Shown here: in pieces, positions 1 through 32,098 of the stretch
Layout: each line of letters opens with the position of its first letter
How positions within the stretch are numbered: the first letter of the stretch is position 1
Origin: Alphaproteobacteria bacterium
GTDB taxonomy: Bacteria; Pseudomonadota; Alphaproteobacteria; ATCC43930; CGMCC-115725
Direction: 5' to 3'
Assembly: GCA_030041385.1 (NCBI GenBank)
Contig: JASHNY010000242.1
Coordinates: 1-32,098 of the forward strand
DNA length: 32,098 bases
The notes under the pieces: model-generated
The model's database searches: none
What the model was told of the DNA's origin: nothing
What the model saw: only the letters and a program-made list of their open reading frames with translations
Program-made: the position numbers and the translations under genes

Positions 1-113
1 CCGAGCCTTGCGACATCGTTCGACACCAGCCCCTGCAGAAAGGCTTGGCGGTCGTCGCCGGAGACGGCGAGCACGCCGCGGTCGTCGAGCACGACGAAAC
101 AGCCCTCCGGCAT
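1..113 (-). CDS. ygfZ: YgfZ/GcvT-like folate-binding protein, N-terminal fragment
   Basis: Only the first 37 codons are inside the window; the gene runs off the left edge. The ATG is at 113-111 and the translation begins MPEGCFVVLDDRGVLAVSGD, followed by a stretch reading AFLQGLVSNDV. That 'F-L-Q-G-L-x-S-N-D' signature near the N-terminus is typical of YgfZ/IBA57-type tetrahydrofolate-binding proteins, which help maintain certain Fe-S enzymes and are related to the glycine-cleavage T protein. The diagnostic KGCYxGQE motif would lie outside the window, so the call rests on the N-terminus alone. The gene is divergent from the glycosyltransferase operon, with about 100 bases between the start codons. 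Confidence 0.72.
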   Translation of the reverse strand, partial: MPEGCFVVLDDRGVLAVSGDDRQAFLQGLVSNDVARL

Positions 114-169
114 CGGTCTGACCTCGGCAACAGCGGTTGACGGGGTACAGGTAGCCGGCGGCCGCTTGC

Positions 170-198
170 TTGGCAAGGCAACGGGGCCGGGCTATAAG
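170..198 (+). promoter_or_regulatory. sigma70-type promoter of the glycosyltransferase operon
   Basis: A TTGGCA hexamer at 170-175 and a TATAAG hexamer at 193-198 are separated by exactly 17 bases. Transcription would start near 205, leaving only about a dozen bases before the ATG at 217, so the message would have a very short leader. This is the best promoter-like match I found in the window. It also argues against a TTG start at 166, which would lie upstream of the promoter. It is a match by eye, not an experimental site. Confidence 0.55.
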
Positions 199-216
199 GC
201 CGCCGGGGCTGGCGCC

Positions 217-1170
217 ATGCACATCCTGTTCGTGACCGCGACGCGCATCGGCGACGCCGTGTTGTCGACCGGCCTTCTGTCGCATCTGGTCGAGCGCTAC
301 CCGCAGGCAAAACTGACCGTCGCCGCCGGTCCGGCCGCGGCGCCGCTGTTCGAGGCCCTGCCCGGCCTCGAACGCCTGCTGGTCGTGCGCAAGCGCGCGG
401 CGTCGCTGCATTGGCTGCCGTTGTACGCCTCCGTCGCCGGGCGGCGCTGGGACCTCGTCGTCGATCTGCGCGGCTCGGCCCTGGCGTGGCTATTGCGCGC
501 CGGCGAGCGCAAGGTGGCGGCAAAGGGCGAGGCCAACGAGCACCGGGTACGGCAGCTCGGCCGGCTGTTCGACCTCGACCCGCCGCCAAGCCCGTTTTTG
601 TGGATCGGCGCGCGCCATCGCCGCGCCGCCGGCGTGCTGCTGCCGGAAGGCGAGCCGATCCTGGCCATCGGCCCCGCCGCCAATTGGCGCGGCAAGCAAT
701 GGCGCAGCGAGCGCTTTGCCGAATTGGCCTTGCGGCTGACCGCCCCCGGCGCCGTTTTTGCCGGGGCGCGGGTCGCGGTGCTCGCGGCCACGCACGAGCG
801 CGCCCAGGCCGAGCCGTTGTTGCGCGCAATCCCGCCCGGGCGGACGATCGACCTGGTCGGCGCGACCGACCTCCTGACCGCCGCGGCGGTGGTGCAGCGT
901 GCTGCCATGTTCATCGGCAACGACACCGGATTGATGCACATTGCCGCCGCGGTCGGAGCGCCGACGCTCGGCCTGTTCGGCCCGAGCCCGGTCGAGCGCT
1001 ACGGCCCGTGGGGGCGCTGCACCGCCGTCGTGCACACCGCGGTCAGCGCCGCCGCGATCCACGAGGCGGGCTTCGATCACCGCACCACCGATACATTGAT
1101 GGACAGCCTGTCGGTCGATCGGGTCGAGGAGGCGGTACGCGCATTGCACGATCGCGCCGGGGCGGCATGA
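217..1170 (+). CDS. Glycosyltransferase family 9 (ADP-heptose:LPS heptosyltransferase-like)
   Basis: A 317-residue protein of the GT9/heptosyltransferase family, GT-B fold, expected at the cytoplasmic face of the inner membrane, where such enzymes add heptose or a related sugar to LPS core. The N-terminus MHILFVTATRIGDAVLSTGL is the usual GT9 opening. A GPAANWRGKQW segment lies near residue 152, and FIGNDTGLMHIAAAVG (from about residue 232) followed by GLFGPSPVERYGPWG is the family's nucleotide-sugar-binding signature. The ATG at 217 is chosen over an in-frame TTG at 166 because a promoter lies between them and homology begins at MHILF. It is the first gene of a five-gene operon and overlaps the next by four bases (ATGA). 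The actual sugar cannot be told from sequence. Confidence 0.88.
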   Translation: MHILFVTATRIGDAVLSTGLLSHLVERYPQAKLTVAAGPAAAPLFEALPGLERLLVVRKRAASLHWLPLYASVAGRRWDLVVDLRGSALAWLLRAGERKVAAKGEANEHRVRQLGRLFDLDPPPSPFLWIGARHRRAAGVLLPEGEPILAIGPAANWRGKQWRSERFAELALRLTAPGAVFAGARVAVLAATHERAQAEPLLRAIPPGRTIDLVGATDLLTAAAVVQRAAMFIGNDTGLMHIAAAVGAPTLGLFGPSPVERYGPWGRCTAVVHTAVSAAAIHEAGFDHRTTDTLMDSLSVDRVEEAVRALHDRAGAA

Positions 1171-1937
1171 ACGGCGCGGCAGGCCCGGTTTTGCTGTCGG
1201 CCGTCGTCGTGGTTCACGACGAGGAGGCGCAGCTTGCCGATTGCCTCGGCCGGCTCGGCTTTGCCGACGAGCTGGTGGTCGTGCTCGATCGCTGCCACGA
1301 CCGTTCGCACGAGATCGCGCAGGAATTCACCGACCGCCTCATCGCCGGCGCATGGGAGCGCGAGGGACCGCGCCGCCACGCCGGGATCGACGCCTGCCGC
1401 GGCACCTGGATCGTCGAAATCGACGCCGACGAGCGCGTCGGCCCGGAGCTGGCCGCCGAGATTCGCGCCGTCGCGGCCGCCTCGACCGCGTCCTGGCACC
1501 TGATCCCGGTCGACAATTACATCGGCGCGCGGCTGGTTCGCTGGGGCTGGGGCGGGTCGTTCGGCAAATCCGCCTATGCCGGGCTCTACCGCAAGGGCGC
1601 CAAGCAATGGGGCCGCGAGCGCGTCCATCCGCGCCTCACCCTGTCCGGCCGGCAGGGCGCGACATTGACCGCGCGGCTCGAGCACCATGTCGACCGCGAC
1701 ATCTCCGAGATGCTGCAGCGGCTCGACCGCTACACGACATTGCACGCGCAGGATCTGCGCGAGAGCGGCGATATCGGCAGTTATCGCCGCAATCTGCGGC
1801 GCATCGCCTCGCGCTTCTGGAAATGCTATGTCGGCCGTCGCGGCTATCGGGAAGGCCCGTACGGATTGATGATCGCGCTGTGCGCCGCGCTCTACCCGAT
1901 CCTCTCCTACCTGAAGGCGCGGCTGGAGACGGAGTGA
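1167..1937 (+). CDS. Glycosyltransferase family 2, WaaE/KdtX-like
   Basis: A 256-residue GT-A fold glycosyltransferase. The N-terminal strand VLLSAVVVVHDEE is followed by LVVVLDRCHDRS and the metal/nucleotide motif EIDADERV (DADE at 86-89). The C-terminal half carries RYTTLHAQDL and a hydrophobic end (about residues 230-250) that could contact the membrane. Length and motif order resemble WaaE/KdtX enzymes, which add beta-glucose to the LPS inner core; that substrate is inferred. The ATG overlaps the stop of the GT9 gene (ATGA at 1167-1170), indicating translational coupling. The stop codon at 1935-1937 overlaps the next ATG by one base. Confidence 0.85.
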   Translation: MNGAAGPVLLSAVVVVHDEEAQLADCLGRLGFADELVVVLDRCHDRSHEIAQEFTDRLIAGAWEREGPRRHAGIDACRGTWIVEIDADERVGPELAAEIRAVAAASTASWHLIPVDNYIGARLVRWGWGGSFGKSAYAGLYRKGAKQWGRERVHPRLTLSGRQGATLTARLEHHVDRDISEMLQRLDRYTTLHAQDLRESGDIGSYRRNLRRIASRFWKCYVGRRGYREGPYGLMIALCAALYPILSYLKARLETE

Positions 1938-2968
1938 TGGCGAGCGTCGTGATGGCCGATGACGGCATCGCCTTCGACGGTGCCAGCGCCGCTTCGGGAC
2001 CGCTCGGCGGCGCCGAAACGGCCTTTGTCGCCCTGGCCGAGGCGCTGGCGGCGCGCGGCCATACGGTCACCGCACGCAGCAATTGCCGCGCCCCAATCGT
2101 CCACAACGCGGTCGAATGGGCGCCGCTGCGCGAAGGCGTGCCGGACGAATGCGACCTCTATATCGGCAATCGCGGCCATCGCGTGATCGGGCTCGTGGCA
2201 CGGCCGCGGCGGCGTCTGTTCTGGCTGCACAACCCCGCCCGCTACCTGAGAAAGCCGCGCAACGCCTGGCGGCTCGCGTGGTATCGCCCGACCCTCGTCG
2301 CGACCGGCGCCTACCACGCGGCGACGATCCCGCCCTGGCTCGTATGCGGCGGGCGCGAAGTGATCCCCTACGGCGTGCTCGACCGCTTTCGCCATGCCGA
2401 GCCGCGCGAGCCGCCGCCGCCGCGGGCGCTGTTTACCTCGAACCCGCTGCGCGGCCTCGGCTGGCTGCTCGACCTGTGGGCGGCGCGGATCGCGCCGGCG
2501 GTGCCCGGCGCCGAGTTGCACATCTATGCCGGCCCTTCTGTGTACGGCCAGGCCGGCGACGGCAAGGCGCGGGACATGGAGGCCGTGCTGGCCCGCGCCG
2601 AGGCAATGGCCGAGTGCGGCGTGCGCCGGCACCCGCCGGTCGGGCGCGCGGCCTTGGCCGAGGTGCTGAACGGGGCGCGGGTGATGCTCTATCGCGGCGA
2701 CCCTGGCGAGACCTTCTGCCTGGCCGTGGCCGAGGCGCAGGCGATGGGCGTGCCGGCGGTGGTGCAGCCGCTGGGCTCGCTCGGCGAGCGGGTCGTCGAC
2801 GGCGAGACCGGCCGGGTCGCCGCCGACGCGGATGAATTCGCCGCCGCCGCAATCGCCGCGCTCAGCGACGATGCGCTGTGGCGGCGCTGGCACCGCACCG
2901 CGCTCGCGCGGCAGCGCGGGCTCAGCTGGGACGACGTCGCCGCCCGGTTCGAGGCGCTGATCGCATGA
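1937..2968 (+). CDS. Glycosyltransferase family 4 (GT-B)
   Basis: A 343-residue protein with the two-domain GT-B layout. The N-terminal region has a GPLGGAETAFVALAEALAARG segment typical of GT4 acceptor domains. The C-terminal domain has DPGETFCLAVAEAQAMG, giving the E-x7-E motif (E258 and E266) that contacts the nucleotide-sugar in retaining GT4 enzymes, followed by VVDGETGRV. It presumably adds a sugar to LPS or another envelope glycan with the adjacent transferases. The ATG at 1937 overlaps the previous stop by one base (TGATG). The sequence does not reveal donor or acceptor. Confidence 0.82.
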   Translation: MASVVMADDGIAFDGASAASGPLGGAETAFVALAEALAARGHTVTARSNCRAPIVHNAVEWAPLREGVPDECDLYIGNRGHRVIGLVARPRRRLFWLHNPARYLRKPRNAWRLAWYRPTLVATGAYHAATIPPWLVCGGREVIPYGVLDRFRHAEPREPPPPRALFTSNPLRGLGWLLDLWAARIAPAVPGAELHIYAGPSVYGQAGDGKARDMEAVLARAEAMAECGVRRHPPVGRAALAEVLNGARVMLYRGDPGETFCLAVAEAQAMGVPAVVQPLGSLGERVVDGETGRVAADADEFAAAAIAALSDDALWRRWHRTALARQRGLSWDDVAARFEALIA

Positions 2969-3993
2969 CCCGGCGCTTATTGCAGGCGATGGCGGGCGCG
3001 CCGCATGGCGGGGCCGAAAAGTTCTTCGTCCGTCTGGCTGCGGCATTACAGCGCCGCGGCGAGGACCAGCGCGTGCTGATCCGGCACAATCCGGCGCGCG
3101 CCGCCGCATTGCGCGAGGCCGGGGTCGCGGTGGTCGAAGCGAGCTTCGGCAGCCGCCTCGACTTCGCGACGCGCCGCACCTTCCGCCGCGAGATTGCTGC
3201 CTGGCGCCCCGACATCGTGATGACCTGGATGAGCCGCGCGACCCAGTTCTGCCCACGCGGCGATTTTGTGCATCTTGCCCGGCTTGGCGGGTATTACGAT
3301 TTGAAATACTACCGCCATTGCGACCACCTGATCGGCAACACCCGGGCAATCGTCCGCTATGCCGCGGCCGGCGGCTGGCCCGAGGAGCGGGTGCACTATC
3401 TGCCCAATTTCGTGCCCGACCCCGGCCCTGCCCCGCCGCGCACGGCCGAGCGCCCCGCGGATGGCGGCATTGTGGCGCTGGCATTGGGACGCCTTCACCC
3501 GAACAAGGGGTTCGACATTTTGCTCGATGCCGTCGCCCGTACCGCGAAGGTGGATTTGTGGCTCGCCGGCGACGGCGAGCTGGCGCCGACGCTGCGGCGG
3601 CAGGCCGCGGCGCTCGGCATCGACGGGCGCGTTCGCTTTCTCGGCTGGCAGGACGACGTGTGGCCGCTGCTGGCGGCGGCCGACATCCTCGTCTCGTCGT
3701 CGCGCATCGAGCCGCTGGGCAACGTCGTGATCGAGGCCTGGGCCGCCGGCGTTCCGGTCGTCGCCACCGCCGCCGACGGCCCGGCGGCGCTGATCGCAGA
3801 CGGCGCCAGCGGCATCCTTGTGCCGCTGGAGGGCGGCGCCTCTGCCCTCGCCGCCGCGATCTCGCGCGTCGCCGACGACGCGGAGTTGCGCGCCCGGCTT
3901 GCCGCCGGCGGCCGCGCCGCCTACGAGGCCGAGTTCACCGAGGAGGCTGTTGTCGCCCGCTACCGCGACCTGTTCGACCGCGTGGCCCGCTGA
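2965..3993 (+). CDS. Glycosyltransferase family 4 (WaaG-like GT-B)
   Basis: A 342-residue retaining GT4 transferase. MAGAPHGGAEKFFVRLAAAL near the N-terminus matches the GGAE loop of this family. LALGRLHPNKGFDILLDA (about residues 170-190) opens the C-terminal domain. EPLGNVVIEAWAAGVPVV holds the E-x7-E motif at E249 and E257. This protein and the preceding one are not close copies, so two different linkages are likely. The start is the ATG of an ATGA overlap with the upstream gene. Its stop overlaps the ATG of the amidotransferase gene by one base, so all five genes are probably made from one message. Confidence 0.85.
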   Translation: MTRRLLQAMAGAPHGGAEKFFVRLAAALQRRGEDQRVLIRHNPARAAALREAGVAVVEASFGSRLDFATRRTFRREIAAWRPDIVMTWMSRATQFCPRGDFVHLARLGGYYDLKYYRHCDHLIGNTRAIVRYAAAGGWPEERVHYLPNFVPDPGPAPPRTAERPADGGIVALALGRLHPNKGFDILLDAVARTAKVDLWLAGDGELAPTLRRQAAALGIDGRVRFLGWQDDVWPLLAAADILVSSSRIEPLGNVVIEAWAAGVPVVATAADGPAALIADGASGILVPLEGGASALAAAISRVADDAELRARLAAGGRAAYEAEFTEEAVVARYRDLFDRVAR

Positions 3994-5759
3994 TGTGCGG
4001 GCTGGCCGGCTTGATGACCCGCGACGGCGACGCGCCGCCGGGCCGGATTCTGCGCGCGATGGCGCCCGCACTGGCGCATCGCGGGCCGGACGGCGACGGG
4101 CATTACCGCTCCGGCGATGTCGGCATGATGCAGGCACGCTTGGCGATCATCGACCTCGCCACCGGCGACCAGCCGATCTATGAGCCCGGCGGCGCCGCAT
4201 TGATCGCCAATGCCGAGATCTACAATTACATCGAATTGCGGCGCGACCTGCCCGATGTCGCGTTCGCGACGCAATCCGATTGCGAGTTGCCGTTGCACCT
4301 TTATCGCCGTCACGGGCTCGACTTCACCCGGTTTCTGCGCGGCATGTATGCGATCGCGCTGCACGATCCCGGCGCCGGGCGGCTGGTTCTGGCGCGCGAC
4401 CCGTTCGGCATCAAGCCGCTCTATTACGCCGAGACGCCGCGCCTGTTCGCCTTCGCCTCGGAGCCGCAGGCGCTGATCGCGGCGGGGATCGTCCCGCCGG
4501 CCTTGGCGCGCCCGGCGCGCGACGAGCTGTTGCAGATGCAGTTCACCACCGGCCGCCAGACGATCTTTGCCGGGATCAACCGGGTATTGCCGGGCGAGAC
4601 CGTCGTCGTCAGCCGTGGCCGCATCGTCGAGCGGCGGCGCCGCAACGCCCTGCCCGAGGGCGGTCCGATCGCGCTCGACGAAGAGGAGGCGCTGGCCCGG
4701 CTCGACGCGGTATTGCTCGACAGCGTGCGCATCCACCAGCGCTCCGACGTGCCGTTCGGCATGTTTCTGTCCGGCGGCATCGATTCGACCGCGGTGCTGG
4801 TGACGATGGCGCGGCTCGCCGAGCGGCCGGTGCGCGCCTTCACGGTCGGCTTCGGCGATGCCAGCAGCACCGATGAGCGGCCGGCGGCGCGGGCGGCGGC
4901 GCAGGCGGTCGGCGCCGAGCACACCGAGATCGATTTCGACGAAGCCGATTTCTGGCGCCTCCTGCCCAAGGTCGCGCAGTCGGTCGACGACCCGGCCGCC
5001 GATTACGCGATGCTGCCGACCTACAAACTGGCCGAGGCGGCGCACGATGCCGGGCTCAAGGTCATCCTGTCCGGCGAGGGCGGCGACGAATTGTTCGCCG
5101 GCTACGGCCGCTATCGCAGCGTGATGCGGCCGTGGTGGATCGGCGGCCGCGGCGCGCGCACGCGCGGCGTGCTCGACGGGTTCGGGCTATTGCGCGAGGA
5201 GATCGCCGGCTGGCGCGACGGCATCACCGCCGCCGAGGCGCGCAATGCCGCGCCCGAGCGCAGCCGGCTGCAGATTGCGCAGGCGGTCGATTGCAGCGAC
5301 TGGCTGCCGAACGATCTGCTGGTCAAGCTCGACCGCTGCCTGATGGCGCACGGTGCCGAGGGGCGCACCCCGTTTCTCGACCCCGAAGTGGCGGCCTTCG
5401 CATTCCGCCTGCCGGACGATTTGAAGATCCGGCGCGGGCTCGGCAAGTACCTGCTGCGCCGCTGGCTCGAGCAGCACCTGCCGTCGGCGGCGCCGTTTGC
5501 GAGAAAGCGCGGCTTTACCGTGCCCGTGGCGCGCTGGATCGCTCGTCGCGCCCACGAGATCGGGCCGCTGGTCGCGGCGTCGCAGGGCGTGCGCGAAATG
5601 TGCGATCCTGTCGCCGTGCGCCGGGTGTTTGCGATGGCGGCGGAGCGGCGCGCCAGCCGCGCCGCCTGGGGCCTCCTGTTCTACGCGCTGTGGCACCGCT
5701 GGCACATCGAAGGCCGCGAATTGCCGGCCGATACGCGGCTGGCACTGGCGGAGGCGTAA
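3993..5759 (+). CDS. asnB: Glutamine-hydrolysing asparagine synthetase-like amidotransferase
   Basis: A 588-residue class II glutamine amidotransferase joined to an ATP-pyrophosphatase (asparagine synthase) domain. Cys2 directly follows the initiator Met, as required for the N-terminal nucleophile glutaminase. LAHRGPDGDG (28-37), NAEIYNY (73-79) and QSDCELPLH (94-102) line the glutaminase site. The synthetase domain has the PP-loop SGGIDST (260-266) and GEGGDELFAGYGRY (361-374). In E. coli-type AsnB this reaction makes asparagine from aspartate, glutamine and ATP. Because this copy is the last gene of a glycosyltransferase operon, amidation of a sugar carboxylate or other glycan acid is an equally sensible reading. 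It ends exactly where the convergent pyrC ends, leaving no room for a terminator. Confidence 0.85.
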   Translation: MCGLAGLMTRDGDAPPGRILRAMAPALAHRGPDGDGHYRSGDVGMMQARLAIIDLATGDQPIYEPGGAALIANAEIYNYIELRRDLPDVAFATQSDCELPLHLYRRHGLDFTRFLRGMYAIALHDPGAGRLVLARDPFGIKPLYYAETPRLFAFASEPQALIAAGIVPPALARPARDELLQMQFTTGRQTIFAGINRVLPGETVVVSRGRIVERRRRNALPEGGPIALDEEEALARLDAVLLDSVRIHQRSDVPFGMFLSGGIDSTAVLVTMARLAERPVRAFTVGFGDASSTDERPAARAAAQAVGAEHTEIDFDEADFWRLLPKVAQSVDDPAADYAMLPTYKLAEAAHDAGLKVILSGEGGDELFAGYGRYRSVMRPWWIGGRGARTRGVLDGFGLLREEIAGWRDGITAAEARNAAPERSRLQIAQAVDCSDWLPNDLLVKLDRCLMAHGAEGRTPFLDPEVAAFAFRLPDDLKIRRGLGKYLLRRWLEQHLPSAAPFARKRGFTVPVARWIARRAHEIGPLVAASQGVREMCDPVAVRRVFAMAAERRASRAAWGLLFYALWHRWHIEGRELPADTRLALAEA

Positions 5760-6794
5760 TTACTCCGCCCGCCACCGCAGCATTTCGCCGCCGCGGAACG
5801 GCGCGAGCGCCAGGGCGCCTTCGCCGATCTGCGCCGGCACCGTGTAGGCCGCGCGGCGCAAAGTGATCCGCGCCTCGTTGACCGGCAGCCGGTAGAATGC
5901 CGGGCCGTTCAGCGACGCGAACGCCTCGAAGCGGTCGAGCGCGCCCTCCTCCTCGAACACCTCGGCGTAGAGTTCGAGCGCCCCGGCGGCGGTGAAGATG
6001 CCGGCACAGCCGCACGACGTTTCCTTCGTCGGGATCGCGTGCGGCGCGCTGTCGGTGCCGAGAAAGAAATGCGCGTCGCCCGAGGTCGCGGCTCGGCGCA
6101 ACGCCAGCCGATGCTTCTCCCTCTTGGCGATCGGCAGGCAATAAAGATGCGGGCGGATGCCGCCCTGGAAGATCGCGTTGCGGTTGATCATCAGGTGATG
6201 CGCGGTGATCGTCGCGGCGAGGTTGGCGCCGCCCGATGCGACGTAATCGGCCGCCTCCGCCGTGGTGATGTGTTCGAGCACGATGCGCAACTCCGGGATG
6301 CGGCGGCGCAGCCTGTCGAGCGTGCGCTCGATAAACACGGCCTCGCGGTCGAACACGTCGACATCCGGATCGGTCGACTCGCCATGGATCAGCAGCGGCA
6401 TGCCGATCGCCGCCATGCTCTCGAATACCGGCATGACCCGGTCGAAATCGGTCACGCCATGCGCCGAATTGGTCGTCGCATGCGCCGGGTAGAGCTTGAC
6501 TGCCGCGAAATCGCCTTCGGCATAGCCGCGGGCGATCTCGGCCGGCTCGGCCTCGTCGGTCAGGTAGCAGGTCATCAGCGGGGTGAAATCGGCGCCGGCC
6601 GGCAACGCCGCGAGAATGCGGGCGCGATAGGCGCGGGCGGCGGCGATCGTCGTCACCGGCGGCACCAGGTTGGGCATGACGATCGCCCGCGCGAAACGCG
6701 CAGCGGTACAGGGCAACACCGCCGCCATCATCGCGCCGTCGCGCAGATGCACGTGCCAGTCGTCGGGCCGGCGCAAGGTGATCGTGTCGGCCAT
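5760..6794 (-). CDS. pyrC: Dihydroorotase (class II, PyrC type)
   Basis: A 344-residue amidohydrolase of the E. coli PyrC type that closes carbamoyl-aspartate to dihydroorotate, the third step of pyrimidine synthesis, in the cytoplasm. The N-terminus [20 protein letters not shown] contains the metal-binding [17 protein letters not shown] supplies the lysine that is carbamylated between the two zinc ions in the family. LLIHGE, LEHITT and [11 protein letters not shown] give further ligands, and [10 protein letters not shown] contains the catalytic Asp. Length is normal. A GAGGCGGAG stretch precedes the ATG at 6794. The gene is divergent from the thiolase (99 bases apart) and abuts the asparagine synthetase gene tail to tail with zero spacing. 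Confidence 0.95.
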
Positions 6795-6893
6795 TCGCTC
6801 CGCCTCGCTGAACGCCCATATCAGCACAAGGAGAACATAGAGCGCGGCCGGCGGGCTTGCTATCTTCGGCCGCGGCAAACGAAGGAGCGTGGC

Positions 6894-8063
6894 ATGACCG
6901 GGTGCATCGTCGGCTGGGCGCATACGAAATTCGGGCGGCACGACGACCGCGACGTCGAATCGCTGATCGTCGAGGTGGCGCAGGGCGCGCTGGCCGACGC
7001 CGGAGTGTCGGCGGCCGATATCGATGCGGTGTTTCTCGGCACGATGAACGGCGGGTTCGTCAAACAGGAGTTTCCCGCCTCGCTGGTGTTCCAGGCCGAT
7101 CCCGGGTTCCGCTTCAAGCCCGCGACGCGGGTCGAGAACGCCTGCGCCACCGGCTCGGCGGCGATCCATATGGGGCTCAACACGATCGCCGCGAAAAAGG
7201 GCCGGATGGTGCTGGTCGTCGGGGTCGAGAAGATGACCGAGCGCAGCGGCGCCGAAATCAACGACCTGCTGCTCCGCGCCTGCTATCGCAAGGAGGAGGA
7301 CCGGATCGAAGGCGGGTTTGCCGGCATTTTCGGGCAGATCGCGCAGAAATATTTCCAGCGCTACGGTGACCAGTCCGATGCGCTGGCTCGGATCGCCGCG
7401 AAAAACCACAAGAACGGCGTCGCCAACCCGATGGCGCAGATGCGCCGCGATCTCGGCTACGAGTTCTGCCGCACCGTGTCGGACAAGAACCCGCTCGTCG
7501 CCGGGCCGCTGAAGCGCACCGATTGCTCGCTGGTATCCGACGGCGCCGCCGCGGTCGTGCTCGCGGATGTCGAGACCGCCCTCGCGCTGAACAAGGCAGT
7601 GGCGTTCCGCGCCGCCGAGCAGGTCAACGATTTTCTGCCGATGTCCAAGCGCGACATCCTCGCCTTCGACGGGCCGGCGCTGGCGTGGAAACGCGCGCTC
7701 GCCTCCGCACGGCTCGGCCTCGGCGACCTCGATTTGGTCGAGACGCACGACTGCTTCACGATCGCCGAACTGATCGAGTATGAGGCGATGGGCCTCGTCG
7801 CACCCGGCAACGGCGCCCGCGCGATCCTCGAAGGCTGGACCGAGAAGGACGGAAGGTTGCCGATCAACCCGTCGGGCGGGCTCAAATCCAAGGGCCATCC
7901 GGTCGGCGCCACCGGCGTGTCGATGCACGTCTTGGCGGCGATGCAGGTGACCGGCACCGCCGGCGACATGCAGATTCCCGGCGCCACGCTCGCCGGCATC
8001 ATGAACATGGGCGGCGCCGCGGTGGCCAATTTCGTATCGATCGTCGAGCCGCTTCGCTGCTGA
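6894..8063 (+). CDS. Thiolase family protein (acetyl-CoA acetyltransferase, SCP-x type)
   Basis: A 389-residue thiolase-fold enzyme. [13 protein letters not shown] contains the nucleophilic cysteine, Cys84. ETHDCFT supplies a histidine of the second active-site loop. [17 protein letters not shown] (GGLKSKGHP at 328-336) is the C-terminal thiolase signature with the catalytic His. The overall pattern is closer to SCP-x/COG0183 thiolases, which often act in degradation of sterol or branched acyl chains, than to biosynthetic PhaA; that is inference. A clear GAAGGAG at 6881-6887 precedes the ATG at 6894. No Zn-ribbon/OB-fold DUF35 partner, often found beside such thiolases, is present here. Confidence 0.88.
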
Positions 8064-8090
8064 CGCCCGCCACGCCTGCCGATCGTCCCG

Positions 8091-9635
8091 ATGAACCCGG
8101 CCAAGTTCCTTGCCCTGCAGGTGCGGCCAATCAGGCGGCTGCGCCGCGACCGGGATTTGCTGCTCCAGGAAAACGAGGCATTGCGGCGGGAGTTGGCCGA
8201 AATGGTCGCTGAGCGCGACAGTTTGCGGTTTGCGGCGCCGCCAATCGCGGCGCCCGAGCCGTTACCTGCGACGCCGGAGCCCCCAACCGCGGCGCCCGAG
8301 CCGAACGAATGTCCCTCCGTTCAGCCAATAGCACCGCTCGATCCGTACAGCATCCCAATATTTGTCCTCAGTTTTAATAACCTGTCGTATCTCAGGCGGC
8401 AAATCCGTTGGCTAACGGAACACCGCTACGGCAATATTATTATCATAGACAATCAATCGACCTACGATCCGCTTCTTCGGTATTTTACCGAAATCGAAAA
8501 CCAGGTCCGAATTATCAGACTGGAAAAGAATCACGGAAACTTAGCGCTTTGGGAAGCGAACATCTTGGAAAGACTTAATGTTGATACGCCGTTCGTCTAC
8601 ACCGATCCGGATGTTTTGCCCGACGATGCGTGCCCGGGAGACCTCGTCGCCCATCTCCTCGCCGTGTTGAACCAGCATCCGGATGTTCGGAAAGTCGGAC
8701 CGGCGTTGCGGATCGACGATCTGCCCGATCATTACGCACACAAGGAAGCCGTGCGGATATGGGAAAGCCAGTTCTGGCGACAGCCGGTCGCAAGGGGGCT
8801 GTTTGCGGCAGGCATCGACACGACCTTCGCCCTTTATCGGCCGCGTTCGCCGTTCGTCATGCCGTCCTTGCGCACGGGCTGGCCGTATGTTGCCCGGCAT
8901 TTGCCATGGTATGCGGATTTGACCCGGCGCACGGAGGAGGATGAGTTTTATGCCTCAGTTGCGACCGGCACGCACTGGACGCGCGATTCCCTGCCCGACC
9001 GGTTGGATCGCGAGGTCAGCCAACGAAGCGACCAAGGCCCAAGGCTGCTGCACCTCGGCTGCGGCCACGAATTGCTTCCGGGCTGGATCAACCTCGATAT
9101 CGAGAGCGATCTGGGCGCGGATATCGTGTTCGACTTGAACCGGTGCGCAGCGCAAAAGCTGCCGCTGCCCGACGACAGCATCGACGGCTTCTTCATGTGC
9201 CATGTGTTCGAACACATCGACGACACGCTGTCGATGATGGAGGAATTGCATCGCGTCGCAAAACCGGGGGCGAAGTTCGTGATCCGGGTGCCGCACGGCG
9301 CCTCGGACGATGCGGTGGAAGACCCGACGCACAGGCGCCCGTGCTATCCCAACAGCTTCGTGTATTTCGCGCAGCCGGCTTATTCCCGCGCCGATTACGG
9401 CTATCGCGGCGACTGGCACATCGAGCAGGTCAAACTTGTCGTCGATCGCGGTCTGCTCGACGGCAACGATGAGGCCGCTGTGATGGAGCGGATCAGGACG
9501 CAGCGAAACCTGGTCGCAGAGATGATCGTTCACCTCTCGGCGGTAAAGCCGGTGCGGGAACGGCGGCTCGAATTGCTGCAGTGGCCGACGCCAAGGCTCA
9601 CCGCCTCGCCGCTGGACCAGGACGCGGTGTTTTAG
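8091..9635 (+). CDS. Coiled-coil / GT-A glycosyltransferase / SAM methyltransferase fusion
   Basis: A 514-residue protein with four regions. Residues 15-46 are charged and leucine-rich, a likely short coiled coil. Residues 48-84 are a Pro/Ala/Glu-rich linker. Residues 86-290 look like a GT-A transferase: [18 protein letters not shown], then IIIIDNQST and the metal-binding TDPDV (DPDV 172-175). Residues 318-480 are a class I methyltransferase: [19 protein letters not shown] (HLGCG 321-325), then [20 protein letters not shown] and [18 protein letters not shown]. Such a protein could transfer and methylate a sugar on a surface glycan; this is inferred. Bases 8340-8600 are markedly poorer in GC than the neighbours, suggesting transfer of at least the GT part. 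There is no strong ribosome-binding site before the ATG at 8091. Confidence 0.8.
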
Positions 9636-9707
9636 CGACGGTTGAGAGTGTGTCCCGGGTTCCGACGCGGAGCGGCGCCGCACCCCAAGTCTTCAGGAGC
9701 GTCGGCA

Positions 9708-10700
9708 ATGGCAAAATTCCAGGCTCTCGTGCTGCACGAAGAGGGCGGCAAGGTCTCGCCGCGGATCGAGACGATCGACGAAGCCGAATTGCCCGCGGGC
9801 GAGGTGACCGTCGCGGTCGAGTATTCGACCCTCAACTACAAGGACGGGATGATCCTGCAAGGGATCGGCCGGCTGGTGCGCCAATACCCGCACGTGCCCG
9901 GCATCGATTTCGCCGGCACCGTGGCTCATTCGGAATCGCCCAGGTTCAAGCCCGGCGACAAGGTGGTCCTGACCGGCTGGCGGGTCGGCGAGCTGCAATG
10001 GGGCGGCTATGCCGAGCGGGCCCGGGTCAAGGCCGACTACCTGGTGCCGTTGCCGCCGGGGTTGACGACGCGGCAGGCGATGGCGATCGGCACGGCCGGG
10101 TTCACCGCGATGCTGGCGGTGATCGCCCTGGAAGACCACCGCCTCGTGCCCGGGGCCGGCGATGTGCTGGTGACCGGCGCTGCCGGCGGCGTCGGCAGCG
10201 TCGCCGTCGCCCTGCTGGCGAAGCTCGGCCATCGCGTCGTCGCCTCGACCGGCCGGGCGTCGCTGAAGGATTATCTCGAAGGGCTCGGCGCCGCCGAACT
10301 GATCGACCGCGCCGCGCTGTCCGAAAAACCGACCCGCCCGCTCGACCGCGAGCGCTGGGCCGGCGCCGTCGATGCGGTCGGCGGCAACACGCTGGCGACC
10401 GTGCTGACCCAGCTCAAGTACAAGGCCAGCGTCGCCGCCTGCGGCCTCGCCGGCGGCAGCGACCTGCCGGCGAGCGTGATCCCGTTCCTGTTGCGCGGGG
10501 TCAATCTGCTGGGGATCGATTCGGTGATGTGCCCTTACGCCGAACGGGCCGAGGCATGGCGCCGGCTCGCCATCGACCTGCCGCAGGACAGGCTGGAACG
10601 GATCATCGACGAGGTGCCGCTGTCCGCGGTTGCCGGGCGGGCGCCGCAGATCCTCGGCGGCGCCGTGCGCGGCCGCACGGTGATCAAGATCGGTGGCTGA
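9708..10700 (+). CDS. acuI: Zinc-free alcohol dehydrogenase family, AcuI/YhdH-type acrylyl-CoA reductase
   Basis: A 330-residue medium-chain reductase. EYSTLNYKDGMILQG near residue 40 and the glycine-rich NADPH-binding GAAGGVGSVAVALLAKLG near residues 154-172 are typical of the YhdH/AcuI branch, which lacks the zinc-binding residues of classical alcohol dehydrogenases. AcuI reduces acryloyl-CoA to propionyl-CoA with NADPH and is common in alphaproteobacteria using the 3-hydroxypropionate route or degrading DMSP. Which substrate applies here is not visible. The start is the ATG at 9708, preceded by CAGGAGCG at 9694-9701; an upstream in-frame start is less likely because homology begins at MAKFQALV. 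Confidence 0.85.
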   Translation: MAKFQALVLHEEGGKVSPRIETIDEAELPAGEVTVAVEYSTLNYKDGMILQGIGRLVRQYPHVPGIDFAGTVAHSESPRFKPGDKVVLTGWRVGELQWGGYAERARVKADYLVPLPPGLTTRQAMAIGTAGFTAMLAVIALEDHRLVPGAGDVLVTGAAGGVGSVAVALLAKLGHRVVASTGRASLKDYLEGLGAAELIDRAALSEKPTRPLDRERWAGAVDAVGGNTLATVLTQLKYKASVAACGLAGGSDLPASVIPFLLRGVNLLGIDSVMCPYAERAEAWRRLAIDLPQDRLERIIDEVPLSAVAGRAPQILGGAVRGRTVIKIGG

Positions 10701-10830
10701 TTGTGCCCGGGCGAGCCGGCCGCTAAACCCGCACTCAGCCGGCGCGGCAGGATAGGCTCGGCGGCTGTTCGCCGCGTTCCAACGCTTTAGAAATCGGGCA
10801 AAATGCGCCGCCCGCATAGGAGCCAGAGCG

Positions 10831-12633
10831 ATGGCCGATCTCGATCCGATCCCCTACCCCGATGCGAAACTGCGCGCGATCCTCGAACGGGTGCGCACGA
10901 TCGCGATGGTCGGCGCCTCGACCAACTGGAACCGGCCCTCGTACTTCGTGATGAAGTATCTGCAAGGGAAAGGCTACCGGGTGATCCCGGTCAACCCGAC
11001 CGCGGCCGGCCAGACCCTGCTCGGCGAAAAGGTCTACGCCAGCCTCAAGGACATCCCCGACAAGGTCGACATGGTCGACGTGTTCCGCCCGGCGAGCGAG
11101 GCCACGGCGATCGTCGATCAGGCGATCCAAATCAAGGCGCCGGTGGTGTGGCTGCAGCTCGGCTTGCGCAACGACGAGGCCGCCGCCAAGGCCGAGGCCG
11201 CCGGCATCGAGATGATCATGAACCGCTGCCCGAAGATCGAGTTCGGGCGATTGGGCGGCGAATTGTCGTGGAGCGGGGTCAACAGCGGCATCATCCACAA
11301 CCGCGCGCCGCAGGCGCCGCGCCCGCGCCGGCCGAAAGCCGCCGCCTCGCCGTCGCATAATTTGACCTATGGCTTCGACACCCGCGCGATCCATGCCGGC
11401 GCCGCGCCCGACCCGACCACCGGCGCGCGCTCGACCCCGATCTACCAGACGACGGCCTATGTTTTCGACGACGTGGACCACGCCGCCTCGCTCTTCAACC
11501 TGCATAATTTCGGCTACATCTATTCGCGCCTCACCAACCCGACCGTCGCCGTGCTTGAGGAGCGCGTCGCCAACCTCGAAGGCGGCCGCGCCGCGGTCGC
11601 CTGCGCCTCGGGCCATGCGGCGCAGTTCCTGACCTTTTTCACGCTGTTGAGCGCCGGCGACTCGTTCATGGCCTCGCGCAACCTCTATGGCGGGTCGCTG
11701 ACCCAGTTCGGCCTCAGCTTCAAGAAGCTCGGCTGGCATTGCGATTTCGTCGATCCGACCGACCCCGAAAACTTCCGCCGCGCGCTGAAGCCCGAGCACA
11801 AGGCGATCTTTCTCGAAAACCTCGCCAACCCCGGCGGCATCATCGTCGATATCGAGCGGGTCGCCGGGATCGCCCACGCGGCCGGCATTCCGCTGATCGT
11901 CGACAACACCTTGGCGACGCCTTATCTGTGCCGGCCGTTTGAATGGGGCGCCGACATCGTCTGCCATTCGACGACCAAGTTCCTTTCGGGCCACGGCGCG
12001 GCCTTGGGCGGGATCATCGTCGAAAGCGGGCGGTTCGACTATTCGGCCGGCAACAAATTCCCGTCGTTGACCGACCCTGAACCGGCCTATCACGGCCTCA
12101 AATTCTTCGAGAATTTCGGCGATTTCGCGTTCACGATGAAGGCCCGCGCAGTGGCGCTCAGGGATTTCGGCCCGGCCCTGTCGCCGATGAACGCATTCCT
12201 GACGATCACCGGCATCGAAAGCCTGCACGTGCGCATGGACCGGCATGTCGAGAATTCGCAGAAGGTGGCGGAATTCCTTGCCGTGCACCCCAAGGTCGCG
12301 TGGGTCTCCTATGCCGGGCTGAAAGACAGCCCGTATTATCCGCTGGCGCAGAAATACCTGCCCAAGGGCGCCGGCGCGGTGTTCACCTTCGGGGTCAAAG
12401 GCGGCTACGATTCCGGGGTCAAACTGGTCGAAAACGTGCGGCTCTTCTCGCACCTCGCCAATATCGGCGACACCCGCAGCCTCATTCTGCACCCGGCCTC
12501 GACGACGCATCGCCAGCTCAGCGACGCGCAGCGCGAGGCCGCCGGCGCCGGCCCCGACGTGATCCGCCTGTCGGTCGGAATCGAAGCCGCCGACGACCTG
12601 ATCCGCGATTTGGACGAGGCGCTGAGGGCGTAG
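10831..12633 (+). CDS. metY: Fusion of CoA-binding domain and O-acetylhomoserine sulfhydrylase
   Basis: One uninterrupted 600-codon frame carries two proteins that are usually separate. Residues 1-157 form a YccU-like CoA-binding (Rossmann) domain: TIAMVGASTNWNRPSYFVMK (23-42), GYRVIPVNP (48-56) and VVWLQLGLRNDEA. A Pro/Arg/Ala-rich linker spans about 158-176. Residues 177-600 are a full PLP-dependent Cys/Met-metabolism enzyme of the MetY type: YGFDTRAIHAG, STPIYQTTAYVF, LPLIVDNTL-like IPLIVDNTLATPY and CHSTTKFLSGHG with the PLP lysine K383. MetY converts O-acetylhomoserine plus sulfide to homocysteine. RBS TAGGAG at 10817-10822 precedes the ATG, and none precedes the MetY part, so the fusion seems real. 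The role of the CoA-binding part is unknown; sensing acetyl-CoA is a possibility only. Confidence 0.9.
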   Translation: MADLDPIPYPDAKLRAILERVRTIAMVGASTNWNRPSYFVMKYLQGKGYRVIPVNPTAAGQTLLGEKVYASLKDIPDKVDMVDVFRPASEATAIVDQAIQIKAPVVWLQLGLRNDEAAAKAEAAGIEMIMNRCPKIEFGRLGGELSWSGVNSGIIHNRAPQAPRPRRPKAAASPSHNLTYGFDTRAIHAGAAPDPTTGARSTPIYQTTAYVFDDVDHAASLFNLHNFGYIYSRLTNPTVAVLEERVANLEGGRAAVACASGHAAQFLTFFTLLSAGDSFMASRNLYGGSLTQFGLSFKKLGWHCDFVDPTDPENFRRALKPEHKAIFLENLANPGGIIVDIERVAGIAHAAGIPLIVDNTLATPYLCRPFEWGADIVCHSTTKFLSGHGAALGGIIVESGRFDYSAGNKFPSLTDPEPAYHGLKFFENFGDFAFTMKARAVALRDFGPALSPMNAFLTITGIESLHVRMDRHVENSQKVAEFLAVHPKVAWVSYAGLKDSPYYPLAQKYLPKGAGAVFTFGVKGGYDSGVKLVENVRLFSHLANIGDTRSLILHPASTTHRQLSDAQREAAGAGPDVIRLSVGIEAADDLIRDLDEALRA

Positions 12634-12670
12634 GCGCGCCAGGCCGCCCATAATACTCCCCCAATCCTGC

Positions 12671-12693
12671 TTGGCCGGGCTTGTCCCGGCCGA
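12671..12693. terminator. GC-rich hairpin after metY, possible terminator or palindromic repeat
   Basis: GGCCGGG at 12673-12679 pairs perfectly with CCCGGCC at 12685-12691 around a five-base loop, and the flanking bases extend the stem by a wobble and one further pair. It lies 37 bases past the metY-fusion stop. There is no run of T after it on either strand, so it may be a short intergenic palindrome of the 'GGGCTTGTCCC' type common in alphaproteobacteria rather than an intrinsic terminator. Confidence 0.4.
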
Positions 12694-12728
12694 GGGGACT
12701 GGGGGAACTCCTATTCGCAGATGCCGTG

Positions 12729-12756
12729 TTGCCGCTGTTCCTCCGCGTGCTACGGT
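12729..12756 (+). promoter_or_regulatory. Weak candidate promoter before the CMD-family gene
   Basis: TTGCCG at 12729-12734 and TACGGT at 12751-12756 are 16 bases apart, placing a start site about 35 bases before the ATG at 12798. The match is modest in a GC-rich background and is offered only as a candidate. Confidence 0.25.
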
Positions 12757-12797
12757 GCCCGGGATCGTTCATTCCCCACCCAAGACCGGAGGAAATC

Positions 12798-13121
12798 ATG
12801 GCCCAGTCGCAGCCCACATCCGCGCGCGAAGCCGTTCGCCACATCGTCCCCGACCTGATCAAGTACAGCGAGAACGTGCTGTTCGGGGAGGTGTGGGAGC
12901 GTCCCGGCCTGTCGAAGCGCGACCGCAGCCTGATCGTCGTCGCCACCTTGATCGCGCTCGGCCGCGAGAAGCAGCTGGTCGGCCATCTCGAACGGGCGCT
13001 CAACAACGGCGTGACCAAGAACGAGATCAGCGAAATCATCACCCATCTCGCCTTCTATGCCGGCTGGCCGGCGGCGATGACCGCGGCGCTCGTCGCCAAG
13101 GACGTGTTCGAGAAGCATTGA
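12798..13121 (+). CDS. Carboxymuconolactone decarboxylase family protein
   Basis: A 107-residue all-helical protein. Its core, LSKRDRSLIVVATLIALGRE followed by LVGHLERALNNGVTKNEISE and ITHLAFYAGWPAAMTAA, is the CMD/AhpD-like fold signature seen in 4-carboxymuconolactone decarboxylases (PcaC). The protein has no cysteine at all, so it lacks the CxxC of AhpD peroxidases and is unlikely to be a thiol peroxidase. Family members of this size include the beta-ketoadipate pathway enzyme and many uncharacterised proteins; no other pca gene is nearby, so the substrate is open. The ATG at 12798 follows a strong GGAGGAAA at 12788-12795. An in-frame upstream extension would be poorly conserved and lies across the hairpin, so it was not used. 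Confidence 0.8.
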   Translation: MAQSQPTSAREAVRHIVPDLIKYSENVLFGEVWERPGLSKRDRSLIVVATLIALGREKQLVGHLERALNNGVTKNEISEIITHLAFYAGWPAAMTAALVAKDVFEKH

Positions 13122-13133
13122 CGCCGGCTCGAC

Positions 13134-13227
13134 AACCCTCACCCGTCCCACGCCTTCGGCGCGGGCCCCCTTCCCCTCTCCCGCCGTGCGGGAGAGGGTG
13201 GATCGCGAAGCGAGACGGGTGAGGGTT
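13134..13227. repeat. Palindromic intergenic element A (cloverleaf-capable)
   Basis: A 94-base element closed by a perfect 14-base inverted repeat (13134-13147 and 13214-13227). Inside are three further hairpins. The first is CGCC-TTC-GGCG (13151-13161). The second is a perfect 11-base stem with a three-base loop (13174-13184 with 13188-13198, arm CCCTCTCCCGC). The third is TCGC-GAA-GCGA (13203-13213). Drawn as RNA or as single-stranded DNA, the element makes a four-way cloverleaf. The sequence type is familiar from REP/MITE-like intergenic repeats of alphaproteobacteria, where copies sit between genes. Here it fills most of the gap between the CMD gene and the dehydrogenase gene, and ends 30 bases before the next ATG. 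Confidence 0.8.
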
Positions 13228-13257
13228 TAGGCGCACGCTTGATCCAAGGAGACGGAC

Positions 13258-14193
13258 ATGAAGGTCGGATTTATCGGGCTCGGCACGATGGGTGCCAGCA
13301 TGGCGGCAAATTTGCAGAAGGCGGGGTACGAGCTGGTCGTCCACGACATCCGTCGGGCGGCGGCCGAGCGGCACCTCGCCGCCGGCGCGGTGTGGGCCGA
13401 CAGCCCGAAATCGCTCGCCGAGCAGGTCGAGGTCATCTTCACCTCGCTCCCCGGACCGCCCGAGGTCAGGGCGGTCGCGCTCGGGCCCAACGGGCTCTTG
13501 GCCGGGATGAAGCCCGATACCGCCTATTTCGACCTGTCGACCAACTCGCCGACGCTGGTGCGCGAGATCAACGCGAAGTTTGCCGAAAAGAACGTCTACA
13601 TGCTCGACGCGCCGGTCAGCGGCGGGCCGAAAGGCGCCGCCTCGGGCCGCCTCGCGTTGTGGATCGGCGGCGACGAGCAGATTTTCAACCGGCACAAGAA
13701 GGTGCTCGACGCGATCGGCGACGCCGCCCGCTATATCGGGCCGATCGGCGCCGGCTCGGTGGCGAAACTGGTGCACAACTGCGCCGGCTATGCGATCCAG
13801 ACCTGCCTCGCCGAAGTGTTCACGATGGGGGTCAAGGCCGGGGTCGAGCCGCTCGCCTTGTGGGAGGCGGTGCGCCAGGGCGCCGGCGGGCGGCGCCGCA
13901 CCTTCGACGCGCTCGCCGACCATTTCCTCATAGACAGCTACGACCCGCCCGATTTCGCATTGCGCCTCGCGCACAAGGACGTGACCCTCGCCACCGAATT
14001 GGCGCGCGAATTGAAGGTGCCGATGCCGATGGCCAACCTTGCCCATGGCGAGTTGACGGCGGCGCTGAACCGCGGCTGGGAAACCCGCGACTCGCGGGTT
14101 GCCATGCAGCTCCAGAAGGAGCGTGCCGGCGTCACGATCAAGGTCGATCCCGCGGGCATCAAGGCCGTGCTCGAACGCGACACCAAGGCTTGA
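13258..14193 (+). CDS. 3-Hydroxyisobutyrate dehydrogenase-family (beta-hydroxyacid) oxidoreductase
   Basis: A 311-residue NAD(P)-dependent beta-hydroxyacid dehydrogenase. The Rossmann motif GLGTMG is at residues 7-12 of MKVGFIGLGTMGASMAANL. DAPVSGGPKGAASG (117-130) is the substrate-binding loop, and GAGSVAKLVHN places the catalytic lysine at K170. The C-terminal helical domain has LAHKDVTLA. Members act on 3-hydroxyisobutyrate, tartronate semialdehyde, glyoxylate/succinic semialdehyde or similar acids; the exact substrate is not decided by these motifs. CAAGGAGACGG directly before the ATG at 13258 is a good ribosome-binding site. Confidence 0.88.
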   Translation: MKVGFIGLGTMGASMAANLQKAGYELVVHDIRRAAAERHLAAGAVWADSPKSLAEQVEVIFTSLPGPPEVRAVALGPNGLLAGMKPDTAYFDLSTNSPTLVREINAKFAEKNVYMLDAPVSGGPKGAASGRLALWIGGDEQIFNRHKKVLDAIGDAARYIGPIGAGSVAKLVHNCAGYAIQTCLAEVFTMGVKAGVEPLALWEAVRQGAGGRRRTFDALADHFLIDSYDPPDFALRLAHKDVTLATELARELKVPMPMANLAHGELTAALNRGWETRDSRVAMQLQKERAGVTIKVDPAGIKAVLERDTKA

Positions 14194-14225
14194 TCCCGCG
14201 CCGGTCGCCGCGGTTTGTGCTGGCG

Positions 14226-14293
14226 AACCCGCCCGTTTCGGATATCTTGGCCCGCGTCGCGCGCTGGCCGGCGCGATATCGGGCGGGCGGGTT
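14226..14293. repeat. Nested inverted repeat upstream of the TonB operon
   Basis: AACCCGCCCG at 14226-14235 is the exact reverse complement of CGGGCGGGTT at 14284-14293. Inside, the palindrome GATATC occurs symmetrically at 14241-14246 and 14275-14280. The element lies between the dehydrogenase stop and the first gene of the ExbB-ExbD-TonB operon. It could be an operator, a terminator of the upstream gene, or a repeat. No T-run follows it and I see no clear Fur-box match. Confidence 0.45.
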
Positions 14294-14315
14294 TCCGGAA
14301 GTGCCGCTGATCCAG

Positions 14316-14822
14316 ATGCAGCCTGGGCGACCAGGGCTTGGTTCCATCGCTATACGGCGCGGTCGCCGCCGGGTTGTCGCTGCTGCGGCCCTGGTCGCCG
14401 GCTTTCTGGGTGCGTCGGCGGCGCCGGCAATCGCGGCGGCGCCGCCGCCGGCAACCCCACCGGCGGCGGTGCCGGCATCGATCACTATCCAGCTCAACCG
14501 GCTCGACGATCACGGGCAAAGCTGCCGCGCGTCGTTCGTCATCACCAACCCGGGGCACGACGCGTTCACCGGGTTCACGCTCGACCTGGTGATCTTCGAC
14601 CGCAACGGCACGATCGAGCGGCGCATCGCTGCCGATATCGCACCGCTGCGGGAGGACAAGACCAGCGTCAAGGTCTTCGACATTCCGCAGACCTCGTGCG
14701 CCTCGATCGGCAGCATCCTGATCAACGATGTGCTCGAATGCCGCGAGGGCAATGCCGCGGTGCCCGATTGTGTCGGCCGCGTCACGGCGACATCGAAGCT
14801 CCCGGTGAAGCTGTCGAAATAA
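14316..14822 (+). CDS. Exported four-cysteine protein of unknown function
   Basis: A 168-residue protein that I do not recognise by family. A basic n-region (RRGRRR, 14-19) and a hydrophobic core (20-38) ending in APAIA-AAPPP form a likely signal peptide cleaved near residue 40. A short Pro/Ala linker follows. The mature domain begins near SITIQLNRLDDHGQSC and alternates hydrophobic strands, suggesting a beta-sandwich. Four cysteines (C70, C128, C142, C152) could form two disulfides in the periplasm. The gene ends 15 bases before exbB and is probably cotranscribed with exbB-exbD-tonB, which suggests an accessory role in that machine. The start is uncertain: a GTG at 14301 is also in frame and the ribosome-binding site is weak for both. 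Confidence 0.75.
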   Translation: MQPGRPGLGSIAIRRGRRRVVAAAALVAGFLGASAAPAIAAAPPPATPPAAVPASITIQLNRLDDHGQSCRASFVITNPGHDAFTGFTLDLVIFDRNGTIERRIAADIAPLREDKTSVKVFDIPQTSCASIGSILINDVLECREGNAAVPDCVGRVTATSKLPVKLSK

Positions 14823-14837
14823 CGAGGGTCGGAAGAG

Positions 14838-15506
14838 GTGAACGAGGCCGCGTCGTCCCTGTCGATCGTCACCCTGTTCCTCAACGCCGATCCTGTCGTC
14901 AAGGGCGTGATGATCCTGCTGTTCGCCGCCTCGGTGTGGAGCTGGGCGGTCATTATCGATAAATTGCTGCACCTGGGCGCCGCCGCCCGCCTCGCGCGCG
15001 GCTGCGAGGAGCGTGCCGCTGCGGCCCGCGACGCGCGCGATTTGGCGCCGCCCGGCGAGGATGCCGCGGCGCACATGGTGCAGGCTGTCCTCGCCGCCGG
15101 GATCGACGAATGCGCCCGCGGCGTACCCGGCGAGTTGGAAAGCCTCAACGAGCGCCGCGAGCGCATCGAACGGGCGATGCGGCTGGCGCTCAACGGCGAA
15201 TTGCGCCGGCTTGAGCAGCGCCTGCCGTTTCTCGCCACGCTCGGCTCGGCGGCGCCGTTTATCGGGCTGTTCGGCACGGTGTGGGGGATCATGCACAGCT
15301 TTGCCGCGATCGCCGCCGCCAACAACACCAGCCTCGCCGTGGTGGCCCCCGGCATTGCCGAGGCGCTGTTCGCCACCGCGATGGGGCTGGTCGCGGCGAT
15401 CCCTGCCGTTGTCGCCTACAACAAATTCACCGTCGAGATCGGCCGCTTTGCCGGGCGCATGCAGGGGCTGATCGGGCGTTCCGGCGCCCTGTTGTGCCGA
15501 GCCTGA
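14838..15506 (+). CDS. exbB: MotA/TolQ/ExbB proton channel family protein
   Basis: A 222-residue inner-membrane protein with three membrane segments (about residues 21-43, 127-150 and 165-190) and a cytoplasmic loop rich in charged residues between the first two. LATLGSAAPFIGLFGTVWGI and AEALFATAMGLVAAIPAVVAYN are the family signatures of ExbB/TolQ, the pentameric part of the proton-driven motor. TolQ and ExbB cannot be told apart firmly from motifs. The next genes are exbD/tolR and a TonB-type protein, and tolA, tolB and pal are absent, so ExbB is preferred. The start is GTG at 14838, just after GGAAGAG. Confidence 0.88.
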   Translation: MNEAASSLSIVTLFLNADPVVKGVMILLFAASVWSWAVIIDKLLHLGAAARLARGCEERAAAARDARDLAPPGEDAAAHMVQAVLAAGIDECARGVPGELESLNERRERIERAMRLALNGELRRLEQRLPFLATLGSAAPFIGLFGTVWGIMHSFAAIAAANNTSLAVVAPGIAEALFATAMGLVAAIPAVVAYNKFTVEIGRFAGRMQGLIGRSGALLCRA

Positions 15507-15509
15507 GCG

Positions 15510-15947
15510 ATGGCGTTCGCGCTTCCGCCTTCCGGCGAAAGCGGCGAGGACCGCTACACGCCGCTGTCCGAGATCAACGTGACGCCGATGGTCGACGTGA
15601 TGCTGGTCTTGCTGGTGATCTTCATGGTCGCGGCGCCGCTGTTGACCGTCGGCGTGCCGCTGAACCTGCCGAAGACCAGCGCGGCGCAGGTGACCAAGCC
15701 GCAACAGCCGATCATCGTCAGCATCAACCGGGCCGGCGACACGTTCATCGGCGACGAGCGGGTGGCCGACGCCGAGCTCAAGCGCCGCCTTGCCGATCTC
15801 GCCGGCACCGATCCTAACCGCATCGTCTATGTCCGCGGCGACCGCTCGATCAGTTACGCCCAGTTGATGGATCTGCTGGGCGCCGTCAATGCCGCCGGAT
15901 TTTCCAAGGTCTCGCTGCTGGCAGAGGCGGCGACCCCGGCAAAATGA
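15510..15947 (+). CDS. exbD: ExbD/TolR family biopolymer transporter
   Basis: A 145-residue protein with a short cytoplasmic N-terminus, one membrane segment (about residues 26-46) and a periplasmic domain. The segment EINVTPMVDVMLVLLVIFMV contains the essential membrane aspartate of the family, here D29, which carries protons with ExbB. The periplasmic part PIIVSINRAGDTFIGDERV and YVRGDRSISYAQLMDLLGAV is typical ExbD/TolR. The ATG is three bases past the exbB stop. The last four bases, ATGA, overlap the start of the TonB gene, indicating translational coupling within one motor. Confidence 0.92.
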   Translation: MAFALPPSGESGEDRYTPLSEINVTPMVDVMLVLLVIFMVAAPLLTVGVPLNLPKTSAAQVTKPQQPIIVSINRAGDTFIGDERVADAELKRRLADLAGTDPNRIVYVRGDRSISYAQLMDLLGAVNAAGFSKVSLLAEAATPAK

Positions 15948-16723
15948 GCCGGATGCGGCTCCCCCTCACCGTCTCCGTCGCATTTCATGCCGCGGTTCTG
16001 GCGGCGCTGGTCCTGCTGGCGAACCGATTGCCGGCGACGCTCACCCTGCCGGCGCATAAGGGCTTCGAGATCGCGCTGAACCCGCCGGCGGCGCGGCTCG
16101 AAAGCGTCCCTCCGGTCACGGCCGCACCGCAGCCGGTGCAGCCGGTGACGCCGGTTCCCGAGCGGCCGGTGGCTTCGCATGACATCGCGAATGCGCCACA
16201 GCCGCGGGTGCCGCTCGCCGCAACGGCCGAACTGCCGCCGCCCCCGCCGATGAAGCCGGTGGTCAAGCCGCGGCCACGGACCATCCCGCAGCGCCGCGAG
16301 GTGGCGCGCCCGATTCAGCCGGCGCCGCAACTGGCACAGCGCCCGCCGTCGATTCCGGCACCGGCGGCGCCGACTGCGCCGGCCAATTATCAGCCGACGC
16401 CCGCAGCCCGGCCGGCGCCCGCGCCGAACCCGGAGCTTGCCGCCGGCTACCGCGCCGCGCTGAGCCGCTGGTTCGAAGACCACAAGCGCTACCCCGAATC
16501 GGCGCGGCAGCGCGACGAGCAGGGCAGCGCCGTCGTGCGCTTCCGGGTCGCCCCGGACGGGCGTGTGCTCGGTTTCGCGCTGCTGCGCAGCACCGGCTAT
16601 CCCGACCTCGACAACGGCATCGCCGAGATGCTGCGCGGCGCCCGATTGCCGGCCTTTCCGCCGGGGTTGCAGCTTTCCTATCTCGACGTTGCGGTCACCC
16701 TGCGCTTTGCCCTGGAGCAATAG
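15944..16723 (+). CDS. tonB: TonB family energy transducer
   Basis: A 259-residue protein with TonB architecture. A single N-terminal membrane anchor (about residues 8-27) contains the S...H pair of the SVAFHAAVLAAL helix (S11, H15), as in E. coli TonB, where this histidine is needed for coupling to ExbB-ExbD. A long proline-rich region (about 31-165) would span the periplasm. The C-terminal TonB domain (about 165-257) has RWFEDHKRYPESARQ and VRFRVAPDGRVLGFALLRS. Such proteins pass proton-motive energy to TonB-dependent outer-membrane receptors; no receptor gene is in this window. The stop at 16721-16723 is one base from the stop of the convergent dioxygenase gene. Confidence 0.9.
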   Translation: MSRMRLPLTVSVAFHAAVLAALVLLANRLPATLTLPAHKGFEIALNPPAARLESVPPVTAAPQPVQPVTPVPERPVASHDIANAPQPRVPLAATAELPPPPPMKPVVKPRPRTIPQRREVARPIQPAPQLAQRPPSIPAPAAPTAPANYQPTPAARPAPAPNPELAAGYRAALSRWFEDHKRYPESARQRDEQGSAVVRFRVAPDGRVLGFALLRSTGYPDLDNGIAEMLRGARLPAFPPGLQLSYLDVAVTLRFALEQ

Positions 16724-16724
16724 C

Positions 16725-17615
16725 CTATGCCGCCTCGTCGAGGGTCGAGCCGACATCGAGCGTCGTTGCCCGGCGCAGGTCGCGCGGCTGCATCTCGTCA
16801 TGCGGCCGGCCGCGGTGCATCGTGCAGCGATTGTCCCAGATCACCAGATCGCCGACGGCCCATTTGTGGCTATAGACGAACTGCCGCTGCGTCGCATGCT
16901 CGTCGAGCTCGCGCAATAGAAGCCGGCCCTCGGGTACCGGCCAGCCGACGATGTGCGAGGCGTGCGCCGACAGGTAGAGGCCCTTGCGGCCGGACCCGGG
17001 GTGGCTGCGCACGAGGCGCTGGCGCGACGGCGGGTATTGCTCGCGCTCGCCGGGCGGAAACTCGGTAAAGCCGATCTGTCCGCGCGACCAGAACACGTCG
17101 TGCTCGGCAACCAATGGATCGACCAGCGCCCTCTGCCTATCCGACAATGCGTCATAGGCGGCGCGCATATCGGCAAACTCGGTCTCGCCGGCGCCGAACG
17201 GGCCGGCCGGCGGCACCGCGACGGCAAACAGCATGCCGAGCACGACCGGCACCGGCATGTACGAGGCGTCGGTGTGCCACAGCCGGTTGCCGAGGCTGTC
17301 GAGGCGGCGGCGGTCGTCGCGGGCGCGGATATGGCTGTCTTCGTCGAGGTTGGAGATGTCGCCGATCTCCGGGAATTGCAGCCGGCGCCGGCCCGGCCGC
17401 GCCGCCGCCCTGCCGATTTCGAGCGGCCCGAACAAGGCCGCGAAATCGCGCAATTGCGCGTCGCTGATATCCTGGCCGTGAAATACCAGCACGCAATGGC
17501 GGTCGATCGCCCCCCACAATTCCTTGACGGCCGCGGCGCCGACCGGAAGCGACAGGTCGATGCCGCCGATCTCGGCGCCGATATGGGGATGGATCGGGGT
17601 TACCGTGATGGCCAT
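16725..17615 (-). CDS. TauD/TfdA family 2-oxoglutarate-dependent dioxygenase
   Basis: A 296-residue Fe(II)/2-oxoglutarate dioxygenase. The facial triad is visible as H114 and D116 in RLWHTDASYM and the distal H267 in DNRCTMHRGRPHD. An arginine for 2-oxoglutarate binding lies in RDLRRATT (R281/R282). HIGAEIGGIDLSLPV at the N-terminus is typical of the TauD/TfdA group. Members release sulfite from taurine or cleave chlorophenoxyacetates and other side chains; the substrate here is not evident. There is no sulfonate transporter beside it. It converges on tonB with a single base between the two stop codons. Confidence 0.9.
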   Translation of the reverse strand: MAITVTPIHPHIGAEIGGIDLSLPVGAAAVKELWGAIDRHCVLVFHGQDISDAQLRDFAALFGPLEIGRAAARPGRRRLQFPEIGDISNLDEDSHIRARDDRRRLDSLGNRLWHTDASYMPVPVVLGMLFAVAVPPAGPFGAGETEFADMRAAYDALSDRQRALVDPLVAEHDVFWSRGQIGFTEFPPGEREQYPPSRQRLVRSHPGSGRKGLYLSAHASHIVGWPVPEGRLLLRELDEHATQRQFVYSHKWAVGDLVIWDNRCTMHRGRPHDEMQPRDLRRATTLDVGSTLDEAA

Positions 17616-17675
17616 GGCTTCCTCCCGCCAAGCTGTTGCGCGCAGGATCGGCCGTGCGCGCTCGGGCTGTCAATC

Positions 17676-17695
17676 TCCCGCCGCCGGAGGCGGGA
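17676..17695. repeat. Hairpin in the dioxygenase/MBL intergenic gap
   Basis: TCCCGCC at 17676-17682 pairs perfectly with GGCGGGA at 17689-17695 around a six-base loop, inside the 149-base gap between two divergent genes. The following bases (GGGATTGCTTCGCC from about 17706) resemble the edge of the 'GGATTGCTTCG' intergenic repeats of alphaproteobacteria, so this may be a decayed repeat. Nothing else convincing is seen in the gap apart from ATAGGAGAAG before the next ATG. Confidence 0.4.
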
Positions 17696-17764
17696 CGTAA
17701 CCAGATCGGGATTGCTTCGCCGGTTCCGCGATGCCAGCCTCGCCGGGAAGCATAGGAGAAGCCG

Positions 17765-18772
17765 ATGGCTCTGCAGACCGTGGCACCGTTTTCGGCACCG
17801 GTGGTGGACAGGCTGTCGGTGCGGGTCGTCGTCGACTCGGTCTACGACCAGTTCATGGCCAAGGCGACCCATCCGCTGGTGCAGATCGAGCATGTCGGCC
17901 GCATCCCGGGCCGCGAAACCTCGTGCCTGGCCGGCGAATGGGGCCTTTCGCTGCATCTGGAATCCGAGAGCGGCGGCGAGAAGCATCGCTATCTGCTCGA
18001 TTTCGGCTACACGCCCGAGATCCTGATCCGCAATTTCGACCTGCTCGGCATCGCCGCGGAGCGGCTGGACGGCCTCGTTCTCAGCCACGGGCACCGCGAC
18101 CATTTCGGCGGGCTGGTCGGCTTTGTCGATCGCTATCGCGACCGGCTGCGCGGCGATATCAAACTGTTCGCCGGCGGCGCGGAGAATTTCCGCGAGAAAT
18201 GGCTCGCTCGCGCCGACGCCGAACCGGTGTCCTGGGGCGCGCTCGACCGCGCGGCGCTGGCGGCGGCGGGGGTCGCCGCGGTGTGCTGCGACGAGGCCCA
18301 TGCGCTGGACGGCCCGTTCACGACCGGTCGGATCGCCCGGCAGAGCTTCGAGCAGGTTCTCCCCAACACGCTGGTCGAGCCGACCCCGGCGGATCATTTC
18401 ACCGAAGCGGAGCGGCGCGGCCGGCTGGTGCCGGACCGCCATCCCGACGAGCACGCGACCTGCTATGTCGTCAAGGGGCGCGGGCTTGTCGTGGTGTCGT
18501 CGTGCAGCCATTGCGGCGTCATCAACGCGATCAGGACGGCGATGGCGGTCTCGGGCGTGGACCGGCTCCACGCCGTGCTCGGCGGGTTTCATCTCGGCAC
18601 GGCGCCGCCCGACTATCTCGACCACACGCTGAGCGAACTGGTTGCGCTGGCGCCCGACCTGGTGATCCCGATGCATTGCACCGGGCGCAATTTCATCGCC
18701 CGCCTGCGCGAGGCGATGCCCGAACGGCTGATCGACTGGAACACGGGCAGCCGCTTCACGTTCGGCGTCTGA
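17765..18772 (+). CDS. MBL-fold metallo-hydrolase (COG1237-like)
   Basis: A 335-residue metallo-beta-lactamase-fold protein. LSHGHRDHFGGL gives the HxHxDH zinc motif (H108, H110, D112, H113). Later ligands are plausible at H249 (SSCSHCG), H276 (GGFHLG) and H304 (PMHCTG). The SSCSHCG...GGFHL...HCTG order matches the COG1237 group, which includes an archaeal enzyme of methanopterin synthesis (beta-RFA-P synthase relative) and many uncharacterised bacterial proteins; that reaction is not expected here. The ATG at 17765 follows ATAGGAGAAG. A GT2 gene starts seven bases after its stop, so the two are probably one transcript. Confidence 0.85.
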   Translation: MALQTVAPFSAPVVDRLSVRVVVDSVYDQFMAKATHPLVQIEHVGRIPGRETSCLAGEWGLSLHLESESGGEKHRYLLDFGYTPEILIRNFDLLGIAAERLDGLVLSHGHRDHFGGLVGFVDRYRDRLRGDIKLFAGGAENFREKWLARADAEPVSWGALDRAALAAAGVAAVCCDEAHALDGPFTTGRIARQSFEQVLPNTLVEPTPADHFTEAERRGRLVPDRHPDEHATCYVVKGRGLVVVSSCSHCGVINAIRTAMAVSGVDRLHAVLGGFHLGTAPPDYLDHTLSELVALAPDLVIPMHCTGRNFIARLREAMPERLIDWNTGSRFTFGV

Positions 18773-18779
18773 CAGCGCG

Positions 18780-19733
18780 ATGGACCCGCTGCCCGGCGTC
18801 AGCTTTCTGATCCCGGTCTACAACAAGCGGCCTTATCTGCCGCAGGTGGTCGAGGGGTTGCGGCGGCAGACCGGCAATTTCGAGCGCGAATTCATCTTCA
18901 TCGACGACGGATCGACCGACGGTTCGTGCCGGGCGCTGGCGGAATTGACCGCCGGATGGCCGCATGTCTGCATCCTCGCGCAACCCAACCGCGGCCCCAG
19001 CATCGCGACGAACCGGGCGATCGCGGCGGCGCGATTTCCGTTCATCAAGCTCGTCGATGGCGACGACGTGCTGCTTCCGGACGCCACAAGCTTCCTGCTC
19101 GGGCTGCTGCTGCAGCATCCGGCTGCGGTTCTCGCCTATGGCCGCATGGAGCGCTACGGCTCGGCTGCGGATGCGCTGGCGCGGATCGAACCCGGCGCCG
19201 CCGCGGCGCCCGACCGTCGCGCCGTCTCGGTCCGGGTCGAAGACGCGCTGCCGATCTTGCTGCAGCGGATGGAACTCAGTCCGACGCATTGCCTTGCCCG
19301 CACCGAGCCGGTGCGCGAGGTCGGCGGCTGCGACGAGCGCGTGTTCACGCAGGACTATTCGCTGCTGCTCCGCCTGGCGACGCGGGGGCCGTTCGTTGCC
19401 GCTGACGCTGTTATCGCCCTGGCGCCGGTAACGGCGGCCGGCCGGATCAACGACGGCGGGCCGCAGGTATTGCACGACTGCAACCTGGCGCTGCTGCATT
19501 TCCTCGCCGAGCACCGTTTGCCGCGCGCCCTGTGCGGCCGCGCTGTCCGCCGCGCATTGACCCGCGCCTGGCTGTGGGCGCGCCGGCGCGAGCGGGCTGC
19601 GGCGATCTCCCGCTGGATGGTGCTGCGCCTCGCCGGCTGGCTGCCGATCGGGTCGCTCCGGCTCGCCCTGTTGCGGCGAAGCTGCGCCGCCTTCACGCTG
19701 AGCCGCCCGGTCCGCCGCAGCAGCCCCGGCTGA
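18780..19733 (+). CDS. Glycosyltransferase family 2
   Basis: A 317-residue GT-A transferase. The N-terminus VSFLIPVYNKRPYLPQVVEG is a textbook GT2 opening. FIDDGSTDGS (DDGS 42-45) binds the nucleotide, and KLVDGDDVLLP (DGDD 93-96) contains the DXD-type metal site. CDERVFTQDYSLLLRLA carries the usual ED-like catalytic region, here with Q-D. The C-terminal quarter is arginine-rich with hydrophobic patches and may lie on the membrane. The gene begins seven bases after the MBL-fold hydrolase and is isolated from the main glycan operon at 217-5759, so its product is unknown. Confidence 0.85.
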   Translation: MDPLPGVSFLIPVYNKRPYLPQVVEGLRRQTGNFEREFIFIDDGSTDGSCRALAELTAGWPHVCILAQPNRGPSIATNRAIAAARFPFIKLVDGDDVLLPDATSFLLGLLLQHPAAVLAYGRMERYGSAADALARIEPGAAAAPDRRAVSVRVEDALPILLQRMELSPTHCLARTEPVREVGGCDERVFTQDYSLLLRLATRGPFVAADAVIALAPVTAAGRINDGGPQVLHDCNLALLHFLAEHRLPRALCGRAVRRALTRAWLWARRRERAAAISRWMVLRLAGWLPIGSLRLALLRRSCAAFTLSRPVRRSSPG

Positions 19734-19783
19734 GGCGGAAGCGGCGCGGTTGCCGCGGCACTCGGCCCGCTCCGGAACCGCCG

Positions 19784-19812
19784 TTGACACCGCCGCCGGC
19801 CCCGGATACCTA
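19784..19812 (+). promoter_or_regulatory. Candidate promoter of the peptide ABC operon
   Basis: A perfect TTGACA at 19784-19789 lies about 80 bases before the first ABC gene. The -10 is poor: GATACC at 15 bases spacing or TACCTA at 17. The exact -35 and position at the head of the operon make it a reasonable candidate, but the -10 keeps confidence low. Confidence 0.4.
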
Positions 19813-19865
19813 CGGCAGCGCGACGACCGGAAACCAACCATACGTGTTCACGGGGGGCACGCCCA

Positions 19866-20861
19866 TTGCCGCTGCTGGACGTAAAGAATCTTCACACCGA
19901 ATTTCGCACCGGCGTCGGCGTCGTGCACGCGGTCGATGGGATTTCCTATACGGTCGAACCCGGGGAAACCGTCGCGATCGTCGGCGAGAGCGGTTCCGGC
20001 AAGTCGGTCGGCGCCCTGTCGCTGCTGCGCCTCATTCCCGATCCGCCCGGGCGGATCACCGGCGGCGAAGTATGGTTTGGCGGCCGCAACCTGCTGCGCC
20101 TGTCGGATGCGGAGATGCGCGAGGTGCGCGGCGGCGAGATCGGCATGGTGTTCCAGGAGCCGATGACCTCGCTGAACCCGGTATTGACGATCGGCCGCCA
20201 GATCACCGAGACGCTCGAACGGCACCGCGGCGCCGACCGGGCCGAGTGCGAGCGGCGCGCGGCCGAGCTGTTGGGGCTTGTCGGCATCGCCGATGCGCCG
20301 CGCCGGCTCAAGCAGTATCCGCATCACCTGTCGGGCGGGATGCGGCAGCGCGTCATGATCGCGATCGCCCTTGCCTGCGACCCGAAACTGATCATCGCCG
20401 ACGAGCCGACGACCGCGCTCGACGTGACGATCCAGGCGCAGATACTCGAATTGATGCAGCGACTGACCCGCCAGCTCGGCGTCGCGCTGATCATCATCAC
20501 CCACAATCTCGGCGTCGTCGCGCGCTATGCCGACCGGGTCAACGTGATGTATGCGGGCCGCATCGTCGAAAGCGGCCGGGCCGCGGCGATCTACCATGAG
20601 CCGCGCCACCCTTATACGATGGCGTTGCTGCGCTCGGTGCCCCGGCTCGACCGCCCGCGCCAGGCGCGGCTCGACCCGATCGAGGGCCAGCCGCCCGACC
20701 TGACCCGTCTCGACGACGGCTGCGCGTTCCGCTCGCGCTGCCGGTTCGCGGTCGAACGCTGCGCCTCGTCGCGGCCGCCGCTGGCGACGGTAAGCGCAGA
20801 CGGCCAGCGTGCCGCATGCTGGCGCAGCGATGCGCTGGCGAGCGCCGGCAGGGCAGCATGA
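19866..20861 (+). CDS. dppD: Peptide ABC transporter ATP-binding protein (DppD/OppD type)
   Basis: A 331-residue ABC ATPase. Walker A is GESGSGKS (40-47), the signature is LSGGMRQRV, Walker B is [12 protein letters not shown] and the H-loop is IIITHNL. The C-terminal oligopeptide extension contains [13 protein letters not shown] and four cysteines ([15 protein letters not shown] plus one in RAACW), the arrangement that holds an Fe-S cluster in DppD-type proteins. It energises import of peptides or related solutes at the inner membrane with DppF. The start appears to be TTG at 19866, preceded by a GGGGGG run; no ATG or GTG with homology is nearby. The stop overlaps the dppF ATG by four bases. 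Confidence 0.92.
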
Positions 20862-21856
20862 ACCCGCCGTCAGAGAACCGCCCGCCGCTGCTCGAGGTCC
20901 GCGGCCTTAAAATGTACTTCCCCGTCAGCGAGGGGGTGCTCGCCCGCCGCCAGCTCGGCGAGGTCAAGGCGGTCGACGGCGTCAACCTGACCATCGAGAA
21001 GGGCGAGACGCTGGGGCTGGTCGGCGAGAGCGGCTGCGGCAAGACGACGATGGGGCGCTGCATCCTGCGCCTTGAACGGCCGACCGCGGGCGAAATCCGC
21101 TATGACGGCGTCGACATCGCAACGCTCGACCGCAAGTCGCTGCTGTCGTTGCGGCGGCGCATTCAGGTGATCTTTCAGGACCCGTACAGCTCGCTCAACC
21201 CGCGCATGAAGATCGGGACGATCCTGTCGGAACCGATGAAGGTGCACGGGATCGAGCCGGACGCCCACCGCCGTGCCGAACGGGTGCGCGAATTGTTGAC
21301 GCTGTGCGGCCTCAATCCCGGCTTCATCGACCGCTACCCGCACGAAATGTCGGGCGGGCAGCGCCAGCGCGTCGGCATCGCCCGAGCCCTGGCGCTGGAA
21401 CCCGAATTCATCGTCTGCGACGAGGCGGTATCCGCGCTCGACGTGTCGATCCAGGCGCAAATCATCAACCTGCTCGAGGATTTGCGCGAGAAGTTCGCCC
21501 TGACCTATCTGTTCATCGCCCACGATCTGTCGGTTGTGCGTCATCTGTGCCAGCGCGTCGCGGTGATGTATCTCGGCCGGGTGGTCGAACTGGCCAGTTG
21601 CGACGAATTGTTCGACCACCCACGCCATCCCTATACCAAGGCGTTGCTCGCGGCGGTTCCGGTACCCGACCCGACGGTCGAAGCCGGCCGCACGTTCCAG
21701 CCGCTCAGCGGCGAGGTGCCGAGCCCGATCAACCCGCCTTCAGGATGCGTATTCCACCCGCGCTGCCCAATCGCGGTGAATGATTGCAAGCAAATTCGGC
21801 CGGAACCGCGCGAACTGCATTCCGGCCATTGGGTCGCCTGTGGCGAGGTCGCCTGA
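20858..21856 (+). CDS. dppF: Peptide ABC transporter ATP-binding protein (DppF/OppF type)
   Basis: A 332-residue ABC ATPase, the partner of the preceding gene. Walker A is GESGCGKTT (56-64), then [14 protein letters not shown] with the Q-loop, signature [17 protein letters not shown], Walker [13 protein letters not shown] and H-loop [10 protein letters not shown]. The end has [17 protein letters not shown] and four cysteines ([15 protein letters not shown] and VACG), a possible Fe-S site as in DppD. In Walker B the usual DEP is DEA, which is normal in OppF/DppF. The ATG at 20858 lies in an ATGA overlap with dppD and is preferred to an upstream in-frame ATG at 20816 inside dppD. Confidence 0.92.
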
Positions 21857-21906
21857 CGCAGCCGCCGGCGCAACAACAGAAACCGCACTTTGGAGGGACG
21901 CCTAGT

Positions 21907-23529
21907 ATGAAGACTACCCTGCTCGTCGCTGGCCTCGCCGTGGCCGGCGCCCTGTCGGCGGTTCCGGCACAGGCAAACGAAACGCCCAAGCATGGCGGCA
22001 CGCTGACCTATCTGATCCCGGCCGATGCGCCGCCCAGCTTCGACGGCCACCGCGAGGAAACCTATGCGACGGTGCATGCGACGGCGCCGTTCTACAGCGT
22101 ATTGATCCGGGTCAACCCGGAAAACCCGGCGTCGCCGACCGACTTCGTCTGCGACCTGTGCACCGCGATGCCCAAACCGACCGACGGGGGCAAGACCTAC
22201 ACGTTCAAGATACGGCAGGGGGTCAAGTTTGCCGACGGCTCCCCGCTGACCGCCTATGACGTCGCCGCAAGCTGGAACGAGATTACCTTTCCGCCCCAGG
22301 GCGTGCTGAGTGCGCGCGGCACCGACTACCGCGACCTGATCGCCAAGATCGAGGCGCCCGACGCAAACACCGTCGTCTTTCACCTGAAGTTTGCTACCGC
22401 CGCGTTCCTGCCGGCGCTGGCCGACCCCTTTGCCTATATCTACGAGAAAAAAATCCTCGACGATCCGACCAAGGGGCCGCACTGGTACGAAAAGAACATC
22501 CTGGGTTCCGGCCCGTTCGTCTTCAGCGGATACCAGATCGGTCAAAAGATCACCGGAGACCGCAACCCGAACTACTATCATAAGGGCCTGCCGTATCTCG
22601 ACCATATCGTCGGCATCTTTGCACCGAAGCAGGCCACGCGGGTCGATGCGATCCGCAGCGACCGCGCGGCGATCGAGTTCCGCGGTCTGCCGCCCTCGGC
22701 GCGCGACCAACTGAAGCAGGAATTGGGCAACAAGATCACGGTGCAGGAAAGCCCGTGGAATTGCGGCAGCGACCTGTTCTTCAATGAGAAGAAAAAACCG
22801 TTCGACGATCCGCGTGTACGCCGCGCCCTGTCATTGGCGATCAACCGCTGGGGCGGTGCGCCGGCCTTGTCTAAGATTGCGATCGTCAAGACCGTCGGCG
22901 GCATCACCTTCCCGGGATCGCCGCTGGCCGCGACCAAGAGCGAACTGCAGCAGATGGCCGGGTTCTGGCCCGACATCAACAAGTCGCGGGCCGAGGCGCG
23001 CAAATTGCTGAAGGAGGCAGGCGCCGAAGGGATCAGCTTCGAATTGCTCAACCGCGACGTCGACCAGCCGTATAAATACGTCGGCATCTGGCTCGTCGAT
23101 CAGTGGAGCAAGATCGGCCTGCACGTAACCCAGCGCATCCTGCCGACCGGACCGTGGTTTGCGGCGATGCGGTCGGGCAATTTCAGCGTCGTCCACTATC
23201 CGATCTGCCACGCCGTGGTGAACCCGCTGCTCGACGTGCAGCCCTACCTGCCCGCCAGCGCCGAGAACATGGGGGGAACCCCCGACGCGCAGGAAATGGA
23301 CATGTACAACAAGATGCTGCACGAGACCGACCCCACCAAGCAGCACGCCGAGATGGTCGCGTTCGAGAAATACGTGATGGATACCAAGGCACACGCGACC
23401 CAGATCATCTGGTGGAACCGGATCGTGCCGTACCGGTCGTATGTAAAGGGCTGGAAGATCAGCCCGAGCCACTACATCAACCAGGACCTGTCCAATATCT
23501 GGCTGGACCAGGCTACGGTCAGCCAATAG
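21907..23529 (+). CDS. ABC transporter substrate-binding protein 1 (family 5)
   Basis: A 540-residue periplasmic solute-binding protein of the DppA/OppA family. A signal peptide ends near AQA-N (residue 23). ETPKHGGTLTYLIPADAPPS starts the mature part. YTFKIRQGVKFADGSPLTAYDVAASW, RNPNYYHKGLPYLD and FDDPRVRRALSLAINR are family-5 motifs. The cysteines CDLC (near residue 81), WNCG and PICHAV are conserved with the next protein and could form disulfides. RBS GGAGGG at 21892-21897 fits the ATG at 21907. It is a close tandem paralogue of the next gene; the two differ most at about residues 419-480. Ligand unknown; peptides, opines or oligosaccharide derivatives are possible. Confidence 0.92.
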   Translation: MKTTLLVAGLAVAGALSAVPAQANETPKHGGTLTYLIPADAPPSFDGHREETYATVHATAPFYSVLIRVNPENPASPTDFVCDLCTAMPKPTDGGKTYTFKIRQGVKFADGSPLTAYDVAASWNEITFPPQGVLSARGTDYRDLIAKIEAPDANTVVFHLKFATAAFLPALADPFAYIYEKKILDDPTKGPHWYEKNILGSGPFVFSGYQIGQKITGDRNPNYYHKGLPYLDHIVGIFAPKQATRVDAIRSDRAAIEFRGLPPSARDQLKQELGNKITVQESPWNCGSDLFFNEKKKPFDDPRVRRALSLAINRWGGAPALSKIAIVKTVGGITFPGSPLAATKSELQQMAGFWPDINKSRAEARKLLKEAGAEGISFELLNRDVDQPYKYVGIWLVDQWSKIGLHVTQRILPTGPWFAAMRSGNFSVVHYPICHAVVNPLLDVQPYLPASAENMGGTPDAQEMDMYNKMLHETDPTKQHAEMVAFEKYVMDTKAHATQIIWWNRIVPYRSYVKGWKISPSHYINQDLSNIWLDQATVSQ

Positions 23530-23536
23530 CGGCCGG

Positions 23537-23597
23537 GCACCCTTCGTGACGCGCCTGCCGCCCTGCAACCGGCGTCAGGCGTCGTCTCGAAGGGTGC
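23537..23597. repeat. Long hairpin between the two binding-protein genes
   Basis: GCACCCTTCG at 23537-23546 pairs with 23588-23597. After one mismatch, GACG (23548-23551) pairs with 23583-23586. After one bulged base, CGCCTG (23552-23557) pairs with 23576-23581. This gives a 20-pair stem around an 18-base loop, seven bases after the first binding-protein stop. There is no T-run, so it may stabilise the upstream message or reduce read-through, or be a 'CACCCTTCGAGACGC'-type intergenic repeat. The remaining 110 bases before the second gene hold no promoter I would defend. Confidence 0.65.
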
Positions 23598-23707
23598 GGG
23601 GCGCAGCTCGCCAAGTTTGCGCGCACGGCGAATTGGGCATGACCGGATAAACTATTTCGGACGCTACCGCGGGAACAACACTGCGGCGCAACAGGGAGCA
23701 GACCGAC

Positions 23708-25321
23708 ATGGCGAACACGCGTGCATTTGCAAGCCGCCTGGCAGTCGTCGCGTGCGGCATCGCCGCGGCGCTCAGCGCCCCGGCGCTGGCGGGCGAAACC
23801 CCCAAACATGGCGGCATCCTGACTTACGTGATCCCGGCCGATGCGCCACCCAGCTTCGACGCGCAGCGCGAAGAGACCTATGCGACGATTCACGCCGCCG
23901 CGCCGTTCTACAGCACATTGATCCGGGCCAACCCGATGGATCCGGCCTCGCCCGTCATGGTCTGCGATTTGTGCACGGAGATGCCGAAGCCGACCGACGG
24001 CGGCAGGACCTATACGTTCACGATCCGCCAAGGCGTCAAGTTTGCCGACGGCTCGACCCTGACCGCGGATGACGTCGCCGCCTCGTGGAACAAGATCATC
24101 TTCCCGCCGCGCGGCGTCATCAGCCCGCGGCAGAGCAACTTCCTGATGGTCGACAGCGTCAAGGCGACAAGCCCGACCACCGTCGTCTTTCATCTGAAAT
24201 TCGCCACCGACGCCTTCATCCCGGCGCTGGCCGACCCCTATGCCTGGATCTACAGCAAGGCCAAGCTCGACAAGGACATTCACTGGTACGAAAAGAATAT
24301 CGACGGCACCGGGCCGTTCCGGTTCGTCCGCTACGATATCGGGCAATCGATCACCGGGGTGCGCAACCCAGACTACTTCCGCAAGGGCCTGCCCTATCTC
24401 GACGGCTTCAAGGGCATCTTCGCGCCGAAGCAGGCGACCCGCGTCGACGCCATCCGCAGCGACCGGGCGGCGATCGAGTTCCGCGGGTTTCCGCCGAGCG
24501 TGCGCGATGAATTGAAGGAAGATCTCGGCGACAAGATCGCGGTGCAGGAAAGCGATTGGAACTGCGGCGGGCTCGTCACCCCGAACCACAAGCGCAAGCC
24601 GTTCGACGATCCGCGCGTGCGCCGCGCCCTGTCATTGGCGATCAACCGCTGGGGCGACGCGCCGGCGTTGTCGAAGATCGCGATCGTGCACACGGTCGGC
24701 GGCCTCACCTTCCCGGATTCGCCGCTGGCGCCGAGCAAGGCGCAGCTCGAGCAGATCGCCGGATACTGGCCCGACATCAACAAGTCGCGGGCCGAGGCGC
24801 GCCGGCTCTTGAAGGAGGCCGGAGCCGAAAACCTGAGCTTCACGCTGCTCAACCGCAACGTCGACCAGCCCTACAAATATTACGGCATCTGGCTGGTCGA
24901 TCAGTGGGCCAAGATCGGGGTGCATGCCACCCAGCGCGTCTTGCCGACCGGGCCGTGGTTTTCGGCGATGCGTGCCGAGGATTTCGACGTGACCGTCGAA
25001 GGCAACTGCCAGAACGTGGTCAACCCGCTCGCCGATGTGGGAAAATACCTGCCGCACACGATCTCTTCCGGGAATTACGGCAATTTCGAAGACCAGCACG
25101 AGATCGATCTGTACAATCAGATGCTGCGCGAGCTCGACAAGACCAAGCAAAAAGCCCTGCTGCTCGCCTTCAACAAATACGTGCTCGACACCCAGGCGCA
25201 CGGCATCTTTCTGTTGTGGTGGCGACGGATCGTGCCGTATCGCTCTTACGTGAAGGGCTGGAAGATCGGCCCGAGCCATTACGTCAACCAGGATTTGGGC
25301 ACCGTATGGCTCGACAAATAG
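23708..25321 (+). CDS. ABC transporter substrate-binding protein 2 (family 5)
   Basis: A 537-residue paralogue of the preceding binding protein. A signal peptide (1-28) ends ALSAPALA-G. The mature chain GETPKHGGILTYVIPADAPP and most of the body run parallel to its neighbour, with about two-thirds of residues identical by eye. FDDPRVRRALSLAINRWG is encoded by nearly identical DNA in both genes (22801-22854 and 24602-24655), pointing to recent duplication or gene conversion. Divergence is concentrated at residues 418-480 and around the region after ISPRQSNFLMV. AGGGAGCAGACCGAC before the ATG is a fair ribosome-binding site. The pair probably feeds one transporter with different ligands or affinities. 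Confidence 0.92.
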   Translation: MANTRAFASRLAVVACGIAAALSAPALAGETPKHGGILTYVIPADAPPSFDAQREETYATIHAAAPFYSTLIRANPMDPASPVMVCDLCTEMPKPTDGGRTYTFTIRQGVKFADGSTLTADDVAASWNKIIFPPRGVISPRQSNFLMVDSVKATSPTTVVFHLKFATDAFIPALADPYAWIYSKAKLDKDIHWYEKNIDGTGPFRFVRYDIGQSITGVRNPDYFRKGLPYLDGFKGIFAPKQATRVDAIRSDRAAIEFRGFPPSVRDELKEDLGDKIAVQESDWNCGGLVTPNHKRKPFDDPRVRRALSLAINRWGDAPALSKIAIVHTVGGLTFPDSPLAPSKAQLEQIAGYWPDINKSRAEARRLLKEAGAENLSFTLLNRNVDQPYKYYGIWLVDQWAKIGVHATQRVLPTGPWFSAMRAEDFDVTVEGNCQNVVNPLADVGKYLPHTISSGNYGNFEDQHEIDLYNQMLRELDKTKQKALLLAFNKYVLDTQAHGIFLLWWRRIVPYRSYVKGWKIGPSHYVNQDLGTVWLDK

Positions 25322-25395
25322 GAGGCGGCGACGGGTTCGGGGAGCGGCCGAGCAATGTCGATGAAGCCGGCGCCAACCGGTCGGAGCGTGGTCTA

Positions 25396-25420
25396 GCGGC
25401 CGCCCGCAGAGCGCGGCCGC
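25396..25420. repeat. Hairpin before the permease genes
   Basis: The self-complementary octamer GCGGCCGC occurs at 25396-25403 and 25413-25420 with nine bases between, giving a strong eight-base stem in the 118-base gap between binding protein 2 and the first permease gene. It could slow transcription or protect the upstream message, so that binding proteins exceed permeases. No T-run follows. Confidence 0.5.
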
Positions 25421-25439
25421 GTCAAACGAAAGCCATTTG

Positions 25440-26411
25440 ATGTACCGCTACCTCGTCAACCGCATCCTGCTCGTCTTTCCCACGCTGTTCGGCGCGGCGG
25501 CGCTGGTCTTTGCGCTGATGCGCCTGATTCCGGGCGATGTCTGCCTGGTCCGCCTCGGCTCGGGCGGCACCAGCTTCAGCGAGCAGGCGCTGCAGGCCTG
25601 CCACGCCGAGCTCGGCATCGACCGGCCCTGGCTGGTGCAGTTCGGCCAGTTCCTGTGGGGGATGCTGCATTTCGATTTCGGCATCTCGATGTGGTCGGGC
25701 AAACCGGTCGTCGACGAGATCGCCAGCCGATTTCCGATCTCGCTCGAAGTCGCGCTGATCGCGACCGCGATTGCCGTGGTGCTGGCGATACCGCTGGGCA
25801 CGATTTCGGCGCTGAAGCAGAACACCTGGATCGACCTGCTGGTGCGCACGGTGTCGATCGCCGGGATTGCGACGCCGTCGTTCTGGATCGGCATCATGGC
25901 GATCCTGATCGTGCTCGACCTGACCCAGTGGATCGGCGGGCACCCCTGGATGCCGCCAATCGATTACGTATCGCTGTGGAAGGACCCGATCCGCAACCTG
26001 TCGATCGTCGCCCTGCCGGCGCTGACGGTCGGCTACCGCTATTCCGCGGTGTCGATGCGCATGACGCGGTCGGCGATGCTCGAGGTTCTGCGCGAAGACT
26101 ACATCCGCACCGCGCGCGCCAAGGGGCTGCTGGAAAAGATCATCATCAACCGCCACGCGCTGAAGAACGCGCTGTTGCCGGTGATCACCGTGGTCGGCCT
26201 CGAATTCGCCTTCCTGATCGGCGGCCTCGTCGTTACCGAGCAGGTGTTCAACCTCAACGGCATCGGCCGGCTGATGGTGCTGTCGGTGCAGAACCAGGAC
26301 TACACGCTGACCCAGGCGCTGGTCATGGTCGTCGTCACCATCGCGATCCTGGCCAACCTGGTCGTCGATCTCCTTTACGCGTGGCTCGATCCGCGCATCC
26401 GCCTCAAGTGA
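25440..26411 (+). CDS. dppB: Peptide ABC transporter permease (DppB type)
   Basis: A 323-residue inner-membrane permease with about six helices. MYRYLVNRILLVFPTLFGAA is the characteristic DppB start, with RLIPGDVC following the first helix. A large periplasmic loop follows, then the core helices. The cytoplasmic EAA loop, which docks onto the ATPases, reads EDYIRTARAKGLLEKIIINR. It ends with LVVDLLYAWLDPRIRLK, also standard. The start is ATG 25440; the codon just before it is TTG, which could add one residue. It is 10 bases from dppC and forms the translocation pore with it. Confidence 0.93.
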   Translation: MYRYLVNRILLVFPTLFGAAALVFALMRLIPGDVCLVRLGSGGTSFSEQALQACHAELGIDRPWLVQFGQFLWGMLHFDFGISMWSGKPVVDEIASRFPISLEVALIATAIAVVLAIPLGTISALKQNTWIDLLVRTVSIAGIATPSFWIGIMAILIVLDLTQWIGGHPWMPPIDYVSLWKDPIRNLSIVALPALTVGYRYSAVSMRMTRSAMLEVLREDYIRTARAKGLLEKIIINRHALKNALLPVITVVGLEFAFLIGGLVVTEQVFNLNGIGRLMVLSVQNQDYTLTQALVMVVVTIAILANLVVDLLYAWLDPRIRLK

Positions 26412-26421
26412 GAGCCCGCAG

Positions 26422-27327
26422 ATGACCCTCGCTGCCCCGACCCCGACCGGCAATGCGGTCGTCGCCTCCGGCTATGCCGCCCGCCGCGCGCTCGGTTCCG
26501 TGCTTTCCTTTTTCCGGCGCCAGCCGGTGGGATCGATCGGCGTGGTGCTGATGCTGATCGTTGCGTTTGCCGGAATCTTCGCCAACGTGCTCGCCCCGTA
26601 CAACCCCACCGCCAACGATTTTGCCGCGATGACCCAGCCGCCGAGCTGGGCGCACTGGCTCGGCACCGACCAGCTCGGGCGCGACCTGCTTTCGCGCATC
26701 CTCTTCGGCGCGCGCACGGCGTTGGTGGTCGGCGTCACCTCCGCCGTGGTCGGCGGTGCAAGCGGCCTCGTGCTCGGCGTCGGCAGCGCCTATTTCGGCG
26801 GCCGCATCGATCTGGTTCTGCAGCGGCTCCTCGACATTGTGATGTCGTTTCCGCTGATCATCATGGCGCTCGCGGTGGTCTCGATCTTCGGCACCGGGGT
26901 GCACAACGTGATCTTCGCGATCACGATCCCTCTGATTCCCCGCTGCGCCCGCGTCGTGCGGTCGAGCGCGCTGGCGATCCGCGAAGTGCCCTATATCGAC
27001 GCGGCGCGCGCGCTCGGCTACAGCCACCGCCGGATCATCCTCAGGCACATGGTGCCGAACGTGGTGGCGCCGTTCCTCATTATGCTGACCTCGTTCGTCG
27101 GCCAGGCGATCCTGGCCGAGGCGGCACTGTCGTATCTCGGCCTTGGCGTGCAGGAGCCGGTGCCGGCCTGGGGATTGATGCTGCAGGGCGGCGCCGAGGA
27201 ATACGCGACGACGGCGCCGTGGATCGCCATCTTCCCCGGCCTCGCCATCATGCTGACGGTGTTCGGCATCAACCTGTTCGGCGACGCGCTCCGCGACGTT
27301 CTCGACCCGAAACTGCGCGACCGTTAG
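26422..27327 (+). CDS. dppC: Peptide ABC transporter permease (DppC type)
   Basis: A 301-residue inner-membrane permease. The N-terminal helix VGSIGVVLMLIVAFAGIFA is followed by HWLGTDQLGRDLLSRILFGA, the DppC/OppC periplasmic signature. The EAA loop is VPYIDAARALGYSHRRIILR, and the chain ends FGDALRDVLDPKLRDR. With dppB it completes a five-component importer in the order ATPase-ATPase-binding-binding-permease-permease, which differs from the usual A-B-C-D-F order. It is followed by 259 bases with no gene but two palindromic elements. Confidence 0.93.
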   Translation: MTLAAPTPTGNAVVASGYAARRALGSVLSFFRRQPVGSIGVVLMLIVAFAGIFANVLAPYNPTANDFAAMTQPPSWAHWLGTDQLGRDLLSRILFGARTALVVGVTSAVVGGASGLVLGVGSAYFGGRIDLVLQRLLDIVMSFPLIIMALAVVSIFGTGVHNVIFAITIPLIPRCARVVRSSALAIREVPYIDAARALGYSHRRIILRHMVPNVVAPFLIMLTSFVGQAILAEAALSYLGLGVQEPVPAWGLMLQGGAEEYATTAPWIAIFPGLAIMLTVFGINLFGDALRDVLDPKLRDR

Positions 27328-27356
27328 GTCCGATTCAGACGAATGAATCCCGACCG

Positions 27357-27455
27357 TCATTCCGGGGCGGCCCACAGGGCCGAGCCCGGAACCCATGTTC
27401 CGGAGGCCGGTGTTCATGGGTTCCGGTCGCGCCGCTGCGCGGCGCTCCGGAATGA
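27357..27455. repeat. Palindromic intergenic element B (cloverleaf-capable)
   Basis: A 99-base element closed by TCATTCCGG (27357-27365) and its exact complement (27447-27455). Inside are three hairpins: GGCCC-aca-GGGCC (27369-27381), a perfect 12-base stem (27386-27397 with 27415-27426, arm CCGGAACCCATG), and GCGCCGC-tgc-GCGGCGC (27429-27445). The sequence resembles the 'GTCATTCCGG...GGAACCCATG' intergenic repeats frequent in alphaproteobacteria. Its overall plan, one closing stem plus three hairpins in about 95 bases, is the same as element A, though the sequences differ. Confidence 0.8.
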
Positions 27456-27504
27456 TTCGCGTGACAGGTTCCAAATGTCAGATTCCAGCCGCTAGCGTGG
27501 CCTT

Positions 27505-27558
27505 GGATTTGAAGTTCGCAACCGCGGCCGCCACCAAACCCGTGCGAACTTCAAATCC
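27505..27558. repeat. Perfect 16-base inverted repeat with 22-base loop
   Basis: 27505-27520 (GGATTTGAAGTTCGCA) is the exact reverse complement of 27543-27558. It stands 29 bases after the stop of the minus-strand transpeptidase gene, between that gene and the convergent dppC. It could be a two-way terminator, although there is no T-run, or a mobile palindrome. The loop is GC-rich and contains GCGGCCGC. Confidence 0.7.
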
Positions 27559-27586
27559 GCCGCACTAGAAGCCAAGCCGGGCCAGG

Positions 27587-28810
27587 TTACCGGTCGCCCC
27601 GATACGGGGCCGAACGGTCCTCGCGCGGCGCCCACACCGCGCCTTCGTCTTCCTCCTCCGCGGGCTGGTCGGCGATCGCGCCCGGCTGATCGATCGCCTG
27701 GCCCGAGGACTGGCTGCTCGCTTCGACGGACGAGCGCGCACCCGCGTCGGTGCCGTCGCCTTCCGCCGCTTCCGCCGGACCGCCACCAGTCCCGTATTGC
27801 GAAACCTCCTCGTCGTCCGGATTTGGCGCCGGCACGGCGCCTTCCGGCAGCGCCGCCATCGTGTCGGACGGCTGCTTCGCGACCTCGACCGGCAATCCGG
27901 TGCGCTGCATGCCGGCGCGTTCCACCGCGTCCCAATCGACCGCATCGGCGTATTGCGCGGCGGCTTGCCCCACGATGTCTTGCAGCCCCGCGGGCGCCTC
28001 GCGCGTGACCCGCTGGTCCGTGTCGATCTGGTCGGCCTGCTCCTTGCTGGGGTGCACTTCGAGGTAGAGGCCTCCGTCGCCGAGCCATGCCGCGGCCGCC
28101 GATTGCGAGATCACCCGCACCGGCGTGCCGACCGCAACCGAGTGGAACAGGCGCTCGATATCCTCGGGATAGAGATGGATGCAGCCGTGGCTGACGTTGC
28201 GGCCGACGCCGTCGGGCTTGTTGGTGCCGTGGATCAGGTAGTTCTTCCAGCCGAGCCGCAGCGCGAAGGCGCCGAGCGGGTCGTCGGGGCCGGGGCCGAT
28301 TTCGGCCGGCAGGCCGGGCTGCTCGGCCCGGATCGATGGCGGCGGATACCAGACCGGGTTCGGCTCCTTGCGCACCACGCGCGTGGTGCTGAGGGGCGTC
28401 GTGAAGCCGATCGCACCGATGCCGATCGGATAGGTCTGCACCGTGTGGCCGTCCGCCGGAAAATAGTAGAGCCGGCGTTCGGCCAGGTTGATCACGATGC
28501 CGCGGCGCGGCGCATCGGGAAGGATGTAAAGGCTCGGGATCGTCAGCTGCCGGCCGACGCCCGGCGACCACGGATCGACGCCGGGATTCGCCGCCAGCAT
28601 CTCGGTGTAACCGATGTCGAAGCGGCGCGCGATGTCGGCCAGCACATCACCTCTCCGGGTGAGGTAATGGCCGGGCTCGCCCACGCTGACGGTCTGGGGG
28701 GTCAGCGGAAATTCGGCCGCCAGCGCGGGTGTCGCCAGCAGCGTGACGGCAGCGGCAAGCCCATGCCCGAGCGCGCGCCAGCGACCGCGCGGCCGCGATG
28801 CGCAGATCAT
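27587..28810 (-). CDS. LysM and YkuD-domain L,D-transpeptidase
   Basis: A 407-residue exported enzyme. A signal peptide (1-31, ending TPALA-A) is followed by a LysM-like peptidoglycan-binding stretch (about 47-98, GHYLTRRGDVLADIARRFDI and IPSLYILP). The YkuD catalytic domain runs from about 103 to 245, with H194 in LIHGTNKP and the SHGCIHL motif (S207, H208, C210). Such enzymes cross-link meso-diaminopimelate residues or attach proteins to peptidoglycan. The last 160 residues are unusual: a short helical part, then an acidic Ser/Ala/Gly/Glu-rich tail with no clear domain. GGAAAGGGAACG precedes the ATG at 28810. The gene lies just downstream of the Lpp-like gene on the same strand, which suggests that lipoprotein as a substrate. 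Confidence 0.92.
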   Translation of the reverse strand: MICASRPRGRWRALGHGLAAAVTLLATPALAAEFPLTPQTVSVGEPGHYLTRRGDVLADIARRFDIGYTEMLAANPGVDPWSPGVGRQLTIPSLYILPDAPRRGIVINLAERRLYYFPADGHTVQTYPIGIGAIGFTTPLSTTRVVRKEPNPVWYPPPSIRAEQPGLPAEIGPGPDDPLGAFALRLGWKNYLIHGTNKPDGVGRNVSHGCIHLYPEDIERLFHSVAVGTPVRVISQSAAAAWLGDGGLYLEVHPSKEQADQIDTDQRVTREAPAGLQDIVGQAAAQYADAVDWDAVERAGMQRTGLPVEVAKQPSDTMAALPEGAVPAPNPDDEEVSQYGTGGGPAEAAEGDGTDAGARSSVEASSQSSGQAIDQPGAIADQPAEEEDEGAVWAPREDRSAPYRGDR

Positions 28811-28835
28811 CGACGTTCCCTTTCCACGGGTGGGC

Positions 28836-28868
28836 TCGGGCCGCCGCCCCGGTGCCGCGGCGGCTCGA
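28836..28868 (-). terminator. Hairpin between the Lpp-like and transpeptidase genes
   Basis: 28836-28845 can pair with 28859-28868 over ten positions, one of them a G-T wobble, within the 76-base gap between two same-strand genes. No T-run follows in the direction of transcription. It could lower read-through from an abundant lipoprotein message into the transpeptidase gene; this is inferred from position. Confidence 0.35.
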
Positions 28869-28886
28869 TCCAGCCGGTCGCAGCCT

Positions 28887-29138
28887 CTATTTGTGCAGGC
28901 TGCGCTGATACATCTCGCTTGCCGCGCTACGCGCAGCCTGGGCATCGGCCTCCGCCTTCTGGGCGGTCGACAGCGCTTCGTTGGCCGTCGATTGCGCCTG
29001 CTGTGCGGCAGCCATCGCCTGCTCGGCGGTGGGGCCAGGCGGCGGGGGCGGCGGCGCGCAGGCCGCCAGCATCAGCACCGGAGCACACAGCAGCAATACG
29101 CGCGTCACCTTGATCGGAGCCGGAATGGAAATCGTCAT
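28887..29138 (-). CDS. Braun-type alanine-zipper lipoprotein with C-terminal lysine
   Basis: An 83-residue lipoprotein. The signal part (1-26) has two positive residues and a hydrophobic core ending LMLAAC, a clear lipobox with Cys27. After a run of six prolines, the mature chain TAEQAMAAAQQAQSTANEAL and onward repeats Ala at coiled-coil spacing, as in the alanine zipper of Lpp/OprI. It ends EMYQRSLHK, so Lys83 is the last residue, as in E. coli Lpp, where that lysine is joined to peptidoglycan. The mature length of 57 residues is almost that of E. coli Lpp (58). A longer start would add 28 basic residues before the signal and is rejected. It lies 76 bases upstream of an L,D-transpeptidase gene on the same strand. 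Confidence 0.85.
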   Translation of the reverse strand: MTISIPAPIKVTRVLLLCAPVLMLAACAPPPPPPGPTAEQAMAAAQQAQSTANEALSTAQKAEADAQAARSAASEMYQRSLHK

Positions 29139-29233
29139 CACCACATGTTCCCCATGTTTCGCGATCCGCGTTCGGCCGGTCAGCGCTCGCCGTCGCTGTG
29201 CGGGTTTCCCCGTCCGTCGCATCTCGCATCACC

Positions 29234-29273
29234 CTTGTTCCCGCGTTGCGCGAACGGCAAAACGCCGAACAAG
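29234..29273. repeat. Nested inverted repeat upstream of the Lpp-like gene
   Basis: CTTGTTC (29234-29240) is complementary to GAACAAG (29267-29273), and inside it GCGTT (29243-29247) pairs with AACGC (29261-29265). It lies in the 204-base gap between the LLM oxidoreductase stop and the Lpp-like start, on the minus strand. It may end the upstream transcript or form a leader structure. I find no convincing promoter in this gap. Confidence 0.45.
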
Positions 29274-29342
29274 TTCCATAGAGTTTTGTAGCGCCGGGCA
29301 CGATTGCGCCGCAGGCAAGTGGCGGCGCGGCCGGGGCCTTGA

Positions 29343-30254
29343 TTACCGGGCGAACGCGGCGAAAATCTCCTCGACCGCCTTGAACTGGTTTCCCGAGGCT
29401 GAAGACGGCACCAATATCGGCGTCGACACGCCGGCTTCGCGCCATGCCGCAACCCCGTCGCGCACCGCCGCGGCGGACCCGAACAGCGTCGCGTCGGCCA
29501 GCCAGCGATCGCTCATCAGCCCGGGGAGGTCGCGTTCGCGGCCCTCGGCGAGCGCCTGCTCGATCGCCGACATTTCGTCGGCATAGCCGGCTTCCCGCCA
29601 GTAATTGCGGTAGTTGGGCAGCATCGTGTAGCGGGTCAGGGTGCGGCGATTCACCGCCTTTGCCGCGGCAACGTCGTCGGAAATGCAGGTCGGGATCATG
29701 TTGGCGACGAGAAAATCCGGGGCAGCGCGTTTGGCCGCCGGCAGTGCGGCGAGCGATTCCGCCATGTGCGAGCGGCTGGCGTTGGCAAAGATGACGCCGC
29801 CCGCGATCTCGCCGGCCAGCGCGACCATGCGCTTGCGCAATGCCGCAAGAATTACCGGCGGCAAGCCACCGATCCCTTCGTGGGCGCGCCATTTCTCGAC
29901 AAAAGCGCGAATGTCGCCGAGCGGCTTGCCGACCGTGACCCCCATGCGGAGGTGGCTCGGCGCATGGGCGACCCCGATGCCGAAGCGGAACCGCCCGCCG
30001 GAGACTTCGTGGATATAGGCGGCGCCATGGGCGAAATCCTCGACCGTGCGCGCGTAGATCGGCGCGATCGCGGTGCCGAATACGATCCGCTCGGTCGCCA
30101 GCGCCAGCGCGGTGCACTGGGCCATGTTGCCGAAGATGCTCGGCACGTAGATCCCGGCAAAGCCGCGGCGCTCGGCCTCGCGGGCCAGATCGAGGGTGAG
30201 CCGCCGCCGTCCCGGCACGGCGACGAGGCTGAGGGCGGGGAATAGATCGTCCAT
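29343..30254 (-). CDS. LLM class flavin-dependent oxidoreductase
   Basis: A 303-residue luciferase-like TIM-barrel protein. LTLDLAREAERRGFAGIYVP, then LALATERIVFGTAIAPIYAR and HEVSGGRFRFGIGVAHAPSH follow the order of strands in bacterial luciferase-like (LLM) enzymes, and GEIAGGVIFANAS lies in the second half. Family members use FMNH2 or F420 to oxidise or reduce small molecules; neither cofactor nor substrate can be fixed by eye. AAAAGGGA precedes the ATG at 30254. A second, only distantly similar LLM gene lies at the right edge. Confidence 0.85.
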   Translation of the reverse strand: MDDLFPALSLVAVPGRRRLTLDLAREAERRGFAGIYVPSIFGNMAQCTALALATERIVFGTAIAPIYARTVEDFAHGAAYIHEVSGGRFRFGIGVAHAPSHLRMGVTVGKPLGDIRAFVEKWRAHEGIGGLPPVILAALRKRMVALAGEIAGGVIFANASRSHMAESLAALPAAKRAAPDFLVANMIPTCISDDVAAAKAVNRRTLTRYTMLPNYRNYWREAGYADEMSAIEQALAEGRERDLPGLMSDRWLADATLFGSAAAVRDGVAAWREAGVSTPILVPSSASGNQFKAVEEIFAAFAR

Positions 30255-30322
30255 TCCCTTTTATTGCCCGCGGCCCGCGACCATGACAAGGCCGCAGCGC
30301 CGCAGACGTGAGGCGCGGCCCG

Positions 30323-30613
30323 TCAGATCATGTTCGGCTGGTTGAACAGGATCGCGTGGTTTATCAGCACGGCGGCGTAAATCCCGCCGATCAATACGGC
30401 CAGACCGACCACCCCCAACGTACCGGTCCAGTACAGGATCGGGTCGTTCCCTCGCTCGGCGGTGACGCCCATGCCGCCGTACCAGGTCGTCCAGAATTTG
30501 AGATCGACGTTGATCGTGCCGCGGGCGAGGATCGTCACGATCTTCCATAGCAGGAACAACTCGACGACCAGCGTCGCTGCGCTTGCCACGATCCACAGGG
30601 TTGACTGCAACAT
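30323..30613 (-). CDS. Small membrane protein with two predicted helices
   Basis: A 96-residue protein not recognised by family. Residues 3-29 (TLWIVASAATLVVELFLLWK and on) and residues about 58-85 (LYWTGTLGVVGLAVLIGGIY and on) are long hydrophobic segments, separated by a polar loop containing DLKFWTTWYGGMGV. The ATG at 30613 has GGAG about ten bases upstream; an in-frame TTG at 30628 would add five residues. Hydrophobicity and G/C-ending codons favour a real gene. It lies between two LLM oxidoreductase genes on the same strand, and any link to them is speculative. Confidence 0.65.
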   Translation of the reverse strand: MLQSTLWIVASAATLVVELFLLWKIVTILARGTINVDLKFWTTWYGGMGVTAERGNDPILYWTGTLGVVGLAVLIGGIYAAVLINHAILFNQPNMI

Positions 30614-30797
30614 CGCCGTGCTCCGCAACCGCCCATCGCCGTGATCTCTATGTTAAAATAGGGCGATTCCGGGCGGAGGCCACGGCGATCACTTCGTATT
30701 CGCGGCGAAGTTTTCTAAAAGCTATTGGTTTGGAGTGGTGGCGACGCTGTAGACCGATACTCATTACCACTGGTGGTGTGTCGCGATCGGATGTTTC

Positions 30798-30857
30798 GTC
30801 ATCCCGACGCAGGTCGGGAGCCACCTTTCCCTGGATACCGGCCTGCGCCGCTATGAC
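30798..30857. repeat. 'GTCATCCC...' intergenic palindrome, degenerate copy
   Basis: GTCAT at 30798-30802 is complementary to ATGAC at 30853-30857. Inside, CCCGAC (30803-30808) pairs with GTCGGG (30813-30818). Alternatively, CGCAGG (30808-30813) pairs with CCTGCG (30842-30847). Read on the minus strand, it translates in one frame to VIAAQAGIQ, the hallmark of the widespread proteobacterial 'V-I-P-A-Q-A-G-I-Q' repeat. It occupies part of the 282-base gap 30614-30895; the rest of that gap shows no gene and no promoter I can support. Confidence 0.6.
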
Positions 30858-30895
30858 AAGACCGAAGGGGAGGCTAGCGGACCGACGACTGCGGT

Positions 30896-32098
30896 TTACT
30901 CCGCCGCTTGCGGCCTCAATTGCACCGAATTGGGGCCATAGCGATCGCGGAACGGCTGGGTGTCGATCTCTTCCAACTCGATCTCGCCGGCCAATACCTT
31001 CGCCTTCCAGTCCTCCTGCGCCGGAATGTTGGCATGGAATTCCGGCATCACCTCGCGGGCGAAAAGTTCGAGGCTCTCGCAGATGTGCTCGTGCGTGTTG
31101 TTGCCGGCCTGGTTCAGCAGGATCACCGAGTCGATATGCGAGGTCTCGAACCGGCGCAGTTTGCGGCGCAGCGTCTCGGGCGAACCGATCAGCCCGCCGG
31201 CGAGCGCGCGGGCGAGCCCGTCCGGGTTCTCGCGCTTCCACTTCTCGTATTCGTCCCACAGATTGACCGTGCCCGGATCGGGCCGGCGGCGCCCCGGCTG
31301 CTGGCCGTAAAAGCGCAGCGCAAACTGGAAGAACGGGATGCCGTCGGCGCGGCGCCGCGCCTCCTCGTCGGTCGGCGCGCACATGAAATAGCTGGTGAGC
31401 GCCAGGTTCGGGTTGATCGGATAATCGGCGAGCTTGTCGAGCCGCCTGGTCATCCCGTTGTAATAGGCGTGGACCCAGGCGTGCGCCGCATCGGCCGACA
31501 GGAACTGGAAGGCGAGCGCGCCCATGCCGCGCCGCCCCGCCATCTCGATCGTGTCGAGCGCCGAGCAGGCGACCCATAGCGGCGGGTGCGGCTTCTGCAC
31601 CGGCTTCGGCACGACGTTCCTGAGCGGCAGGTCGAAATACTTGCCGTGATGCTCGCAGCCGCCGTCCTTGAACATCGGGATGATGGCGCGGATCGCCTCC
31701 TCCCAGATCGCCCGCTTTTCGTCGTATTCGACGCCAAACGGCTGCAACTCGGTGATGCTGGCGCTTTCCCCGGTGCCGAATTCGACCCGCCCGTTCGACA
31801 CGAGGTCGAGCGCGGCGATGCGCTCGGCGCAGCGCGCCGGGTGCGTCGTCGTCAGTTGCATGATGCCGTGGCACAGGCGGATGCGCCTCGTCCGCTGGCT
31901 CGCCGCGCCGAGAAACACTTCGGGCGCCGGCGAGTGCGAATATTCCTCGAGGAAATGGTGCTCGACCTCCCAGGCATAGTCGTAGCCGAGCCGGTCGGCC
32001 AACTCGACCTGGTCGAGTGCATTCTGGTAAAGCTGCAATTCGCCGCCCGGCTGCCACGGGCGCGGCAATTGCAATTCGTAGAAGATGCCGAACTTCAT
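30896..32098 (-). CDS. LLM class flavin-dependent oxidoreductase, alkanal monooxygenase-like
   Basis: A 400-residue luciferase-like protein whose ATG occupies the last three bases of the window, so upstream signals cannot be seen and a longer start is not excluded. MKFGIFYELQLPRPW, LADRLGYDYAWEVEHHFLEE, RIRLCHGIMQLTTTHPARCA and LVSNGRVEFGTGESAS are characteristic of the long LLM group related to bacterial luciferase alpha chains. PKPVQKPHPPLWVACSA is the later conserved strand, and GLIGSPETLRRKLRRFE the usual C-terminal region. The enzyme probably uses reduced flavin and oxygen on an unknown substrate. Confidence 0.88.
   Translation of the reverse strand: MKFGIFYELQLPRPWQPGGELQLYQNALDQVELADRLGYDYAWEVEHHFLEEYSHSPAPEVFLGAASQRTRRIRLCHGIMQLTTTHPARCAERIAALDLVSNGRVEFGTGESASITELQPFGVEYDEKRAIWEEAIRAIIPMFKDGGCEHHGKYFDLPLRNVVPKPVQKPHPPLWVACSALDTIEMAGRRGMGALAFQFLSADAAHAWVHAYYNGMTRRLDKLADYPINPNLALTSYFMCAPTDEEARRRADGIPFFQFALRFYGQQPGRRRPDPGTVNLWDEYEKWKRENPDGLARALAGGLIGSPETLRRKLRRFETSHIDSVILLNQAGNNTHEHICESLELFAREVMPEFHANIPAQEDWKAKVLAGEIELEEIDTQPFRDRYGPNSVQLRPQAAE

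Follow-up and report, generated by a model that had tools for sequence, protein, structure and literature searches.

The window analysed here, the whole 32,098-nucleotide stretch of contig JASHNY010000242.1, carries two co-oriented genes on its minus strand: an lpp-like gene (28887..29138) encoding an 83-residue alanine-zipper lipoprotein, MTISIPAPIKVTRVLLLCAPVLMLAACAPPPPPPGPTAEQAMAAAQQAQSTANEALSTAQKAEADAQAARSAASEMYQRSLHK, recognised by translation and PF11839, and, 76 bases further on, a ykuD gene (27587..28810) whose 407-residue product was assigned to the LdtA/B/C/E type of L,D-transpeptidases by translation, Pfam, NCBIfam and a fold match. A GGGGAA sequence at 29148..29153 (minus strand) may serve as the ribosome-binding site of the lpp-like gene. 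The 76-bp spacer (28811..28886, minus strand) contains a GC-rich inverted repeat which might conceivably set the lpp:ldt expression ratio; its hairpin in the window is no stronger than those of shuffled sequences, and a stronger hairpin occurs in several relatives. A transcription terminator between the window genes was considered and rejected, since no terminator-like site was found in the spacer. The flanking genes, which encode an ABC transporter of the peptide/nickel type and LLM-class oxidoreductases, are not envelope genes. The genome is a 4.39-Mb assembly of 264 contigs, estimated to be 98% complete. A search for its 16S gene found none; a 490-bp 16S piece from a relative in the same order is 91% identical to Azospirillum, in support of a place in the Alphaproteobacteria, among the Rhodospirillales taken broadly.

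The lipoprotein and the transpeptidase

The lipoprotein begins with a signal peptide (residues 1-26; 29061..29138, minus strand, as are all features below) that ends in the lipobox Leu-Ala-Ala-Cys27 (LAAC; 29058..29069), leaving a mature chain of 57 residues from Cys27 to the C-terminal Lys83 (28890..28892), which its conservation in the family and the class marks as the predicted attachment residue. An earlier sequence-only reading had described the lipobox Cys, the 57-residue chain and the terminal Lys, and its description is exact to the base. The residue at +2 after Cys27 is Ala and the Asp retention signal is absent, a sequence context that would allow Lol-dependent delivery to the outer membrane. 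Downstream of a Pro-rich stretch (residues 29-34), the AlphaFold model of the monomer consists of one alanine-rich helix (residues 38-82; 28893..29027), with pLDDT above 90 for most of its length. The protein thus has the lipobox and single long helix expected of the Lpp/OprI type, in which mature chains count about 57-64 residues. It scores 24.9 bits against the Pfam family Alanine_zipper (PF11839), above the cut-off of 23.1, and 22.9 bits against the NCBIfam Lpp/OprI model NF040598, under the cut-off of 43, so that by the latter model it is a divergent relative. PF04728, the family of E. coli Lpp, gave no match up to E = 1. An Rz1-like phage lysis lipoprotein, suggested by the Pro-rich start and a 12-bit score against PF23793, was rejected because the cut-off of that family is 27 and no phage genes were seen alongside.

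The enzyme comprises a LysM domain (residues 52-92; 28535..28657), a YkuD catalytic domain (residues 103-233; 28112..28504) with His194 and Cys210 in the HGT...SHGC signature, and a C-terminal tail (residues 321-407; 27590..27850) that is modelled with low confidence (pLDDT <50) and is probably disordered. Its YkuD Pfam score is 93.9 bits, LysM is also matched, and the nucleophile motif HGTNKPDGVGRNVSHGC is intact; LysM together with YkuD, the His and SHGC is the combination by which we recognise the LdtA/B/C/E type. The nearest named enzymes are the enteric LdtE, LdtC, LdtB and LdtA (39-44% identity), among solved structures the fold of the model comes closest to 4LZH, an L,D-transpeptidase of Klebsiella (TM 0.87, normalised by target length), and the nearest NCBIfam model is LdtE, at 231 bits under a cut-off of 480. 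Class-wide profile scores are bimodal (E <1e-75 vs >1e-57). Membership of the LdtA/B/C/E type, as against other YkuD proteins, is thus probable; the tree described below covers enzymes of this kind only.

The position of this enzyme and its intact SHGC motif had likewise been read exactly from the sequence, to which we add one refinement: the residue at Cys+2 is His212 (SHGCIH; 28175..28177). The published motif of YkuD transpeptidases, (S/T)XGCh(R/N), has Arg or Asn at this position (PMC10434034), and motif counts give Arg (SHGCIR) in almost every relative beyond the family, namely 47/49 alphaproteobacterial, 19/20 gammaproteobacterial and 4/4 enteric enzymes. By the stricter pattern SxGChR, with Arg at Cys+2, the window enzyme is therefore an exception; among 20 other enzymes of its family, 10 have His, nine Arg and one Gln.

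A PF03734 search found three YkuD proteins in the genome: the window enzyme, an LdtD/YcbB-like protein and an ElsL-like protein with a TEGCIA motif, the labels of the latter two being assigned by eye. The window enzyme thus appears to be the only LdtA/B/C/E-type enzyme of its genome, and in that sense the earlier description of the pair as self-contained is reasonable.

Conservation in the family and across the Alphaproteobacteria

The search for the pair in related genomes, and the check on its final Lys, that the sequence-only reading had proposed both bear it out. Among the 39 genomes of the window's family, the lipoprotein was matched in 13 by a single-protein query and in 16 by a profile, and the enzyme profile matched 17. 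Both genes are present in 16 genomes, the enzyme alone in one, the lipoprotein alone in none and neither in 22 (Fisher p 4.5e-10, a value that ignores the relatedness of the genomes). In the enzyme-only genome, G024, the enzyme copy extends to the end of the locus. Two genomes of the window's own genus (G023 and G027; 96-99% complete) lack both genes, which suggests that the two are lost together, even among close relatives. The terminal Lys is invariant in all 14 aligned family lipoproteins, which also have in common the Cys of the lipid anchor, a small number of Ala and Leu residues and a terminal L-x-K, with a spacer of variable length; most of them end in MYxRxLxK or MFQ(K/R)xLxK. Three genomes (G037, G017 and G018) hold second zipper-lipoprotein copies, at L169, L173 and L178 respectively, with no enzyme gene within the stretch examined. 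These copies run four to five residues past the Lys (RKTSSTQ, RKVAPSQ and RKGAAS) and are perhaps forms that are not anchored.

Across the class, the enzyme was matched at E <1e-75 in at least 45 of 385 evenly drawn alphaproteobacterial genomes (12%), a lower bound counted by hand from the five best candidates scored per genome. The neighbours of the enzyme were scanned with a lipobox predictor blind to the C terminus, the last residue included, and a lipoprotein candidate was found at 53 of 69 alphaproteobacterial enzyme loci. Inspection by eye removed four candidates that do not resemble Lpp (one each at L096, L133 and L151, and the second of those at L082). With these set aside, an Lpp-like lipoprotein adjoins the enzyme at 50 of the 69 loci, from about 21 families, a count that takes in several genomes per family and so does not represent independent events. 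Among the loci lacking such a neighbour, several hold a second copy of the enzyme or lie at the end of a contig. About 21 alphaproteobacterial families, and Gammaproteobacteria as well, show the pairing, which is therefore not a product of chance.

Forty-eight of the 50 linked alphaproteobacterial lipoproteins end in Lys, and the same scan of a mainly gammaproteobacterial set gave 36/36, one of them doubtful. In the two alphaproteobacterial exceptions, from Azospirillum (...RKTRS) and G219 (...RKPAR), a Lys stands three residues before the end. A control drawn from the other lipoproteins in the loci yielded three candidates, and the published E. coli figure, by which more than 20% of periplasmic proteins and lipoproteins have a terminal Lys (PMC12274547), was taken as the null. 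Chain length in the paired lipoproteins ranges from 45 to 88 residues and the sequence changes while the Lys is kept, the pattern to be expected of a protein in which nothing but its two ends is important.

A different lipoprotein occurs in another alphaproteobacterial family, f137, where it is convergent with an LdtA/B/C/E-type enzyme and ends in Lys but is not an alanine zipper (L115 3054-3263, L134 2269-2475, L144 4474-4683 and L207-L236). Its mature chain of 39-55 residues has an APYAxERT-like box and a Pro/Ala-rich linker, and three of these proteins matched no Pfam family above its cut-off. It is present in 96 of the family's 104 genomes; in the inspected loci the Lys end is found in 30/30 and the enzyme in 23/30, always convergent. 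This lipoprotein is more unusual than the zipper type of the window. Its C-terminal segment, ERVFxxxQxK, resembles DRIFRAGLRK of the zipper type, a sequence likeness which suggests that the two ends may carry the function and that the spacer may be exchangeable.

Other loci show departures from the common arrangement. In G204, an in-frame stop breaks the lipoprotein gene next to the enzyme (L149 2576-2932) and the enzyme reads SRGC, not SHGC, which would fit either a decaying gene or an assembly error. In three genomes, a small protein that resembles YkuD and bears a DWT(D/N)GCIA motif adjoins the LdtA/B/C/E-type enzyme, at L093 (181-822), L149 (2372-2539) and L150 (2621-3463), is a lipoprotein at L093 and L150, and is possibly a DpaA-like detaching partner.

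Gene order, phylogeny and age of the pair

The E. coli K-12 genes lpp (b1677) and ldtE (b1678) lie side by side in convergent orientation, and in Pseudomonas-type genomes oprI is convergent with an enzyme gene of the same type. A scan biased by the peptide patterns it used returned 20 loci, each of them labelled either as Gammaproteobacteria or a taxon in that class, or as unclassified Proteobacteria; in 16 of the 20, the enzyme is convergent with its own Lpp-like gene. Alphaproteobacterial pairs are also mostly convergent, the co-oriented arrangement with the lipoprotein first being found in the window's clade, G181, f132, G245 and Azospirillum. From this distribution of gene orders we infer rearrangement within an old pair.

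A tree of 94 enzyme sequences (LG+C20, midpoint root, no outgroup) separates 70 alphaproteobacterial from 24 gammaproteobacterial sequences with support 98/98, gathers enteric LdtA/B/C/E into one clade of their own (100/100) and places the window enzyme with its genus. A recent transfer from Gammaproteobacteria, to which the 20 loci of the biased scan had pointed, was rejected as unlikely on account of that separation and that placement. With the age of the pair read from a midpoint-rooted tree, we lean slightly towards the view that Lys-terminal tethering is old in Proteobacteria and that an ldt-lpp pair predates the Alpha/Gamma split and has persisted here and there in about 21 families of the Alphaproteobacteria, its spacer being replaceable even by the short non-zipper chain of f137.

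Predicted function and relation to known tethers

The pair very probably constitutes a covalent tether between the outer membrane and peptidoglycan of the Lpp/OprI kind. The protein would be made as a prolipoprotein, receive its lipid at Cys27 and be transported to the outer membrane, where its alanine-zipper helix, probably as a trimer by analogy with Lpp, would bridge the distance to the cell wall. The LysM-YkuD enzyme encoded next to it would then remove D-Ala from a tetrapeptide stem and join its meso-diaminopimelate to the side-chain amine of Lys83. Every step of this scheme is a prediction, from the lipidation and the outer-membrane location to the trimer, the reaction and the linkage. 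This tether had been proposed in the sequence-only reading, and it finds strong support at the sequence level in the pairing, the near-invariant Lys, the co-occurrence and the homology to Lpp and Ldt of E. coli and to OprI and Ldt of Pseudomonas. OprI is anchored by LdtPae2, an enzyme of the ErfK/YbiS/YcfS/YnhG lineage (PMC10434034). Moreover, the alphaproteobacterium R. sphaeroides contains 4.3% of a Tri-Lys-Arg muropeptide whose protein source is not known (PMC10470522) and which is what a C-terminal Arg-Lys anchor would leave.

Counted against the tether are the His at Cys+2, the two linked homologues and three unlinked paralogues with residues past the Lys, and the two congeneric genomes without both genes. 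Two published observations weigh on the same side: the phylogeny of Ldt enzymes does not reveal their function (PMC10434034), and E. coli LdtE, the neighbour of lpp, makes 3-3 cross-links and does not anchor Lpp (PMC8263019). Given this neighbour and the nearest NCBIfam model, LdtE, the window enzyme could be mainly a 3-3 cross-linker, with the lipoprotein anchored by another enzyme or unanchored. However, the alphaproteobacterial enzyme is about equally related to the anchoring and the cross-linking enteric members, and since these form one clade, the cross-linking by LdtE is no better a guide to it than the anchoring by LdtA/B/C. For cross-links, moreover, the genome can draw on its LdtD/YcbB-like enzyme, while the LdtA/B/C/E type has no second member there, and the two genes are present or absent together in the family; we therefore regard a role mainly in cross-linking as unlikely.

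R. sphaeroides DalA provides another model: this outer-membrane lipoprotein has a non-covalent affinity for peptidoglycan, co-precipitates with LDTs and is encoded beside a predicted LDT gene (PMC10470522). By analogy, the window lipoprotein might act on the adjacent transpeptidase as a scaffold or activator without covalent attachment, as proposed for DalA, but this would leave unexplained a terminal Lys nearly invariant over chains of 45-88 residues, and likewise the kinship with OprI, whose anchoring is established (PMC10434034), so that we consider it very unlikely. Least probable of all is a DpaA-like hydrolase detaching the lipoprotein: it would accord with the Cys+2 His of the window enzyme and 10 other family members, the Arg at this position being replaced in DpaA amidases, mostly by Ala or Asn (PMC8263019), but in G018 and G022, where the family enzyme bears Arg, neither the kind of lipoprotein next to it nor the gene arrangement differs, and if the enzyme only detached, none would be left to attach the lipoprotein.

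As a predicted tether, the pair resembles the Pseudomonas system of OprI and LdtPae2 in its Alanine_zipper lipoprotein with a terminal Lys and its YkuD enzyme of the LdtA/B/C/E lineage. An enzyme gene of this lineage adjoins oprI in Pseudomonas-type genomes, a neighbour not equated here with LdtPae2. Unlike the convergent Pseudomonas pair, the window genes are co-oriented, and the lipoprotein has a Pro-rich start and a lower score and the enzyme a His at Cys+2. E. coli Lpp has the same architecture, with a mature chain of 58 residues against 57 in the window and a C-terminal Lys, and its gene likewise lies beside an ldt gene, whereas PF04728 does not match the window protein and E. coli has four such enzymes to the one of the window genome. 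Gene order and orientation are shared with the p3 pair of a lipoprotein and an L,D-transpeptidase in Azospirillum brasilense Sp7 (D9621_RS26310/26305), also an alphaproteobacterium, whose lipoprotein, annotated 'alanine-zipper protein' in its record, ends ...SQRKTRS, three residues past the Lys, while the window protein ends in Lys. The beta-barrel tethers of Brucella, Agrobacterium and Coxiella are also YkuD-mediated links between the outer membrane and peptidoglycan (PMC12274547, PMC12729407), as predicted here, but they are joined through the N-terminal Ala/Gly of the barrel rather than a lipoprotein C-terminal Lys.

The tether had further been called unexpected in this lineage, a claim that stands for the literature and fails for the genomes. 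Lpp was confined to a subset of Gammaproteobacteria in a PF04728 survey (PMC8263019), and likewise in PMC12274547, and R. sphaeroides and other Alphaproteobacteria are described as having no known Lpp homologues (PMC10470522); the genomes show the pair to be widespread and its enzyme to form an alphaproteobacterial branch. That PF04728 does not match the window protein would explain why surveys with this family miss such lipoproteins. Our literature search, in which subscription journals were thinly covered, found no report of the pair in Alphaproteobacteria. What is new is its recognition as an alphaproteobacterial member of the Lpp/OprI type; the mechanism, if the pair is the covalent tether that it most probably is, would be an ordinary one. 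Reviews and recent papers assign Lpp to some Gammaproteobacteria and beta-barrel tethers to Alphaproteobacteria. The pair is a candidate class for the source of the R. sphaeroides Tri-Lys-Arg muropeptide and offers a directly testable question in the culturable Azospirillum brasilense. If it works as predicted, many Alphaproteobacteria would hold their outer membrane by an Lpp/OprI relative that PF04728 surveys have missed.
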